From contig NZ_RYYU01000001.1 of NCBI RefSeq assembly GCF_003977605.1, positions 1,936,539-2,000,538 on the forward strand: a stretch of DNA of 64,000 nt, read 5' to 3'. The notes beneath the pieces were generated by a model. The model did no database searches. It was not told the DNA's origin and worked only from the letters and a program-made list of their open reading frames with translations. Origin of the DNA: Prevotella koreensis. Its GTDB lineage: Bacteria; Bacteroidota; Bacteroidia; Bacteroidales; Bacteroidaceae. Positions 1-64,000 of the stretch are shown here, piece after piece (within the stretch, counting starts at the first letter, position 1; each line of letters starts with the position of its first letter). The translations under genes were made by a program, and so were the position numbers.

Positions 1-1387
1 TCTTTCCGCGAAGAGGCAGAATGGCCTGTGTGTATCGGTCGCGTCCCTGTTTTGCCGAGCCGCCTGCGGAGTCACCCTCGACAAGGAAAATCTCGCTTGT
101 TTTCGGGTCTTTGTTAGAGCAGTCGGCAAGTTTTCCGGGCAGTCCGCCACCCGTCATCGGGTTCTTACGCTGCACACTCTCGCGTGCCTTACGCGCTGCG
201 ATACGTGCTGTTGCAGCAAGCACCACCTTGTCGCATATCAGTTTGGCCTCTTTCGGGTGCTCTTCGAGATAGTATGCCAGTGCTTCGCCTACGGCTTGTT
301 GCACTGCTCCCGACACCTCGGAGTTGCCGAGTTTTGTTTTTGTCTGTCCCTCAAACTGAGGTTCTGCCACTTTGATTGATATTACGGCGGTAAGTCCTTC
401 GCGGAAGTCTTCACCCGCAATCTCAATCTTTGCCTTCTCGATCTGCTTCGATATTTGCGGGTCTGCGTCGGCGTAAGTTTTCAGTGTGCGTGTGAGAGCC
501 ATACGGAAACCGGTGAGGTGTGTACCGCCCTCGATGGTGTTTATATTGTTCACGTAAGAGTGAATGTTCTCGGTGTAGTCGGTGTTATACATCACTGCCA
601 CTTCTATCGGTATGCCCTGTTTCTCGGTCTTCAGGTATATTACATCGTCGAAAAGATGTGTGCGGTGACGGTCAACGTATCTCACGAACTCTTTCAGTCC
701 GTCCTTTGCGTGATACACCTCCTGCTTTGTCTTTCCGTCTTCATCGGGACGCAGGTCTGTAAGCGTAATTGTGATACCGGCATTGAGGTATGCCAATTCT
801 CTCATTCGCTTTGCAATGACATCGTATTTGTATTCTGTTGTGGTGAAAACAGTGGCATCCGGCCAGAACTGCTGTCGTGTTCCGGTCTTGTCGGTCTCGC
901 CAATCACCTTTACCGGGTATAGCGGTATTCCCCGCTCATATTCCTGTTGGTATATCTTTCCGTCGCGGAACACTTGCGACTTCATACGGCTTGAAAGGGC
1001 GTTAACGCAACTCACACCAACGCCATGCAGACCTCCACTGACCTTGTACGAGCCTTTGTCGAACTTACCTCCGGCGTGTAGCACCGTCATTACAACTTCG
1101 AGTGCAGACTTGTGCAGTTTTTTGTGTTCATCGACCGGTATTCCTCGACCGTTGTCCTGTACTGTTATTGAGTTGTCTTCGTTTATCGTGACTTCAATGT
1201 GTGTGCAGTATCCTGCCATCGCTTCGTCGATGGAGTTGTCCACAGTCTCGTTCACCAAGTGGTGCAAACCTTTGTCGGAGATGTCTCCGATATACATCGC
1301 CGGGCGTTTACGGACGGCCTCAAGACCCTCTAACACCTGTATGTTACTGGCTGAATAGTTATTCTGCTTGTTCTGATTTTCTGCCAT
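1..1387 (-). CDS. gyrB: DNA gyrase subunit B, 3' end outside window
   Basis: ATP-hydrolysing subunit of DNA gyrase, which introduces negative supercoils together with GyrA. About 462 residues are visible. The product begins MAENQNKQNNYSASNIQVL and carries the GHKL ATPase motifs (NETVDNSIDEA, DNGRGIPV, GGLHGVGVSCVNALS), the transducer domain, and at the very edge of the window the TOPRIM signature LVEGDSAGGSAKQGRDR. The reading frame is open to position 1, so the remaining TOPRIM and C-terminal part lie outside. The ATG at 1387 is chosen because a TAnnTTTG promoter box lies 26 bp upstream and the preceding sequence is AT-rich without a longer conserved start. The gene follows rpsT but is separated from it by a terminator-like hairpin and its own promoter, so it is probably a separate unit. 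Confidence 0.97.
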   Translation of the reverse strand, partial: MAENQNKQNNYSASNIQVLEGLEAVRKRPAMYIGDISDKGLHHLVNETVDNSIDEAMAGYCTHIEVTINEDNSITVQDNGRGIPVDEHKKLHKSALEVVMTVLHAGGKFDKGSYKVSGGLHGVGVSCVNALSSRMKSQVFRDGKIYQQEYERGIPLYPVKVIGETDKTGTRQQFWPDATVFTTTEYKYDVIAKRMRELAYLNAGITITLTDLRPDEDGKTKQEVYHAKDGLKEFVRYVDRHRTHLFDDVIYLKTEKQGIPIEVAVMYNTDYTENIHSYVNNINTIEGGTHLTGFRMALTRTLKTYADADPQISKQIEKAKIEIAGEDFREGLTAVISIKVAEPQFEGQTKTKLGNSEVSGAVQQAVGEALAYYLEEHPKEAKLICDKVVLAATARIAARKARESVQRKNPMTGGGLPGKLADCSNKDPKTSEIFLVEGDSAGGSAKQGRDRYTQAILPLRGK

Positions 1388-1412
1388 TTTCTGTTTCGTA
1401 TATTATAGTTTG

Positions 1413-1420
1413 CAAAGTTA
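1413..1420 (-). promoter_or_regulatory. Bacteroidetes -7 box for gyrB
   Basis: On the minus strand the sequence reads TAACTTTG, matching the TAnnTTTG -7 element of the Bacteroidetes housekeeping sigma factor. It lies 26 bp upstream of the gyrB start codon. Confidence 0.6.
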
Positions 1421-1456
1421 ATAAATAATACTCATATAACGAAATGCGAATTGCTA

Positions 1457-1500
1457 AAAATAATAAAATAAAAGACCGCTACCCTCACGGGCAACGGTCT
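1457..1500 (-). terminator. Rho-independent terminator of rpsT
   Basis: On the minus strand AGACCG (1495-1500) pairs with CGGTCT (1473-1478), with a further inner pairing of CCC and GGG. The hairpin is followed directly by TTTTATTTTATTATTTTT. It lies 43 bp after the rpsT stop codon. Confidence 0.8.
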
Positions 1501-1542
1501 CAGTCTAATCCTATGAAAAATTTTATTTATTATTTTGCCTTT

Positions 1543-1797
1543 TTAATCCAATCCATTGATATGCTTGATAAGACCTGACTTGAGGTTTGCGGCCTTATTC
1601 TTATGAATGATATTTTTAACAGCAAGTTTGTCAAGCATCTTCTGTACTTTTGGGAACAGTTGAAGAGCCTCTTCCTTGTCTGTCATTGCGCGCAATTTGC
1701 GCACTGCGTTACGCATTGTCTTAGCGTAGTACTTGTTGTGCAGAGTGCGAGTCTTGGTTTGACGTATTCTTTTCTCTGCCGACTTGTGGTTTGCCAT
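1543..1797 (-). CDS. rpsT: 30S ribosomal protein S20
   Basis: Small basic protein that binds 16S rRNA early in 30S assembly. The 84-residue product begins [18 protein letters not shown], the conserved S20 opening, and ends in the usual helical hairpin rich in Lys and Arg. Length is normal for the family (about 84-87). No TAnnTTTG box is seen immediately upstream. The gene lies 182 bp downstream of tRNA-Glu on the same strand, so both may share the tRNA promoter; this is inference. A strong terminator follows the stop codon. Confidence 0.97.
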
Positions 1798-1979
1798 TTC
1801 TTTTTTCTTGTTTTAAAAGTTTTTTGATAGCCTTTGGGTCTTGCGCCACTACGGCTGCCCTGGGCGGATTTTTTGCGGTTGCCCGCTTCTGAAAACCCTC
1901 TGCCACCGTTTCGCTTTGCACCTCACTTGCATTGAGGAAACTTTGCTATCGCATCGCTGCGATGATGACAGAATATTCT

Positions 1980-2054
1980 TGGTAGTCCCTAGGAGAGTCG
2001 AACTCCTCTTTAGAGAATGAAAATCTCTCGTCCTAACCGATAGACGAAGGGACC
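1980..2054 (-). tRNA. tRNA-Glu (anticodon UUC)
   Basis: Read on the minus strand the sequence folds into a cloverleaf of 72 nt plus an encoded CCA (1980-1982). The acceptor arm GGTCCCT pairs with AGGGACT (first pair G-U), the anticodon stem AGAGA/TCTCT encloses the loop TTTTCAT giving anticodon TTC, and the T arm GAGGAGTTCGACTCTCC carries TTCGA. The 5' TCCCTTCGTCTA and the T-arm sequence are typical of bacterial tRNA-Glu. Confidence 0.95.
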
Positions 2055-2071
2055 GTCATTATTAGCGGGTG

Positions 2072-2079
2072 CAAAGGTA
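2072..2079 (-). promoter_or_regulatory. -7 box for tRNA-Glu
   Basis: Minus-strand TACCTTTG matches TAnnTTTG and lies 17 bp upstream of the mature tRNA 5' end. It is back to back with the recO promoter. Confidence 0.6.
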
Positions 2080-2153
2080 CTCCTTTTATTTATATCCTGC
2101 AAATTTTCTGCAATATTTTTTCGATTTATTCGCATTTTTATCTTTTTTATTCG

Positions 2154-2161
2154 TACTTTTG
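2154..2161 (+). promoter_or_regulatory. -7 box for recO
   Basis: TACTTTTG fits TAnnTTTG and ends 12 bp before the ATG at 2174, giving a very short leader. Because it lies inside the longer upstream open frame, it argues for 2174 as the true recO start. Confidence 0.6.
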
Positions 2162-2173
2162 TCCTCTGAAGGT

Positions 2174-2899
2174 ATGATAGTAAAGACAAAAGCGATAGTA
2201 TTGCATACGCTGAAATATGGCGAGCGGAAGGTGATTGTGGAACTGCTGTGCCGTGAGACGGGACGCACCGCATGTATCGTTGTGATGCCAAAGACACAGA
2301 AGGGTAGGGTACAGAAGCAGGCATTGCAACCACTTACTCTGCTTGATGTGGAACTTGACATACGCCCCAACGTGCAGTTGCAGAATCTCCGAGATGTTCG
2401 CATGTCGTTACCATTCTCTTCCATTCCTTTCTCGGCCGAGAAATTGTCGATAGCATTGTTTATTTCCGAGTTTCTTTATAACGCCACGCGTGGCGAGCAG
2501 CGCAACGAGTTGCTCTTCGACTATGTTGAGAACAGCATTACATGGCTCGATGGATGCGAGCCTCCCTTTGCCAATTTTCACCTTGTATTTATGATGCGTA
2601 TGGCGCGCTTCATCGGTTTCTATCCCAATGTGGAGGACTATATGGAGGGCGATTTCTTCGACTTGCGTGATGCCATGTTCGTGAGTGATGCGCCTCGGCA
2701 CAGCGATTATCTCTCGGCTCCTGATGCCCAAAGGTTGTCGCAGTTGGTGCGTATGGGCTATAACACTATGCACCTGTTCCGTATGTCACATTCCGACCGT
2801 GTGCGTATTGCTGAGGGTATCGTAAGATACTACCGTCTTCACGTTGCCGGTTTTCCCGAACTGCGCTCTTTGGCTGTACTGAAAGAATTGTGGCGATAA
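2174..2899 (+). CDS. recO: DNA repair protein RecO
   Basis: Recombination mediator of the RecFOR pathway, loading RecA on SSB-coated gaps. The 241-residue product begins MIVKTKAIVLHTLKYGERK, the N-terminal OB-fold typical of RecO (function reads V-L-x4-YGE), followed by a helical C-terminal half. An open frame extends upstream to 2069, but those 35 residues are hydrophobic and unlike the family, and the promoter box at 2154-2161 lies within them. The chosen length matches Bacteroidales RecO (about 240). The synteny recO - tRNA-Glu - rpsT - gyrB, as I recall it from Bacteroidales, is consistent. Confidence 0.93.
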   Translation: MIVKTKAIVLHTLKYGERKVIVELLCRETGRTACIVVMPKTQKGRVQKQALQPLTLLDVELDIRPNVQLQNLRDVRMSLPFSSIPFSAEKLSIALFISEFLYNATRGEQRNELLFDYVENSITWLDGCEPPFANFHLVFMMRMARFIGFYPNVEDYMEGDFFDLRDAMFVSDAPRHSDYLSAPDAQRLSQLVRMGYNTMHLFRMSHSDRVRIAEGIVRYYRLHVAGFPELRSLAVLKELWR

Positions 2900-3010
2900 C
2901 CCTCTGTCGAGCCTTATTCCACAACGCTCTACCTTTATTATATCTCTTTACCATTGGCATCAGAAAATGTTCTACAATGCTTTTCATAGTCAAAATTAAG
3001 TTAAATATAT

Positions 3011-3053
3011 GATGCAAAGAGAATATTATAATAATATTATAATTATCTTTGCA
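3011..3053 (+). promoter_or_regulatory. Promoter with near-palindromic AT-rich core, upstream of the ATPase gene
   Basis: TATCTTTG at 3044-3051 matches TAnnTTTG and could drive the ATPase gene 122 bp downstream. The box is the right half of an inverted repeat: TGCAAAGA (3013-3020) and TCTTTGCA (3046-3053) flank an A/T-only core that is itself nearly palindromic. A regulator binding here would cover the promoter; that is inference. Confidence 0.4.
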
Positions 3054-3173
3054 TAAAATTGTAACCATAATCAGTTGTCCATAATTAAATGTTATAAATT
3101 CTATGGGATGGCAAGTGAAGAGAATAAGAAATACGTTTAATAGTGAACATCTGATTATATAATAATATGAGTT

Positions 3174-4295
3174 ATGGAACTAACAAATCCTTTCATAATA
3201 CATGGCTATCACTCTCCTCATTATTTCTGCGATCGTGAGGAGGAGACAAAGTTGCTCACAAATGCTTTTACCAACGGAAATAACGTGGCGTTGATTTCTC
3301 CGCGACGTTTGGGAAAGACCGGACTGATATGTCATTGTATGCAACAGGAACAAATAAAAGAGAATTACTACACGTTTCTTGTTGACATCTACGCAACGAA
3401 AAACCTGCAAGAGTTTGTTTACGAACTTGGGAAAACGGTTGTAGATGTGCTCAAATCGCGTGGCAGAAAGGCGTGGGAAATGTTTGTTAACTGTCTCACA
3501 TCGTTGCGTGGCAGCCTGTCATTCGATATGAATGGCAAACCGGAATGGACGATGAGCCTCGGTGAGATAGCAACGCCGATAGTAACTCTCGATGAGATTT
3601 TCCGCTATCTGGAAGGAGCAGACAACCGTTGCATCGTGGCGATAGACGAGTTTCAAGCCATAGCAGGATATCCCGAGAAAAACGTTGAGGCTTTGTTGCG
3701 CACCCATATTCAGCACTGCCGTAATTGCAATTTCATCTTTGCAGGGTCGGAACGACATGTGATGACTGAGATTTTTCTTAGTGCTTCGCGACCGTTCTAT
3801 CAGAGCACCAAGATGATAACGATTCTTCCCATAGAATGTGACCGTTACGTTGATTTTGCACAACGTCTTTTCAAAGAATACGACAAGGCGATAGACCGTG
3901 AAGCGGTTGTTGAGATATATAACCGTTATGAGGGCATCACATGGTATGTGCAGTCGGTTCTCAATTCTCTCTTCACTACCACTCCGGTTGGTGGTCGGTG
4001 TGATGTCGGAGATGTTTCGCAGGCGATAGAACAGGTTGTGGTGCAGCAGAGCTTTGCATATTCGTCTCTTCTCTATCAGTTGCCGGCAAAACAGAAAGAG
4101 GTATTGATTGCCATCTGTCGTGAGGGAAAGGCTCGTAACATTTCATCAAAGGATTTCTTGCAACGTCACCACCTCACGGCAAGCAGTGTGCAGGCCGCTG
4201 TAAAGGGTTTGCTTGAAAAGGATTTTATAACGTCAGACCTTGGCACATTCACCGTATATGACAAGTTCTTTGCCGATTGGTTGTTGAGACAGTGA
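3174..4295 (+). CDS. Archaeal-type AAA+ ATPase (ATPase_2 family)
   Basis: A 373-residue P-loop ATPase. Walker A is SPRRLGKTG (residues 42-50), Walker B is CIVAIDEFQAI (about 153-163) and a sensor-like FIFAGSERHVM follows. The last ~90 residues look like a winged helix (KDFLQRHHLTASSVQAAVKG). This architecture is that of the Pfam ATPase_2 (PF01637) family, common as orphan genes in Bacteroidetes; the cellular role of most members is not established. The gene stands alone, with its own putative promoter, and its 3' side is occupied by two repeat families. It could have a regulatory or mobile-element-defence role, but nothing in the sequence decides that. Confidence 0.85.
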   Translation: MELTNPFIIHGYHSPHYFCDREEETKLLTNAFTNGNNVALISPRRLGKTGLICHCMQQEQIKENYYTFLVDIYATKNLQEFVYELGKTVVDVLKSRGRKAWEMFVNCLTSLRGSLSFDMNGKPEWTMSLGEIATPIVTLDEIFRYLEGADNRCIVAIDEFQAIAGYPEKNVEALLRTHIQHCRNCNFIFAGSERHVMTEIFLSASRPFYQSTKMITILPIECDRYVDFAQRLFKEYDKAIDREAVVEIYNRYEGITWYVQSVLNSLFTTTPVGGRCDVGDVSQAIEQVVVQQSFAYSSLLYQLPAKQKEVLIAICREGKARNISSKDFLQRHHLTASSVQAAVKGLLEKDFITSDLGTFTVYDKFFADWLLRQ

Positions 4296-4380
4296 CAGCC
4301 GATAAGTGCAAACCGATGTGCGCAATATAATGTTTCAGAGCCTTATAAGTCGCATAGAACAATGTGAAAGGAGATGTTAT

Positions 4381-4462
4381 GGTTTGCAATTTGGGCGAAA
4401 TTGAGGAACAAAATAGGCGAGATTGGTTTGCAATTTAGGCGAATTTGCAAACCAATCTCGCC
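4381..4462. repeat. GGGCGAAATTG intergenic repeat, copy A
   Basis: Three degenerate units of the type GCAATTTGGGCGAAATTG follow each other, and the last two form a perfect 18-bp stem: GGCGAGATTGGTTTGCAA (4416-4433) with its complement at 4445-4462, loop 11 nt. The same unit recurs at 23843-23929, 49834-49911 and 60261-60322. Copy A lies between the convergent ends of the ATPase gene and the yqeY-like gene and could act as a 3'-end hairpin. Confidence 0.75.
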
Positions 4463-4509
4463 GGTTTTAGGATTTAGGAGTTTGTCACGGCATATATGCC
4501 TGACGTGAG

Positions 4510-4713
4510 TTTAAACCCCAATCGGTCGTTAGAACCCTGATCTGATTTCGTTCGATTGCCAGGCAGATGTGCTGACGTTTCATCGAAGGCGTAGCGGGCT
4601 ACGTCGAGATGTAATGGCAGTGCAGATGTCGGCAAGCGGACAAAAGCAGTAGGGAAGCATACCGGCAATAGCAAAAATAAGCAAATGCGGTCTAAGGACT
4701 GATTTGGGTTTAA
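4510..4713. mobile_element. MITE-like palindromic element, copy 1
   Basis: A 204-bp element that is an imperfect inverted repeat along its whole length. The ends read TTTAAACCCCAATCGGTC and, inverted, TTAAACCCAAATCAGTC. An internal arm TTCGTTCGATTGCCAGGCAG pairs with the region of GTCGGCAAGCGGAC. Homologous copies lie at 34018-34219 and 39784-39987. The TTAA at both ends could be a target duplication. No transposase is encoded; a 66-codon open frame inside aligns with frames in the other copies but is best explained by DNA-level conservation. The right end lies 9 bp from the stop codon of the yqeY-like gene. Confidence 0.75.
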
Positions 4714-4721
4714 CTACTGCT

Positions 4722-5168
4722 TCAAGCCAAAAGGCTGCGCACCACTGCCGAAATCTTGCCGCCCTCGGCTCGTCCGGCCATTTGTTTGCTTGCAATGCCC
4801 ATCACTTTTCCCATATCTTTCATTGATGTGGCACCTGTCTCAGCAATTATTTTCTTCACTTCCTCCTCTATTTCGCTGTCGGAAAGTTGTTTTGGCAGAT
4901 AACTTTCAAGCACCTCCACCTGTGCCAATTCGGCTTCGGCAAGGTCTTGTCTGCCGGCACCGGTGTAAGTGGTGGCAGTCTCGCGACCCTGTTTTGCCAG
5001 TTTGGCTATGATTTTCAGCGCATCAACATCTTCGAGAGTGTCGTTTGCACCGGGTGCAGTCTTCGCCTCAAGGAATACTTTCTTTATGTTGCGCAGCGTT
5101 TCAAGCCGTACTTTGTCTCTGGCTTTCATTGCCGCCTTGATGTCTTCACTTATTTGATCGAATAGCAT
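4722..5168 (-). CDS. GatB/YqeY domain protein
   Basis: A 148-residue member of the YqeY family, related to the tail domain of the GatB amidotransferase subunit. Motifs visible are the N-terminal helical segment DIKAAMKARDKVRLETLRN, the central ESYLPKQLSDSEI and the C-terminal GKVMGIASKQMAGRAEGG, which resembles the tRNA-interacting tail of GatB. The exact function of stand-alone YqeY is not settled; a role near tRNA-dependent amidation is inferred from the domain. It follows ftsZ by 12 bp and is probably the last gene of the dcw transcript. Confidence 0.9.
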   Translation of the reverse strand: MLFDQISEDIKAAMKARDKVRLETLRNIKKVFLEAKTAPGANDTLEDVDALKIIAKLAKQGRETATTYTGAGRQDLAEAELAQVEVLESYLPKQLSDSEIEEEVKKIIAETGATSMKDMGKVMGIASKQMAGRAEGGKISAVVRSLLA

Positions 5169-5180
5169 AATTATTGATAT

Positions 5181-6500
5181 TTAAAAAACTATTTTTCCTG
5201 TTACGTCAATTTTCTGTTCGTCGCTTTCTTTTTCGCCATCGCCTTTACCGGTGGCCTGTGAGCGAATGTTGTCGAGAATCTGTCGCGTGCGCTTGTATGT
5301 GGGAGTCTGTTCCACGGCAGATATAACGTTGTCGTTGTCGAGGTCTTCGTGACGGAAGATAAATATGTGCGGACGACGTTTATACTGCGATGTCTTTCCG
5401 TCTTTGCCGTAGTATCTGTTTCGGCGGTCTTGTCGTTCTGCCGCTTTCTCCTCTTCCTCTGCTATGCGGTTCTGCTCTTCCATGGTGCGTTTCTTGAAGT
5501 GGCCGTCCATTCCGTCCACATTCTCTATGCCGAAGCCCGTTGCGAGAATCGTCACTTTCACCTTAGGTCCCAGTTCCGGGTCGGTGGCAAGTCCCCATTT
5601 CAGTTCAAATCCGGTGCCGAAGCGAGCCATGAACTCGTTGACATCATTCATTTCTTCCATCGTAAGGCTTGCGTTGTTCTGTTTGTCAGAGCAGAAAGAG
5701 ATAGACAGCAGTATCTTCTTTGAGTTGAAGACATCGTTATCGTTGAGCAACGGAGAGTTCAGTGCATCCTCAATGGCTTTCTTCACTCGTCCTTCTCCTT
5801 CGCCATATCCTGTTGACATGATAGCGACTCCACCGTCTTTCAGCACCGTCTTAACATCGTTGAAGTCAAGGTTTATCAGTCCGTGAACGGTGATAATCTC
5901 TGCTATCGACTTCGCAGCAATGCTCAGAGTGTCGTCGGCCTTGGCGAAAGCGTCGAGCACTGTCAGTTCGGGATATATCTCACGCAGTCTTTCGTTGTTG
6001 ATAACGAGAAGCGCATCTACATGTTTGGCCATCTCCTCAACACCGTCGAGAGCCTGGTCTATCTTGCGATCGCCTTCAAAACGGAACGGAATGGTTACGA
6101 TGCCCACGGTGAGTATGCCCATTTCCTTGCTTGTTCGGGCAATCACCGGTGCTGCTCCGGTGCCTGTACCACCACCCATTCCTGCCGTGATGAATGCCAT
6201 TTTAGTGCCGTCACTGAGCATATTCTTCACGTCAGCGAGACTCTCTTCTGCGGCCTCGCGTGCCTTGTCGGGCTTGTTCCCGGCTCCGAGTCCCTCTTTT
6301 CCGAGTTGCAGGTGCACCGGCACGGGTGAGTCGTTGAGAGCCTGATTGTCGGTATTGCAAAGGACGAAAGACACATCGTGAATGCCTTCTCTGTACATGT
6401 GGTTCACTGCGTTGCCGCCACCGCCGCCAACGCCTATCACTTTTATTATGCTGTTATCTTTTTCGGGCTCACCGAAATCCAATATCATATTGTCTGGCAT
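5181..6500 (-). CDS. ftsZ: Cell division protein FtsZ
   Basis: Tubulin-like GTPase that polymerises into the Z-ring. Of 439 residues, the GTPase domain shows VIGVGGGGGNAVNHM (21-35) and the tubulin signature GGGTGTG (109-115), followed by the T7 loop region with NLDFNDVKTVL. The C-terminal ~120 residues form a charged linker ending in KIDVTGKIVF; the E. coli-type C-terminal peptide (IPAFLRKQ-like) is not recognisable. It is 41 bp downstream of ftsA and 12 bp upstream of the yqeY-like gene. Confidence 0.98.
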   Translation of the reverse strand: MPDNMILDFGEPEKDNSIIKVIGVGGGGGNAVNHMYREGIHDVSFVLCNTDNQALNDSPVPVHLQLGKEGLGAGNKPDKAREAAEESLADVKNMLSDGTKMAFITAGMGGGTGTGAAPVIARTSKEMGILTVGIVTIPFRFEGDRKIDQALDGVEEMAKHVDALLVINNERLREIYPELTVLDAFAKADDTLSIAAKSIAEIITVHGLINLDFNDVKTVLKDGGVAIMSTGYGEGEGRVKKAIEDALNSPLLNDNDVFNSKKILLSISFCSDKQNNASLTMEEMNDVNEFMARFGTGFELKWGLATDPELGPKVKVTILATGFGIENVDGMDGHFKKRTMEEQNRIAEEEEKAAERQDRRNRYYGKDGKTSQYKRRPHIFIFRHEDLDNDNVISAVEQTPTYKRTRQILDNIRSQATGKGDGEKESDEQKIDVTGKIVF

Positions 6501-6541
6501 GTTATTCTATTTTTAAATGTTTGTTAGTAATCGATTTTCAC

Positions 6542-8002
6542 TTATTGTTCTTCGTCTTCAGAGAGTAGTTTCTTCACGAGCGATTTTACGCGCATTCCGA
6601 ACTTCTTTATACCATTGTCTTTCTTCTCCTCCTCTTCTTTTTCCTTTTGCTGTTGCAGTTCCAATTCTCGCTGTATTCTCTCCTCCTCTTCCTGCTGTTC
6701 GCGCAGTTCCTGAGCCTTGCGTTTCTCTGCTTCGGTGAGAACCACTCCCTCGGCGAGTTCGTTAGGTTGTCGTGGGTCGCGATGAAGTTCTACGGTAGTG
6801 GTAGTGATGTCGGCTTTCGGCTCCTCGAACAAGTCTTTTGTCGGGTCAACCTCTTTGCCCGCGCAGTTCATGTCGCCTTTTGCAAGGATACCGAGAACAG
6901 TGTTCATCATACCGTTGTGCGTCGTGATGAGTGGGTCTTTTGCGTTTATTGATATGTTTACCGACTTCGCAATGCGTATCTTGTCAATGTGTGTATGGTT
7001 TGCGAATGCCGTTTCTATGCCGGGCATGTTTGAGCCACCACCGGTGAGAATCAGTCCTCCGAGCAGTCGTTCGGCAAATTCTGAAGGCACCTGATACCAC
7101 ACGTTCTCGATTATTTCTTCAAGTCTGCCCTCCACAATCTCCACAAACCTTCGTTGGTCAACGTTCCTGTCTGTATCGAGAGGGTATGTTGTCTGGCTGT
7201 CGATGTCGCCGTTCTCTGTGAAGGCCACTGCGTGTTCGAGTTTCATTTTCTCGGCAACGTCTTCTTCTACCTGCAACGACGCAATGTCTTTGGTGATGTT
7301 GTTGCTGCCGAGAGGAATAACGGCGAGGTGGCGCAGAATGTTCTTGTAGTAAACAGAAACGGTTGTGGTGTCGGCACCGAGGTCAACAAGTACACATCCG
7401 GAGCGTTTCTCCGCATCGGTGAGAACGGCATCGGCGAGAGCCAACGGTGCAAGATACATCTCGGCGATGGCCACTCCTGCCATTTCGAAACATTTGTTCA
7501 GACGGCGATAGAACTCATATCTCCATAAGATGTTGAGGAAGTTTCCTTCCAGACGGTTGCACTGTATGCCCACAGGGTCAATCTGAAGTTGGTTGTCAAC
7601 CTTGTATTCCTGTGTTGCAGCATCAAGGATTTCCTGGTCTTGGTAACTCATGTTACGGTTCGCATCCATCAGTTCGTTCACCATCATCTGTGTGACGATG
7701 GTGTCTGCGGGAAGTGTTTTGATGATGTTATTCTTGACGCTTCTTATCGACTGTCCTCCCACTCCCACATATACATGTGTTATTTCCTGTTTCAGTGTGG
7801 CAGTGAGTTTCTTCACAATGTTCGAGATACACTGTGCCGTCTTGTCGATTTTATAAACCACGCCCTTGTGAATGAACGACGAGGAGTCTTCCTTCACGAT
7901 GGCAAGTACACTGATGCTACCGTCGAGATTTTTCTTTCCCGCGATGCCGGTCATCTTTGACGACCCCAATTCGATTGCTACGATAAATTCCCTTGCTGAC
8001 AT
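6542..8002 (-). CDS. ftsA: Cell division protein FtsA
   Basis: Actin-like protein that tethers FtsZ to the membrane. The 486-residue product has the phosphate-binding motif IELGSSKMTGIAG near the N terminus, the 1C domain, and the phosphate-2 and adenosine motifs CVLVDLGADTTTVSV and LTGGGSNMPGI. Compared with E. coli FtsA (about 420) it carries an extra C-terminal stretch of about 60 residues rich in Glu, Gln and Lys. It still ends in an amphipathic segment KFGMRVKSLVKKLL that can serve as the membrane-targeting helix. Charged tails also occur in FtsQ and FtsL of this cluster. Confidence 0.97.
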   Translation of the reverse strand: MSAREFIVAIELGSSKMTGIAGKKNLDGSISVLAIVKEDSSSFIHKGVVYKIDKTAQCISNIVKKLTATLKQEITHVYVGVGGQSIRSVKNNIIKTLPADTIVTQMMVNELMDANRNMSYQDQEILDAATQEYKVDNQLQIDPVGIQCNRLEGNFLNILWRYEFYRRLNKCFEMAGVAIAEMYLAPLALADAVLTDAEKRSGCVLVDLGADTTTVSVYYKNILRHLAVIPLGSNNITKDIASLQVEEDVAEKMKLEHAVAFTENGDIDSQTTYPLDTDRNVDQRRFVEIVEGRLEEIIENVWYQVPSEFAERLLGGLILTGGGSNMPGIETAFANHTHIDKIRIAKSVNISINAKDPLITTHNGMMNTVLGILAKGDMNCAGKEVDPTKDLFEEPKADITTTTVELHRDPRQPNELAEGVVLTEAEKRKAQELREQQEEEERIQRELELQQQKEKEEEEKKDNGIKKFGMRVKSLVKKLLSEDEEQ

Positions 8003-8057
8003 ACCCTTATCAATTTATATTATTTCTTTTTTCTATTACATTATATATATAAGCTTC

Positions 8058-9059
8058 TTATTTCTTCTTTTCCGGCTTTTTCTCTTTTTCCTTCTTTACC
8101 TCTTTCTTTTCTTTCTTTACTTCTTTCTTCTCCGGCTCTTTCTTCTTTTCCTTTTTTTGCGGAGTGGTTTTCTCCGTATTTTCTTTCTTTTCTTTCGCCA
8201 CGGAGTCAGGTTTCGTCACCTCAATCTTCTCCACATCAGCCATTTCCGGCTTTATTTGCCGCGCAGAATTACGGTAGTGGCATATTATCTGGTTGTCGAA
8301 CTCAAGGTTGATGTAGTCGTACCGATTCCATCCGGCCTTGCTTAGTCCGTACCGATAGAACTTTTCAAGTCGTGAAAGTTTGGTTTCGAGCATCTTGTTT
8401 ATTGCCTGCTTGCGTACAGAAGAAATTCTCTCCACCGGCAACTGACCGATGAAAATGATGTGGTCGCCCAGTCGCGGCACTAATTCTATGCCTCTTTTCT
8501 CGGTCACGTTGATTTGCTCGAAAAGGTTTCGCCACAGTTCGTTGTCCATCAGCATTTCTGTCATCGGCATGAGATAGTCGGTGGCATAACGCTTGTCGAT
8601 GTTCCCGGTGGCGATTATCAGGTCTGACACATAGTTTGAGTTGGGCATCACTCCTCCCCGCTCGTCGATGTAGTAGTCGTCGCCTTTCTGGCTCTTGACG
8701 CGCAACAGAGGCAGTCGTTGCGTGATATTGATAGTCACATCGCCGTTTTCGGCCTTGAAACACTGTGCCGTTTTCACGAAAGCCATACTCTTTAGTTTCT
8801 CCTCTATGGCGCGTGTGCTAATGTCTCCGGTCTTCTTGTTCACCGGCATCATTTTCGAAGAAGTAAGTATTTTGGTCACATCTTCGGCTTTAAGGAAGCC
8901 GTTGGTGTTCTCATCGGCAATCCTTATGTTGCACTTGCGGCACACCACTGCCGAATTTGCCGGCTCGTTGAAAGAGGTGAAGGCAAAGACAAGATATATC
9001 GCGAGCAGCACATCGAGTGTCGCGATTATGGTCTTTTTCCAGTTTATATGAATCTTCAT
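8058..9059 (-). CDS. ftsQ: Cell division protein FtsQ with long Lys/Glu tail
   Basis: Divisome membrane protein with one N-terminal transmembrane segment (residues about 10-28, TIIATLDVLLAIYLVFAF), a POTRA-like region and a beta domain. The position between murC and ftsA and the size of the core fit FtsQ; sequence similarity within this family is weak, so the call leans on synteny. The last ~55 residues are almost only Lys, Glu and Pro (blocks such as KKEPEKKEVKKEKKE), a periplasmic extension not present in E. coli FtsQ. The segment is encoded by a purine-rich low-complexity stretch at about 8060-8200 and may vary in length between strains (inference). Confidence 0.88.
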   Translation of the reverse strand: MKIHINWKKTIIATLDVLLAIYLVFAFTSFNEPANSAVVCRKCNIRIADENTNGFLKAEDVTKILTSSKMMPVNKKTGDISTRAIEEKLKSMAFVKTAQCFKAENGDVTINITQRLPLLRVKSQKGDDYYIDERGGVMPNSNYVSDLIIATGNIDKRYATDYLMPMTEMLMDNELWRNLFEQINVTEKRGIELVPRLGDHIIFIGQLPVERISSVRKQAINKMLETKLSRLEKFYRYGLSKAGWNRYDYINLEFDNQIICHYRNSARQIKPEMADVEKIEVTKPDSVAKEKKENTEKTTPQKKEKKKEPEKKEVKKEKKEVKKEKEKKPEKKK

Positions 9060-9116
9060 ACTTTTCTCCTTCTTTATTTTTGCAGGCGGCTTATCGCCGT
9101 CCTTACTTTCGTTATT

Positions 9117-10517
9117 TTATCTGTTCTTCTCGGCAATGCCGTATTTCTGCCTCAATATTTTCTCTATTTCGGATGCTTGATTGTCCAGGTCGCCTGCTCC
9201 GAGCAGCAACAGAACCTCGAAATCGTGCTCGCTTATGAATTTCAGTACATTGTCTTTGCATATCAGATGCTTCTCTACTCCTGCGGCGAGGTTGTCGTAT
9301 ATCAGTTTTGATGTGACACCCTCTATTGGCAATTCGCGTGCAGGGTAAATCTCTGTCAGCACCACCTCGTCGAGTTGGCTTAGTGCAGAGGCGAAGTCTT
9401 TGTAGAAATCGCGGGTGCGAGTGTACAGGTGAGGCTGGAAGATTGCGGTGATGCGACGGTTGCGATAGAGTTCACGCATGCTCTTTGCGCTGTGGAAAAT
9501 CTCTTTCGGATGATGTGCGTAGTCGCTTAGGAAGACAATTTTGTCGGTCTTCAGTTTGAAATCGAAGCGTCGGTCAACACCCTTATATGTCCCCATTCCG
9601 TAGCGCAATTCCTCTGCCGTGCAACCGTTCAGTTGCGCCATTGCCATTGCTGCCACTCCGTTCTCGATGTTTATCGTCACCGGTTGTCCGAGCCGCACAT
9701 CCTTCACGTTTTCTATTGGCGATACAAAATCGAACGTAATTTCTCCGTCGTCTATGCGTATGTTCTCTGCATGGAAGTCGCCCTCATCGATACTGTATTC
9801 AAAGACGCGCACACCGTCGGCCACCTTTGGCTTCATTTCCAATCCGCGACGCATTATCAGTGCACCACCTTGTTGTATTAACGTGGTGTAGTGTTCGAAA
9901 CTTTCGAGATATGCCTCTTTCGTGCCGTAGATGTCAAGATGGTCGGCATCGGTACTTGTGATTACCGTCATCCAAGGTTTGAGCCAATGGAAAGAGCGGT
10001 CGAACTCGTCGGCCTCTATTACCACATAGTCGCTCTGTTTGCTCAGTATGTAGTTAGTGGCATAGTTCTTAGATATTCCTCCGAGGAAAGCGTTGCAGTC
10101 AGTGTGGCTTTGGTGCATGATATGGGCACACATTGCCGATGTTGTTGTCTTGCCGTGTGTTCCGGCGAAGCACAATCCTTTGTGTGCCTCGGTGAGTATT
10201 CCGAGCACCTGTGCGCGCTTCATCACCGTGAAATCGTTCTGTTTGAAGTATTCGAGTTCGCGGTGAGTATCGGGTATTGCGGGTGTATATACCACGAGTG
10301 TCGTATTCTTGTTGCGACAAGCATGTGGTATCTGCTCCGTGTTTTCTTCGTAATGTATCAGCACACCCTCTTTCTCTAACTGCTGTGTCAGTGCAGAAGG
10401 AGTCTTGTCGTAGCCTGCCACAACGAATCCGCGGCTTACGAAATATCGGGCTATGGCACTCATTCCGATGCCTCCTACACCGATGAAATATACCGATTTA
10501 ATATCTTTTATTGTCAT
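9117..10517 (-). CDS. murC: UDP-N-acetylmuramate--L-alanine ligase MurC
   Basis: Cytoplasmic ATP-dependent ligase that adds L-Ala to UDP-MurNAc. The 466-residue product begins with the Rossmann motif FIGVGGIGMSAIARY (11-25), carries the P-loop FAGTHGKTTTSAM (118-129) and the Mur ligase central and C-terminal motifs (EADEFDRSF, DYAHHPKEI, IFQPHLYTRT). Length is normal for the family. Only 3 bp separate it from murG, indicating translation coupling. Confidence 0.98.
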   Translation of the reverse strand: MTIKDIKSVYFIGVGGIGMSAIARYFVSRGFVVAGYDKTPSALTQQLEKEGVLIHYEENTEQIPHACRNKNTTLVVYTPAIPDTHRELEYFKQNDFTVMKRAQVLGILTEAHKGLCFAGTHGKTTTSAMCAHIMHQSHTDCNAFLGGISKNYATNYILSKQSDYVVIEADEFDRSFHWLKPWMTVITSTDADHLDIYGTKEAYLESFEHYTTLIQQGGALIMRRGLEMKPKVADGVRVFEYSIDEGDFHAENIRIDDGEITFDFVSPIENVKDVRLGQPVTINIENGVAAMAMAQLNGCTAEELRYGMGTYKGVDRRFDFKLKTDKIVFLSDYAHHPKEIFHSAKSMRELYRNRRITAIFQPHLYTRTRDFYKDFASALSQLDEVVLTEIYPARELPIEGVTSKLIYDNLAAGVEKHLICKDNVLKFISEHDFEVLLLLGAGDLDNQASEIEKILRQKYGIAEKNR

Positions 10518-10520
10518 GTT

Positions 10521-11636
10521 CTATCTTCTTGATGCGAGTTTTATCACTTCGTCGGCGATGATGTCGGCAGAGTCGGGTAGTGCCATTTTCTTGGCATTAG
10601 TCCCAAGGTTCATGTAATCTGCTTTTTTCTCCGTGAGTGTTTCTATTGCCAACGGAATCAGTTTCTGTCGTGCTTCGCTGTCCTTTACCATCAGTGCGGC
10701 CTGTTTGTTTACCAATGCCATTGCGTTGTGTGTCTGATGATCTTCTGCAACGTTAGGCGAAGGAACGAGTATCGAGGGCTTGCCCAACAGACAAAGTTCG
10801 CTTATGCTACTTGCTCCGGCACGGCTGATTACAAGGTTGGCGGCGCGGTAAGCCTCGTCCATGTTGCTTATAAAGTCAGTAGGCTTGAGATTTTCGGGGC
10901 AGCCTTTCGCTTTGAGAGATTCCATTATGTTTTGGAAATAGTAGCCTCCGGTCTGCCAAACGAACTGAATGTCGTGGGTCGAAATCATCTCGAGGTTGTC
11001 CATAACGCTCTCGTTGATGGTTCGTGCACCGAGACTTCCGCCGATTATCAGCACCACCGGGCGTTGCGGGTCGAGTCCCATTTTGCTGCGTGCTTCCTCT
11101 TGTGAGAGTCGGCAGTCGAGCAGTTGCTGTCTTACGGGGTTTCCCGTAACCATTATTTTGTCGGCAGGGAAGAAACGTTCCATGCCCTCGTATGCCACAC
11201 AAATCTTACTTGCTTTCTTCGCGAGCAGTTTGTTGGTGACACCGGCGTATGAGTTCTGTTCCTGTATAAGGCATGGAATGCCCATTGCTGCACATTTGTT
11301 CAGTGTCGGACCGCTGGCATATCCTCCCACGCCAACTGCCGCCATAGGACGGAATTGCTGTATTATCTGTTTCGCCATGCGCTGGCTTTTCCATATCTTA
11401 TACAGCACTTTTATGTTCTTCAGCATGTTCTTGCGGTCGAATCCGCATATAGGCAGGCCTTTTATTTCATAGCCTGCCGCCGGCACTCGCTGCATCTCCA
11501 TACGTCCTTCTGCGCCTACAAAGAGAATCTTTGCATCGGGACGCTTGTGTCGTATGGCATTGGCGATGGACACGGCCGGGAAAATGTGCCCGCCGGTTCC
11601 GCCTCCGCTGATTATTATTCTAAGTTCTTCGTCCAT
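10521..11636 (-). CDS. murG: UDP-GlcNAc--lipid I N-acetylglucosaminyltransferase MurG
   Basis: Peripheral membrane glycosyltransferase converting lipid I to lipid II. The 371-residue GT28 protein shows the N-terminal acceptor motif IISGGGTGGHIFPAVS, a second glycine-rich loop VIGGSLGARTINES, and the donor-site segment SRAGASSISELCLLGKPSILVPSP. It lies between ftsW and murC as in most dcw clusters. Confidence 0.98.
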   Translation of the reverse strand: MDEELRIIISGGGTGGHIFPAVSIANAIRHKRPDAKILFVGAEGRMEMQRVPAAGYEIKGLPICGFDRKNMLKNIKVLYKIWKSQRMAKQIIQQFRPMAAVGVGGYASGPTLNKCAAMGIPCLIQEQNSYAGVTNKLLAKKASKICVAYEGMERFFPADKIMVTGNPVRQQLLDCRLSQEEARSKMGLDPQRPVVLIIGGSLGARTINESVMDNLEMISTHDIQFVWQTGGYYFQNIMESLKAKGCPENLKPTDFISNMDEAYRAANLVISRAGASSISELCLLGKPSILVPSPNVAEDHQTHNAMALVNKQAALMVKDSEARQKLIPLAIETLTEKKADYMNLGTNAKKMALPDSADIIADEVIKLASRR

Positions 11637-11693
11637 ATCTTTTCCTTTAATATTCTAACTTTATCATCTTCTCCACATCTCACATTCCATCGT

Positions 11694-12980
11694 TCACTCC
11701 TCATCACTCAACCTTGAACAATCATTGTTCAAGGCCAAACACTCATCGCGTTTTTTGGCCTTACTGCTCACACTCATAATAACTCCGATGTAAACGCAGT
11801 TTATTATGGTGGATGTTCCGCCCTTGCTTATCAGCGGCAACGGCTGTCCGGTAACGGGTGCGAGTCCCACTGCCACCATCATATTGAATATGGCCTGCGT
11901 CACCATAAGCAGTGCGAGTCCCATGATGAGCAGTGCGGGGAAGGAGTAAGCACACCTGTTGGCAATCTTTGCGGTGCGGAACAGCAGTATGAGGTATAGC
12001 AAACACACCCCGACCGCGCCCCACAGTCCCATCTCTTCGATGATTATGGCATAGATGAAGTCGCTGAATGCCTGCGGCAACCAGTCGCGTTGAACCGAGT
12101 TGCCGGGGCCTTTACCGACGAGATTGCTCGATGCAATGGCGATGTTTGCATGCGCCACCTGTCCGTCTTTATCGAGGTCGAACTTCTCCGGAGCCACCTC
12201 CTCATCGTTTACAAATTTCTTTATGCGATTCTTCCATGTGCCGAAGCGGTGTAGAATGCCGCCACCTTTCTTTTTCTCCGGTTTGTCTATGGTCTCCGTT
12301 CTGACGCGAGGGTCGTTCTTTGCGAGTGCTTCTTCTTCGGTGTTCTCGCCCAAAGTCCATATCGCACCGAAGCCAAGCAGTCCCATCAGCATTATCACGC
12401 CGAGCAGTTTTCCAATCTGTTTCATTGGCACACGACCAATAAACATCATCAGTATCACCACCAGTCCGAGCAGTGCCGCGGTGGAAAAGTTCTCGCGGAA
12501 GATTAGCAATATAAACGGAACGGAAATAATAAGGATATATTTGAATGCCCTTTTATCTACTGTGTCGCCGTCTTGCAATGCACTGAGTATCATCACTTCT
12601 GCGAGAACTACTGCCCCCTTTGCCAATTCGGAGGGCTGGAACTGTATGCCACCAATATCGAACCATCGTGACGCACCGTTTATCTCGCCCCCTGTTAGGG
12701 ACGTAATCAGTAGCATTATAAACGACACAATCAATGCAAAAGGTGATATTATCTTGTAATATCGGCAGTCGATGTTCATTGTGATGACGAGAAACACCAC
12801 ACCCACACCAATCAGCATGGTGTGTTTGATCATCGGATCAAGATAACTGGTGTCGTTCGTGAGTTCGCTCGCGGCACTGAACACCTCGACAATACTCACG
12901 ATGCACAGGAAGAAGAAGACAGTCCATATAATGGTGTCGCCCTTCATTCTGCCTTTTGTCTTCTTGCTATCTTCTTCCAT
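11694..12980 (-). CDS. ftsW: SEDS-family peptidoglycan polymerase FtsW
   Basis: Polytopic membrane glycosyltransferase that polymerises lipid II at the septum together with FtsI. The 428-residue product has about ten hydrophobic segments, the SEDS signatures GGEINGASRWFDIGGIQFQP and, near the C terminus, TGQPLPLISKGGTS. Between transmembrane segments 7 and 8 it has an enlarged polar loop (about residues 210-285) rich in Lys and Asp. It is located between murD and murG. Confidence 0.96.
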   Translation of the reverse strand: MEEDSKKTKGRMKGDTIIWTVFFFLCIVSIVEVFSAASELTNDTSYLDPMIKHTMLIGVGVVFLVITMNIDCRYYKIISPFALIVSFIMLLITSLTGGEINGASRWFDIGGIQFQPSELAKGAVVLAEVMILSALQDGDTVDKRAFKYILIISVPFILLIFRENFSTAALLGLVVILMMFIGRVPMKQIGKLLGVIMLMGLLGFGAIWTLGENTEEEALAKNDPRVRTETIDKPEKKKGGGILHRFGTWKNRIKKFVNDEEVAPEKFDLDKDGQVAHANIAIASSNLVGKGPGNSVQRDWLPQAFSDFIYAIIIEEMGLWGAVGVCLLYLILLFRTAKIANRCAYSFPALLIMGLALLMVTQAIFNMMVAVGLAPVTGQPLPLISKGGTSTIINCVYIGVIMSVSSKAKKRDECLALNNDCSRLSDEE

Positions 12981-13044
12981 GTCTGTATTATTTTTATTCT
13001 ATAGAGATAAATTTCTTTTCCCGCTTGGGGGCTATTCTTTGTGT

Positions 13045-14388
13045 TCAGAGTGAGCGCACGAGTTGCTTGAACTGTTCTCCGCGATCCTCCATGTTCTTGA
13101 ACAGGTCGAAACTTGCGCAGCAAGGCGATAGCAATACGGTCATTCCCGGCTCTGCCATCTCGTAACATGCAGCCACGCAGTCCTTCATCGAATGAGTGTC
13201 ACGCACCGGAATGCCCAGTGAGTCGAAGTTCTCGTGCAGTTTGGTGTTATCTGCTCCGAGATACACAATACCCGCACACTTCTTCTTTACCAAGTCCTTT
13301 ATCGGCTCGTAGTCATTCCCTTTGTCCTTTCCTCCTATGATAAGGATGGTCGGTGTCTTCATACTCTCAAGTGCATACCAGCACGCATCGACGTTGGTTG
13401 CTTTCGAGTCGTTGATATATTCCACACCTGCCACACGCGTCACTTTCTCTAATCGGTGCTCCACACCGGGGAAATCGCCAAGACTCTTGCGTATCACTTC
13501 ATTCTTTATTCCGGCAACCGAAGAGGCCAGTCCAGCCGCGAGAGAGTTGTATATGTTGTGTTTGCCGGTGAGCGAGAGAGCCTCTTGTTCCATGTTGAAC
13601 GGCGTGGGCTCTTCAAGTTTGTACTCTCCCTCCTCGATATATCCGATAGAACCTCTCTCCTTCAGTTCGGAGAAGGGTAGTTTTATGGCCTTTATGTCGT
13701 ATTTTTCGAGTTCGTTTTTTATTATAGGGTCATCGTTCCAATAGATGAAAGCATCGTCTGCCGTCTGGTTCTGCACAATCCTCATCTTCGAGTTAACATA
13801 GTTCTGCATGCAGTTGTCATAACGGTCGAGGTGGTCGGGGGTTATATTTAGCAACACCGCAACGTTGGCACGGAAGTCGTACATATTGTCGAGTTGGAAC
13901 GAACTCAACTCTATTATGTAGTACTTGTGCGGGTCTTCTGCAACCTGCAGAGCCAATGATTTGCCGATGTTCCCGGCCAGTCCTGCATCGTAGCCGGCCG
14001 CCTTGAAGATATGATATATCAGCGATGTCGTCGTCGTTTTGCCGTTCGAGCCGGTGATACAAATCATCTTGGAGTCGGTGTAACGCCCTGCAAACTCTAT
14101 CTCGCTTATTATATGAATGCCTTTGGCAATTATTTTCTGCACCATCGGAGCCTCGTCGGGGATACCGGGACTCTTGATAACCTCGTCGGCAGAGAGTATT
14201 TTCTCCTCCGTATGCTGTCCTTCCTCCCATTCTATGTCATGGTCATCGAGCATCTTCTTGTAGCGATCCTTTATCATGCCCATGTCAGACACGAACACAT
14301 CGAATCCCTCCTTCTTTGCAAGTACGGCTGCACCGGCACCACTTTCGGCTGCGCCAAGCACCACAATGCGTCTTCTCTCGTCTTTCAT
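13045..14388 (-). CDS. murD: UDP-N-acetylmuramoylalanine--D-glutamate ligase MurD
   Basis: Adds D-Glu to UDP-MurNAc-L-Ala in the cytoplasm. The 447-residue protein has the N-terminal nucleotide-binding loop VVLGAAESGAGAAVLA, the P-loop CITGSNGKTTTTS (110-122), the Mur ligase motif YNDSKATN in its form YINDSKATNVDA, and the C-terminal LSPCCASFDLFKNMEDRG. It starts 7 bp after mraY. Confidence 0.98.
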   Translation of the reverse strand: MKDERRRIVVLGAAESGAGAAVLAKKEGFDVFVSDMGMIKDRYKKMLDDHDIEWEEGQHTEEKILSADEVIKSPGIPDEAPMVQKIIAKGIHIISEIEFAGRYTDSKMICITGSNGKTTTTSLIYHIFKAAGYDAGLAGNIGKSLALQVAEDPHKYYIIELSSFQLDNMYDFRANVAVLLNITPDHLDRYDNCMQNYVNSKMRIVQNQTADDAFIYWNDDPIIKNELEKYDIKAIKLPFSELKERGSIGYIEEGEYKLEEPTPFNMEQEALSLTGKHNIYNSLAAGLASSVAGIKNEVIRKSLGDFPGVEHRLEKVTRVAGVEYINDSKATNVDACWYALESMKTPTILIIGGKDKGNDYEPIKDLVKKKCAGIVYLGADNTKLHENFDSLGIPVRDTHSMKDCVAACYEMAEPGMTVLLSPCCASFDLFKNMEDRGEQFKQLVRSL

Positions 14389-14395
14389 CTTCTGA

Positions 14396-15667
14396 TTATC
14401 TGATCTTCAATGTTATTATAGTTATCGCCGCAAGGATTATAGTTATAATCCAGAAGCGGAATGTTATCTTGGATTCATGGAACTGTCGTCTTGGCCAGTT
14501 CTTGAAAACATATCGGCTTGTCTTGTCGAGTTGCTCGTCCAACTTGCGGAAATTGTCGTGTATCGGCGTGGCTCTGAACACTCGCACGCGCTGCCCTTTG
14601 CGTTTCATTGTCTTGAACCAGAACGTTTGAATCATAACGCTGAGGCTCTCGACGAGGAAAATGCCGCAGAGAATGGGCACCAACAACTCCTTATGTATTA
14701 TCACTGCACAAACACCGATGATACCACCGATTGTGAGAGAACCGGTGTCACCCATGAATATCTGTGCCGGATAGGCGTTATACCAAAGGAAACCTATCAT
14801 CGCACCGATGAACGCACAGAGGAACACCACAAGTTCTTGCGACCCCGGAATATACATTATATTAAGATATGAGGCAAACTCAAGATGCGAACTTACATAT
14901 GCAAAGATTCCCAATGCCACACCTATTATGGCCGAGTTGCCGGCACACATACCGTCCATTCCGTCGTTGAGGTTAGCACCGTTGCTCACTGCCGTCACCA
15001 CTACTATTGTCATTATCACAAACAGAATCCAACCTGCAGCATTGGCATATTCTCCCATGAATCCCATTATCTTCGAGTAGTCGAGGTTGTGATCTTTGAC
15101 GAATGGAATCGTGGTCTTCAGCGATTTTGTCAGTTCCGACTTGTGAGTTACCACCAGTTCCTGTCCTTGCTTGAACGTCTCGACGTTCTCACGTATCTTG
15201 GCATCCGGACTTGCCCATAACACCAAGCCCACAATAAGCCCGATACTCACCTGTCCCACAATCTTGTATTTCCCTTTCAGTCCTTCCTTGTTGTTACGGA
15301 ATATCTTGATATAGTCGTCAAGTAAACCGAGGAAACCGAGCCATACGGTGGTTATTATCATCAGTATGAGGTATATGTTGCGCATGCGTCCCAACAATAC
15401 CACAGGCAGAAGAATGGATACTATTATTATGATACCGCCCATCGTTGGCACCCCTTTCTTATCTGCTCCGAATGGGTCGATGTTCACATCGCGCTGTTTC
15501 TCAGAAATTTTCCTGCGCCTCATCCACTTGATAAACTTCTCGCCGAACCATGCAGAGATGAGCAACGACAGAATCAGAGTGAGCAATGCGCGGAACGAAA
15601 CATACGACCAGAGGTGTGCCCCGGGGATGTTGAACTGTTCTAAAAATCTGAAAATATAGTATAACAT
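14396..15667 (-). CDS. mraY: Phospho-N-acetylmuramoyl-pentapeptide transferase MraY
   Basis: Integral membrane enzyme forming lipid I from UDP-MurNAc-pentapeptide and undecaprenyl phosphate. The 423-residue product has about ten transmembrane segments and the family motifs KKGVPTMGG, GFLGLLDDYIK and NGANLNDGMDGM. It is some 60 residues longer than E. coli MraY because of a polar insertion around residues 175-215. From memory, such an insertion is usual in Bacteroidetes MraY. It lies between murE and murD; murF, which sits here in many other phyla, is absent. Confidence 0.98.
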   Translation of the reverse strand: MLYYIFRFLEQFNIPGAHLWSYVSFRALLTLILSLLISAWFGEKFIKWMRRRKISEKQRDVNIDPFGADKKGVPTMGGIIIIVSILLPVVLLGRMRNIYLILMIITTVWLGFLGLLDDYIKIFRNNKEGLKGKYKIVGQVSIGLIVGLVLWASPDAKIRENVETFKQGQELVVTHKSELTKSLKTTIPFVKDHNLDYSKIMGFMGEYANAAGWILFVIMTIVVVTAVSNGANLNDGMDGMCAGNSAIIGVALGIFAYVSSHLEFASYLNIMYIPGSQELVVFLCAFIGAMIGFLWYNAYPAQIFMGDTGSLTIGGIIGVCAVIIHKELLVPILCGIFLVESLSVMIQTFWFKTMKRKGQRVRVFRATPIHDNFRKLDEQLDKTSRYVFKNWPRRQFHESKITFRFWIITIILAAITIITLKIR

Positions 15668-15682
15668 ATCTCGAATTTCTTT

Positions 15683-17134
15683 TTAATTTGTTATAAACTC
15701 GCGCACCACCTCCTTGTCATCGAAGTGGTGTTTCACTCCTTTTATTTCCTGATAGTCCTCATGTCCTTTGCCGGCAATGAGTATTACGTCGCCTTTCTGT
15801 GCCATCATGCACGCCGTGCGGATAGCCTCGCGACGATCGACGATGCACAACACTTTCTTCATCTGTTGTCGGTCGAGTCCGGCAAGCATGTCGTTTATTA
15901 TCTCCTGCGGATCCTCAAAACGGGGGTTGTCGCTCGTTATGATGACGCGGTCGCTCTGTCTTGCGGCCTCCTTTGCCATCAGCGGTCGTTTCCCTTTATC
16001 GCGATTACCGCCTGCACCGCATACCGTTATCACCTTTCCGCGCCCATCGAGCACCTCGTGAATGGCATTCAGCACGTTCTCAAGCGCATCGGGAGTGTGC
16101 GCATAGTCAACGATGGCGGTGAAGCCATCGGCCGAACGGATTGGCTCGAGTCTTCCGCTGACGCTGCCCAGCGTGCTCAAGGCAATGAGAATATCCTCCG
16201 GCTTTTCGCCGAGAACCCTTGCCGTGCCATATACTGCAAGCAGGTTGCTGACATTGAATTTACCGATGAACTGCACCCCGACTTCATATCCGTCTATTTC
16301 CAGATACATTCCTTCGAAGTGGCATTCTATAAGGCGGGCACGATAGTCGGCCATCTGTCTTGTGGAATATGTCTTCACCGTGGCTTTGGTGTTCTGAACC
16401 ATTACGCTGCCATTCTTGTCATCGGCATTGATAATGGCATAACTGCCCTTCGGCAGCATGTCGAAGAACGCTTTCTTTGCATCGCGATAGTTCTCGAATG
16501 TCTTGTGATAGTCGAGGTGGTCGCGTGTCAGATTGGTGAATATTCCCACGGAGAACTTTAGTCCGCCTATGCGTTTCTGTGCAATGGCGTGACTTGAGCA
16601 CTCCATGAAGACATACTGACAACCGGCATCCACCATTTGCGCGAGCAGTCGGTTGAGTTCAATAGGATCGGGCGTGGTATGGTCTGCCGGCACGACTTCT
16701 TCCTCTATGTAGTTGCACACGGTGGACAACAGACCGCACTTATATCCCAACTTGCGGAACATATTATATAATAAGGTGGCGATTGTGGTTTTACCGTTTG
16801 TGCCGGTAGCACCCACCAGTTTCAGTTTCTCCGACGGATTGCCGTAGAAAGCGGTGGCTACGTGACCCACGACATCCTCTGTTGAGGGCACTTTTACGTA
16901 TGTCACGCCTTCGGAAAGCACCTCCGGCAGTTCCTCACAGAGCACCGCCGCAGCCCCTTGTTCTGTTGCCTTTGTTATGAAGCGGTGACCATCAACCTGC
17001 GTTCCCCTCATTGCAACGAACAATTGTCCTGTGCCAATGCGGCGCGAGTCGATATTGACTCCCGTTATTTCTACGTTGTCACTGCCTGTGAGTGCGACGT
17101 TTTTGATGTTCCTTAGCAACTCGTTGAGTTTCAT
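15683..17134 (-). CDS. murE: UDP-MurNAc-tripeptide synthetase MurE, meso-DAP type
   Basis: Adds the third amino acid of the stem peptide. The 483-residue Mur ligase carries the P-loop [16 protein letters not shown] (107-122) and the sequence DNPR (402-405). In this family DNPR marks meso-diaminopimelate specificity rather than lysine. Other motifs are FMECSSHAI and [12 protein letters not shown]. Length is normal. It follows ftsI by 66 bp, and no separate promoter is evident in that gap. Confidence 0.98.
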
Positions 17135-17200
17135 GTCTTTTTCTTTTTATTCCCTTGCGGGGATTGCTGTTTCAGATTTTCGGCCATAGTGTAAGCCGTA

Positions 17201-19348
17201 TCAACTCATTCTTAGCACGCAAGCCTCACCTTTCCTTATCTTGTGTCCGGCAGGAAGACTTTGCGAGTTCACCTTACCTCTGCCAACGAGAGTTACTTTC
17301 ACTCCGCGTTTCTCCAGCAGAAATACCGCATCTCGAGCACCCATCCCCGTGACATCGGGCACCAAATCGTTGCCGTATTTCGGTGTTTCCGTCATTTCTA
17401 TGCGGTTGTTCTTATGCGTAGCCCTACCCCAGATAGGGTTGCCGTTGGCGTAACTGCCGTCCCACGAGGTATTCGTTTCTATTCCGAAATGCTTCAGTAC
17501 AAACCATGCGGCAATCATGTTTCCGTTCTTTATTTCCGGCATTGTTATCGACAGAGAGTCTCTCGAGTCACTGGCATCAAGCCTTAAATCTTTTGCCATT
17601 ATGCCTTCCGAAATGTTGTGGAACACTTTCGCGCTCATGCCTCCCGATGCCGGATGTCCGCTTTTCTGTATGCATACGATGCAACTATAGCGTGGTTGGT
17701 CGGCAGGAAAGAAGCCTACGAAACTTAGCAGATATTTCATACCTCCACTCTTATAGCCCGATGTACCATGTGATATTTGCGCCGTTCCGGTCTTGCCGGC
17801 AACACGGAAGAGTTGCGAACGAGCCGCCTTTCCTGTACCTCGGCTCACCACGTGTTCGAGCAGAATTCTCACTTTCTCCAACGTCGAAGTCTTGCATATC
17901 TGCGGTATCATCACCACAGGCTCGTAAGAGTGCAGCACCTCCCCGTTTTTCACCACCTGTTTCACGAATCTTGGGCGCATCATCTTTCCGCCGTTGGCTA
18001 TCGCGTTGTAAAACGTCAGGGTGGAGATTGGCGGAATCTGTGTCTCATATCCTATACTCATCCACGGCAATGCGGTCTTGCTCCAGTTCACATACTGCCC
18101 CTTAGCGTTCTTCTTAGGCATCCTTATTCGTGGCGGAGTTGCTCCGGCGAGTGGTATCTCCAAATCGCTCGCAATACCTATTCGTCTCAGTCCTTCGATA
18201 TATTTTTCCGGATTTTTGCCGTAGTTCTCGTCTATTACACGACTGATTCCGATGTTCGAACTCACCTCAAGCGCCTTGGCAAATGATATGGTGCCATAGC
18301 CGCCTTTATGCCAGTTGTGGTCTTTCATCGTAGCACCGTGCATATCCATTCTGCCGTTTCCGGTATTAATGAGTTTCGTAGTGTCAACCACTCCGTCGTC
18401 GAGTGCCACCATCAACGATGCCGTCTTGAACACCGAACCCGGCTCCAACAGGTCGCTCACGGCGTTGTTCTTAGCCTCGCGGAATCGTCCGTCGGGGTAT
18501 CGTGTCATGTTCACAATAGCCTTTATGTCGCCCGTTGGCACATCCATGACTATCGCCACGCCCACCTGTCCGTTTATTTCTTTCAGTTCTTCTATCACGG
18601 CACGCTCGGCAATATCCTGCATCTGCACGTCAATTGTAGTAACTATGTCTGCGCCGTCGATGGCCTCTTTCTGCATCAGACCTATGAAGCGACGCTTCAC
18701 TTTCTGCTTCTGCATCTTTCCCGACTCACCGCGCAGCACCGAGTCGAACGACAATTCCAGTCCGAATCGTGCCGAGTCTTTCGCTCCGTACAGGTCGCCC
18801 ACGGTTCTTGAGGCAAGTGATGTGAAAGGGTGCTGTCGTGCATTGAACTCCTCTTTGTGGAATCCTCCTTTGTTCGGGGGTAGCGAGAACACCGGCAACG
18901 ACATTACTCGTGTGTAGGTGTTATAGTCAACGCGGTATTTCCATATAGGCCAGTGGCGCGACTTCTTTGCCCGTCCCTCCTCCAGATCTTTACGGAATTG
19001 TGCAGCAGAGCGTTCGGGGAATATCTCATGCAGTCCATCACAGATACTGTCCATCTTCTCTACAAGCAGGGAGTCCTTATGTTCGCCGCCCGCTTCGAAG
19101 TCCATATACATTTTGAACTCCGGTAGAGAACTTGCCATCAACTGTCCGTCGCTGCTCAAGATGTTACCCCTGACAGGCTTCACCTCCACACTGTCTTTCT
19201 TCAGTCGGTCTGCCACCGCCATCCAATAGTCGCGCTTCACCGTGCCTATATATGCCGCTTTGACCAGCACGGCGAGACTCACCAGCACAATGAAATATGC
19301 GATGATTTTATATCGTGGAAGAATCTTCTTATTGTTGAACTTACTCAT
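17201..19348 (-). CDS. ftsI: Division-specific penicillin-binding protein FtsI (PBP3) with PASTA domain
   Basis: Septal D,D-transpeptidase. The 715-residue product has one N-terminal membrane anchor (residues about 15-32), a dimerisation/pedestal domain, and the transpeptidase domain with all three active-site motifs: SVFK (305-308), SSN (363-365) and KTG (519-521). A single PASTA domain closes the protein (about residues 650-714, VPDVTGMGARDAVFLLEKRG). Its start overlaps the end of ftsL by 4 bp. A C-terminal PASTA domain is common in Bacteroidetes FtsI as I recall it, unlike in E. coli. Confidence 0.97.
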   Translation of the reverse strand: MSKFNNKKILPRYKIIAYFIVLVSLAVLVKAAYIGTVKRDYWMAVADRLKKDSVEVKPVRGNILSSDGQLMASSLPEFKMYMDFEAGGEHKDSLLVEKMDSICDGLHEIFPERSAAQFRKDLEEGRAKKSRHWPIWKYRVDYNTYTRVMSLPVFSLPPNKGGFHKEEFNARQHPFTSLASRTVGDLYGAKDSARFGLELSFDSVLRGESGKMQKQKVKRRFIGLMQKEAIDGADIVTTIDVQMQDIAERAVIEELKEINGQVGVAIVMDVPTGDIKAIVNMTRYPDGRFREAKNNAVSDLLEPGSVFKTASLMVALDDGVVDTTKLINTGNGRMDMHGATMKDHNWHKGGYGTISFAKALEVSSNIGISRVIDENYGKNPEKYIEGLRRIGIASDLEIPLAGATPPRIRMPKKNAKGQYVNWSKTALPWMSIGYETQIPPISTLTFYNAIANGGKMMRPRFVKQVVKNGEVLHSYEPVVMIPQICKTSTLEKVRILLEHVVSRGTGKAARSQLFRVAGKTGTAQISHGTSGYKSGGMKYLLSFVGFFPADQPRYSCIVCIQKSGHPASGGMSAKVFHNISEGIMAKDLRLDASDSRDSLSITMPEIKNGNMIAAWFVLKHFGIETNTSWDGSYANGNPIWGRATHKNNRIEMTETPKYGNDLVPDVTGMGARDAVFLLEKRGVKVTLVGRGKVNSQSLPAGHKIRKGEACVLRMS

Positions 19349-19968
19349 TTCTCTTCTACATTAATTATATAAGGTGGCTGACTGGCTTGTTTCAGAACAC
19401 TGTCCTTGTTGTATTTCAACATTTCGAGCACGTGCGTCTCACGGCATTTCTCTGTCAGTTCGCTGGCAGAAGACAGTGCTTTGTATTTCGAGTCCTGAAG
19501 TTCCTTGTTCAGTTTGTCAATCTCTAACAGCCCGCTTTGGCAACTGTATCTGTTGCCAACATAGATAAGCGTGAAAATCACGATGAGCAGTATAAGCCCC
19601 ACATTCTTCTTCATGAACTCCGCAGTGAAGAAATCGCCACCGAGAATCATTCTTAGCGACAATATCTTTGAGAGCGGTTTCTCGTCCTCGCGCGCCTGAC
19701 TCTGTATCGTCAAGGCAAACGCCTGCATTTCCTTCGCCTCCTTTTCTCTCTTTTCTCTTTCCTTTTTCTCCTTTTCTTCCCTCTCTTTTTCCTCTTTCGC
19801 CTCTTTCTCTTTTTTCTCTTTATCTTCCTCTTTGTTTTCTTCAATAGCAAGTTGAGACTCGCTTTCAGGCAAGTCTTCTTCTGTCATGTCCCCTTCCTCC
19901 GCGTTGGTATTGACTATCGTTTCTTCTGCCTCTGCGAGGATTTTCTTCTCTATATCTTCGTTCCTCAT
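19345..19968 (-). CDS. ftsL: FtsL-like division protein with charged N-terminal extension
   Basis: Bitopic divisome protein between rsmH and ftsI. Of 207 residues the FtsL part is the C-terminal ~95: a transmembrane segment (about residues 122-140, VGLILLIVIFTLIYVGNRY) followed by a short periplasmic coiled coil. In front of it is a cytoplasmic extension of about 110 residues dominated by Lys and Glu (KEKKEKEAKEEKEREEKEKK region), probably a long charged helix. The name rests on position and topology rather than on strong sequence similarity. It overlaps both neighbours by 4 bp. Confidence 0.85.
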   Translation of the reverse strand: MRNEDIEKKILAEAEETIVNTNAEEGDMTEEDLPESESQLAIEENKEEDKEKKEKEAKEEKEREEKEKKEREKREKEAKEMQAFALTIQSQAREDEKPLSKILSLRMILGGDFFTAEFMKKNVGLILLIVIFTLIYVGNRYSCQSGLLEIDKLNKELQDSKYKALSSASELTEKCRETHVLEMLKYNKDSVLKQASQPPYIINVEEK

Positions 19969-20996
19969 ATCTTTTCTGCCACTCTTAGTTTTGCACTTCT
20001 GCTGCGCGGGTTGCTCTCAATCTCGTTTTCCTGTGGTGTTATCACCCTGTTGTTTACGAGCGTGAAAGGAGTTTCTATCCTTCCGAAGAAATCTTGAACT
20101 ATCTTGCCCTCGGCATTTCCGGTTTTCATTACGTTTTTCACTATGCGGTCTTCCAGCGAGTGATATGTTATTACCGACAGTCGTCCGCCCTGTGCGAGCA
20201 GTTCTGTTGCCGCTTTCAGCATCTCCTTCAGTGCGTCCATTTCGTGATTCACCTCTATGCGCAGTGCCTGGAACAAGCGTGCCATTTCTTTTTTCTCGCG
20301 CTCTTTGCGGAACATCGGTTCCACGACAGAGAGTAGGTCGTTAGTTGTTTCGATGCTTTTCTGTGCGCGACTTTTCACTATCGCAGCAGCGATGCGCCTT
20401 GAGTTTTTCAGTTCGCCATAGATGTAGAAGATGTCGGCGAGTTGCTCCTCTGTGGCGTTGTTCACTATCTCCGCGGCGGTCTTGCCCGCTCTTTTGTTCA
20501 TTCTCATGTCGAGTGGCGCGTCGAAGCGGAAAGAGAATCCGCGTGTTTCATCATCGAAATGGTGGCTTGACACGCCGAGGTCGGCTATCAGACCGTCTAT
20601 AGAATCCACTTCGTGGTATCTCATCCAGTTCTTCAGATACCTGAAATTGCTTCTCACGAACGTGAACTGCCCCGAGTCGATGTGCCCGATGTTGTTCTCC
20701 GCATCGGCATCTTGGTCAAAACTATACAGATGTTCGCCTCCGTTGAAGCGTGACAGTATCTCGCGACTGTGCCCCCCGCCTCCGAAGGTCACATCGACAT
20801 ATATGCCGCCACTGTGAATGTTCAGTCCGTCAATGCTCTCGGTAAGCAGCACAGGAATGTGGTAGGACACACAATGCTCCTCACCATTCGCATTGCCCGT
20901 GAAGACATTGCTGTTTTTCTTTTTTTCTTCCTGCATTGACGTTGCTGTTAGTATTGTTGTTCGCTTGTCGCGATTGCTATTTCCGGAGAAGGTCAT
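19965..20996 (-). CDS. rsmH: 16S rRNA (cytosine(1402)-N(4))-methyltransferase RsmH
   Basis: SAM-dependent methyltransferase (MraW) modifying C1402 of 16S rRNA. The motif VDVTFGGGGHSREIL identifies the SAM-binding loop. Other conserved blocks are YHIPVLLTES, LIADLGVSSHHFDD, GFSFRFDAPLDMRMN and LSVITYHSLEDRIVK. At 343 residues it is longer than the usual ~300-310 because of about 40 N-terminal residues. An internal ATG at 20936 (MQEEKKKNSN) is an alternative start. It is the second gene of the dcw operon. Confidence 0.95.
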   Translation of the reverse strand: MTFSGNSNRDKRTTILTATSMQEEKKKNSNVFTGNANGEEHCVSYHIPVLLTESIDGLNIHSGGIYVDVTFGGGGHSREILSRFNGGEHLYSFDQDADAENNIGHIDSGQFTFVRSNFRYLKNWMRYHEVDSIDGLIADLGVSSHHFDDETRGFSFRFDAPLDMRMNKRAGKTAAEIVNNATEEQLADIFYIYGELKNSRRIAAAIVKSRAQKSIETTNDLLSVVEPMFRKEREKKEMARLFQALRIEVNHEMDALKEMLKAATELLAQGGRLSVITYHSLEDRIVKNVMKTGNAEGKIVQDFFGRIETPFTLVNNRVITPQENEIESNPRSRSAKLRVAEKI

Positions 20997-21035
20997 TCCA
21001 AATGTTTCTTTTTTCTTGCGGCTTGTCGCAACTCA

Positions 21036-21500
21036 TCATTCAGATGTGCTTGTGTTGTCTTCCGACATCATCTTTCCGAACAATTCAGAGAAAGCCTTTG
21101 GTTCGATGAACTGACTTTCAAGTTCTTCCAAGTTCCACATCTCTATGGTGTTGCGAACACCGATAAACCTCACTTGTTGCCCGATACCTGCCATTTGCAA
21201 ATAACGTTTCGGTACAAGGAAGCGGCCGTTGCCGTCGAGCGTCACTAATTCTGCCATCGATACGAATTGTCGATAAATCTGTTGTTCTGCCCGATTCCAC
21301 CGCTCAAGTCGGCTTTCCATCGTGTCCATTTCGGCATCCCATACGCTTTCGGGATATAGCACGATGCACTTCTGGTGAGGATCCATGCGCATCACGAGAC
21401 TTTCCTCGCCCGATGCCTGTAGCACCTTGCGGAAAACGGCCGGCAGAAAGGATCTTCCCTTTGCATCAACCTTTGCCTCTATGTTGCCTAAAAACCTCAT
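21036..21500 (-). CDS. mraZ: Transcriptional regulator MraZ
   Basis: First gene of the dcw cluster; MraZ is a ring-forming SpoVT-AbrB-like DNA-binding protein that regulates its own operon in several bacteria. The 154-residue product begins MRFLGNIEAKVDAKGRSFLPAVFRK and contains a second copy of the fold with the motif ELVTLDGNGRFLVPKRY; both DxKGR/DGNGR motifs are typical. A run of 10-bp repeats resembling MraZ boxes lies 41-70 bp upstream (21541-21570), suggesting autoregulation. Confidence 0.97.
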   Translation of the reverse strand: MRFLGNIEAKVDAKGRSFLPAVFRKVLQASGEESLVMRMDPHQKCIVLYPESVWDAEMDTMESRLERWNRAEQQIYRQFVSMAELVTLDGNGRFLVPKRYLQMAGIGQQVRFIGVRNTIEMWNLEELESQFIEPKAFSELFGKMMSEDNTSTSE

Positions 21501-21527
21501 GTGTTCTTATTTAAAAATACCTTGGGG

Positions 21528-21535
21528 CAAAGATA
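21528..21535 (-). promoter_or_regulatory. -7 box of the dcw operon promoter
   Basis: Minus-strand TATCTTTG matches TAnnTTTG, 27 bp upstream of the mraZ start codon. The region where a -33 element would lie is occupied by the MraZ-box-like repeats. No other convincing TAnnTTTG box was found in the short gaps down to yqeY. Confidence 0.65.
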
Positions 21536-21540
21536 CACAT

Positions 21541-21570
21541 TTTTCCTCCACTTTCCTCCACTTTCCTCCA
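21541..21570 (-). promoter_or_regulatory. Three tandem MraZ-box-like repeats (operator)
   Basis: On the minus strand TGGAGGAAAG is repeated exactly in tandem with a 10-bp period (third unit ending AAAA), preceded by TTTTG. AAAGTGG-N3 repeats with a 10-bp step are the known kind of MraZ target in mollicutes, and TGGG-N5-type repeats in proteobacteria. The array lies immediately upstream of the -7 box, where a bound protein would interfere with or contact RNA polymerase. Confidence 0.75.
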
Positions 21571-21828
21571 CAAAAGTAAATAAATATTTTTAATTTAATA
21601 ATTCTTAACATCTGATATCCTTGATGAGGACTTTGTAGGCCACATAGTTTATGCCTCTGAAAACTGTTTGGTTTTATTACTGAATCATATTGCCTTGGCA
21701 CTGTGTGCGGTTTTATATTCATGCCAAAACACCCATATTCTGAAAGTCCGTCCCACTGTATAACTCTGCATTTTTATGTTTTTTGTATTTTTTTCGTAAA
21801 AAACGCCGTCAATTCCAAAAAATAAGTG
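21571..21828. other. AT-rich divergent intergenic region
   Basis: Between the MraZ operator and the promoter of the acyltransferase pair. No gene, repeat or convincing hairpin is seen; small frames here have no supporting features. Confidence 0.5.
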
Positions 21829-21836
21829 TATTTTTG
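21829..21836 (+). promoter_or_regulatory. -7 box for the acyltransferase pair
   Basis: TATTTTTG matches TAnnTTTG and lies 19 bp upstream of the ATG at 21856. Confidence 0.6.
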
Positions 21837-21855
21837 CAATTACTTTCTGTAAAAA

Positions 21856-22683
21856 ATGAGGGAAATAACAGAGAAAACGATAGACGTAGGCGAAATACTT
21901 AGAAGCAAAATGGGTGCGAAAGCAAGATTTGTTCCCTCTCCACTCGTTTCTTGGCTCAAACGTATTGCGCATCAAGACGAGGTGAATAAGTTTCTTTGGG
22001 ACAACAGGGAACTTGTCGGAACGCCGTGGCTTGAGGAGTGCATGCGCTATCTCGATATGACGCTCGAGGTCGAAGGAGAAGAGAATCTGCCGCCGAAAGA
22101 CGACGGAAAACTATATACCTTCGTGAGCAATCACCCCTTGGGAGGTATTGACGGAGTGGCTCTCGGTTCGATAATCGGACGGAAATACGATGACAAATTT
22201 CGTTATCTCGTGAACGACCTGCTGATGAATCTGCCCGGACTTGCGCCTCTCTGCATACCAATAAACAAGACCGGAAACCAAAGTCGCAATTTCCCGGCAA
22301 TGGTGGAGGCGGGTTTCAAGAGCGATAACCACATGCTGATGTTCCCCGCAGGACTGTGTTCGCGACGAAAGAAGGGAATTGTACGCGATCTCACTTGGAA
22401 GAAAACATTCATATCAAAGAGTGTGGAATATCATCGTGATGTGGTGCCGATACATTTCGGAGGGCAGAACTCCGACTTCTTCTACCGACTGGCAAATTTC
22501 AGCGACAGTTATCTGAAGAAAGTCAACGTGGCAATGCTTTTCCTCGTTGATGAAATGTATAAAAACGTTCATAAAAAGTTTCGGATGAAGTTTGGGAAAC
22601 CTATCCCTTGGCAGACATTCGACAAATCAAAATCCCCGATGGAATGGGCGAAATTCGTTTACGACCGTGTGTATGAGTTATGA
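21856..22683 (+). CDS. glsA: PlsC-type O-acyltransferase, probable GlsA
   Basis: A 275-residue acyltransferase of the lysophospholipid acyltransferase family. The catalytic block is NHPLGGID (92-99; H and D separated by five residues rather than four) and the glycerophosphate/acceptor block is FPAGLCSR (163-170). It is followed after 21 bp by a GNAT-type acyltransferase. In Bacteroides thetaiotaomicron an adjacent pair of this make-up, glsA and glsB, makes glycine lipids: GlsB N-acylates glycine and GlsA O-acylates the product. I infer the same role here from the pair; the family assignment itself is secure, the substrate is not proven. Confidence 0.75.
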   Translation: MREITEKTIDVGEILRSKMGAKARFVPSPLVSWLKRIAHQDEVNKFLWDNRELVGTPWLEECMRYLDMTLEVEGEENLPPKDDGKLYTFVSNHPLGGIDGVALGSIIGRKYDDKFRYLVNDLLMNLPGLAPLCIPINKTGNQSRNFPAMVEAGFKSDNHMLMFPAGLCSRRKKGIVRDLTWKKTFISKSVEYHRDVVPIHFGGQNSDFFYRLANFSDSYLKKVNVAMLFLVDEMYKNVHKKFRMKFGKPIPWQTFDKSKSPMEWAKFVYDRVYEL

Positions 22684-22704
22684 AATAATTTTCAATAATT
22701 GAAG

Positions 22705-23694
22705 ATGGAGCAAGACATTATCCAACCTGTCAGTCGCGAACTGCTGAAAGCGGAGTTTACGCAGGATAAACAACTCAGAATGACAAACAAGAGTCATAAT
22801 GAAATATATATCATTACGGCTCACGATTCCCCTTATGTAATGAGGGAGATAGGGCGTTTGCGCGAGATTGCTTTCCGTGAGGCTGGTGGTGGAACAGGGA
22901 AAAGCATGGACATCGATGACTTCGATACATGCGAGAACTGCTACAAACAATTGGTGGTGTGGAATCCGGAGGCCGAAGATATAATAGGAGGCTACCGCTA
23001 TATGTGTGGCACCGATTGGAAACTCGATGACAACGGACAACCTCTGCTTGCCACGAGCCACATGTTCCATTTCTCCGACCGTTTCTTAAAGGAATACATG
23101 CCATATACCATAGAATTGGGACGCTCGTTTGTTTCGCTCGAATATCAGAACGTGAAACAGAACAGCAAAAGCATATTCGCGCTCGATAACCTTTGGGACG
23201 GACTTGGAGCACTGACCGTGATAATGCCCAACGTGAAATATTTCTTTGGCAAAATGACGATGTACCCCTCGTATATCCGTCGCGGCAGGGATATGATTCT
23301 GTTTTTCCTGAAGAAGCATTTTCATGACAAGGATAATCTTATTACGCCGATGAAATCGCTCGTTATTGAGACCGATGCCACAGAGTTGGCAGAACTCTTC
23401 TGTGCGGAAGATTTCCGTGAAGACTATAAAATTCTTAATCGCGAGGTGCGAAATATGGGCTATAACATTCCGCCTCTTGTAAATGCCTATATGAATCTGA
23501 GTCCCACGATGAAACTTTTCGGCACAGCCATCAACAATGGTTTCGGAGATGTGGAGGAAACAGGCATCCTGATAGCCGTTGACGAAATCCTTGAACAGAA
23601 GCGCGTCCGCCATATCGACTCATTCATAAAAGAACATCCGGAGGCGTTGCATATAACGAGCGGAGCAAATAAAATCATCTACAAGGATAAATAA
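22705..23694 (+). CDS. glsB: GNAT-family N-acyltransferase, probable GlsB
   Basis: A 329-residue protein of the OlsB/hemolysin-like N-acyltransferase family. Visible features are the core segment IIGGYRYMCG (acetyl-CoA/acyl-ACP fold), ELGRSFVSLEYQ, and a C-terminal half with GDVEETGILIAVDE. By analogy with GlsB of Bacteroides it would transfer a 3-hydroxy fatty acid to glycine, giving the substrate for the upstream O-acyltransferase. The ATG at 22705 is preferred over a TTG two codons upstream. The gene ends about 240 bp before the convergent dgt gene. Confidence 0.75.
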   Translation: MEQDIIQPVSRELLKAEFTQDKQLRMTNKSHNEIYIITAHDSPYVMREIGRLREIAFREAGGGTGKSMDIDDFDTCENCYKQLVVWNPEAEDIIGGYRYMCGTDWKLDDNGQPLLATSHMFHFSDRFLKEYMPYTIELGRSFVSLEYQNVKQNSKSIFALDNLWDGLGALTVIMPNVKYFFGKMTMYPSYIRRGRDMILFFLKKHFHDKDNLITPMKSLVIETDATELAELFCAEDFREDYKILNREVRNMGYNIPPLVNAYMNLSPTMKLFGTAINNGFGDVEETGILIAVDEILEQKRVRHIDSFIKEHPEALHITSGANKIIYKDK

Positions 23695-23758
23695 AAATGC
23701 TCTCGACATTAATAACAATTCGATAATTACGATTTTTATATGCCTTTACGATAAGAAT

Positions 23759-23785
23759 GAATCTGATGACCGAATTGTGGTTTAA
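23759..23785. mobile_element. Possible remnant of a MITE terminal repeat
   Basis: The stretch beginning GAATCTGATGACCGAATTG and ending GGTTTAA resembles the right-hand end of the 203-bp MITE-like elements (compare GATTCTAATGACC of copy 3 and the end GGGTTTAA of copy 1). No other part of the element is recognisable here. It lies 57 bp from GGGCG repeat copy B. Confidence 0.35.
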
Positions 23786-23842
23786 TATAAAAACATAATG
23801 TTATAACACAACATCAACTTTGATTGTAGCAAATGTTAACTT

Positions 23843-23929
23843 ACCAATTTGGGCGAAATTGTTTTTCATATTTGGCGATTTTGGTTTGCAATTTGGGCGA
23901 TTTTGGTCAGCAATTTCGCCCAAATTGTT
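23843..23929. repeat. GGGCGAAATTG intergenic repeat, copy B
   Basis: Three units follow in direct order (ACCAATTTGGGCGAAATTG, CATATTTGGCGATTTTGG, GCAATTTGGGCGATTTTGG) and the last is inverted. AATTTGGGCGA (23890-23900) pairs with TCGCCCAAATT (23916-23926), followed by GTTTTT. It lies between the convergent ends of glsB and dgt and could serve as a terminator for glsB. Confidence 0.75.
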
Positions 23930-23937
23930 TTTCCGTA

Positions 23938-25305
23938 TCATACAATCGGTAGTGAGATACCATTTATTTTCTGATATATTTCGAGTGCATATACATCGGT
24001 CATTCCGCTGATATAGTCGATTACGGCCATGATTCGTGTTTCAAGGTCGGGCGAGTTGATGTCGTATTGACTGCCTACGCGACCTATAAGTTGTCGTGAA
24101 TAGAAGCGTTCGGGGTAGTTCGCCGCCTCGATGAATGTTTCCATGAGGGTGTCCATTATCTTGAAACCGCTCAGTTCCACATCGAGGACAGGCTTGCTGT
24201 TGTATATCTTTCTGCGCGATGTCTCGGTGCATTTTTTGTATGCCAATCGCTGTTTTTCTGCGATTTCATCGATGAGAGAGCCATTGAATGTGCCTTCCAT
24301 GATTTTTGTTTCATTGGCCATGAAAGTTTCTACGCAACATTTCTCAAGCACTCCGATAACCCTTGCACGCATATAAGTCACCTTTTCGTTGTCGTCGGTT
24401 ATACCTTCATCGGTGATACGTTGCCTTATCAGATTCTGCGTTTCGTCGTCGAAAAATCCCAAGAGCAGTTCGCTTGTTTCTTCAAAACTCAGGATTTTCA
24501 GTTTATGAGCATCTTCAATATCCATTATCTCATAGCAGATGTCGTCGGCAGCCTCCACGAGATATACCAATGGATGGCGTGCGTATGCCAATCTTTCGAT
24601 GTTCTCATGCGTTCCGTTTGCCGAATTGCTGTCTATTGGCAGTTGCGGAATTCCGAGTTCTGAAGCAATTTTTCGATAGATGGGTAGTTCCTCTCGGAAG
24701 AACCCGAACTTACCTTTCTTGTCGGCACATGTCGATGAAATGGGATATTTCACTATCGATGACAGTGTGGTATATGTCATGACGAAACCGCCCTCGCGCC
24801 GTCCTTTGTAGCGATGAGCAAGCAGTCGGAAGGCATTGGCATTACCCTCAAAGTGGGTTATGTCTGCCCACGTTTCCGGAGAGACTTTCTCTTGCAGGTG
24901 CATACCTTTTCCTTCGGTGAAGAATGACTGTATCGCTTTCTCGCCGGAGTGTCCGAATGGTGGGTTGCCCATGTCGTGAGCAAGGCACGCAGTACTTACA
25001 ATGGTGCCTATTTCGGGTAGCATCGTCTCGATGAATTCGGGATTTCTTGCCAATATTTGCCGTGCCACGTCGTTGCCGAGCGACATTCCCACGCTTGCCA
25101 CTTCGAGCGAGTGGGTGAGTCGGTTGTGCACGAAGATGCTGCCCGGGAGCGGGAATACCTGCGTTTTGTTCTGCAAGCGTCTGAACGGAGCGGAGAAAAT
25201 AAGGCGGTCGTAGTCGCGTTTGAATTCCGTTCTGTCATCGTGTCGCTCGCTGTGACGATGTTCCTGTCCGAGCCGTTTGTTTGTGAGAAGTTGTGTCCAT
25301 TCCAT
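23938..25305 (-). CDS. dgt: Deoxyguanosinetriphosphate triphosphohydrolase (dGTPase)
   Basis: HD-domain enzyme hydrolysing dGTP to deoxyguanosine and triphosphate. From the chosen ATG the product has 455 residues, with THSLEVA (64-70) and the HD motif LAHDMGNPPFGHSGE (108-122) that bind the metal. The frame is open further upstream to 25464, but a promoter box at 25404-25411 lies within that extension. The start must therefore be the ATG at 25329 or 25305; family members typically begin near MEWTQLL, which favours 25305. The gene is convergent with glsB and divergent from dut, also a nucleotide-pool enzyme. Confidence 0.93.
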   Translation of the reverse strand: MEWTQLLTNKRLGQEHRHSERHDDRTEFKRDYDRLIFSAPFRRLQNKTQVFPLPGSIFVHNRLTHSLEVASVGMSLGNDVARQILARNPEFIETMLPEIGTIVSTACLAHDMGNPPFGHSGEKAIQSFFTEGKGMHLQEKVSPETWADITHFEGNANAFRLLAHRYKGRREGGFVMTYTTLSSIVKYPISSTCADKKGKFGFFREELPIYRKIASELGIPQLPIDSNSANGTHENIERLAYARHPLVYLVEAADDICYEIMDIEDAHKLKILSFEETSELLLGFFDDETQNLIRQRITDEGITDDNEKVTYMRARVIGVLEKCCVETFMANETKIMEGTFNGSLIDEIAEKQRLAYKKCTETSRRKIYNSKPVLDVELSGFKIMDTLMETFIEAANYPERFYSRQLIGRVGSQYDINSPDLETRIMAVIDYISGMTDVYALEIYQKINGISLPIV

Positions 25306-25403
25306 GATTTCATTGTGTGTTTTTGCCATTCCCGCCCCGGATGTCGGAAATTCCGAAGAATCAGACCGTTTGTCAAATCCGGTGGAAATGTCACGTGATG
25401 GTG

Positions 25404-25411
25404 CAAAAGTA
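25404..25411 (-). promoter_or_regulatory. -7 box for dgt
   Basis: Minus-strand TACTTTTG fits TAnnTTTG, 98 bp before the ATG at 25305 and 74 bp before that at 25329. Confidence 0.5.
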
Positions 25412-25475
25412 ATATAAAATGCAGTAATTTCGACTAATTTAGCATTGAAAATTTCATTAAACAATCTTTATTTAG

Positions 25476-25483
25476 TATTTTTG
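25476..25483 (+). promoter_or_regulatory. -7 box for the dut operon
   Basis: TATTTTTG fits TAnnTTTG and lies 59 bp upstream of the dut ATG. No further promoter is seen in the next three genes, which overlap or nearly touch one another. Confidence 0.6.
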
Positions 25484-25542
25484 CACGTTATAATTAAGAT
25501 AGAAACTTTGTTCTGAAAAGAACAGATACTAAAATACAAGAT

Positions 25543-25980
25543 ATGATACAGGTAAAAGTTTTGAATAAGGGGCATCAGCCACTTCCCGCATACGCCACAC
25601 CGCAAAGTGCCGGGATGGATATTCGTGCAAATATCAACGAACCGATTACATTGCGCCCAATGGAGCGTCATCTTGTTCCCACGGGACTGCATATAGCACT
25701 TCCTGCCGGTTTTGAAGCACAGATGCGCCCGCGCAGCGGACTTGCACTGAAGCATGGGCTGACGGTACTCAACAGTCCGGGTACAATAGATGCCGACTAT
25801 CGTGGCGAGTTGATGGTGTTGTTGATTAACCTCGGCGACCGCGATTTTGTGATAAACGATGGTGAACGTATAGCCCAAATGGTGATAGCAAGGCACGAAA
25901 CAGCCGATTTCATCGCAGTGGAAATGCTCGATGAGACAGAACGTGGCGAAGGAGGCTATGGTCATACGGGAGTGAAATAA
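25543..25980 (+). CDS. dut: Deoxyuridine 5'-triphosphate nucleotidohydrolase (dUTPase)
   Basis: Hydrolyses dUTP to dUMP and pyrophosphate, keeping uracil out of DNA and feeding thymidylate synthesis. All five motifs of the trimeric family are present in 145 residues: AGMDIRA (23-29), RPRSGLA (62-68), [11 protein letters not shown] (80-90), [10 protein letters not shown] (106-115) and [10 protein letters not shown] (134-143). It is the first gene of an operon with three envelope genes, of which the next starts 3 bp after the dut stop. Confidence 0.98.
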
Positions 25981-25983
25981 CAG

Positions 25984-27786
25984 ATGAGAAACTCCAAAAT
26001 TAATAAAATGCGAAAAGCACTATCCGTATTTTTTGTCATTGCGGTGGCTATGTTGACCGCTCTGAATATTTCTTGTGGAGGGCCGGAGACAATTTCGGTG
26101 AAGCAGGCGATAGGCGGAGAGAAGAACGTAGTGATACCGAAATTGAGTCACAACGACGAGCAACGCCTGAAATATTTCTTCTTCGAGGCGGTGTCGCAGC
26201 AGAACAAAGGCAACTATGATGCTGCTTTCGACTTGTTGAGCCATTGCTTCACAATCAATCCCAATGCTGCCGAGGTTTATTTCACCATTGCCTCCTATTA
26301 TTCCGAATTGGGACAGGACAGTATGGCGATGCAGTCGATGGAAAGAGCCGCAGTGCTTAGTCCGAAGAACGACAGATATATCGAAAGGCTCGCTGTGTCA
26401 TATATCAACACCGGAAATTTCGACAAAGCGATAGACACTTACGAACGTCTCTATGCCAACAACCTCGACCGCACCGATGTGCTCAGCATGCTGGCGCAAC
26501 TGTATAACCAAAAGAAGAATTACGACAAGGTGGTGAGCACGCTCGAGAAAATTGAGCAGGTGGAGGGCAGCAACGAGCAGATAACGCTGTTGAAGATGCA
26601 TGCATACTCGATGAAAGGGGACAAAAAAGCCGAATTCAACGCCTTGAAACAACTCGCGGAAAAATATCCCAACGACCTGAACTATCGTGTGATGATGGGA
26701 AACTGGCTGCTGAAGAACGGACGTGAGGACGAGGCTCTCGACGAATATGATGCAGTGCTGGAACAAGAACCCGACAATGTGTCGGCCCAGATGTCGATGC
26801 TCGACTACTATAAAAAGTCGGGTGAGGACTCACTGGCACAGGCAACGGTGGAGAGAATACTTATAAGCGACAAGACACCGTCTGCCGATAAGATTCAACT
26901 TCTGAGAAAAGTTGTCGATGAAAACGAGCATATCGGAGCCGGAAGCATGGAAATAATACATCTCTTCAATCGCATACTCGCAGAACCACAGACAACTCCC
27001 GAAATGGCAGCGCTATATGCAGCCTATCTGAAACTGAAAGAATATCCGCAAGATTCGATAGACGTGGTGCTTGAGAGAGTGCTCGAAATTGCACCCGATG
27101 AGGCAGGGGCGCGACTGCAACTGATACAATCGGCATGGGGAAAGCGCGACTTCGACCGTGTGATAGAACTCTCCCGTCCGGCGCAGCAGTATAATCCCGA
27201 TGAATTGGCGTTCTATTATTTCATGGCAATGGCTTACAACCAACAGGACAACATAGACGATGCATTGGTGACTATACGCCGCGGAGTGACAGTGGCCAAC
27301 GAACAGACCAACAAGGAACTCGTGTCAGACCTCTACGGACTGATGGGCGAGATGTACCACGAAAAGGGCATGGACAAAGAAGCGTTCGCCGCATACGACA
27401 GTTGTCTTATATGGAATAGCGAGAACATAGGATGCCTGAACAACTACGCTTATTATCTCAGTCTGACAGGTAACGGATTGCAAAAGGCCGAACAGATGAG
27501 TTATAAGACGGTGAAGGCAGAGCCTGACAATGGTACGTATCTCGACACTTACGCATGGATTCTGTTCATGCAGGGACGATATGAGGAGGCAAAGATATAT
27601 ATAGAACAGGCACTGAAAAACTATAAAACGCCAAGTGCCGATGTGATAGAACATGCCGGAGACATATTCTGGAAATGTGGAGACAGGAACGCCGCAGTGG
27701 AATATTGGAAAAAGGCTGTTGATGCGGGAGGCAGCGACAGTGTGCTGAAAAAGAAACTGAAACAGAAAAAATATTTGAATAAATGA
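25984..27786 (+). CDS. Tetratricopeptide-repeat lipoprotein
   Basis: A 600-residue protein with an N-terminal signal (MRKALSVFFVIAVAMLTALNISC) whose cysteine is followed by GG, consistent with a lipoprotein. The rest is mostly TPR units: visible ones lie around residues 60-95, 95-130, 130-165, 205-270 and 400-580, with patterns such as AAEVYFTIASYYSELGQDSM and AYYLSLTGNGLQKAE. TPR arrays mediate protein-protein contacts. The second methionine at 26008 is an alternative start. It precedes a DUF4292 lipoprotein and an EnvC-like protein, so a role in envelope assembly or cell separation is likely but unproven. Confidence 0.88.
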   Translation: MRNSKINKMRKALSVFFVIAVAMLTALNISCGGPETISVKQAIGGEKNVVIPKLSHNDEQRLKYFFFEAVSQQNKGNYDAAFDLLSHCFTINPNAAEVYFTIASYYSELGQDSMAMQSMERAAVLSPKNDRYIERLAVSYINTGNFDKAIDTYERLYANNLDRTDVLSMLAQLYNQKKNYDKVVSTLEKIEQVEGSNEQITLLKMHAYSMKGDKKAEFNALKQLAEKYPNDLNYRVMMGNWLLKNGREDEALDEYDAVLEQEPDNVSAQMSMLDYYKKSGEDSLAQATVERILISDKTPSADKIQLLRKVVDENEHIGAGSMEIIHLFNRILAEPQTTPEMAALYAAYLKLKEYPQDSIDVVLERVLEIAPDEAGARLQLIQSAWGKRDFDRVIELSRPAQQYNPDELAFYYFMAMAYNQQDNIDDALVTIRRGVTVANEQTNKELVSDLYGLMGEMYHEKGMDKEAFAAYDSCLIWNSENIGCLNNYAYYLSLTGNGLQKAEQMSYKTVKAEPDNGTYLDTYAWILFMQGRYEEAKIYIEQALKNYKTPSADVIEHAGDIFWKCGDRNAAVEYWKKAVDAGGSDSVLKKKLKQKKYLNK

Positions 27787-28670
27787 ATACGAGGAAACTT
27801 ACTATACATACCCTCTCGGTGGCGGTGGTGATGATGTTGGCTGCCTGTGGGACAACAAAGACGGTGGTAAACACTGACAAGAATACCGTGCCAACAGCAG
27901 TAGTGGACACCGAGGCGGGACGACTGAAATTCGTGCGAAGCGTTTCCGACCGCTCGGTGTTACAGAATAACATCACGGCAAAACTGAAATTCCGAGTTAA
28001 GAAAGGGTCTAAAGACATCTCGGTGGCAGGTTCGCTGTATATGAGACGCGATGATGTGATACGTATTCAGCTCACTCCGATGGGGCTTTTCGAGGCCGGA
28101 CGCATAGAACTCACGAAAGACTATGTGATGATAGTGGACAGAATAAACAAGCAATACCTGAAAGCCGACTATAACGAGGTGGACTTCCTGAAACGCAACG
28201 GACTGAACTTCTATTCATTGCAGGCACTTTTCTGGAATCAATTGTTTATCCCCGGAAGCGACCGTATGCGCGACTCGGAACTGAAAGATTTCGACGTGAA
28301 ACTGCTACCGCAGGCTCTTTGCAGTGTAATAGAACTGAAGCGTGACAAGATGAACTACAAATGGCAGGCAGACAATAGGTCGTTCGAGATAAAACAGGCA
28401 GACGTGGCATACTCTGACAGCAAAGGTAGCGATGCCTCGCTGGAATGGAAATACGATGCTTTTCAGGCTTTCGGAGGACGCAAATTTCCATCGCAGATAA
28501 CCATTACAGGGGCTTCGTCGGCACTAAAAGGAGGACAGCGCATAACAATCGAACTGATTCTCGACAAACTATCTAACAACGGAAAATGGGAGTCGCGCAC
28601 ACAACTGTCAAGCAAATATTCTGCCGTGACAGCCGAGGAAGTGTTGAACAAAATAATGAGTATTAAATGA
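27783..28670 (+). CDS. DUF4292 lipoprotein
   Basis: A 295-residue lipoprotein: signal MNTRKLTIHTLSVAVVMMLAACGT with lipobox LAAC. The body matches the pattern of DUF4292 (PF14125), a beta-rich outer-membrane lipoprotein domain with a LolA/LolB-like look (KDISVAGSLYMRRDDVIRIQ, GLFEAGRIELTKDYVMIVDR). Function is not established. It overlaps the TPR gene by 4 bp and the following EnvC-like gene by 4 bp, so the three are translated together. Confidence 0.88.
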   Translation: MNTRKLTIHTLSVAVVMMLAACGTTKTVVNTDKNTVPTAVVDTEAGRLKFVRSVSDRSVLQNNITAKLKFRVKKGSKDISVAGSLYMRRDDVIRIQLTPMGLFEAGRIELTKDYVMIVDRINKQYLKADYNEVDFLKRNGLNFYSLQALFWNQLFIPGSDRMRDSELKDFDVKLLPQALCSVIELKRDKMNYKWQADNRSFEIKQADVAYSDSKGSDASLEWKYDAFQAFGGRKFPSQITITGASSALKGGQRITIELILDKLSNNGKWESRTQLSSKYSAVTAEEVLNKIMSIK

Positions 28671-30316
28671 AAAGACTGATACTGATTGTCATGATGGCGG
28701 CTTTCACGCTCGCTCCATACGCCCAACAGCGAAGGAGTGGGCAGAAAGGGAAGGCACGCACCACACAGACACAGGGCGGAAAAAAGAACCAACGACAGCA
28801 ACAAGGGAAGAAAAAGCAGTCGGGGAAAGGTGGTAATACCACAAAAAAGAAACAGCAGGGGAAAGGAAAAAAGCAGAACTACAGTACGGCGGAGATACGC
28901 GGACTGCAGAACCAACGCTCGCAGGTGCAGAAAAACATAAAGGAGCAGGAGCAAAAGTTGCGTGCCAACAAGGCCGATGTTCAGAACAGACTGAAAAGTC
29001 TGGTGCAGATAAACAGCGAGATAGAGACGCGGAAGCGCAATATAGAAGAGATAACAGGCGAGATAACATCTATCGAAGGAAACATGGACTTGCTGCGCTC
29101 ACAACTGAAAACGCTTGAAGAACAGTTGGAAGAGCGCAAGAAGAAATATGTGGAGTCGATGAGATATGTGGCACGGCATCGTGGGGTACAGGAGCAACTG
29201 ATGTTTGTTTTCAGTGCAGGTAATCTGCCGCAGATGTACCGCCGACTGCGATTCATGCGCGAATATGCCGCTTATCAGAGAGCGCAAGGCGAGATGGTGA
29301 GGGAGAAACAGGAGCAGGTTACGAGTAAGCAACAGGAACTTGCCAAACAGAAGCAGGACAAGAACACTCTGTTGTATAAAGGAAAGAAAGAGCATGCTGC
29401 ACTCGAAGGACAGCAACAGGAGCAGCAAAAAGTGGTTGCCTCGTTACAACAGCAGCAGAAAACAATACAATCGGTGTTGGCAGAACAGAAGCAGAAAGAC
29501 GCGCAACTGAATGCCATGATAGATAACCTTGTGGCCATTGAGGTGGCGAAGGCTAAGGCAAGGGCAGAAGAAGAGGCGCGCAGAAAGGCCGCCGCTGCTG
29601 CCGCCGCAAAGAAGAAACGAGAGGAAGAGTTGGCACGAAAGAAAGCCGCTGCCGAGGCTGCCGCGCGTGAAAATGCTCGCCGATTGGCAGAAGCAAAGGC
29701 TGCCGAAGAGAGGGCGAAGGCAGAACGCCGGGCTGCCGAAAGGAAAAGTGCAGAGGAGAAAGCGCGTGCCGAAAGTGCTGCAAAGGCGGCTGAGGAAAAT
29801 CGTATTGCAATAGAGCGTAAGGCCAAGGCCGACGAGGAACGCTCGGCAAGAGAGGTGGCACGTGCCAAGAAAGAGAATGAGGCTGCGGTGACCATGGCGA
29901 CAGTTGACCGCCAGTTGAGCGGCAGTTTCGAGCAGAACCGAGGACGACTGCCTATGCCATTGTCGGGAAGATGCCGTATTGTGAGCCGTTTCGGACAATA
30001 CAACGTGGAAGGTCTGCGCAACGTGATGCTTGACAACAAGGGTATAAACATACAAGGACAACCGGGTGCTTCGGTGAGAAGTATATTCAATGGCGAGGTG
30101 AGCGCGGTGTTCAGTTTCAGTGGTTCGAATGTGGTTATGGTGCGCCACGGAAACTATATCTCTGTGTATTGCAATCTGAGGTCGGTGAGCGTGCATCGCG
30201 GACAGAAAGTGAAGACCGGCCAGACTCTCGGCACCGTGGGTACGGATAATATATTGCAGTTCCAGTTGCGCAAGGAAACGGCGAAACTCAATCCCGAGTC
30301 TTGGCTCGGCAGATAG
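28667..30316 (+). CDS. EnvC-like murein hydrolase activator with degenerate LytM domain
   Basis: A 549-residue periplasmic protein. After a signal peptide (residues 1-19) comes a Lys/Gln-rich stretch, then coiled coil (about 80-165 and 210-290), an Ala/Lys/Glu-rich helix (about 290-415), and a C-terminal LytM/M23 fold (about 425-549). In active M23 peptidases zinc is held by an H...D pair and an HxH motif. Here the corresponding places read NKGINI, VYCNL and LQFQLR, so His and Asp are replaced by Asn, Cys/Asn and Gln. As in E. coli EnvC the domain should activate an amidase rather than cut peptidoglycan itself; that is inferred from the lost ligands. Confidence 0.9.
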   Translation: MKRLILIVMMAAFTLAPYAQQRRSGQKGKARTTQTQGGKKNQRQQQGKKKQSGKGGNTTKKKQQGKGKKQNYSTAEIRGLQNQRSQVQKNIKEQEQKLRANKADVQNRLKSLVQINSEIETRKRNIEEITGEITSIEGNMDLLRSQLKTLEEQLEERKKKYVESMRYVARHRGVQEQLMFVFSAGNLPQMYRRLRFMREYAAYQRAQGEMVREKQEQVTSKQQELAKQKQDKNTLLYKGKKEHAALEGQQQEQQKVVASLQQQQKTIQSVLAEQKQKDAQLNAMIDNLVAIEVAKAKARAEEEARRKAAAAAAAKKKREEELARKKAAAEAAARENARRLAEAKAAEERAKAERRAAERKSAEEKARAESAAKAAEENRIAIERKAKADEERSAREVARAKKENEAAVTMATVDRQLSGSFEQNRGRLPMPLSGRCRIVSRFGQYNVEGLRNVMLDNKGINIQGQPGASVRSIFNGEVSAVFSFSGSNVVMVRHGNYISVYCNLRSVSVHRGQKVKTGQTLGTVGTDNILQFQLRKETAKLNPESWLGR

Positions 30317-30366
30317 TGCCGGAAAGACCTTGATACATTATGACGTACCGGATAGGCAGCGATGCC

Positions 30367-32883
30367 TTATAACGATACTTGTGCTTTAAGGAACACCTCG
30401 CGGGGACGGAGATGGTAGAAACTCGTTGAGGAAACTGCGCCGTTGTAGGATGTCACGATATATTCGCGACGGTCGAACATGTTGCGCAACTCTGCCGATA
30501 GTCTTACACCTTTCATTCTCCACACCACCGATGCGTCGGCGATGATGGTGTTTAGGGTGGGCGAGGACTGCAGTTCGTTGTGATAATGCACTGCCGAGAG
30601 CGAAAGGTCAATACGGTCGAAGGTCTTGGTTAGCGAAAGACTTTGCCGCCAATTCCATAATGTCTGTAGTGAAACGGCATCGGTACTTGTGCGCGATGCA
30701 GAGAAAGAAGCCAAATAAGAGATGTTGCACCAAGAGGGGGAGAAAATTATATTGGGCTTCATCGTCACTATGTTATTCCTGTATCCTGTCAATGTTTCGC
30801 CCGACAGTTGTTGCCCTCTTACGTGTCGGTATTCCACCCCTGCCTGTGCTTTCAGATGCAGCGAATACCAACCTTTGGACAAATTGCCACTCATGCCGAA
30901 TATGCTGTTGTGATGTTTGCGCTCCACGCTGTTGTAAACATATTCCCCACTCTTTATCTGCAAATCCTGCATTACGTTTGACCACGAGTGGTTATAGTAT
31001 ATTTTGAAGTTTCCGAACAGTTCCTTTACGGTGCGCTTGTAGTTGTAGTCCATCGACGTGGAAAGTGTTGTGTTGCGCGGTATTACACCATTGTTTCGCA
31101 TCGTTGTGCGGTAGTCGTAGCGGTATTCGTCAAGTGCGAAATCGCTTATGTTTCCTGTTCTCTGCAACATCATTGCGTATAAATACCATTGTGAACGATT
31201 GCTTTTCTTGAAGTTAAGATTTATTTGGGGAGACAGATTCAGGAAATAACGTTTGTGGTTGACATACATGTCCCACATTATTGGCAGAGATAAATGCAAT
31301 GTGACCTTTCCCTTGCGTATCTCATGATATGGTGAGGCTTCAAGGGAAATATGCGATTTCCCGCCGTTCACGTTGAGATGCTCTGCCGAGAATCCGAGCT
31401 TGAGCGATGTTGTTGTGAACGAGCGATTGCGCATCCATGTGAGGTGGTTGTTTGTGTACCATAATGTGGTGTTCAGTTTATTCGCCCAATCGTTTACCAT
31501 AAGTTTTGAAGGCGAGTGGAAGAATTCCGCGTCGGAATGTAGTTCCAACGAGTAGCGGTTGCGCACGAACATACGGTCAAGAGTGTGTTGCAGGCGTATT
31601 TCGGGCGATTTCACGCGTTGTGAAATTCTGTCGCCTTTCGAACCGCTGAAAATGGCCAGTGCATCGGTAAGCGAAGCGTCTGCCGAGATATAATGATTTC
31701 CGTATATATTCTCCTTGTTCAGATTGCGGTTGTAGTCTAATAGCAAACGGTCGTTGCTCAGATGCAGTCTCCGTTTCTCTTCGGTTGTTGTAGGTTTCTC
31801 GCCGTTAATGTAATAATGCGAGGTGTTTGAGGTGGTCTGATATTCTGTTGTGTGCAGATAACCCACGGATATACGCGTCGCTTCGTCATTATCGTTCTTG
31901 TCTATTCGTCTGAAATTCCAGTCGTGCGAGTTGTTGAATCTCAGTCTTTCGTCATCGATAGGAGTTTGTAACGACGGAATATGAAACCACTGTGGAGCGG
32001 ATATTTCCGAGTCCTGTGCCGATAACGAGAATGTTACGAGGCGTTGGTGAGACGACGAGAGGTCTTTTCCGGTATGGTCATATTCCACGTCATACATCTT
32101 CTGCCCGACTTTTCCTATCTGCAAAGCATTGGCCTTTCCGCCTGCGGCAGACTCTTTCAACGGGAAACTAACGAGTGCGGTAGGCGAGATAGTGAACATG
32201 AACTTGTCCTTCGCATCGTCTTTCAGGTTGATGTTCATAGCCACATTGTCCGAGTAAACCTTTTTCTGCAAGGCCTTAACGGGTTGGTCGTGCTCTATGA
32301 CCTCTGCGCTTTTCACGTCTTTTGCTTTCAGGGTTTCGTTTATCTTGTCGTATTTCCCGCCTGTAAGGTCAAGCCCCTCCACCGTAAAACGATTGATAGG
32401 CTTGCCGTTAACGCTTATTGTCCCGCCCTTGTCAATCGACACTCCGGGCAGTTTCTGCAGCACATCTTTCAGAGAATTGTCACGCAAGTCGGCAAATCTC
32501 GTGAGGTCATAGGTTATGGTATCGGCTTTGTTCGTTATCGGACCGCTTTTCACCAAAATCTCTTTAAGTTCAAATTCCGCCGGTTCCATCTTCACGTGCA
32601 AGTCTTTTCCCACAACGATAGGCATCGTGCATTTCTTGTACCCCATGTAGGTCACTACGAGACGGTCGTCACTCTCTACGCTTTTCGTTTGCAACGAGAA
32701 TCGTCCGTGAGCATCAGTCTTGGTGAATGTCAGCGACTTGCCACGGCGCATAAGGATTACGCTGGCCATTTTCAGATATTCTCCGGTGACTGAATCACTC
32801 ACCGTTCCCTTCACTGTGGATTGTGCGTGAACAGTGAGGAAGCAGACAAGACAGATGCAAAGTGTCGATAAACGTCTTTTCAT
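30367..32883 (-). CDS. TonB-receptor-like outer-membrane beta-barrel protein
   Basis: An 838-residue outer-membrane protein: signal peptide (1-20, ending HAQ), a carboxypeptidase-regulatory-like beta-sandwich (about 22-105, GTVSDSVTGEYLKMASVILM), a plug-like segment (about 110-210, KDVLQKLPGVSIDKGG, INVEGLDL-type motif FTVEGLDLTGG) and a long barrel to the C terminus. This is the layout of the outer-membrane beta-barrel family that lacks a TonB box, often found beside GLPGLI genes. The substrate cannot be read from the sequence. It starts 42 bp after the GLPGLI gene and is probably co-transcribed with it. Confidence 0.85.
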   Translation of the reverse strand: MKRRLSTLCICLVCFLTVHAQSTVKGTVSDSVTGEYLKMASVILMRRGKSLTFTKTDAHGRFSLQTKSVESDDRLVVTYMGYKKCTMPIVVGKDLHVKMEPAEFELKEILVKSGPITNKADTITYDLTRFADLRDNSLKDVLQKLPGVSIDKGGTISVNGKPINRFTVEGLDLTGGKYDKINETLKAKDVKSAEVIEHDQPVKALQKKVYSDNVAMNINLKDDAKDKFMFTISPTALVSFPLKESAAGGKANALQIGKVGQKMYDVEYDHTGKDLSSSHQRLVTFSLSAQDSEISAPQWFHIPSLQTPIDDERLRFNNSHDWNFRRIDKNDNDEATRISVGYLHTTEYQTTSNTSHYYINGEKPTTTEEKRRLHLSNDRLLLDYNRNLNKENIYGNHYISADASLTDALAIFSGSKGDRISQRVKSPEIRLQHTLDRMFVRNRYSLELHSDAEFFHSPSKLMVNDWANKLNTTLWYTNNHLTWMRNRSFTTTSLKLGFSAEHLNVNGGKSHISLEASPYHEIRKGKVTLHLSLPIMWDMYVNHKRYFLNLSPQINLNFKKSNRSQWYLYAMMLQRTGNISDFALDEYRYDYRTTMRNNGVIPRNTTLSTSMDYNYKRTVKELFGNFKIYYNHSWSNVMQDLQIKSGEYVYNSVERKHHNSIFGMSGNLSKGWYSLHLKAQAGVEYRHVRGQQLSGETLTGYRNNIVTMKPNIIFSPSWCNISYLASFSASRTSTDAVSLQTLWNWRQSLSLTKTFDRIDLSLSAVHYHNELQSSPTLNTIIADASVVWRMKGVRLSAELRNMFDRREYIVTSYNGAVSSTSFYHLRPREVFLKAQVSL

Positions 32884-32925
32884 GGGTTAAAAGAAATAAG
32901 ATATACGTTTGTTTTTTTTATCGAC

Positions 32926-33765
32926 TTATCTTTCAATAGGGTTTCTGGGAATGGCTGGCATTTTATCCATCTTATTCCCATTATTATCCATTATTGTTAT
33001 TTTCACGTTAGAACTGGTTGTAAGAAAACTTATCGGGTCATTGTAATAACGCTCATAGATTTTGTCAAGCGATTTCTTGTCCACCGTCTCATATTCTGAA
33101 CCTATATACGTGATGACCTCTTCGGGACGACCGTTCCTTATTCCGCTAAGTTCGAAGCGATATTGGTTTTCTGAGTCGTAGGCTCGCAGTATCAGTCCGG
33201 GCAGTCCGCATAGTTTCCATGGACCTTCGCTCAAAGGAATGTCTTCTGCATACCACGCATACCATTTGCGCCCGCGATAGTCGGCCACTGCCAGCACGCA
33301 TGGGTGTTCCTTTATGATTGTTGTGCTGTCTGACAACAACTGCCAGCCGGGTTCTTCCACCATTTCATGGCATACATATCTGTCGCGAACTATCTGATCT
33401 AAATACGAATAATACTTTTCTTTTGGGTAGTTCTTATACAGAAACCATGATGCACCTTGGCTTCCAACGTACTCTGTACCGTTGCGCTTTATTATTTCCA
33501 AGTTGGTAGAGTCTGCGAGGTACTTATCATAACTGTAGAAAAGTGTGGCTTTCTCTCCTATTTGCAGCACCATGCGATCCTTTTCATATTCGTATGGAAC
33601 TTTGTTTAAGTTTTCAACAAACTCCATGTCGTAATTCACCACATATTTAATAATGTCGCAAGTGTCACGGTTTACGAAGTCGTCATCAGTGACAATAGTA
33701 ATCTGTGCATTGGCAGTAATAACTCCGACAGCAAGCAATGCGATAATTGAAAAAATATTTTTCAT
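32926..33765 (-). CDS. GLPGLI family protein
   Basis: A 279-residue secreted protein with signal peptide (MKNIFSIIALLAVGVITANA) and the diagnostic motif WKLCGLPGLIL near residue 185, preceded by KWYAWYAEDIPLSEGP. This family (TIGR01200) is confined largely to Bacteroidetes and has no assigned function. Its members often sit next to outer-membrane beta-barrel proteins, as here. The promoter box lies 29 bp upstream. Confidence 0.92.
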   Translation of the reverse strand: MKNIFSIIALLAVGVITANAQITIVTDDDFVNRDTCDIIKYVVNYDMEFVENLNKVPYEYEKDRMVLQIGEKATLFYSYDKYLADSTNLEIIKRNGTEYVGSQGASWFLYKNYPKEKYYSYLDQIVRDRYVCHEMVEEPGWQLLSDSTTIIKEHPCVLAVADYRGRKWYAWYAEDIPLSEGPWKLCGLPGLILRAYDSENQYRFELSGIRNGRPEEVITYIGSEYETVDKKSLDKIYERYYNDPISFLTTSSNVKITIMDNNGNKMDKMPAIPRNPIER

Positions 33766-33793
33766 ATATATTATAATTTGAAAGTTTATGCCG

Positions 33794-33801
33794 CAAAGTT
33801 A
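33794..33801 (-). promoter_or_regulatory. -7 box for the GLPGLI/outer-membrane gene pair
   Basis: Minus-strand TAACTTTG fits TAnnTTTG, 29 bp upstream of the start codon at 33765. Confidence 0.6.
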
Positions 33802-34017
33802 AGAAAAAAGCATAATAGTGTTGCCGCATGGCTTGCAAAAAAAAGTTACTAAGATATTATTTTGCGTAAAAATAAAGGTTTTAGCATTGTCTTTATGATA
33901 TTTAAACAATCTTGCACGGCGATTTAATATCATGAATGAATAGTCGCAAATTCATTCTTATACTAAGAACGTATCTCGGTATTGTATTATTGTAATATGA
34001 AGCAATAAAATTTTTTT

Positions 34018-34219
34018 TTAATCCAAATCGCTTCATTAGAGTCCTTGACTGATTTTGTTCGATTGTCGAAAAGATGTGCTGCCATCTCATCGAAGGCGTA
34101 ACATAGTACGTCGAGATGTGATGGCAGCGTAGATGTCGGCAATCGGACTAAAACAGTAAGGAAGCAGTCCGTCAAGAACAAAACCAAGCAAATGCGTCTT
34201 GTTGAACAATCTGGGTTGA
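34018..34219. mobile_element. MITE-like palindromic element, copy 2
   Basis: A 202-bp homologue of the element at 4510-4713 in the same orientation. Ends: TTAATCCAAATCGCTTCA and, inverted, TCAACCCAGATTGTTCA. The central hairpin is especially clear: GCTGCCATC pairs with GATGGCAGC, and TTTTGTTCGATTGTCGA with TCGGCAATCGGACTAAAA. It lies between the GLPGLI promoter and the end of a small unknown gene, 5 bp from that gene's stop codon. Confidence 0.72.
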
Positions 34220-34224
34220 ATGCT

Positions 34225-34632
34225 TCACTTGAATTTTATAGACGGTGCAGCAATCCTAATCTCAGAATGCTCATTCTGTTGATGCTTCATAGCAATCTCC
34301 CCCGGGTTGCACAATCTATATACCTCATTGTTTATATAGTCGCTTATGTCAGACACGTTTCCTTTGTTTGCTCCGAAATTCAGAATGTTAAGGATTGAAC
34401 GTGACGATGATTCCACAACCACCTTACATGTATTACTACTTGTTGCAACCACTTTCATCTTTACTTTTTCCGAGAAAGGAGAAATCCACGAGCCATGCCT
34501 TGCCTCAACAATGAACAAGTCATCATCATGTTTCACGCTCGAAAACTTTGTCCGCCGCATCTCAAATAAATGCTTTACTGCTGTATAAGTTGTTCGGGCG
34601 TTGTGGAGGAAGTCAAGAGTTGATGTTTGCAT
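34225..34632 (-). CDS. Hypothetical protein
   Basis: A 135-residue protein without a recognised family. It has no signal peptide or membrane segment; the middle part (ARHGSWISPFSEKVKMKVVATSS region) looks beta-rich and the end is Asn/Ile-rich. It begins 5 bp after another small gene, which supports both being real and co-transcribed. The pair is AT-richer than its neighbours, suggesting later acquisition (inference). It ends beside MITE copy 2. Confidence 0.55.
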   Translation of the reverse strand: MQTSTLDFLHNARTTYTAVKHLFEMRRTKFSSVKHDDDLFIVEARHGSWISPFSEKVKMKVVATSSNTCKVVVESSSRSILNILNFGANKGNVSDISDYINNEVYRLCNPGEIAMKHQQNEHSEIRIAAPSIKFK

Positions 34633-34637
34633 AAACT

Positions 34638-34913
34638 CTAATTGATGCCTATATGTTTATAATAGAAAATGGTTAAATCATCAATTGCCTTCTGACATTT
34701 TTCAATTGTGTCTTTGTACTCTTCGAGCAACTTTTCTTCTTTGGCTTTTTGATTATTATTTATATGCCAGTTATTTGGTTTTAACACATTATTAGAAAAA
34801 TCATCACATTCGTTATACTTCTGTTTCATTTCTTCAAATGTCTTATAAACTTCGTCTATCTTATTTTGTAATTCCTCTCGAAATTGCTCAAAATCCTTGC
34901 TAGATATACTCAT
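34638..34913 (-). CDS. Hypothetical coiled-coil protein
   Basis: A 91-residue, highly charged protein predicted to be helical almost throughout, with heptad-like spacing (FEQFREELQNKIDEVYKTF, EEKLLEEYKDTIEKCQKAI) around a short Asn-rich break. No family recognised. It is the upstream partner of the 135-residue gene. Low GC and the lack of neighbours on the same transcript other than pnp set the pair apart. Confidence 0.55.
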   Translation of the reverse strand: MSISSKDFEQFREELQNKIDEVYKTFEEMKQKYNECDDFSNNVLKPNNWHINNNQKAKEEKLLEEYKDTIEKCQKAIDDLTIFYYKHIGIN

Positions 34914-34947
34914 GTGTCTTTTTTATTTACGGAATAGAATAAATAAG

Positions 34948-35010
34948 TAGTGCCTAGTGATATGAACCCCGAAAGTTAGACAAAAAACTTTAGGGGGGCA
35001 CTTCACTATT
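34948..35010. repeat. Inverted repeat, possible IS3-family end relic or pnp terminator
   Basis: TGAACCCCGAAAGTTAGAC is followed after a few bases by AACTTTAGGGGGGCACTTCA. The halves form an imperfect hairpin (CCCCGAAAGTT with AACTTTAGGGG), and TAGTG/CACTA lie further out. The halves resemble terminal repeats of IS150-type IS3 elements (AAAGTTAGAC...). No transposase remains. The hairpin sits just after the pnp stop codon but has no clear U-tract on the pnp strand. Confidence 0.35.
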
Positions 35011-35016
35011 ATGTTT

Positions 35017-37371
35017 TTAGAAATCCTTGTTGTCAAGGGCATCAGTGAAGCCTTTCGGCTCGCGGTTTTCCATCGGGTCAAAGAAATCGTTGCCTCTGTC
35101 CTGACGATTCTCGTTGAATCTTGGCTGGCGATGCTCTCCGCGGTCACCTCTGTCACTGCGCTCCGGACGTGGACGGCGTTCGCCTCTGTCTCCGCGCTCG
35201 GGACGTGGACGGCGTTCGCGCTCAACATATCCTTCCGGTTTCGGTATGAGACAGCGGTGAGACAGTTTATATTTGCCCGTCTTCGGGTCGATCTCGAGCA
35301 ATTTTACGGTAAGTTTGTCACCCTCTTTGATTCCGGCTTCCTCTACAGTCTCAAGGCGTTTCCAGTCAATCTCAGAGATGTGCAGCAGACCGTCCTTGCC
35401 GGGGAGTATCTCAACGAAGCATCCGTAAGGCATGATAGAACGCACCGTTCCCTCGTAAACCTCACCAACTTCAGGTACGGCAACGATAGCACGAATCTTG
35501 CTTATTGCGGCACCTATGCTCTCCTTGTTAGGAGCAGAAACCTGAACCACTCCCTTGCCGTCAATCTCGTCAATGGTGATGGTTGCGCCACTGTCCTCCT
35601 GCATCTGCTGAATGATTTTTCCGCCCGGGCCGATTACGGCTCCGATAAATTCTTTCGGAATGTCAAACTGTTCGATGCGTGGAACCTGTGGCTTGAGTTC
35701 TGCACGCGGTTCAGACATTGTTTCGGTAATCTTTCCGAGAATGTGCTCGCGTCCGGCCTTGGCCTGCATGAGAGCCTTTTCGAGAATGTCGAATGACAGT
35801 CCGTCGCACTTGATGTCCATCTGTGTGGCGGTGAGTCCGTCGCGTGTACCTGTTGTCTTGAAGTCCATGTCGCCGAGGTGGTCCTCATCGCCGAGAATGT
35901 CAGAGAGAACGGCATATTTGTCTTCTCCCGGATTCTTGATAAGCCCCATTGCAATACCGCTGACCGGCTTTTTCATCGGCACACCTGCATCGAGCAGTGC
36001 GAGAGTACCTGCACATACCGTTGCCATAGACGAAGAACCGTTAGATTCCAATATTTGGCTCACCAAGCGAACCGTGTATGGGTATTCTGCAGGAATCTGG
36101 TCTTTCAGTGCACGCCATGCCAAATGGCCGTGGCCAATCTCACGACGACCAACGCCACGCTGTGCCTTGGCCTCGCCGGTGCAGAACGGAGGGAAATTGT
36201 AGTGCAAGAGGAATCGCATGTAACTCTTGTCGAGCACGTCGTCAACCAGTTTCTCGTCGAGTTTTGTGCCAAGCGTACATGTTGTGATGCTCTGTGTCTC
36301 GCCACGTGTGAATATGCTGCTTCCATGAGGCATTGGCAGTGGGCTTACCTCGCACCATATCGGGCGTATCTCGTCAGTCTTGCGACCATCAAGACGCTTG
36401 CCCTCGTCGAGAATGCAGCGGCGCATTGCGTCGCGCTCCACGTCGTGGTAGTATTTGTCTATCAGTGCCTCGGTGTCTTCTTTTGAAATCTCTGCGTCCT
36501 CTGCGATTTCGTTTTCTGCGAAATATTTTTCCTTGAAATCAGCCACAATCTGTTCGAAGGCTTCGGCACGTGCATGCTTTTCGAGAGCCTGACCTACGAC
36601 TTCGTATGCCTTTGCGTAGCATTCTTTGCGTACAAGTTCGCGCAAGTTGTCGTCGTTTATTTCGTGACAGAATTCGCGTTTTATGTCTTTTCCGAGTTCC
36701 TTGCTCAGTTCCACCTGAACCTCGCACATAGGTTTGATGGCATTCATTGCCACCTTCAGTGCGTCGAGGAGGTCTTGTTCGGAAACTTCGTTCATTTCTC
36801 CTTCCACCATCATGATGTTCTCGGCACTTGCGCCTACCATGATGTCCATGTCGGCATGCTTCATCTGTTCCGTGGTCGGGTTTACAACGTATTCTCCGTT
36901 CACGCGTGCCACTCGCACCTCAGAGATAGGACATTCGAATGGAATATCTGAACATGCCAGAGCAGCAGAGGCAGCGAGGCCTGCAAGGGCATCGGGCTGG
37001 TCAACGCCGTCGGCAGATAAAAGCATCACATTAACGAATACCTCGGCGTGATAGTCTGCCGGAAACAGCGGACGCAGCACGCGGTCAACGAGGCGTGATG
37101 TAAGAATTTCATTGTCGGAGGGTTTGCCTTCGCGCTTTGTAAATCCACCGGGGAAACGTCCTGCGGCAGCATACTGCTCGCGATAATCCACTTGCAAAGG
37201 CATAAAATCTGTTCCGGGAACTGCATCCTTTGCTGCACAAACAGTTGCGAGCAGTACGGTGTTGTTCATTCGGAGCATGACCGAACCGTCGGCTTGTTTT
37301 GCAACTTTCCCGGTTTCAATAGTGATGGCTCTTCCATCAGGCAATTGAACTGTTTTCGTAATTACGTTCAT
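35017..37371 (-). CDS. pnp: Polyribonucleotide nucleotidyltransferase (PNPase)
   Basis: Phosphorolytic 3'-5' exoribonuclease. From the chosen ATG ([22 protein letters not shown]) it has 784 residues: two RNase PH domains separated by a helical domain (first about 1-225, second about 320-550 with [11 protein letters not shown]), a KH domain (about 560-620, [20 protein letters not shown]), an S1 domain (about 628-700, [20 protein letters not shown]), and an Arg/Glu/Pro/Asp-rich tail of about 80 residues with [10 protein letters not shown]-type repeats. An ATG 15 bp upstream (37386) is possible, but the family starts at the chosen one. The RG-rich tail is longer than in E. coli and may bind RNA or protein partners. 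Confidence 0.96.
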
Positions 37372-37406
37372 CTTGTTTATAAACATCTATAAAATAAAAA
37401 TTCGCA

Positions 37407-37414
37407 CAAAGGTA
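37407..37414 (-). promoter_or_regulatory. -7 box for pnp
   Basis: Minus-strand TACCTTTG fits TAnnTTTG, 36 bp upstream of the chosen ATG. Confidence 0.6.
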
Positions 37415-37506
37415 CTCATTATTATATAAATAAAAGAATAACGTGGGGTATTTTTACTCTTTTTTATGAAATGAAGATTGCGAGTCGGAAGGCACATGAA
37501 TGGTTG

Positions 37507-37528
37507 CTTTTGAACAGAGGTTCAAAAG
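37507..37528 (-). terminator. Hairpin downstream of ccsBA
   Basis: A perfect 9-bp stem, CTTTTGAAC with GTTCAAAAG, loop of 4. It lies 52 bp after the ccsBA stop codon and before the pnp promoter. A good U-tract is lacking, so its action as a terminator is uncertain. Confidence 0.35.
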
Positions 37529-37579
37529 TTTGACTTGATTACACGACTTCAGAATCTTCTTTTCCTGAATGTTGTGATG

Positions 37580-39784
37580 TCATGCGTATGAGTGCATCCC
37601 GCCGAGAAAGTAGTTTACGCCGAAGAAGGTCATTATGATTGTCAGGAAAGCCACTATCATGAAGATGTGGTAAGGCATCGGTCGGCGGAACATTGGTATT
37701 GACGAGGTGTGCAGGGCTGCAGCATAGCACATCAACGTGATCAGTGCCCACACCTCTTTGGGGTCCCAACTCCAGTAGGTTCCCCACGATACGTTTGCCC
37801 AAATGGCACCGATGAAGATGCCAAGTCCGAGACATGTTATTGCCGGGTAGAGGAAAATGCGTGACAGCAATTGCAACTCTGAGGCTCTTGACCGCATAAA
37901 CAGCGCCATTACACCGCAGATGAATGTCAACGACAGCAAGGCGTATGACATCATGATGATGCTGACATGAGCCGTGAGCAGCGGCGAAATAAGTATCGGC
38001 ATGGTGGGTGTGATTTGCGGGTCCATGTAGGATATGTGGCTCACCAAGAGGAAGAAGCCCGACATGAGAAATCCGAAGGTGAGAATGATGTTGAAACGCC
38101 GGTAGGTGACGAACGTGACAAGCATGATTATCCATGCCATGAAAAGTGTCGTTTCGTAGCCGTTGGATAACGGTATGCTCGCGCTTGCCAACCAGCGCAA
38201 GATGATAAAGAACGTAAGAGCGGCAAAGGATAATGCCATGACCAATAGCGGCAGCCTTTGTTTGCGGTTGAATATGGTGAGAAACAAGCAGAGTATGCCC
38301 ATGGTTAGGTTAATCATAAAGAGTATTGTGGGCATGGGCACGGCATTGTATAAATGCTCGGCTGTCACTCTGTGTGATGCCGGCACAGACTTAGCTCCGT
38401 AGCGTATCTGATATTTTTGCATCTTCTGTACTATCTCGTCGAACTGTCCGTAGTTGGCGGCAAGTGCGTCTTCGTAAAGCAGCGAGAATATGTCCTGTAT
38501 GTATTGCTTCTGTTCTTCGGGAATATAATCGGGCAGTTTGTCGGTTGGGGCATACCATGTGGTGCTGCCTTTGGTGTATGGAAAGAGTTTCATGAGTTTT
38601 CCCTGCCTCACTTCCATGATAAGTTGCAGGCGTTCGTCGGTCTGTGCCACGTCCTGATGAAACTTGTCGTTGTTGCCGTGGTAGTATTCGTTCAGATACG
38701 GACCGATGATATATCCGCCCATGTCGTTATTGAAGAAAGTGTTCACCGAACAATAGTCGGGCAGTTGTAACGACTCCTTCAGCGGACCGTTTTTTATTTT
38801 TATGATAGGCTCCTTGCTCCATTCCACTCCCCAGAATATAAAACCAGTGAGCACCTGCTCGGCAGTGTAGCCATTGTATTGTCGCTCTCCGTAAAGTTTC
38901 TTTGTGAAGTCTATGGCGAAAGTTTCTAAAGGACAGATGCGGTCGTTGTATAGAATAAGGAGTTTGCCGAATCTGTCTGCGCTTTCCTTTGGCAGAACCG
39001 GTGCTGCATTGGCTGTCTGACCGCTCTCTGCGGGCATAAAAAGCGTGGAGCACATCAGTAGCGGCAGCATCATGGCACGCTTTGTCGTGGTGGTGCGGAG
39101 CAGGCTACGGAACGTGCCTTTGGGCGATAGAAGCATCCACACAAGAGTAACGAACAGCAGGGCATATCCGAGATAAGTGACGGGAATGCCATAGGGGTCG
39201 TTGTTTACTGAGAGATAACTCCCTCCGGCATCCTCATCGTAACTGCTCTGATAGATTCTTACATTAGAGTGCGAATAGATTTTGTTCAACGACACGGTGG
39301 CATCTCGTTTTCCGCTATTGTCGATGATTGTGATTTCAGAAACATAATCGGTGGCAGCGCGTGTGCCTTCGTTATATTTCACGCTGAAGCGATTCAGTCT
39401 TATAGAGAACGGCAATGTTTTTTCTTTTAACCCGTTGTCAGCACCTTTGTCTATATATACATTTGATGTTTCGCCCATTCTTAGGTGCACCACTCCGCGT
39501 TGTGCTGTGATATGGGTGAGCAATGCTCCTGCCAAGATGATGACAAACGAGAGATGCATAAGCACGATGTAGGCTTTCTTCACTTTACGTCTTACGAAGT
39601 AAATAACGGCTACGGCAGTCAGTATCGCCCATAATGTGGTGAACCACCACGAGCCATAGACGTGTTGCGAAACGTAGTCTGTGCCATGATATTTTTCTAT
39701 AACCGTCGCTACACCCATGTATATCAGCACCATGAGGTAGAAAAAAAGAATAATTTTCTTCAGCATCTGTTGTTTCTGTTTCAT
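37580..39784 (-). CDS. ccsBA: Fused cytochrome c biogenesis protein ResB-CcsA (CcsBA)
   Basis: Haem export and attachment protein of the system II cytochrome c maturation pathway. The 734-residue membrane protein has a ResB-like N-terminal half (transmembrane segments near 10-28, 48-66 and 72-92, a periplasmic domain, and another segment near 210) and, after a long periplasmic region (about 250-475), a CcsA half with the tryptophan-rich haem-binding signature WGTYWSWDPKEVWALIT near residue 680 and conserved His residues in flanking helices. System II genes fused in one chain are known from Bacteroidetes and epsilon-proteobacteria. The start codon is directly abutted by MITE copy 3. Periplasmic cytochromes, such as the di-haem protein encoded just upstream, would be clients. 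Confidence 0.9.
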   Translation of the reverse strand: MKQKQQMLKKIILFFYLMVLIYMGVATVIEKYHGTDYVSQHVYGSWWFTTLWAILTAVAVIYFVRRKVKKAYIVLMHLSFVIILAGALLTHITAQRGVVHLRMGETSNVYIDKGADNGLKEKTLPFSIRLNRFSVKYNEGTRAATDYVSEITIIDNSGKRDATVSLNKIYSHSNVRIYQSSYDEDAGGSYLSVNNDPYGIPVTYLGYALLFVTLVWMLLSPKGTFRSLLRTTTTKRAMMLPLLMCSTLFMPAESGQTANAAPVLPKESADRFGKLLILYNDRICPLETFAIDFTKKLYGERQYNGYTAEQVLTGFIFWGVEWSKEPIIKIKNGPLKESLQLPDYCSVNTFFNNDMGGYIIGPYLNEYYHGNNDKFHQDVAQTDERLQLIMEVRQGKLMKLFPYTKGSTTWYAPTDKLPDYIPEEQKQYIQDIFSLLYEDALAANYGQFDEIVQKMQKYQIRYGAKSVPASHRVTAEHLYNAVPMPTILFMINLTMGILCLFLTIFNRKQRLPLLVMALSFAALTFFIILRWLASASIPLSNGYETTLFMAWIIMLVTFVTYRRFNIILTFGFLMSGFFLLVSHISYMDPQITPTMPILISPLLTAHVSIIMMSYALLSLTFICGVMALFMRSRASELQLLSRIFLYPAITCLGLGIFIGAIWANVSWGTYWSWDPKEVWALITLMCYAAALHTSSIPMFRRPMPYHIFMIVAFLTIIMTFFGVNYFLGGMHSYA

Positions 39785-39987
39785 TAAACCTCAATCGGCC
39801 ATTATGACACTTTTGCTTAGATTTGTTATTATACCGGTATGCCTGCTTACTGCTTTAGTCAGTTCGCCGACATCTGATATGACATCGCATATTGACGTGA
39901 CGTGCAATTCCTTAGATAAAACGTCGGCACATCTGACTGGCAATCGACAAAATCAGTCAAGGATTCTAATGACCCATTCGATTTAAA
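39784..39987. mobile_element. MITE-like palindromic element, copy 3
   Basis: A 204-bp homologue of the elements at 4510-4713 and 34018-34219, in the opposite orientation. Ends: TTAAACCTCAATCGGCCA at the left and, inverted, TTTAAATCGAATGGGTCA at the right. The internal arms TCGCCGACATCTGA and CGTCGGCACATCTG are preserved. The first T of its left end is the last base of the ccsBA start codon on the complementary strand, so the element supplies the entire 5' flank of ccsBA. The right end merges with the T-tract of the di-haem oxidoreductase terminator. Confidence 0.75.
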
Positions 39988-40041
39988 AAGCCCTCTTTCC
40001 TTCCCGCTGGCGTTAAATGAAAGCGGACGCAGAAAGAGGGC
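39985..40041 (-). terminator. Terminator of the porin-imelysin-oxidoreductase operon
   Basis: On the minus strand GCCCTCTTTC (40032-40041) pairs with GAAAGAGGGC (39990-39999) around an inner GC-rich hairpin, followed by TTTTT. It lies 16 bp after the oxidoreductase stop codon. Confidence 0.8.
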
Positions 40042-40057
40042 ATATATCGTTAAGTAG

Positions 40058-41770
40058 TTAGATTGAGCGCAAGAACTTGACCACTGCATCGCGGTCGCTC
40101 TTGGTCAGGTTGTAGAATTTTTCCGCCGAATGGTAGGCATCAGAATTCTTGCTATAGCCGTGCCACATGATAGCCTCGATCTCGTTACGAGCTCGGCAGT
40201 CGTGCAGTCGGTCTTCAGCACCGGTGTTCAGCATTGACAGTCCGCGTCCCCACAGAGGTGTGGTACGACACCATGAACCGTGAATACCGTTCTTCATGAA
40301 AAGACGATGCTGCACCATATCGGTATATGGGTATATGTTCTGATATGGGTAACGTGGCAGACTGAGATTTTCCTTTATCAGCATTGACGGTGCCCAATAG
40401 TTGTCCGGTCCTGTTGTCCATTTCGGACGGTGACATGTTGCGCAACCAATCTCGTTGAACACCTTCTTTCCTCTTTGCACCGTAGCATCGTTCAGGTCGC
40501 GTGCTCTCGGCACAGCCAGTCCGCGATGCCATACCATGAACTGCCAGAAGTTGTTGTCAGTCATTTCCGGAGCAAACTTATGATAAGGGTTGTTGAACTG
40601 ATCGGTGGTCGGGTCGAGCAATGTCTTTACGGCTGCTGCTATTCCCTCGTCGGTTCCATCGTTATAGTAAGGCGACTTAGGATCGGCCTTTATCTTTGCA
40701 ATCACGTCCGGATTTTTCGACATTGCAGTAGCCCATGCCGTCGTGGTGTAAAGGAATCGGCGGTCGCTGCGGCTCACGTTTGGAATGTTCCACATCGCGT
40801 TGGCTCCTGCACCGTCTTGTAGTGATGCGCGAGTCATGGCGTATGTGAATCGCTTTATCTTCATTGTGCCATCAGCAAGACGATACCATGCTCCGTTGGT
40901 CTTTCCCAATGAAGGGTCGCCGGCCCAGTCGTTCTTTGCCTTGTCCCACATTCCCGGGTTCAGTTCTACGAAACGTGCCTCTCTCTGATATTGCTTTTTG
41001 ATTGAGTCTTCGGGAATAGCGTCAAGCAATCCGCTACCGTAAATACCAATCGTTGACTCCAGACGGAACGCAAGATTAGTAGGTTTCGGATCCACGTTGA
41101 ATGCTGCGATGTCGATATTCACTTCCGGATAAATCAACTCATACTTCTCTCCATCGGGGAATTGAAGAGGCAGCCCGCTTTCCATTGCTGTCACTTTCTG
41201 CCAATTGATATTGATGCCGGACTCGTCGATTGGTGGAAGGAACGGCGACACGGCTCTTGTTTGCGGCATGCCGGTAACCTCCTTGATGTATGGGCCGTCG
41301 TCGCTGTTAGCGCCATCTACCGGGTGATACACCACGAGCAGGTAACCATTGCCGCGTTGGTCGGCATTGTATTTGGTCATGCGCTTACCATGTCCGTAGC
41401 CCGGGTGACAGTCAATACACGATGTTCGCACGTAAGCAGGGCCCAGACCGCTGAACGAAGCGGTGCTTTTCTCTGTGAAGTCGTGCTCGAAGAGCATTTC
41501 TCCGCGTTTGAAAGCCGAAATCAGGTCAGACTTTGGAACAGCCGGAGCCTCATCTTCATAGCAAGATGCGGTTGTGTTCATCGTGGTTCCGAGTTCACCT
41601 CCCGGATACCATTCCTCCGGCAGGAAGCCCTCAACCTGCTTACCCACGTATTTGTAATCGTCTTCGCCTGTAGTGCTGATGATGTCGATATTGTCGTCGG
41701 TACACGAAACAATAGTTGTTCCGGCCAGTAGTCCGAACATCATCAGTGCTGTTATCTTGTGATTCTTCAT
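40058..41770 (-). CDS. Di-haem oxidoreductase family lipoprotein (DHOR)
   Basis: A 570-residue c-type cytochrome of the di-haem oxidoreductase family (PF06537). It has a lipoprotein signal (lipobox VSC, Cys 23), and two haem-binding CxxCH motifs: CIDCH (118-122) and CATCH (443-447, preceded by ARDLNDATVQRGKKVFNEIG). Such proteins are found together with imelysin proteins in loci linked to iron uptake in several phyla, which fits the upstream gene here. A direct redox step on iron or copper is plausible but not shown. It follows the imelysin gene by 134 bp containing a strong hairpin. Confidence 0.88.
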   Translation of the reverse strand: MKNHKITALMMFGLLAGTTIVSCTDDNIDIISTTGEDDYKYVGKQVEGFLPEEWYPGGELGTTMNTTASCYEDEAPAVPKSDLISAFKRGEMLFEHDFTEKSTASFSGLGPAYVRTSCIDCHPGYGHGKRMTKYNADQRGNGYLLVVYHPVDGANSDDGPYIKEVTGMPQTRAVSPFLPPIDESGININWQKVTAMESGLPLQFPDGEKYELIYPEVNIDIAAFNVDPKPTNLAFRLESTIGIYGSGLLDAIPEDSIKKQYQREARFVELNPGMWDKAKNDWAGDPSLGKTNGAWYRLADGTMKIKRFTYAMTRASLQDGAGANAMWNIPNVSRSDRRFLYTTTAWATAMSKNPDVIAKIKADPKSPYYNDGTDEGIAAAVKTLLDPTTDQFNNPYHKFAPEMTDNNFWQFMVWHRGLAVPRARDLNDATVQRGKKVFNEIGCATCHRPKWTTGPDNYWAPSMLIKENLSLPRYPYQNIYPYTDMVQHRLFMKNGIHGSWCRTTPLWGRGLSMLNTGAEDRLHDCRARNEIEAIMWHGYSKNSDAYHSAEKFYNLTKSDRDAVVKFLRSI

Positions 41771-41862
41771 AATGTTATTGAAAATATTTCAAATATATTA
41801 TTGTAGTATAGTTTTTAGAAGAGGGATTGCGAAAGCGAAAGGCTCGCTCCCCAAATGTTCAT

Positions 41863-41896
41863 AGACACCGAGTTGCATCAAAGCAACTCGGTGTCT
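41863..41896 (-). promoter_or_regulatory. Perfect 14-bp hairpin between imelysin and oxidoreductase genes
   Basis: AGACACCGAGTTGC (41863-41876) and its exact complement (41883-41896) enclose a 6-nt loop. On the minus strand it begins 8 bp after the imelysin stop codon and is not followed by a T-tract, so it looks like an mRNA-stabilising or partially attenuating structure inside the operon rather than a full terminator. Confidence 0.6.
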
Positions 41897-41904
41897 GTTA
41901 CGTA

Positions 41905-43233
41905 TTAGTTAGCGAGAATCCACTTAGATGTTTCGTTCAGACAGTCGTCAAGTTCGCTTACCGCGTCCATTGCCACTTTCACCATACCGTCGCCCGGGTT
42001 CTGAACAAACGCCTTGCCACTGGTTCTGCAATTGTTCAGTGCCATTAATGCAGCCTGCAGTTTGCTGTTAAGTTCAGCAGCAGCCGTAGCATTGTATTTC
42101 ACGAGATAACCCATAGCCGAAGTGTTGTCCCATTTGCCACTTGGAGCCTCAATGTTGCCGTAAAGACTGTTCTGAATACTCATTATGTTGTCGTAAAAGT
42201 CGTTGTAAGAGTTGTGGCTGTATGGCGACTCGATGTAGTTCGGGTCGTCTTTCACTATATTACCGTCCTCGTCTTTATGTTCTTCGGGTTTGCCTACTGC
42301 AGAACGATATGCCTGTCCCATCTTCTGGTCAGCAACTTCTGCGCAGATACCGGAGCAACCAGACACGAAGATTGTTTCCATAACCTTCTTCCATGTGGTG
42401 TGAGTACTTGTCGGAGTTGAAGCCGCCAAGATGTCTTCTCCATACGACAAACCGTTCTTTGCCACAGTCACCTTGTAGTCGTCAAACTTCTTCGCGCATT
42501 CGGCTACGCGTTCTCTGTGTGCCTTCGGGGCTTTGTTGCCGAGCCAAGCCACCTCAAGTTGGTAGCACTTGTCGCGCAAGTCGCAAGCTACGGCAGCAGC
42601 GAAGATAACCTCCTCTTTGCCGGTCACGTTCATACCTTTGAAATAATCTTCGAACGATTCCACTGCATCGTTGTTGAATATCTCCTTCGAACGGTTCTTG
42701 CCATCACGGAAGAAGATGAACTCTATGCCGTGGAAGCCAAGGTTCTCCTTTGTGAGATACTTGCGTGCTTCACCGTTAGACTCGGCTGCGTCCAAAGCCT
42801 TTATTTTGTTGTCGTCCTGCAAGTCCTTTGCGAGTGTTACCACGTCGAGAGGCCATGTGTCTATGTGCGGGTCAATTTCGAAGTCGCTTGCTGCGCCAAA
42901 CAAGAATGCCTCGCTCTGTTCCCAGTATTTGCGTGCTGTCTTATACGAGTCGCATATTGCTGCAATATCTGCGTCAGAAACGGCTTCACCTGCCTTTAGT
43001 TTCTTTTTCAGCGCACTAATCTTTTGATATAAGTTCTCGGTTTCGTTAGCCAAGTTGCTGTAAGTAGGGTAAACCACGTCGTTCAGATAGTCGGTGGAGA
43101 GTGCTTTGATAGCATCGTTTTGTTCGGTGATGGTAATCATCGGTTTGTCGTCGTCACTGCTACATGAGGTCAGGTTGACAGACACTGTGCATGCTGCAGC
43201 AAATAACAGTGCGAAATTGAAAATCTTTTTCAT
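41905..43233 (-). CDS. Imelysin family lipoprotein (M75-like, iron-uptake associated)
   Basis: A 442-residue periplasmic or surface lipoprotein: signal with lipobox LTSC (Cys 24), then an all-helical imelysin fold. The family signature GxHxxE is present as GFHGIE (166-171), with the second conserved region around GQAYRSAVG. Imelysin-like proteins (Pfam Peptidase_M75) are associated with iron uptake and are related to EfeO; peptidase activity is doubtful for the family. Here it stands between an outer-membrane porin and a di-haem oxidoreductase, a combination that supports a metal-uptake role. Confidence 0.9.
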   Translation of the reverse strand: MKKIFNFALLFAAACTVSVNLTSCSSDDDKPMITITEQNDAIKALSTDYLNDVVYPTYSNLANETENLYQKISALKKKLKAGEAVSDADIAAICDSYKTARKYWEQSEAFLFGAASDFEIDPHIDTWPLDVVTLAKDLQDDNKIKALDAAESNGEARKYLTKENLGFHGIEFIFFRDGKNRSKEIFNNDAVESFEDYFKGMNVTGKEEVIFAAAVACDLRDKCYQLEVAWLGNKAPKAHRERVAECAKKFDDYKVTVAKNGLSYGEDILAASTPTSTHTTWKKVMETIFVSGCSGICAEVADQKMGQAYRSAVGKPEEHKDEDGNIVKDDPNYIESPYSHNSYNDFYDNIMSIQNSLYGNIEAPSGKWDNTSAMGYLVKYNATAAAELNSKLQAALMALNNCRTSGKAFVQNPGDGMVKVAMDAVSELDDCLNETSKWILAN

Positions 43234-43300
43234 CTTGATTGTTGTTATGCTTTTCTGTAATTAGTGAATAATATTCTTGTTAAATATGCCCAAAGGTGTT

Positions 43301-44614
43301 CTACATAAAGAATCCTTCGTAGGCCACACCGATGTTAATAGACGGTTCGTTGTTATATCTACCTTTCAGTATGCGGTTAGCATATTCTGCTTTGAAAACC
43401 ACTTGTTTTATCGGATAATAGTTTACACCGAATGCAAATCGTTGTCTTGCGGTAAAGTCGTAAGAAGGTTGCGACTCCTCTTTTATGTAAGAATTATAGT
43501 ATTCGTAACGTCCGAAGATGTATAGTTTGCGGTTGTCTGCACGCATTTTGGCACATTGTGAGAAGATGTCGTAGCCCGCTTCAATACCCATGGCCACCGC
43601 GTTCTTGCCAACGTATGTCTTGTTGTAAGGCGAAGTCTTCGGCGCATTGGTCTTGGCGCTGTTAAGCATCGGTGTGTCTGAAATGCTTCCGAAATCGGCT
43701 TGTCCGCGTACTATCCAGTTGTGACGGTTGTAGTCGAAGTCGAAAGAACCGATGAACACATTGCCTTTCACATTGTTATAAGTCTTTCCTTCGCCCTCCA
43801 TTTCGTTGGGGAAAGTGTTGTGCATGGCCTGTCCGTAATATCCGCTTATTGCAAGGCGCAGTCCAGGAACGGTGTAGTTGTCAACTCTCATGGCAAAGCC
43901 GTACTTGTTGGCAGGCTTGAACTCGTAAGCCGACCTTACCGCATTGTGTGCCCAACCGTCGCGACTGAACAGCATTGCGTTGAGTCCGGCAGTCATTTGC
44001 ACTTCGTATCTGAAATCGCCCGAGCGTCCCCAGAAACTTACTCCCGTGTCGTGCCATGCAGAAGGGAGGATAGTGTTTTCGCCCTCCGAACGGTAAACGC
44101 TGAAGAAATGCAGCGGTTCGTGGTGAGCATTATTAAGACCTACGGGAACGATGATGTGTCCGAAACGCAGGTTAGCAGCACCGGAGAAACTTTTTTGAAT
44201 CCAGAATTGCTCCAATGTCACTTCTCCACCTTTCTCTATTTCGTGCTCAAACTCGCCGCCCTCGTCGTCTTCTATTTCGATTGCGCTACCTGTTCCGGTG
44301 TGCTCGAACTCTATTTCTGTACCCATAGTCCAGCCTTTTCCGAAGTCGTAGCCTAAATAAATCACGGCGTGCGGAATGTCGAAACGCCCGTTGCTCGGGT
44401 CTTTTTTGTATTTTGCCGGATTGCGATAACGGTACTGGTTGTCACTATAGAAATTGCGGCTGTAAGCCACTTCGCCATAACCACCTACGCTGAGACGGTT
44501 GCCTTTAGCATGCATCATCACGCTGTCTGATGCCGACACCTGGGCTTTGGCAATGCTGAAATTCAACATACAACCAAGAACACCCAGACATAATGCCATG
44601 ATAGATTTGTTCAT
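43301..44614 (-). CDS. Outer-membrane porin (porin O/P-like)
   Basis: A 437-residue outer-membrane beta-barrel: signal peptide (MNKSIMALCLGVLGCMLNFSIAKA region) and a barrel with motifs common to phosphate-selective porins O and P of Bacteroidetes (GGYGEVAYSRNFYSD, NLRFGHIIVPVGLNNAHHEP, LHFFSVYRSEGENT). It ends in an aromatic residue pair region YEGFFM. The frame is open to 44683, but a promoter box (44653-44660) lies in that part, so the start is the ATG at 44614. First gene of the operon with imelysin and di-haem oxidoreductase; the cargo is probably a metal or metal complex (inference). Confidence 0.85.
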   Translation of the reverse strand: MNKSIMALCLGVLGCMLNFSIAKAQVSASDSVMMHAKGNRLSVGGYGEVAYSRNFYSDNQYRYRNPAKYKKDPSNGRFDIPHAVIYLGYDFGKGWTMGTEIEFEHTGTGSAIEIEDDEGGEFEHEIEKGGEVTLEQFWIQKSFSGAANLRFGHIIVPVGLNNAHHEPLHFFSVYRSEGENTILPSAWHDTGVSFWGRSGDFRYEVQMTAGLNAMLFSRDGWAHNAVRSAYEFKPANKYGFAMRVDNYTVPGLRLAISGYYGQAMHNTFPNEMEGEGKTYNNVKGNVFIGSFDFDYNRHNWIVRGQADFGSISDTPMLNSAKTNAPKTSPYNKTYVGKNAVAMGIEAGYDIFSQCAKMRADNRKLYIFGRYEYYNSYIKEESQPSYDFTARQRFAFGVNYYPIKQVVFKAEYANRILKGRYNNEPSINIGVAYEGFFM

Positions 44615-44652
44615 ATAAGAATTGAGATTTTTACGTGTTTTATTAATGAAGA

Positions 44653-44660
44653 CAAAGGTA
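44653..44660 (-). promoter_or_regulatory. -7 box for the porin-imelysin-oxidoreductase operon
   Basis: Minus-strand TACCTTTG fits TAnnTTTG, 38 bp upstream of the porin ATG. Confidence 0.65.
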
Positions 44661-44682
44661 AATGTAATCCTGATATATGGCA

Positions 44683-44700
44683 ATACCCAATAGTGGGTAT
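44683..44700 (-). promoter_or_regulatory. 18-bp palindrome ATACCCAATAGTGGGTAT, probable operator
   Basis: Arms ATACCCA and TGGGTAT around a 4-bp centre; one more pair extends each side. The centre lies 31.5 bp from the outer edge of the -7 box. The near-identical palindrome at 53230-53247 has exactly the same spacing to its own promoter, which points to one regulator for both operons. Confidence 0.65.
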
Positions 44701-44732
44701 TTTTGTACAGATATTATGGATGTCATTAAACA

Positions 44733-44764
44733 GAAGTCGCAATATGTAGGTATGTTGCGACTTC
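44733..44764 (-). terminator. Hairpin terminating the FISUMP-BspA operon
   Basis: GAAGTCGCAA and TTGCGACTTC form a perfect 10-bp stem with a 12-nt loop, 36 bp after the BspA-like stop codon. On the minus strand it is followed by TGTTTAAT, a weak T-tract. Confidence 0.5.
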
Positions 44765-44800
44765 CGAATAAGATGTTGTTCTAATATTATTGTTGTGCGT

Positions 44801-46612
44801 TTATCTGTTCAGGCGTTTCTTTCCGTTCTGTATTACGATGCCTTTAGTGTCCGGGGTGACACGTTGTCCGGCAATGTTGTATGCCGGTGTGTCTTGATTT
44901 TCGGTTTCTGTCGAGATGTCTCTTATTGCATTCACTTTATCAGACCCGATATAAGTGATGTCGAGCCACTCGCTTCTCTCTCCCAAATCATTGGTCAAAA
45001 GGCCTTCCGGAATTATGAGGTGGTAATTTGTTTCTGCCTCACTGTCGAACGTTGCGGTGGTGTCACCGTTTGTTCCAAGACCTCTTATCACGACATTATT
45101 GCCATCAACTTTTACTGTCCATCCGCCTTCTGCATATATCTGCGATACGCTATAATTGGTTCCTTTGCGAATATGTATGTCGGGGGTGGCATCCAATAAA
45201 GTCACGTTGCGGTCGAAAGTTAGTGTGTACTCCATTAGATTTCCTTGTGCATATAATTTGCTTCCATTTTCCGGAGTGATGCTTAAAGGAAGTATTGTAC
45301 CTTTATCGCCCTCCACGATTTTCATGTAATTGTCGTATCCGGCACTTTTGTATGCGTCGGTTGCTCCCTTAGGAACAGTTATTGTGAGCACTGACGGTGT
45401 GAAGTTGTAGAACGGATGGTCGTATTCTTCGTACATATCCATTATTTCCGGAGCCACTGACGATAGGCACACTATGTTTTTCAGTGCGTTGCAATCTCTG
45501 AAAGCGCGGTTGTAGATTTGCTTTACACAAGATGGCATGACAACCTTTGTGAGCAATTTGCAGCCGTAGAACTGAGCATCGTTGATGTATGGCACGTTCT
45601 CAGGAAGTGTCACTTCCGTCAGTTTTGTTTGTGCAAAAACCTGTTCGTCGATAAATATGAGCGACTTGGGAAAATTGATAGAGTGCAGTTGTGATTTTTC
45701 GAACGCACCATAGCCGATACCCAGAAGACCGTCAGGGAGTGTCACCTCTTCTATGTCAGAGTTCCAGAACGTGCCTCCGTTGATTACCAATGTGCCCGGT
45801 TCTACCGCGAGTTTCGTTATACCTTTAATCGGAGCGATGAAGAGAATGGTCTTTTCCTTATTATAAACCACGTCGCCCACTCTCACGAAGTTCTCGCATC
45901 CGCTGTCAATGGTGAGGTCTTTCACCACCGTTCCGCCTATCACGCATTCGCCGAGTGAGGTAAGTGCTTTCGGAAGATTGATTGATTCGAGAGCCGCGTT
46001 GTTGAGAAAAGCCTCGTCGCCGATATACTCTACCGTTGATGGCAGTGTCACTTTCTTTAGCACTTTGTTGGTGTCGTAGGCGAATGTTCCCGATGTGAAA
46101 GCACCTTTACCGATGTATTTTAGTCCTTCGTTGAAATTTATTGTCTGCAAATTCGGACTGTACAGGAACGCACTTTTCGCTATCGTATCCACCGAAGCCG
46201 GTATGGTGAGATGCTCTATGCCGTTACCATAGAAAGCCGATTCGCCTATATATTCCAGTCCTTCGCTCAGGTTCAGTGTCTTCAAGAAGAATTTCGATGT
46301 AGAGCCAAAGAACGCTTGATTGCCTATACGCTTCACCGATGACGGAATAGTGACCTCAGTGGCTCCTCCCGAATAGGATGCCGAGAATGCCCTGTTGCCA
46401 ATCGATGTGACATTGTAGGTGGTTTTTCCGTCGTTCGCCGTTGACGGAATGACTATTGTTGCTTCGGTCGTTCCGGTTGCAAAGCCTGTTATCTCTGCTG
46501 TATTCTCACTTGTTTTTACGAACTTGTATTTCCCGTCCGTGAACTCCTGTGCATCCTGTGCCTGCACGTTGATGCCTGCCAGTATGAGCAATGATAATAA
46601 AATTTTTTTCAT
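44801..46612 (-). CDS. BspA-like leucine-rich-repeat surface protein
   Basis: A 603-residue secreted protein: signal peptide (1-18, ending VQA), then about a dozen LRR_5 (Treponema pallidum/BspA-type) repeats from residue ~60 to ~420, with the typical pattern I..SAF......L..I.LP..V..IG..AF (e.g. TIPSSVKRIGNQAF, LPSTVEYIGDEAFL). A beta-sandwich region follows (about 430-560) and a short C-terminal tail with YNIAGQRV and GKK. BspA proteins of Bacteroidales bind host matrix or other bacteria; binding here is inferred. It is probably co-transcribed with the FISUMP gene 18 bp upstream. Confidence 0.9.
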   Translation of the reverse strand: MKKILLSLLILAGINVQAQDAQEFTDGKYKFVKTSENTAEITGFATGTTEATIVIPSTANDGKTTYNVTSIGNRAFSASYSGGATEVTIPSSVKRIGNQAFFGSTSKFFLKTLNLSEGLEYIGESAFYGNGIEHLTIPASVDTIAKSAFLYSPNLQTINFNEGLKYIGKGAFTSGTFAYDTNKVLKKVTLPSTVEYIGDEAFLNNAALESINLPKALTSLGECVIGGTVVKDLTIDSGCENFVRVGDVVYNKEKTILFIAPIKGITKLAVEPGTLVINGGTFWNSDIEEVTLPDGLLGIGYGAFEKSQLHSINFPKSLIFIDEQVFAQTKLTEVTLPENVPYINDAQFYGCKLLTKVVMPSCVKQIYNRAFRDCNALKNIVCLSSVAPEIMDMYEEYDHPFYNFTPSVLTITVPKGATDAYKSAGYDNYMKIVEGDKGTILPLSITPENGSKLYAQGNLMEYTLTFDRNVTLLDATPDIHIRKGTNYSVSQIYAEGGWTVKVDGNNVVIRGLGTNGDTTATFDSEAETNYHLIIPEGLLTNDLGERSEWLDITYIGSDKVNAIRDISTETENQDTPAYNIAGQRVTPDTKGIVIQNGKKRLNR

Positions 46613-46630
46613 ATTAACTCCTTTCTTTTA

Positions 46631-47779
46631 TTATTGTTTTCTTACGCAACGCACGCTATGTCCGAAATTATAGTCGTGTCCGTTGTTTTTATATATCGCG
46701 AATCCTGTTGCTTTGTTGTTCAGACGAGCCATGCACAGCGAGTTTGTTTTTGTCAATGGGTCGTAAATGATGGTGTTGCTCCAGAAGTAAGCGTCCAATC
46801 CTTCGTGCGAGTCGCCTGTCGCTGACGAGAAATAACCGCCCGGCAATGCGGAGAAGCCGGTGAGGTTGGTTCCTTCGCCACCGTCAACCCATGACATTGG
46901 CGTACTGTCCTTATATATTAATGCACTCGAACCGGCGTAGGTTTTCAGCATTTTCCATTGGTCTATTGATGGTATTTCCCAACCCTCCGGTGCCAGTCCG
47001 TTTTCGCTTAGCACGGCATGTCCGTTGTATAGTCTGCCGTACAAGGGCAATGAATTTTCCTCGTTGTCGGCATATATGTGGCATGCTCCGGTGGTGTTAG
47101 CGTTCCATTCCACAGTCTCGGTTGCCGAATATTGTGTTATCTCGATGCCGTTGGCATAGCGTTTTGTTTTCAGATTTTCCGCCATCCAGTATTGCGTGCC
47201 GATTTTCACAATCTTATACTCGTTCGCCTCAGTGCCACGAGTGTCTTTCAGAAGATCCGGACTTACCGTTGCAGCACCCGTAACCTCTGCCGGAGTGGTG
47301 GCAGTCAGTCCTTCGTTGCTGATGTAAAGAGTGGTGAGCGGTGTTGTTCCTGCCGTGTAAACTACTTTGTTTGTATTCTCGTCCCATACCACAGAACCTC
47401 CATCTGTGGCCGAAATTCCCTTTGTGAGATCAACTTTACGTGTCGCTCTGTCAACAGGATACACCACAACCGTTTGTTTCTTTATTGGTTTGATGTACTC
47501 AAGGCAAATCTCGGCAATCTTGTTTTCACCCTGCATCACATTCATTACATAACTCTCTTTGAACTTTTCCGGAATTTCGATGCTCAACGTCCCTTCAATG
47601 TTCAGTTCGTCGGTAGGGTTGTCTTCTACCTTTACGAAGTTCACAAAGTCGATGTCTTCGGTATGGAAAGAGTGCGTTGTGCCGTCTTTCATGTTGAGAA
47701 TCATCTTCCTTTTCTCTGTCTGTCCCCATGCCATTGTTATTACCATGAGGAGTAATAGTGCTGTAATGTTTCTTTTCAT
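46631..47779 (-). CDS. Secreted FISUMP-domain protein
   Basis: A 382-residue protein with signal peptide (1-19), an N-terminal module DGTTHSFHTEDIDFVNF, a region of two beta-sandwich-like segments (about 55-165), and a C-terminal Fibrobacter succinogenes major paralogous domain (TIGR02145; about 185-382). The latter shows IGTQYWMAENLKTKRYANG, PEGWEIPSIDQWKMLK and GHSVRCVRK. The domain is common in surface lipoproteins of Bacteroidetes and Fibrobacteres; its ligand is unknown. The neighbouring plus-strand gene at 48516 shares both the N-terminal module and a diverged form of the WxIPS motif. Confidence 0.9.
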   Translation of the reverse strand: MKRNITALLLLMVITMAWGQTEKRKMILNMKDGTTHSFHTEDIDFVNFVKVEDNPTDELNIEGTLSIEIPEKFKESYVMNVMQGENKIAEICLEYIKPIKKQTVVVYPVDRATRKVDLTKGISATDGGSVVWDENTNKVVYTAGTTPLTTLYISNEGLTATTPAEVTGAATVSPDLLKDTRGTEANEYKIVKIGTQYWMAENLKTKRYANGIEITQYSATETVEWNANTTGACHIYADNEENSLPLYGRLYNGHAVLSENGLAPEGWEIPSIDQWKMLKTYAGSSALIYKDSTPMSWVDGGEGTNLTGFSALPGGYFSSATGDSHEGLDAYFWSNTIIYDPLTKTNSLCMARLNNKATGFAIYKNNGHDYNFGHSVRCVRKQ

Positions 47780-47834
47780 AAGGTGTAGGTCTTGTCAGGT
47801 TTAATAGAATTTATAATGTTTTTATCCGTTTATG

Positions 47835-47842
47835 CAAATGTA
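47835..47842 (-). promoter_or_regulatory. -7 box for the FISUMP-BspA operon
   Basis: Minus-strand TACATTTG fits TAnnTTTG, 55 bp upstream of the start codon. A short inverted repeat TGAAAT/ATTTCA (47844-47856) lies directly upstream. Confidence 0.55.
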
Positions 47843-47856
47843 GTGAAATTATTTCA

Positions 47857-48095
47857 TAAGACAACAAGTTTCCTTTAAAAACTAACCATATCGTTGTCAA
47901 TGCACAGTTTTTACTCCTTGTTCTTCACTATTTTGTTGTTTCTTGGGATTGTTATGAGTCTTTTTCGTTGATAATTAATTAGAAGAAAATGGGCAAATCA
48001 TACTATGTAAGTTTACCTTGTTACATGAACGTATTAATTTATTTTAATAAACAGTGTTTTTTGGGTTTATATTTGGCAAACTTGTTTTAAATGAT
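47857..48095. other. AT-rich divergent intergenic region
   Basis: Between two divergent promoters of secreted-protein genes. No gene, repeat family or strong hairpin is seen. Confidence 0.5.
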
Positions 48096-48103
48096 TATTT
48101 TTG
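48096..48103 (+). promoter_or_regulatory. -7 box for the 48130-49658 gene pair
   Basis: TATTTTTG fits TAnnTTTG, 26 bp upstream of the ATG at 48130. It lies inside the frame that is open from 48091, which rules out that earlier ATG. Confidence 0.6.
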
Positions 48104-48129
48104 CGTTTGATTCTCAACAACTAATTACC

Positions 48130-48519
48130 ATGAAAAAAATACTACTTTCTTTTGCTGCCATGTTCTTTTCGGCAGCGTCAGTCAATGCAGACGATTTCGT
48201 AACTGTGGCAAGTGGGACACAGACAACGCAATTCGCAGTAAACGATATTGAGAAAATCAAATTCGGAGAGGATATAATCACGTTTGTCGAGAAATCGGGC
48301 AAAGAAACTCCTTTTGAATATGATGTAATCAACGAAATCACATTCGATTATATTGCCACCGGACTGGATGCCGTTCCTGTTCTCGACGCGCTTCCTATTG
48401 ATGCCGAGGGGGCAGAGGTGTATAGCCTGTCCGGACATAGAATGAATGGCGATAAACTTCCCGGCGGTGTGTATATAATCAAGAACGGAACAAAGGTCAC
48501 TAAATTCATAAAGCGATGA
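48130..48519 (+). CDS. Small secreted protein with YxLxGxR C-terminal tail
   Basis: A 129-residue protein: signal peptide (1-20, ending VNA), two copies of a beta module G-x4-F-x4-I-x2-I-x-F (GTQTTQFAVNDIEKIKF and GKETPFEYDVINEITF), a short linker TGLDAV, and a C-terminal tail with VYSLSGHRM and GGVYIIKNG. The tail resembles the end of Bacteroidetes type IX secretion sorting domains but is shorter; cell-surface location is inferred. The stop overlaps the next gene by 4 bp. No function known. Confidence 0.75.
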   Translation: MKKILLSFAAMFFSAASVNADDFVTVASGTQTTQFAVNDIEKIKFGEDIITFVEKSGKETPFEYDVINEITFDYIATGLDAVPVLDALPIDAEGAEVYSLSGHRMNGDKLPGGVYIIKNGTKVTKFIKR

Positions 48520-49658
48520 AACGATTTTTGTTTTTATGCCTTATTTTAAGCGTCGGTTGTGTGGCAATGGCTCAACCGAAAGAGAGGCGACAGGTGATTT
48601 TTGTTGACCATAGCGATGACTCTACCAAGTTTTATATAGACGAACTGGAGTATGCAACGATTGACAGTACAACAACCACAACACCGAAATATAAATATGT
48701 AAACCTGAAGAGAAAGACCGGAGCGGATGTCCGGATGTATTTCTCGAACATTAAGAACGTGGTGTTCCGGAAGGTGAAAGAGAATGTTGTGTTGCCAGAC
48801 AAAGCCCCCAAAGTGGGCGACTATTATTATAGTGACGGCACATGGAGTGACGGCGGACTTGTAAGTATCAACGATGATGGTACAAAGCCGGTGTGGGCAG
48901 AGGTGAAACCTGCTCCTGTTCAAGGGAAGACGGTGATTGGTATAGTGGCCGTGACCGACACATTGCGCATGGCACAGAGCGATCGTGACGCAGGATTCAA
49001 GCATGGGTATGTGGTTTGCAGTAAGTTTGTACACGACCCGAACAACAAGCATCCGAACAACGGAGAGCCTTTTGCAACCACGAAATTCTCTTTCGATGAC
49101 AATTTCGAGTGTGATATAAAAGTGAGGAAAACCGGTAAGTCGTGGTATGAAGACATTGAAGGTCGTGAGCATTGCAGAAAAGTAATCGCGTATTATGGGA
49201 ACGCGCTCGTGACGCAATGTCCCACAGTTTACTACACCAACATTATGGCTCATCCGTCAACATCAAGCGAGTGGTTTATCCCTTCCACCGGACAGATGTG
49301 GGATGTGTTGGCAAACTTGTGTGGCAACACTGCCGCACAACGCATGAAAGGGTGGCGTACAGTCACTGAAGATGCCACAATAAACTGCACGGCATATATC
49401 TACGACGACCCGATGTCGCACTTCAACAGCACCCTTGATAAAGTGGCTGAGATCGATAAGGAATTGCTTGAGTTAGATAGTGATTTCCACAACTATTGTC
49501 CGTTGTGGACCAGTACGCGTTATAGTGAAGACGCAATGGATATTTTCATTGTTGGCACGAAGCACAAATCGGGAAACTATAAGGGTAAGTCGCTGATAGA
49601 ATGTATGGCGGAGTGGTATAACGGAGACTGTTATGCACGACCGATATTGGCCTTCTGA
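48516..49658 (+). CDS. Secreted protein, diverged FISUMP/DUF1566-like
   Basis: A 380-residue protein with signal peptide (1-19, ending AMA) and two N-terminal copies of the module seen in its neighbours (STKFYIDELEYATI; GADVRMYFSNIKNVVF). The C-terminal half contains SSEWFIPSTGQMWDVLAN and CPLWTSTRY, reminiscent of the WxIPSxxQW and W(S/T)ST motifs of FISUMP and DUF1566 domains, so I regard it as a distant relative. I do not recognise a defined family. It overlaps the preceding small gene by 4 bp and ends at a strong terminator. Confidence 0.7.
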   Translation: MKRFLFLCLILSVGCVAMAQPKERRQVIFVDHSDDSTKFYIDELEYATIDSTTTTTPKYKYVNLKRKTGADVRMYFSNIKNVVFRKVKENVVLPDKAPKVGDYYYSDGTWSDGGLVSINDDGTKPVWAEVKPAPVQGKTVIGIVAVTDTLRMAQSDRDAGFKHGYVVCSKFVHDPNNKHPNNGEPFATTKFSFDDNFECDIKVRKTGKSWYEDIEGREHCRKVIAYYGNALVTQCPTVYYTNIMAHPSTSSEWFIPSTGQMWDVLANLCGNTAAQRMKGWRTVTEDATINCTAYIYDDPMSHFNSTLDKVAEIDKELLELDSDFHNYCPLWTSTRYSEDAMDIFIVGTKHKSGNYKGKSLIECMAEWYNGDCYARPILAF

Positions 49659-49682
49659 AAATTAGAGATAGGGGAGAATGTA

Positions 49683-49742
49683 TTAAGGAGTTTAGTGGTG
49701 ACATAGTTTATAAAGTCACTACTAAACTCCTTAAATTTTTTT
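49683..49742 (+). terminator. Terminator of the 48130-49658 operon
   Basis: TTAAGGAGTTTAGTGGTGAC (49683-49702) pairs with 49715-49734 with one G-T pair, 12-nt loop, followed by AAATTTTTTT. Confidence 0.85.
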
Positions 49743-49775
49743 CTTCATTTCTTTAATCTTCATCGGCAATCAGGC

Positions 49776-49793
49776 AATAATGGCCGATTGGGG
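49776..49793. mobile_element. Possible remnant of a MITE terminal repeat
   Basis: AATAATGGCCGATTGGGG matches 13 consecutive bases of the inverted left end of MITE copy 3 (ATAATGGCCGATT) and agrees with copy 1 in the following GGGG. The rest of the element is missing. GGGCG repeat copy C starts 40 bp to the right. Confidence 0.35.
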
Positions 49794-49833
49794 CGACGAA
49801 AGGAATCAGATGCGAAACCAAAACAGGCTGTTT

Positions 49834-49911
49834 TGCCGAGCAAATTGGGCGAAATTGCCGAGTAAAATGGGCGATTTTGGTTTCCAATTTGGGCGAAATT
49901 GCAATGCAAAG
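49834..49911. repeat. GGGCGAAATTG intergenic repeat, copy C
   Basis: Three direct units: GAGCAAATTGGGCGAAATTG, GAGTAAAATGGGCGATTTTG and TTCCAATTTGGGCGAAATTG. Unlike the other copies it lacks an inverted last unit and so cannot form the same hairpin. It lies between the convergent genes ending at 49658 and 50070. Confidence 0.72.
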
Positions 49912-50012
49912 TGCTGTTCTCCGGTAGGCGTTTCATGTTATATCCTAATCCGTTATCATACTGATGTTTCTCTGCATCCTATTGATTTCGGCTATTCCTG
50001 ATTTCTTTTTTT

Positions 50013-50062
50013 GAAAAAAAATATGAAGGCTCTAATTCCCGATTTGGGAATAATAGAGCCTT
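50013..50062 (-). terminator. Terminator of the 50070-53070 operon
   Basis: AAGGCTCTAATTCCC (50026-50040) pairs with GGGAATAATAGAGCCTT (50046-50062) around a 5-nt loop. On the minus strand it is followed by CATATTTTTTTT. Confidence 0.85.
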
Positions 50063-50069
50063 TTAATTC

Positions 50070-51962
50070 TTATTTTATCCACACTTTCTTTCCCTTGTGT
50101 ATGAACAGTCCGTGCTGTGGTTGTGCCACACGCTGTCCTTGCAGGTTGTACCAAGCATTATCAGTGGTCTCGTTATTTACGATGTTGATGCCGGTAGGGA
50201 TATCTGTTGCATCGATATATGTCAACTGTATTGCTGGGGCTTCAGCGCAACGGAGTTCGTTATCATGAATATTTAACACGTGGTCTTTTGCATAATTCTC
50301 CATGAAAGTAGTCTTGTCGCTGGCGAATATAGCCGAGCGGTATGGTTCTTTTGGCTCGCGCGAAACGAAGTAGAACTGGAAAATGTCTGTAGATGGATCG
50401 AAATAAGTCTCGCTCTCGTTCGTTATCGTCACCACGAGCGACTTGCCATTATATTTGTAAGGCTTGTCCTTGATGTCCAAAGCGAGGTGGAAGTCTTCAC
50501 CGTTATTGAATGCCTGCACGAAGTTTGCAGTCATGTCGTAGGTTGTTGAAGGCTCTGCATACTCGGTCTGAATCCACTCGTACTTAGACAACTCATCGTT
50601 GTAAGGGAATGTTTCTTTGTCGGTTTCTGTGATATACACTTTTACCGTGCTCTTATATGCATCTTGAGTATATGCGCCGGACATTCCTGAGAACGTGAGT
50701 GATGTTATGGCCTTGCCATTGAGTTTTTCCAACCATGCGGCAGGATAGATTGTCTGCGTACCGCTGTTCTTATAGTTGAATGTCATTGGCGAGTTGTGAT
50801 TGTTGAATCCATCGTATGCCACCTTGTCGTTGCCTTTTCCGTAGAAGTTGCCTATTGTAAGCACTCCGTCCGGATCGGGGTCTGGTTCGGTAGATTTCTT
50901 TACTATCACATAGAACGTTCCGGCCTCAAGCGTTGCCGGTTCTGCCTGATGATAGAATCCATATTTTCCTTCCTTCTCGCCGAATACATAGATTGTGTCA
51001 CCGTTAGCCACTGTTCCGTCGCTTACCTTTATCAGGTTATCGGCAATGGGAGAGGCTTCTGTGTCAGTCGAATAGAATACCGGAGCCACGAGCGAGCGAA
51101 TTATAAGGTTTGCCCCTGTCGGTGCTTCGGTAACTTTTTCGTAAGTTATCTTACCATCTGTTGTGGCAGTAACCTTGAGCGCATCAAGTCCGGCGATGTT
51201 GAGATCGGTGTCATACTTCGCCGTGAATGTTCTCCAAGTGCTGTCGGGTGCAGTAGTATCGGCATATCCGTAGGCCACTGCCGGCATGTCCACCAGTCCC
51301 AGGTTTCCTGCCGGTTTCAGGTCTCCGTTGAGTACTTCTGCCGGGTTTCTGCTCTCCGGGAAAGTCAATGTGCTCTTAGATGTTTTCTTTACCTTTGGGA
51401 AATCAATAATGAATCCACCATCGGTGCAGGTCTCACCGGTGGCTGTCACAGTCACCACGAGGTTGTTCTCTCCGCTGTAATAGAACGGACGGTCGAACGT
51501 AATGGTGAACTCCGGTCCCATTGTACCGTCCCAGTTGTATATCTCGCTCAGTGTCAGTGTGCCTTGATATACGGACTGTTGCCAACTTGTGTCGAAGAAT
51601 CTGAATCTTTTTTCTTCTTTCTTGAAAGCCTCCCTATTTGTCTCACCGATGTATATCGTGATGTCGCGAGTAAGGTCTTCACCGTAATATCCGTTGTTAT
51701 ACATTCTCAGATTCAGCGTAGTGATGTTCTTTCCCGCCATTGCCGCGATGTCGGCTTTTGGCAGAATCGTTTGCGAACCGCTATTCTCCAGATAGTAATT
51801 TATGGGTGCTATCTCGTAGTAGTTCCCTGTTTCATAGAGGTTTTCGGGTTTCTCTCCGCCCTCCTCCAACTCGGCATAGTTGCCGAGTGATAGTTTCTGT
51901 GCCGATGCCGTACAGAATGTGGTACCGAGTAACAGTGCCGTGAGTAAATGTTTTGTTTTCAT
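50070..51962 (-). CDS. Two-lobed secreted protein with YNLxGQRV tail
   Basis: A 630-residue protein: signal peptide (1-21, ending ASA), then two homologous beta-rich lobes (about residues 25-205 and 367-550). These share the order LS/TIGN, P(I/M)xxxYxNSGxQTIxP, KxITxLxF/L, a segment on IYIGETNRE / VYITETDKE, and a YYSGENNLVVTVT / YKYNGKSLVVTIT strand. Between them is a region with GDTIYVFGE. The C-terminal tail contains TGINIV, YNLQGQRV and GKKVWIK. I do not recognise the lobes; they may be carbohydrate- or protein-binding. It follows the 51982 gene by 19 bp. Confidence 0.75.
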   Translation of the reverse strand: MKTKHLLTALLLGTTFCTASAQKLSLGNYAELEEGGEKPENLYETGNYYEIAPINYYLENSGSQTILPKADIAAMAGKNITTLNLRMYNNGYYGEDLTRDITIYIGETNREAFKKEEKRFRFFDTSWQQSVYQGTLTLSEIYNWDGTMGPEFTITFDRPFYYSGENNLVVTVTATGETCTDGGFIIDFPKVKKTSKSTLTFPESRNPAEVLNGDLKPAGNLGLVDMPAVAYGYADTTAPDSTWRTFTAKYDTDLNIAGLDALKVTATTDGKITYEKVTEAPTGANLIIRSLVAPVFYSTDTEASPIADNLIKVSDGTVANGDTIYVFGEKEGKYGFYHQAEPATLEAGTFYVIVKKSTEPDPDPDGVLTIGNFYGKGNDKVAYDGFNNHNSPMTFNYKNSGTQTIYPAAWLEKLNGKAITSLTFSGMSGAYTQDAYKSTVKVYITETDKETFPYNDELSKYEWIQTEYAEPSTTYDMTANFVQAFNNGEDFHLALDIKDKPYKYNGKSLVVTITNESETYFDPSTDIFQFYFVSREPKEPYRSAIFASDKTTFMENYAKDHVLNIHDNELRCAEAPAIQLTYIDATDIPTGINIVNNETTDNAWYNLQGQRVAQPQHGLFIHKGKKVWIK

Positions 51963-51981
51963 TCCTTTATAAGATTAATTG

Positions 51982-53070
51982 TTATTTAATGACTATCTTC
52001 TTGCCATTCTTTATGTATATGCCACACTTCGGCGTATCTATTCGCTGTCCGTTGAGGTTGTATATGATATCTGACGAAATTTCCGGCATGGTCGTTGAGG
52101 GTTGGTTGATTCCTGTCACGATTTCCGAGGTCTTGTCAGCGAGATTCACTCTTACCATGTCTGACTTCGGCGACTGCACATAATGATATGTCGTGCCGCC
52201 GTTCTCGTCCGGTTTGAAGTTGTAGGCTCCGGCTTGAACGGTGTAGTAAAGTTCACGCACATCGTTTGAAGCATACTTTGTTGCATCGATGAATTTCTTC
52301 GCCGTTACATCTTCACCACTCGGTGTCTGGGCATCTATTTTCTCATCAATGGCAACGAGTGAGTAGAATATGTCTCCTTTCTCAAGGTGCTGAATCACGC
52401 GCACTCGGTCGAGATAGTCGCCCATTCCCGGTTTTGCGGTGATGTTTATCACGCTGAAGAACAGGTCTTCACATCCGTTCTCGAACTCCAGTTCTTTCTC
52501 GAATTTTCCTGTTCCACCGCCACTTATCGACACCTCGTATTTCACAATCTGTTTCTCGCCCTTGCCGTGGCTCTCCACCAGTATTGTATCCTTGTTGTTG
52601 CTGTATGTTGTTAAGATTAGTTTATAACGCCCATTGTTGTGCTGCAGGTTTATGTATGGGGAGTAAACCTTTCCGGCCACCATGCTTGGTACGAATGTAG
52701 GGAATGCGTATGCCGACCAACCGGCACTGTGTGCATATCCGTAGTCATCGAAATTCACGTAATTCTCTTCGCCTCCCAGTGGCGACAGAAACGAACCGCT
52801 GGTGATGCCGTTGAAGTCTTCGTCAATCAGTTTGTAATCGTCTGCCTTGTCGATTACGAATTTCTCATACACGCTTACGGAATAGCCTTCTGCTCCTTCC
52901 ACTTTTTCCCAGTTCGCCGTGAAGCCCTTGTCGGTTATTGTCGTGGCAGGTTTTACAATAGGTTTGGCCAGTTCTGCCGCCCCTTCATTATTCACTTCTT
53001 TACTTAACTGTGCGTTAGCATTAACGGCAATTGCCAGTAATGCAAACGCAACAAAACAATTCGTTTTCAT
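51982..53070 (-). CDS. Secreted protein with fibronectin-III-like start and YNLxGQRI tail
   Basis: From the ATG at 53070 the product has 362 residues: signal peptide (1-20, ending ANA), an Fn3-like segment (about 35-75, FTANWEKVEGAEGYSVSVYE), a jelly-roll-like region with DEDFNGITSGSF and YSPYINLQHNNGRYKLILTT (resembling cleaved-adhesin or carbohydrate-binding folds), and the tail YNLNGQRI...GKK. The frame is open to 53265, but the promoter box at 53200-53207 lies within it. It heads an operon with the two-lobed protein. Function is unknown; adhesion is a guess. Confidence 0.75.
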   Translation of the reverse strand: MKTNCFVAFALLAIAVNANAQLSKEVNNEGAAELAKPIVKPATTITDKGFTANWEKVEGAEGYSVSVYEKFVIDKADDYKLIDEDFNGITSGSFLSPLGGEENYVNFDDYGYAHSAGWSAYAFPTFVPSMVAGKVYSPYINLQHNNGRYKLILTTYSNNKDTILVESHGKGEKQIVKYEVSISGGGTGKFEKELEFENGCEDLFFSVINITAKPGMGDYLDRVRVIQHLEKGDIFYSLVAIDEKIDAQTPSGEDVTAKKFIDATKYASNDVRELYYTVQAGAYNFKPDENGGTTYHYVQSPKSDMVRVNLADKTSEIVTGINQPSTTMPEISSDIIYNLNGQRIDTPKCGIYIKNGKKIVIK

Positions 53071-53199
53071 ACTTTTATTTTTTTTATTTGAATATTGTTC
53101 GATAAATATGCCTTTAGGCATTATTTTTTTTAGACGTATTTTAAAAGGATGCTTCAAATCATACGTTTTGAAACAACCTCTTATTAGTTTTTTCGCCTG

Positions 53200-53207
53200 C
53201 AAAATTA
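53200..53207 (-). promoter_or_regulatory. -7 box for the 53070-50070 operon
   Basis: Minus-strand TAATTTTG fits TAnnTTTG. The leader would be about 120 nt long and contains a short hairpin ATGCC/GGCAT (53108-53121). Confidence 0.55.
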
Positions 53208-53229
53208 CTGATGTCTGTATAAATACGCA

Positions 53230-53247
53230 ATACCTATTAATAGGTAT
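53230..53247 (-). promoter_or_regulatory. 18-bp perfect palindrome ATACCTATTAATAGGTAT, probable operator
   Basis: A perfect palindrome whose centre is 31.5 bp from the outer edge of the -7 box at 53200-53207. Sequence and spacing match the palindrome in front of the porin-imelysin operon (44683-44700). Confidence 0.65.
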
Positions 53248-53302
53248 AACGTGTGATGTAAGCACTTGTTTGCTTCAATGTTTTTATGCCTGTTGCCAAA
53301 AC

Positions 53303-53352
53303 AAAAAGACGGACAAAGGAAACGTTGTGGGTTTTCCTTTGCCCGTCTTTTT
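53303..53352. terminator. Terminator of the YitT-porin operon
   Basis: AAAAAGACGGACAAAGGAAA (53303-53322) pairs with TTTCCTTTGCCCGTCTTTTT (53333-53352) with one mismatch. A/T runs at both ends make it usable on either strand; it lies 10 bp after the porin stop codon. Confidence 0.85.
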
Positions 53353-53362
53353 TATCTTTGTA

Positions 53363-54388
53363 TTAAAGAACCTTTGCTCTCCATGTTACTCCGATGTTCA
53401 CGTTCGACTCTTTGTCGTGTACCGTTCCGTTCGGATTGCCATTTTTGCCGAAAGCATAACCGTAGTTGCCATGTATCCGGACGTTCTTGTCTTTTAGTGG
53501 GAAGAACTCCACGCCTCCGCTTATTCGTTTCAGTTCTGTTCCGTTCATCACTGCCACATCAGCAGCAGTGCCCGACTTGTTCACCTCGTAACTTGCCTTT
53601 GCAAAGATGTTGAATTTCTCGCTTGGTTGGTAAGACACTTGGCAAACCACCGAGCAGTCTTTGCCGAAAAATGTCTGACCTGAAGCAGCACGGTTCATGA
53701 AGTCGAGTTCCACTTGCACGTTGTCGCTGACATGGAAACGGTTGCCGAGCGATAGGTAGTTGATAAATTTGCCCGGGGCATATTCCAATAGGTTTGCCGA
53801 CCACATCGGTTCGTATGAACCGTGTCTGCCCGTCCATTCCAGATTGTAGGCATACATGTCCTCACCTCTTCCTGCGAGTGCGTTGTATCGCTTCTGATAT
53901 GGGCTTTGACAAACTTGGAAAGAGAAAGAGTCATTACCGCTGTTTGTCGTGTATTGTCCGGTCATACCCCATTGGTAGCATGGGAAATTATAGCAGAACT
54001 CTGAAAGGAAATAGCAGTCGATGGGGGCAGGGTAGAGTTCCCTGCCTGCCACATTCACTATCAATTTACCCGCCATGACCGAGAAATTGTTCGTAGGTTT
54101 GTAAATCAGATACAACCAGTCGGTGGCATCAAAGAACGAGTAGTCTTTGTGAATACCGTTCAGGCGGTTTCTGAAAGCGAATGAGAACTGCGGCGATATT
54201 TCACCTTTTATGATGACGTTCACCACGTTGCCCTTGAATCCGCAGTCATTCTTTATCTTCGTTCCGTCGATGTCGCGATATTCGTAGTCGCCTCTTGCCT
54301 CGAAATCGAGGCTCACAGGTTTATTGTCCTGTGCGTATGCCGTAGATGCGCAGATGCACAACAGAGCCAAGATGCTTTTTATTTTCAT
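53363..54388 (-). CDS. Outer-membrane porin O/P-like protein
   Basis: A 341-residue outer-membrane protein: signal peptide (1-19, ending AYA), then a beta-barrel with alternating hydrophobic strands and the motifs FSFAFRNRLNG, DWLYLIYKPTNNFSVMAGK and ISGGVEFFPLKDKNVRIHGNY, similar to small phosphate-selective porins of Bacteroidetes. It ends in GVTWRAKVL. It lies 27 bp downstream of yitT and is probably co-transcribed with it, hinting that the two membrane proteins serve the same solute (inference). Confidence 0.8.
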   Translation of the reverse strand: MKIKSILALLCICASTAYAQDNKPVSLDFEARGDYEYRDIDGTKIKNDCGFKGNVVNVIIKGEISPQFSFAFRNRLNGIHKDYSFFDATDWLYLIYKPTNNFSVMAGKLIVNVAGRELYPAPIDCYFLSEFCYNFPCYQWGMTGQYTTNSGNDSFSFQVCQSPYQKRYNALAGRGEDMYAYNLEWTGRHGSYEPMWSANLLEYAPGKFINYLSLGNRFHVSDNVQVELDFMNRAASGQTFFGKDCSVVCQVSYQPSEKFNIFAKASYEVNKSGTAADVAVMNGTELKRISGGVEFFPLKDKNVRIHGNYGYAFGKNGNPNGTVHDKESNVNIGVTWRAKVL

Positions 54389-54415
54389 TATATTTATATG
54401 TGTTTTTTAGATGCG

Positions 54416-55405
54416 TTATGCCTCCTGTTTGTTTGTACCTTTGTTCAGTTTCCCTTTCTTTGCCCATAGTCCGTGCACTTCGCGAATGTTGTCCGTGGTG
54501 CAGAAAGCATCAATCTTGTTTTCTCCCAGCCATTCCATCATCTTTGAAAGGTCGTCGCCGGTCATGATGATTTCAAGTTGCATCTTCTTCTCATGGCTGT
54601 ATCCGCCCATCACTTCGTGCATCGTTACGCCTCTTTTAATTGTCTTAACGGCATATTCGCGTATCTTCTCATATTCATTGGATATTATGAGCACGCGGGC
54701 TTTTGAGTGCATGTCGAGCATGAAACGGTTGAGAATAAGTCCGTTGAGCCATGTTCCGATGAGTCCGATTATAACGAGGTTTACCGGGTTTATGGAAAAA
54801 GCGGTACAGCAGATTGCACCTCCTGATATGGTTACAGCGGTGCCAAGGTTCAGGCCGGTGTACTTGTTCAGGATCTTTGCGAGAATGTCAAGACCGCCGG
54901 TAGAGGCATTGATGCTGAACAAGATGCTCTGTGATGCACTGAGAATCACAACGAAGCAGAGCAAGTCGAACCAAGGGTTTGCTAACGCTTGGCCGGCAAT
55001 GTGTTCGGTGAACATCGACTCGTCTATCGGTGCTACTTTAGCAAGGATATCGACCATAGGGCCAAGTATCAGCGCGGTATATACGGTCTTTGCTCCGAAC
55101 TCGTTTCCTATGAGCAGGAACGACATTACCAACAACACGGCATTGATGACGAAAATCGTTGTTCCGACAGAGATGAACGGCATCAGTTGGGATAATACCA
55201 GAGAGAGACCGGTGATAGAACCAACGATGAGTTTACTCGGGATAAGGAAGAAATGTACTCCCACTGCAGCAACGAACATGCCCGCAGTCATGATGATAAG
55301 TTCTACCCAGAACTTCTTTGTGGTCAATAGGTGTCCTATTTGAGCCACTTGCGATTTTACGTTTTCGGCAGAGAAAATGTTCTTGCCTTTCATTTTTTTA
55401 TCCAT
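54416..55405 (-). CDS. YitT family membrane protein (DUF161 + DUF2179)
   Basis: A 329-residue inner-membrane protein. Five or six transmembrane segments (about residues 33-52, 58-75, 85-108, 130-150, 165-190, 200-220) form the YitT part with the glycine-rich GGLDILAKILNKYTGLNLG motif. The C-terminal cytoplasmic ~80 residues are a DUF2179 domain (RGVTMHEVMGGYSHEKKMQLEIIM). The family is widespread; transport activity is suspected but substrates are not known. A palindrome lies at a regulatory position upstream of its promoter. Confidence 0.9.
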   Translation of the reverse strand: MDKKMKGKNIFSAENVKSQVAQIGHLLTTKKFWVELIIMTAGMFVAAVGVHFFLIPSKLIVGSITGLSLVLSQLMPFISVGTTIFVINAVLLVMSFLLIGNEFGAKTVYTALILGPMVDILAKVAPIDESMFTEHIAGQALANPWFDLLCFVVILSASQSILFSINASTGGLDILAKILNKYTGLNLGTAVTISGGAICCTAFSINPVNLVIIGLIGTWLNGLILNRFMLDMHSKARVLIISNEYEKIREYAVKTIKRGVTMHEVMGGYSHEKKMQLEIIMTGDDLSKMMEWLGENKIDAFCTTDNIREVHGLWAKKGKLNKGTNKQEA

Positions 55406-55503
55406 ATTCTATTTGTGGTTTTTTATTTGTTTTTCATTCATGATTGTTGACAAATACATGTCACATCCTTATACGATTTATGTTAATTTCACGTTAGGCG
55501 CTG

Positions 55504-55511
55504 CAAAATTA
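55504..55511 (-). promoter_or_regulatory. -7 box for the YitT-porin operon
   Basis: Minus-strand TAATTTTG fits TAnnTTTG, 98 bp upstream of the start codon. Confidence 0.5.
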
Positions 55512-55536
55512 AGGCTTTATTATGAAATGGAAAATG

Positions 55537-55548
55537 TTTCGGCCGAAA
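55537..55548 (-). promoter_or_regulatory. 12-bp palindrome TTTCGGCCGAAA, possible operator
   Basis: A perfect palindrome centred 31.5 bp from the outer edge of the YitT -7 box, the same distance as the ATACC palindromes of two other operons, but different in sequence. Confidence 0.45.
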
Positions 55549-55959
55549 ATTTTTAATATTTTTGTGTAAATCATCAATTATTGCTATGTGAAGGTGCAAA
55601 AATATTCACTTTACACCTCGTTTTATGGGGTGTTTTTGTATTTTGGTTTCAAATTATAAGTTTGTGATTTTGTTGTTTGTAATTTGCTGTATTGTAGTGT
55701 GTTTTGTATTCCTTTCATAATGTCAGTATGCCGTTTTTTGTTGCCGTGTAACAAGATTGGTTTTAAAGTGTTACTTTTTTGTATATTTTTGCTCTAAAAA
55801 ACAACTATGCAGTTTCTGACGTTATGATGTGTTGTTACGTCACTTTTTTGCAACATAAAGAGTAACAACGCTGTGATGTGAATACTCAAATGCCCTATCC
55901 GTTACTTATGCCGTGAGCAAAAAAATGCTTTTTTATTTTGTGTTACAATCATTTTCCAG
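55549..55959. other. AT-rich intergenic region without recognised gene
   Basis: About 410 bp of very AT-rich DNA. An inverted pair GTTGTTAC (55831-55838) and GTAACAAC (55862-55869) and an isolated TATTTTTG (55784-55791) are present, which could mark a small RNA or regulatory structure; nothing firm can be said. Confidence 0.4.
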
Positions 55960-55967
55960 TACTTTTG
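55960..55967 (+). promoter_or_regulatory. -7 box (with -33 TTTG) for the thioredoxin-fold lipoprotein
   Basis: TACTTTTG is preceded at 19 bp by TTTTG (55936-55940), the full TTTG-N19-TAnnTTTG arrangement. It lies 32 bp before the ATG at 56000. Confidence 0.7.
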
Positions 55968-55999
55968 CAATCAAAATAAGAGAAATAAATAACATTGGT

Positions 56000-57151
56000 A
56001 TGAAACGTAACTCCATTATAATAGCCATTTGCGCGATGGCTGTAGTAACTTTCACGGCGTGTAATGAAAGTAAATTCCGTATTGAAGGAAGTATTGCTAA
56101 CGCCAAGGATTCTATGCTTTATCTTGAGAATATGAGTCTTGACGGACCGGTGAAGACCGACTCGGTGAAACTTGATGAGAACGGTGCATTTTCTTTCTGT
56201 GGTGAGAAACCGGAGGCTCCGGAGTTTTACCGGCTTCGCATCGCTGCACAGATAATAAACATAAGCATCGACTCAACAGAAACGGTGACGGTGAAGGCAC
56301 GCTATCCGGAAATGGCTTCGCAATATACTGTGGAAGGTTCGGAGAACTGTTCTAAGATAAAGGAACTTGCTTTGCGACAGATGTCGCTGCAACAGAAAGT
56401 AATAGAAATCAGTCAAAATCCTATGTTGGGCGTTAGGGCTACCGAGGATTCGATACAAAGTTTGGTAGATGCTTACAAAGAAGATGTTAAGAGGAATTAT
56501 ATATTCAAGGAACCGATGAAGGCTTACTCGTACTTCGCTCTGTTCCAGACTTTGGGTAATGTGTTTATATTCAACCCTCGGAATGATGCCGACGACGTTA
56601 AGGTGTTCGGGGCGGTTGCCACAAGTTGGGACACGTATCACCCTAATACGCTGCGCGGACAGAATCTTCATAACATAACCATTGAGGGTATGAAGAACCA
56701 AAGAATATTGAAGAATAGAGATTTGGAGATTGATGCCTCGAAAGTGAATACTTCTAATATCATAAATATTGCATTAGTGGATAACCGCGGTACGATGAGA
56801 CAACTGACCGACCTGCAAGGCAAAGTGGTGTTTCTCGACTTTCATCTGTTCTCCTCGGAGAAGAGCACCGAGAGGATAATGATGCTGCGCGAACTGTATA
56901 ATAAGTACCATGAGCGTGGATTGGAGATTTTCCAAGTTGGTCTTGATGAGGATGAACACTTCTGGAAACAACAAACTGCTGCACTGCCTTGGATCAGTGT
57001 GCGTGCCTCGGGAGAAGAAGCAGAGGCTCTCCTTATGAAATATAATGTGAGAAATATTCCCACGTTCTTCCTTGTAGATCGCAATAATGCTCTTTATAAG
57101 AGGGATGTGCAGATGAATGATTTTGAGAAGGAACTCCAGACACTTCTTTAG
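56000..57151 (+). CDS. DUF4369/thioredoxin-fold lipoprotein lacking CXXC
   Basis: A 383-residue lipoprotein: lipobox FTAC (Cys 21), a DUF4369-like beta domain (about 25-115, GSIANAKDSMLYLENMS), a helical linker, and a C-terminal thioredoxin fold of the TlpA/AhpC type (about 255-383). In redox-active members the strand VVFLDF is followed by WAxWCxxC. Here it is followed by HLFSSEKS (281-288), so both cysteines are missing, while the cis-proline loop NIPTFFLVD is kept. A disulfide role is therefore unlikely; a binding or scaffold role is inferred. The start at 56000 fits the promoter box; the frame opens earlier at 55913. Confidence 0.85.
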   Translation: MKRNSIIIAICAMAVVTFTACNESKFRIEGSIANAKDSMLYLENMSLDGPVKTDSVKLDENGAFSFCGEKPEAPEFYRLRIAAQIINISIDSTETVTVKARYPEMASQYTVEGSENCSKIKELALRQMSLQQKVIEISQNPMLGVRATEDSIQSLVDAYKEDVKRNYIFKEPMKAYSYFALFQTLGNVFIFNPRNDADDVKVFGAVATSWDTYHPNTLRGQNLHNITIEGMKNQRILKNRDLEIDASKVNTSNIINIALVDNRGTMRQLTDLQGKVVFLDFHLFSSEKSTERIMMLRELYNKYHERGLEIFQVGLDEDEHFWKQQTAALPWISVRASGEEAEALLMKYNVRNIPTFFLVDRNNALYKRDVQMNDFEKELQTLL

Positions 57152-57321
57152 GAAAGGAAGACAAAATGTTGTTTGACAGAAAGACAGAAATTGTTTGGAC
57201 ATAAATACAAATTTTGTTTGACATAAAGACAAATATGTTTAGACAGAAAGACAAATATGTTTAGACAGAAAGACATAATTTGTTGGAGGGATAGACAAAA
57301 AAGTTTTATAGAAAGAAAAAA
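57152..57321 (+). repeat. Array of ~22-bp repeats upstream of the GxxExxY gene
   Basis: Seven or eight degenerate units of about 22 bp without spacers; typical units read TTTGACATAAAGACAAATATG and TTTAGACAGAAAGACAAATATG. The array starts right after the preceding gene's stop codon and ends 24 bp before the GxxExxY ATG. The same unit occurs inverted behind the gene. Confidence 0.8.
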
Positions 57322-57345
57322 TGGGAGAAATCAAATATAAATATA

Positions 57346-57762
57346 ATGTATAATGGTATTAATGAAGAGGGGGTAAGTGTTGATGTGGAGGCAACAATCA
57401 GGGAAGTGGTTGATTGTGCCTATCATGTTCGCGGGCAGTTGAGTCAGGGATTTGAGGAGAAAATATATAAGAATGCGATGTGTATAGAGATGGGTAAGCG
57501 CGGGTTGGAGGTTAAAACAGAGGTTCCGGTGAACGTATATTACGATGACATAATAGTGGGACAGTACCGTGCGGACATCATTGTTAATAATGTTGTCATC
57601 ATCGAACTAAAAGCAAACCATTCGCTATGTCCTGCCAACGAGGTGCAACTCGTGAACTACCTAAACGCCTTACACATAGACAACGGCCTCCTTATCAACT
57701 TCGGAGGTGAAAAACTTGAGTGTAAACGTAAATTCAGAAAATATAAACTCCCTTTCCAATAA
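57346..57762 (+). CDS. GxxExxY protein (PD-(D/E)XK nuclease-like)
   Basis: A 138-residue protein with the family signature GFEEKIY (35-41; TIGR04256, PDDEXK_3). The nuclease-like core shows D77 (YRADIIV) and ELK (87-89), the D-x9-E-x-K pattern of the PD-(D/E)XK superfamily. Members are common across bacteria, but a biological role is not established. It starts at ATG 57346, 24 bp after an array of ~22-bp repeats, and is followed after about 20 bp by the same repeat in inverted order, so the gene sits in the middle of a symmetrical cassette. Confidence 0.88.
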   Translation: MYNGINEEGVSVDVEATIREVVDCAYHVRGQLSQGFEEKIYKNAMCIEMGKRGLEVKTEVPVNVYYDDIIVGQYRADIIVNNVVIIELKANHSLCPANEVQLVNYLNALHIDNGLLINFGGEKLECKRKFRKYKLPFQ

Positions 57763-57781
57763 CCTCTTAAAACTCTCCCTC

Positions 57782-57894
57782 TTTTTGTCTTTCCGTCTAA
57801 AAATTTCTGTCTTTATGTCCAAACATTTTTGTCTTTATGTCCAAACAATTTCTGTCTTTCTGTCTAAAAACAAGTCTTTATGTCCAAACAAATG
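57782..57894 (-). repeat. Inverted array of ~22-bp repeats downstream of the GxxExxY gene
   Basis: About five units on the plus strand reading TGTCTTTATGTCCAAACA and TGTCTTTCTGTCTAAAAA, which are the reverse complement of the units at 57152-57321. The last unit runs into the start of the Nudix gene. A further single unit, TTTGTCTGTCTAAATATTT, lies at 58452-58470 behind the Nudix gene. Confidence 0.8.
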
Positions 57895-58434
57895 ATGTCC
57901 CACCCTTTAGATAAATTCAAGTATTGTCCTTTATGTGGTTCCGCGTCTTTCATGTCATCTTCCGAAAAGAGCAAAAAGTGCGCATCATGTAATTTCGAGT
58001 TGTTCATGAACCCATCGGCAGCCACGGCAGCCTTTATCTTCGATAACAAAGGTCGTGTGCTTGTTGTCAGGCGCGGACGGGAGCCGGCCAAAGGTACACT
58101 CGACCTCCCCGGAGGTTTCAGTGACATCGGAGAAACGTCAGAAGAAACTGTCATCCGCGAAGTTAAGGAAGAAACGGGCTTGACGATAACATCGGTAGAG
58201 TTCCTATTTTCTCTTCCCAACACCTACCATTACAGCGGCATGACAATCCCCACCATCGACATGTTCTACCGTTGCGAGGTCGCAGACACCGCCATTTTAG
58301 TCCCCGACGATGATGTGGACGAAGCCGTATGGATTCCCATAAACGAATTGAAGCCCGAAAAATTCGGGCTCCAAAGCATTAGTAGTGGTGTAAAACGACT
58401 TCTTGACCAACACCTGTCAAGGTCGAAATCATAA
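57892..58434 (+). CDS. Nudix hydrolase with N-terminal zinc ribbon
   Basis: A 180-residue Nudix hydrolase, which should cleave a nucleoside diphosphate linked to another moiety; a four-cysteine ribbon as in NADH pyrophosphatase is present (CPLC and CASC, i.e. C12, C15, C30 and C33 from the chosen start). The Nudix box GGFSDIGETSEETVIREVKE begins near residue 74 and is complete (GX5EX7REUXEEXGU). The substrate is unclear; NAD-related or ADP-ribose compounds are possible. The frame starts at an ATG at 57880, but that ATG and MSKQ are encoded by the last repeat unit of the array, so the ATG at 57892 or 57895 is likelier. Confidence 0.88.
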   Translation: MMSHPLDKFKYCPLCGSASFMSSSEKSKKCASCNFELFMNPSAATAAFIFDNKGRVLVVRRGREPAKGTLDLPGGFSDIGETSEETVIREVKEETGLTITSVEFLFSLPNTYHYSGMTIPTIDMFYRCEVADTAILVPDDDVDEAVWIPINELKPEKFGLQSISSGVKRLLDQHLSRSKS

Positions 58435-58468
58435 CCGGTATATTTGAAATCTTTGTCTGTCTAAATAT

Positions 58469-59290
58469 TTATTCCTTTACTGATTTTGCGAATTCGGTCT
58501 CAAGCAAGCCTTTTTTCTTCATGTCTTTCAAAGAGATTTTTACTGTAGGAGTACCGAAATAGTAAGGCCCTACCTCATATTGCTGGTAAATGAATACCAC
58601 GCTATCATTCTGGATGAACAATCCTGAATTAGGCAGTTCGGCAAGTTTTTCCTTTCCGTTCTCGTCTTTCAACATTGATTCGGCCTCTTTATAGTCTTTG
58701 CCCATAATGCTCTTGAATACGTTCACAAGTTCGTCGTTTACGGCTTTCTTCACATCTCCGAGTTTATCCTGTGCCAAGATGTTCATGCCAATCACCTTAC
58801 CGTCGGCCTTGTTGAATGTTACACCTTTCTCGGTGTATGCTCCGTGTGGTCCGCCAAGGTAGATGTTTTCCTTCACCGACATGGTTATAATCTGGTCGTT
58901 TTCATACATAATACCAATTTCCAGTGAACTGTAAAGAGCCGGACCTACAGAGTCAGTACCTTCGTACTCGGCTTCTCCTTTCAGTTTCTTAGACTTTGTT
59001 TCTACGTAGTAGTGAGCCATTGCCCTCACGTCTTTCAAATCAACGCTATCGTTTGCCCCTACGCTCTCTTTGATAAATTCTTTCACACTCTTCTCCAAGG
59101 CTTCGTTACCTACGGGGAAAACAATCTTTACCTGGGCGGTTATATCCTGCTTGCCTTCACGGAATGTGACAGAATCACTCACGCTGTCTTTCTCAACAGT
59201 TCCGTTGTTGGCATTTTTGCCGTCACCCTTTACGTTGCTGCATGCAGCCAAGAACATTATTGCTGCAGCAAAAAACATAATCTTTTTCAT
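58469..59290 (-). CDS. DUF3298/RsiV-like lipoprotein
   Basis: A 273-residue lipoprotein: lipobox LAAC (Cys 17), a DUF4163-like domain (about 45-135) and a DUF3298 domain (about 140-265) with the motifs YLGGPHGAYTEKGVTF and FIYQQYEVGPYYFGTP. These motifs are shared with the extracellular part of the anti-sigma factor RsiV, where the region binds lysozyme. Here there is no anti-sigma domain, only a lipid anchor. Lysozyme or other wall-ligand binding is a hypothesis. It is probably co-transcribed with the lipoprotein 38 bp upstream. Confidence 0.88.
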   Translation of the reverse strand: MKKIMFFAAAIMFLAACSNVKGDGKNANNGTVEKDSVSDSVTFREGKQDITAQVKIVFPVGNEALEKSVKEFIKESVGANDSVDLKDVRAMAHYYVETKSKKLKGEAEYEGTDSVGPALYSSLEIGIMYENDQIITMSVKENIYLGGPHGAYTEKGVTFNKADGKVIGMNILAQDKLGDVKKAVNDELVNVFKSIMGKDYKEAESMLKDENGKEKLAELPNSGLFIQNDSVVFIYQQYEVGPYYFGTPTVKISLKDMKKKGLLETEFAKSVKE

Positions 59291-59328
59291 TTTTTCTTCT
59301 CCTATTATTATTACCGGTTATGATTTTA

Positions 59329-60027
59329 TTATATTTTAAACTTGTGTTTCTTTACTGTTCCGTTTGAGCGCACATAGAAAGTTTGGTCTTTGGGATTGAA
59401 CTCGCAGTCGCTCCCCGAATCAAAGTCATCTACCAGTTTCACAGCCGACTCACTATTGGGGTCATGCACAAAAACGTAAGTATGAGACCACTTTTCTTTT
59501 TTGCCGATACTTATCAACGCAGCATTTTGTCTTTTATTGTTTGCAGATGAAATAGAAAGTTGTATCATCAATCCTTCTTTCAGAAAACCAAACTCGTCGA
59601 AACTTCTTTTCGTCGTCTCGTCTTCGGGGAGTTCGTAGAAAATGTTCACCGCGTTATTTGTCTTATTATTCAACCAAACGATACGTGTCCCATTGGGATG
59701 GTCATTACCCACCACGAATGTGTCGTCCATACCGTCTCGGTCGAAGTCGAAATCGAACTCCGTTGTCATGTTATTGTACATTAATTTTTGGTCTATTGTT
59801 CCGCAGTATCCGGCATCGTTGAAATCAATCAACTCTTCATCATCTAAAGAGTCGTCTTCGTCGTTACTATTATGGTCGTCATCATAGTTGAAATCGTCCA
59901 TTTCATCGTTGTCTGATTGCTCTATTTTATTCTTTCCTTCAAATATGCCCCTGCTAATCTTTTCTTTTATTTTGGAGCACGATGACAAAGAGAAAAGCAC
60001 TAATGTTAAAATCAATAATTTCTTCAT
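59329..60027 (-). CDS. Acidic lipoprotein of unknown function
   Basis: A 232-residue lipoprotein from the ATG at 60027: lipobox LSSC (Cys 17), followed by an Asp/Glu/Asn-rich stretch (about 35-75, DDDHNSNDEDDSLDDEEL), then a beta-rich domain with FDFDFDRDGMDDTFVVGND, a calcium-binding-like D-x-D-x-D-x3-D pattern as in FG-GAP/VCBS or EF-type loops. No family recognised. The frame is open to 60093, but the promoter box at 60066-60073 lies in that part. Upstream partner of the DUF3298 lipoprotein. Confidence 0.75.
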   Translation of the reverse strand: MKKLLILTLVLFSLSSCSKIKEKISRGIFEGKNKIEQSDNDEMDDFNYDDDHNSNDEDDSLDDEELIDFNDAGYCGTIDQKLMYNNMTTEFDFDFDRDGMDDTFVVGNDHPNGTRIVWLNNKTNNAVNIFYELPEDETTKRSFDEFGFLKEGLMIQLSISSANNKRQNAALISIGKKEKWSHTYVFVHDPNSESAVKLVDDFDSGSDCEFNPKDQTFYVRSNGTVKKHKFKI

Positions 60028-60065
60028 TTTTCGTATATTATTATTTGATTGTTTTATTTTTGCGG

Positions 60066-60073
60066 CAAAGATA
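60066..60073 (-). promoter_or_regulatory. -7 box for the two-lipoprotein operon
   Basis: Minus-strand TATCTTTG fits TAnnTTTG, 38 bp upstream of the ATG at 60027. Confidence 0.6.
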
Positions 60074-60260
60074 CTAAATAATTGGAATAACAAAATCTTT
60101 TTGCCATTATTTTTTTCTAATAATGTAAGTATGCGGTATGGTCAATCTGATATGCTTAATTCACTGTGTAGTAGTCTTTGTTTTCTTTTTTTCGCCATTT
60201 CATCGGAATAATGCACGCAATGAGGCAAGGATTGGACTCTGAAAGCATATCTTTCGTGAT

Positions 60261-60322
60261 GCAAAATGGGCGAATTTGGTCAGCAAAATGGGCGAGATTG
60301 CCGACCAATTTCGCCCATTTTG
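60261..60322. repeat. GGGCGAAATTG intergenic repeat, copy D
   Basis: Two direct units (GCAAAATGGGCGAATTTGG, GCAAAATGGGCGAGATTG) and one inverted unit. CAAAATGGGCGAGATTG (60284-60300) pairs with CAATTTCGCCCATTTTG (60306-60322) with a single mismatch and a 5-nt loop. Unlike the other copies it lies between divergent genes. Confidence 0.75.
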
Positions 60323-60697
60323 TTTTCAGTTATATTTCATTCCGTTCGGGATTAAGAAGTCTGTATTTACATAAAAAGCACCTTTACACTTAGCAACAGC
60401 AGTCTCTTTCTCTTTAATTCAGATTGCTCCTTTGGTGTAAGAGAGGGAAGGAGAATCTGCGGTAACTGCTCTGCTTTTCAGGTTGTTGCGGCGCGTAGGG
60501 CCGACGGACGGTACAAGATAAAAGTAGAATGTTGATCATGCCGGTAGTTGTTTTTATGCAGATATATTTTGTTTGCAAAGATCTTGTTTGTCTGAAATAT
60601 CTGTTTCGGAGAGTCGGAAAATGACACATTTTTTGTGTTTATGGTTAAAAAAGTAAAAATAAGTATATATAATAAGGTGCATGCAAACTTTTTATTC
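60323..60697. other. Intergenic region upstream of topA
   Basis: No gene or repeat recognised apart from GGGCG repeat copy D at its left border and the topA promoter at its right. Confidence 0.5.
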
Positions 60698-60705
60698 TAA
60701 TTTTG
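60698..60705 (+). promoter_or_regulatory. -7 box for topA-aroK
   Basis: TAATTTTG fits TAnnTTTG, 28 bp upstream of the topA ATG. Confidence 0.6.
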
Positions 60706-60733
60706 TCGCCCAAAATAAAACATCAATATAGTT

Positions 60734-63148
60734 ATGTATAAGAATTTGGTTATAGTGGAGAGCCCTGCCAAGGCAAAGACCATAGAGAAGTTTTTGGGAA
60801 AAGACTTCAAGGTAATGTCAAGTTTTGGTCATATACGCGACCTTAAAAAGAAAGAGTTGAGTATAGACACCAAGACGCTGGAGCCTGACTATGAGATACC
60901 TGAAGATAAGAAAAAACTTGTGGGCGAACTGAGAAGCAGTGCCAAGAATGTTGAGAAAGTGTGGCTCGCTTCCGATGAAGACCGCGAGGGAGAGGCCATC
61001 AGTTGGCATCTGTGCGAGGTGCTCGGACTTGATGAGGAGAAGACAAACCGCATCGTGTTCCATGAGATTACGAAGCCTGCCATACTTGCTGCGATAGATG
61101 CTCCGCGCCATATCAACATGAACCTTGTTAACGCCCAGCAGGCACGTCGTGTGCTCGACCGTCTCGTTGGATTCTCGCTCTCGCCCCTGCTTTGGCGCAA
61201 GGTGAAGCCCGCTTTGTCGGCCGGAAGGGTGCAGAGCGTTGCCGTGAGACTCATCGTTGAGCGCGAACGCGAGATAAATGCTTTCAAAAGCGAACCGTAT
61301 TTCAGAGTGAGCGCACTTTTCGGACATCTTAATGCCGATGGTTCGCAGAGTGAAGTGAAGGCCGAACTCGACACTCGTTTCAAGACAGAAGAGGAGGTAA
61401 AGAATTTCCTTGAAATGTGCAAAAAAGCCCATTTTATCGTTAATGAAATACAGAAAAAGCCGATACGGCGTGTTCCGGCACCGCCATTCACCACCTCTAC
61501 GTTGCAACAGGAAGCCGCAAGAAAACTCGGTTTCACCGTCAGTCAGACAATGATGGTTGCGCAGCATCTCTACGAGAACGGACTTATTACATATATGCGT
61601 ACCGACTCTGTTAATCTTTCTTCGCTGTGCATAAACACCGCCAAGGAGGAGATAGGGAAACTTTGGGGGCAGGAATACTCAAATCCGCGCCAGTATCGCA
61701 CAAATTCCAAAGGGGCACAGGAGGCTCACGAGGCTATCCGTCCAACATATATGAGCAATCATACCGTAGAGGGAACGCTTCAGGAGCGTCGTCTCTATGA
61801 ACTCATTTGGAAACGCACGGCAGCCTCGCAGATGGCCGATGCGCAGATAGAAAAGACAACAGTGAGTATTTCGTTGAGTGTTGAGGGTGGAGCGTTGAAC
61901 GAAAATGGAGGGACGTTGAACGTTGATGCTTCTGCCGATAAGGCACAAAACTCGCTCAACCCTCAACACTCAACCCTCAACACTCAACGTCAAATGCCCC
62001 ACTTCATAGCAACCGGTGAGGTTGTGAAGTTTGACGGTTTCTTGAAAGTCTATCGTGAAAGCAATGGCGACGAGGACAACAATGGGGAAGATACATCGCA
62101 CCTGTTGCCGGCAATGGAGCGGGGAGCAGAACTGAAACATCGTGAGATTGTGGCGACCGAACGATTCAGTCAGGGGCCGATGAGATATACCGAGGCCTCG
62201 CTGGTGCATAAAATGGAGGAACTCGGCATAGGCCGACCGTCAACCTATGCACCGACAATATCTACCATACAGCAGCGCGAATATGTGCAGAAAGGCGATA
62301 AGAAAGGCGACGAACGACAGTATAGCGTCTTCACACTGCGCGGCATAAGCGTTGTGAAAACGAACCGAAAGGAGATGGTGGGGAACGAAAAAGGAAAGTT
62401 GTTGCCGACAGACATCGGTATCGTTGTTAATGACTTCTTACAGAAGAATTTCCCCGGAATAATGGATTATAACTTCACTGCACGCGTGGAACAGCAGTTC
62501 GACAAGATTGCGGAGGGCGATGAGGAGTGGAAGAGCATGATGAAACTGTTCTACAACGAGTTCGAACCGACTGTTGACAGTGCAATGAAAAAGCGCGAAG
62601 AGCATAAGGCCGGTGAACGTGAATTAGGCATTGACAATGCCAGCGGCAAACCGGTATTCGTGAAGATAGGACGCTTCGGGCCGGTGGTTCAGATTGGTAC
62701 GGCCGACGATAAGGAGAAACCGCGATTTGCACAGTTGCCCGCCGACAAGAGTCTTGAGACGATAACGCTCGACGAAGCACTCGAACTGTTCAAGTTGCCG
62801 CGCAACTTGGGTCAGTTTGAAGGTAGTGATGTGGTGATTGGTGCGGGACGTTTTGGCCCATACGTGCTCAACAACCGCAAATACGTTTCTGTGCCCAAGA
62901 CCATCGACCCGATGGAAATAACATTCGAAGAGGCTGTGGCACTGATAGAAGACAAGCGCAAGCAGGAGGAAAAACGCCACCTTAAGAAGTTCGACGAAGA
63001 ATCGGACATGGAGGTGATGAACGGAAGATTCGGCCCTTATATCGCATATAATGGTAAGAACTACCGCCTGCCCAAAGCCCTGCATGCCAAGGCTGCGGAA
63101 CTCACTCTCGAACAATGTATGGAGGTGGTGAACAAAGCCAAGAAATGA
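60734..63148 (+). CDS. topA: DNA topoisomerase I (type IA)
   Basis: Relaxes negative supercoils by single-strand passage. The 804-residue protein has a TOPRIM domain (LVIVESPAKAKTIEKFLG at 5-22; DEDREGEAISWHL at 81-93), the catalytic tyrosine at residue 287 (GLITYMRTDS), and C-terminal topo C-terminal repeats (GRFGPVVQIG, AGRFGPYVLN, NGRFGPYIAY) in place of the four-cysteine zinc fingers of E. coli TopA. Residues about 380-419 form an unusual Asn/Ser/Thr/Leu-rich insertion encoded by a palindromic repeat (61872-61989). The stop overlaps the aroK start by 4 bp. Confidence 0.97.
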   Translation: MYKNLVIVESPAKAKTIEKFLGKDFKVMSSFGHIRDLKKKELSIDTKTLEPDYEIPEDKKKLVGELRSSAKNVEKVWLASDEDREGEAISWHLCEVLGLDEEKTNRIVFHEITKPAILAAIDAPRHINMNLVNAQQARRVLDRLVGFSLSPLLWRKVKPALSAGRVQSVAVRLIVEREREINAFKSEPYFRVSALFGHLNADGSQSEVKAELDTRFKTEEEVKNFLEMCKKAHFIVNEIQKKPIRRVPAPPFTTSTLQQEAARKLGFTVSQTMMVAQHLYENGLITYMRTDSVNLSSLCINTAKEEIGKLWGQEYSNPRQYRTNSKGAQEAHEAIRPTYMSNHTVEGTLQERRLYELIWKRTAASQMADAQIEKTTVSISLSVEGGALNENGGTLNVDASADKAQNSLNPQHSTLNTQRQMPHFIATGEVVKFDGFLKVYRESNGDEDNNGEDTSHLLPAMERGAELKHREIVATERFSQGPMRYTEASLVHKMEELGIGRPSTYAPTISTIQQREYVQKGDKKGDERQYSVFTLRGISVVKTNRKEMVGNEKGKLLPTDIGIVVNDFLQKNFPGIMDYNFTARVEQQFDKIAEGDEEWKSMMKLFYNEFEPTVDSAMKKREEHKAGERELGIDNASGKPVFVKIGRFGPVVQIGTADDKEKPRFAQLPADKSLETITLDEALELFKLPRNLGQFEGSDVVIGAGRFGPYVLNNRKYVSVPKTIDPMEITFEEAVALIEDKRKQEEKRHLKKFDEESDMEVMNGRFGPYIAYNGKNYRLPKALHAKAAELTLEQCMEVVNKAKK
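61872..61989. repeat. Palindromic repeat inserted in frame in topA
   Basis: Perfect 17-bp inverted ends CGTTGAGTGTTGAGGGT (61872-61888) and ACCCTCAACACTCAACG (61973-61989). The right end is preceded by a second CTCAACCCTCAACACTCAA-type copy, and the left arm continues with two GTTGAACG-like motifs. The 118-bp stretch keeps the topA frame and contains no stop. Confidence 0.75.
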
Positions 63149-63672
63149 AACGGATAATTCTCATCGGATACATGGGGGCGGGGAAGACCACCATTGGCAA
63201 GGCTCTTTCGGTGGAACTCGGTATGATGTTCTACGACCTTGACTGGTATGTCGAAACCCGTATGCACAGTTCCATTCCTCGTATTTTTGCCGAGAAAGGC
63301 GAGGAAGGATTTCGGAAGATAGAGCATAACATGCTGCACGAAGTGGCGGAGTTTGAGAATGTCATAATAAGTTGTGGCGGAGGAACGCCGTGTTATCTCG
63401 ATAACATGGACTATCTAAACAGGCAGGGCGAGACGGTTTATCTCAAGGCGAGACCCGAAGTGCTTTGCGGACATCTCAAAATGGGACGAGTGGAACGGCC
63501 GCTGATAAAGGGTAAGAATGAAGACGAACTGCTGCGGTTCATCATCGGGCAGTTGGAAGAGCGCGAACCATACTATACCAAGGCGAAATACCAACTCGAT
63601 GTGTCGCTGATGGACAACTACGAGAAGATAAAGATAAGCGTGGCGGCAGTGAGAAAATTGCTCGATGTGTGA
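63145..63672 (+). CDS. aroK: Shikimate kinase
   Basis: Phosphorylates shikimate at the 3-hydroxyl in aromatic amino acid synthesis. The 175-residue product has the P-loop GYMGAGKTT (8-16), the shikimate-binding DLDWYVE (32-38), the CGGGTPC segment (about 79-85) and the LID-region arginine in RVERPLIKG. The ATG at 63145, which overlaps the topA stop by 4 bp, gives the family's usual start; an in-frame ATG at 63115 lies inside topA. Confidence 0.96.
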   Translation: MKRIILIGYMGAGKTTIGKALSVELGMMFYDLDWYVETRMHSSIPRIFAEKGEEGFRKIEHNMLHEVAEFENVIISCGGGTPCYLDNMDYLNRQGETVYLKARPEVLCGHLKMGRVERPLIKGKNEDELLRFIIGQLEEREPYYTKAKYQLDVSLMDNYEKIKISVAAVRKLLDV

Positions 63673-63807
63673 CCGAATGATACAGATGCTCGCAATTAAT
63701 TGCCATAATGTTAAGAAAATAATATGATAATATGTACGTTTATTCAATTGTGAACGCCTGATGTGAGATTATTATACAAGGATATATAACAGATAAACAA
63801 CAAGCCA

Positions 63808-64000
63808 ATGAAGAAGTGGACTATCGATGACTCCAAGGAACTCTATAACATTAATGGGTGGGGCACGTCCTATTTTGGTATCAATGACGAGGGCAATGTC
63901 TATGTGTCGCCGTGCAAGGACGACGTTAAGATTGACCTCCATGAGGTGATGAACGAACTTGCTCTGCGCGATGTGTCGTCGCCGGTGCTGCTGCGTTTCC
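63808..64000 (+). CDS. speA: Biosynthetic arginine decarboxylase, 5' part
   Basis: Only the first 64 codons are in the window (MKKWTIDDSKELYNINGWGTSYF, then VYVSPCKDDVKIDLHEVMNE and SSPVLLRF). This opening matches the N terminus of PLP-dependent SpeA, which decarboxylates arginine to agmatine for polyamine synthesis. The remaining ~570 residues lie outside. It is 135 bp downstream of aroK; no convincing TAnnTTTG box was seen in that gap. Confidence 0.88.
   Translation, partial: MKKWTIDDSKELYNINGWGTSYFGINDEGNVYVSPCKDDVKIDLHEVMNELALRDVSSPVLLRF

Follow-up and report, generated by a model that had tools for sequence, protein, structure and literature searches.

The GxxExxY cassette in the window

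In the window, the whole stretch of 64,000 nucleotides of Prevotella koreensis DNA that was analysed, a gene annotated as GxxExxY is enclosed by two opposed arrays of a short tandem repeat; besides the two host genes listed in Table 1, a DUF3298 gene is also among the neighbours of this cassette. Tandem Repeats Finder assigned a period of 22 to both arrays, with 7.4 copies in the upstream array and 4.9 copies in the downstream array (57782–57888), and a repeat search of the window aligned positions 57167–57255 with positions 57784–57872 as an inverted match of 89 nt that is 87% complementary. A scan with the core GACANAAAGACANA, allowing at most two mismatches, gave 26 occurrences in the window versus 8.8 expected, a number that was reached in 0 of 100 shuffles. 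The inverted arrays of ~22 bp units that were reported around the gene in the preliminary description are thus real. The units do follow each other head-to-tail, as was also stated there, but they are spacer-free only in this sense, since each unit of 22–23 bp consists of a conserved 12 nt core and a variable linker of ~10 nt. An extra unit that had been placed at 58452–58470 is a partial match only, was missed by the core scan with two mismatches and may be due to chance. The gap between the upstream array and the gene start is 25 bp, and that between the gene end and the downstream array is 19 bp. A CRISPR array is ruled out by this anatomy of 12 nt cores, ~10 nt linkers and two opposed arrays, and a known RNA was rejected as no Rfam family was matched.

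Table 1. Positions of the cassette and adjacent features in the window.
Feature	Position	Strand	Description
Left neighbour, DUF4369 + thioredoxin-like	55913..57151	+	Host gene, outside the cassette
Whole cassette	57152..57894	none	Occupies the entire interval from the DUF4369/thioredoxin-like gene to the Nudix gene
Upstream array	57158..57320	+	~7 units of 22–23 bp, core GACAKAAAGACA + variable linker
GxxExxY gene	57346..57762	+	138 aa, PD-(D/E)XK nuclease fold (TIGR04256, PF13366)
Downstream array	57782..57895	-	~5 units, repeat of the upstream array inverted; array end touches the Nudix start codon
Right neighbour, Nudix hydrolase	57880..58434	+	Host gene, outside the cassette
Partial unit likeness 3' of the Nudix gene	58449..58478	-	73% complementary over 30 nt; weak, possibly chance

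The GxxExxY protein

GxxExxY is a common annotation with no known role. The window protein is a clear member of this family, scoring above the curated cut-offs of both TIGR04256 (126 bits, cut-off 35) and PDDEXK_3, PF13366 (119 bits, cut-off 22), for which the libraries give just the name and the nuclease superfamily. The residues G35, E38, Y41, D77, E87, K89, Q101 and Y105 show no variation among 25 diverse sequences and correspond to a PD-(D/E)XK site with a RecB-type QxxxY motif (E87-x-K89 and Q101-xxx-Y105). For the AlphaFold model of the window protein (pLDDT 92), Cas4 SSO0001 (PDB entry 4ic1) was the only Foldseek match with an E value below 0.001 (7.7e-5) and was also the top structural match, with a Z score of 9.6; a profile search of PDB sequences with GxxExxY gave no match. 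The two proteins share the fold and the positions of the D, E-x-K and QxxxY residues, whereas GxxExxY has 138 aa and no cysteine in its invariant or nearly invariant columns, in contrast to the four cysteines of Cas4 that belong to an Fe–S cluster, and neither cas genes nor a CRISPR array lie near the window gene.

Purifying selection on the gene is strong: the pairwise dN/dS is ~0.05, with dS partly saturated. By tblastn, no relatives were found in 50,697 phage records, and among 72,556 plasmid records eight had one, for the most part on very large replicons; a search of viral contigs that was sensitive to close relatives only also found none. A virus-borne element was rejected, as no phage or viral-contig relative was found, and so was an anti-phage defence protein, as three GxxExxY proteins gave no PADLOC match. 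In three genomes, GxxExxY matches lie within open frames of 883 aa, apparently fused to a much larger protein (G141:C9:91044, G169:C1:72354 and G153:C22:338277), and pairs of adjacent GxxExxY genes were seen at L062 (G085:C68:6002 and 6497) and L276 (G145:C1:1593381 and 1593858).

Inverted arms around GxxExxY genes in other genomes

Focusing on the flanks of the gene, 132 usable GxxExxY loci, mostly from Prevotella, were obtained from 100 same-genus genomes and from a contig scan that reached Verrucomicrobia, Lentisphaerales and one proteobacterium, and a local score of at least 30 was taken as an inverted-flank match. The upstream flank matched the inverted downstream flank at 75% of these loci, compared with 2.6% when flanks were mispaired (n = 1320) and 2.0% at 250 other genes, and among loci drawn across Bacteroidota the proportion was 59% versus 2% in the control. 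About a quarter of the 132 loci lie below the threshold, some of them without visible arms. GxxExxY genes in related genomes are therefore mostly enclosed by similar inverted arrays, as at the window locus. The typical arm is composed of three 8–9 bp units (CACAGAGGA, CACAGATTT, CACGAATTT, ACAGGATTA and others, also the 7 bp GACTTTA) and sits a few bp from the start or stop codon of the gene. In Sphingomonas, where the gene lies between fabD and fabG, the right arm is inside the gene's own 3' end.

The unit differs between protein clades, and both arms of a cassette match. When the upstream arm of one locus was compared with the inverted downstream arm of another locus, the share of similar pairs increased as the proteins became more alike, from 1% (below 40% identity) through 13% (50–60%) and 68% (70–80%) up to 81% (Mantel p = 0.001). 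As arm similarity tracks protein identity, the arms appear to belong to the protein, with both arms changing in concert, although shared descent of whole cassettes could yield part of this correlation without recognition. Independent variation of gene and repeats was not seen; unit and protein co-vary.

The unit and the gene also go together at the level of genomes. A GxxExxY gene that passes the family cut-off was present in 63 of the 100 same-genus genomes and in 29 of the 61 genomes drawn from Bacteroidota. The generic unit, defined as CACRRAGN{1,2}CACRRAG and counted as abundant at five or more hits per genome, is abundant in 15 of these 29 Bacteroidota genomes and in 0 of the 32 that lack the gene (Fisher p = 1e-6, with no phylogenetic correction). 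The window core is in excess in nine of the 100 same-genus genomes, three of which combine that unit with an intact gene and two retain such arms around a decayed gene, while one has a related unit and three have no cognate gene. Orphan arrays are present in G012, G038 and G068, in which the GACAKAAA unit is in excess and no GxxExxY gene is flanked by that unit.

Gene-less copies in the window genome

Solitary arrays, as envisaged in the preliminary description, are present. The window genome of 2.69 Mb has one GxxExxY gene and 90 occurrences of the exact core, versus 10 of a control pattern, and these occurrences group into ~20 further, intergenic and gene-less loci. Eleven of these loci are two-armed, with the forward array before the reverse array in all 11, and most of them have only a short loop between the arms; L033 contains a perfectly palindromic pair with 37 nt in each arm. 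The linkers of paired arms match within an element beyond what is due to sharing of the unit (p = 1.5e-4, double-centred permutation), which suggests that the pairing itself, beyond the unit, is kept or regenerated.

The solitary arrays lie between convergent, divergent and co-directional genes, often near gene ends, and a role as bidirectional terminators was rejected on account of these mixed orientations. Arrays as breakpoints of synteny were likewise set aside: no gene adjacency was conserved at six array loci in two relatives, but only about half of the array-free intergenic gaps were conserved in a 20 kb control, and the contrast was not significant.

Filled, empty and decayed sites

The absence of the cassette from the window locus in a relative, which the preliminary description had raised, was found in genome G011, where the genes that flank the cassette (the AhpC/Nudix junction) are 14 nt apart. 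In two other relatives (L082 and L110) a cassette precedes the same Nudix gene as in the window; at L110 the GxxExxY gene is internally deleted with both arms retained, and L148 likewise has a decayed gene with both arms kept. Together with the recurrent flanks and the solitary arrays, the absence at this junction upholds the earlier view of gene and repeats as one cassette.

At the Bacteroides radA junction, closely related cassettes lie tight against the radA stop codon in three genomes, divergent cassettes with different units are present in two genomes, and several gaps of 1–7 nt are armless, one of them in a genome with a 98% identical RadA. A single degenerate arm remains at the gene-less radA sites L309 and L316, the best-resolved empty sites (L296, L302, L307 and L308) have no arm pair, and no target-site duplication was recognised at the examined sites. 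The four radA-site GxxExxY genes group together in the tree, with weak support, a grouping more in line with ancient vertical descent followed by losses than with recent movement; the site could thus be ancestral instead of a target of independent insertions, and its filled and empty forms may reflect either gain or loss. At L293–L295, L299 and L304 of the same junction, the GxxExxY genes are 52–59% identical to that of B. finegoldii and the RadA proteins are ~95% identical, so that either gene and arms co-evolve very fast in place or one site is used repeatedly.

Proposed mechanism and alternatives

The preliminary description had offered a repeat-recognising nuclease or a selfish element as explanations, and the evidence fits both at once. 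Gene and arrays probably form one element, in which the GxxExxY nuclease acts on its own repeats in the manner of REP/RAYT systems with an unrelated enzyme. The specific mechanism, with its binding, cutting, hairpin substrate and movement, is one that we infer. GxxExxY would be a small PD-(D/E)XK nuclease with a Cas4/RecB-like fold, the substrate of which would be its own flanking repeat. The element consists of a forward arm, a centre and a reverse arm; the centre is the gene or, in solitary copies, only a short loop, and the arms in the window may be expanded to longer arrays compared with the three 8–9 bp units per arm of most relatives. The protein would recognise the paired arms, most likely folded as a hairpin or cruciform, and would cut there, and repair or copying of the cut ends may then spread short gene-less elements in trans and occasionally also the gene.

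The foremost alternative is that the protein is a regulator which binds DNA: the arms would be operator or boundary sites, and the protein would regulate itself through its own arms and, by binding the scattered copies, regulate or organise the chromosome; no movement would take place, and copies would spread by ordinary duplication. The strong purifying selection, the position of the arms a few bp from the start and stop codons and the intergenic copies, often near gene ends, suit such a regulator. We nevertheless consider it unlikely, as the conserved nuclease residues are not needed for operator binding, the genes around solitary copies show all orientations, with some copies behind convergent genes, and decayed genes have kept both arms.

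Two further explanations are each less probable than the regulator, and to a similar degree. In the first, the repeats would be a MITE-like family spread by another transposase, with the GxxExxY gene as a passenger or captured between copies, as the orphan arrays in three genomes and the ratio of ~20 gene-less loci to one gene in the window genome might indicate. A passenger, however, would show neither a different yet matching unit in each protein clade nor the covariation of arms and protein, and confinement of the generic unit to genomes with the gene is not expected of it; moreover, no other gene is regularly enclosed by the arrays. In the second, the solitary arm pairs would be targets that the nuclease cuts, whereupon the gene would be copied between the arms by homologous repair, as with a homing endonuclease. 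Although the gene takes the loop position of the solitary elements, the arms could supply homology for repair and one gene copy is accompanied by many empty arm pairs, the gene rarely multiplies despite dozens of targets, and the best-resolved empty sites had no arm pair, so that an insertion there would have brought its own arms. It is very improbable that the arms act as RNA, forming around the mRNA a long stem that serves its processing, its stability or recognition of the RNA, comparable to the stems of rRNA intervening sequences: the arms are close enough for co-transcription and the solitary elements fold into long hairpins, but the protein is similar to Cas4/RecB-group nucleases, which act on DNA, recognition by a protein accounts better for tandem units with a conserved core than a simple stem does, and Rfam gave no match.

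Relation to known systems

REP/RAYT (TnpA-REP) pairs, termed 'REPtrons', combine an enzyme gene with a dispersed palindrome-forming repeat (PMC8266576, PMC3733652). The nuclease element that we favour resembles them in three respects: its gene is chromosomal and has inverted copies of a short palindrome-forming repeat on both sides, the repeat also occurs many times elsewhere in the genome without the gene, and repeat and protein co-evolve. RAYTs are rare on plasmids and phages, a property that GxxExxY shares. Further hallmarks of REPtrons are a GTAG/CGTC tag that is conserved beside the palindrome and processing of the cognate repeat by the enzyme. However, a RAYT is an HuH tyrosine transposase, whereas GxxExxY is a PD-(D/E)XK protein of Cas4/RecB-like fold and its arms are direct repeats of 8–9 bp units (22 bp in the window). 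As the enzyme is not of the HuH type, membership of the REP/RAYT systems fails, and the claim is only that GxxExxY works like them.

The BrickBuilt MITE of Porphyromonas gingivalis is intergenic and composed of tandem 23 bp units without spacers, with ~19 copies per genome; a leader and a tail enclose its single direct array, its terminal repeats are IS5-like and it contains no gene (PMC4596501). The window element is comparable in its Bacteroidales host, intergenic position, unit length, spacer-free tandem units and copy number, but differs in having two opposed arrays with a nuclease gene, or a loop, between them. In the open-access literature that was searched, no published description of an association between GxxExxY and repeats was found, and an earlier remark elsewhere is possible.

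For the wider reading the arguments appear evenly balanced. Here, the GxxExxY proteins would be the enzymes of an unrecognised, phylum-crossing class of nuclease-driven dispersed repeats, in which each clade would have its own arm unit, the folded arm pair would be cut, and gene-less palindromes would thereby be spread and homogenised through bacterial chromosomes, as an independent counterpart of REP/RAYT with a Cas4-like nuclease. If true, this would explain a class of short interspersed repeats (of the CACAGAG, CACAGATT, ACAGGATT and GACATAAA types) in many genomes, and the arrangement of an enzyme with dispersed palindromes would have arisen at least twice, with unrelated enzymes. As the association with the arms allows a DNA substrate to be predicted for each protein straight from its flanks, the function is directly testable.

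Other arrays

A second family of intergenic arrays with a period of 22 bp, of the AATTTGGGCGAAATTGG type, is present in the window at 4380–4447, 23845–23916 and 49833–49902, and has no cognate GxxExxY gene in the window genome. The gap that contains the third of these (49658–50070) has a much shorter counterpart without this array in genome G028 (L284), and arrays of this type also adjoin GACAKAAA arrays at L036, L039 and L048. At L229 (G028:C35:182600-188500), more than 20 copies of the core with a spacing of ~19 bp extend over 2.6 kb (~2921–5543), 3' of a gene whose orthologue in the window genome has just a short array. At L040 (3063–5565), an unrelated gene of 472 aa lies between opposed arrays separated by 2.4 kb, and a similar version of the right array together with its flank is present 14 kb away at L041 (3050–3084).
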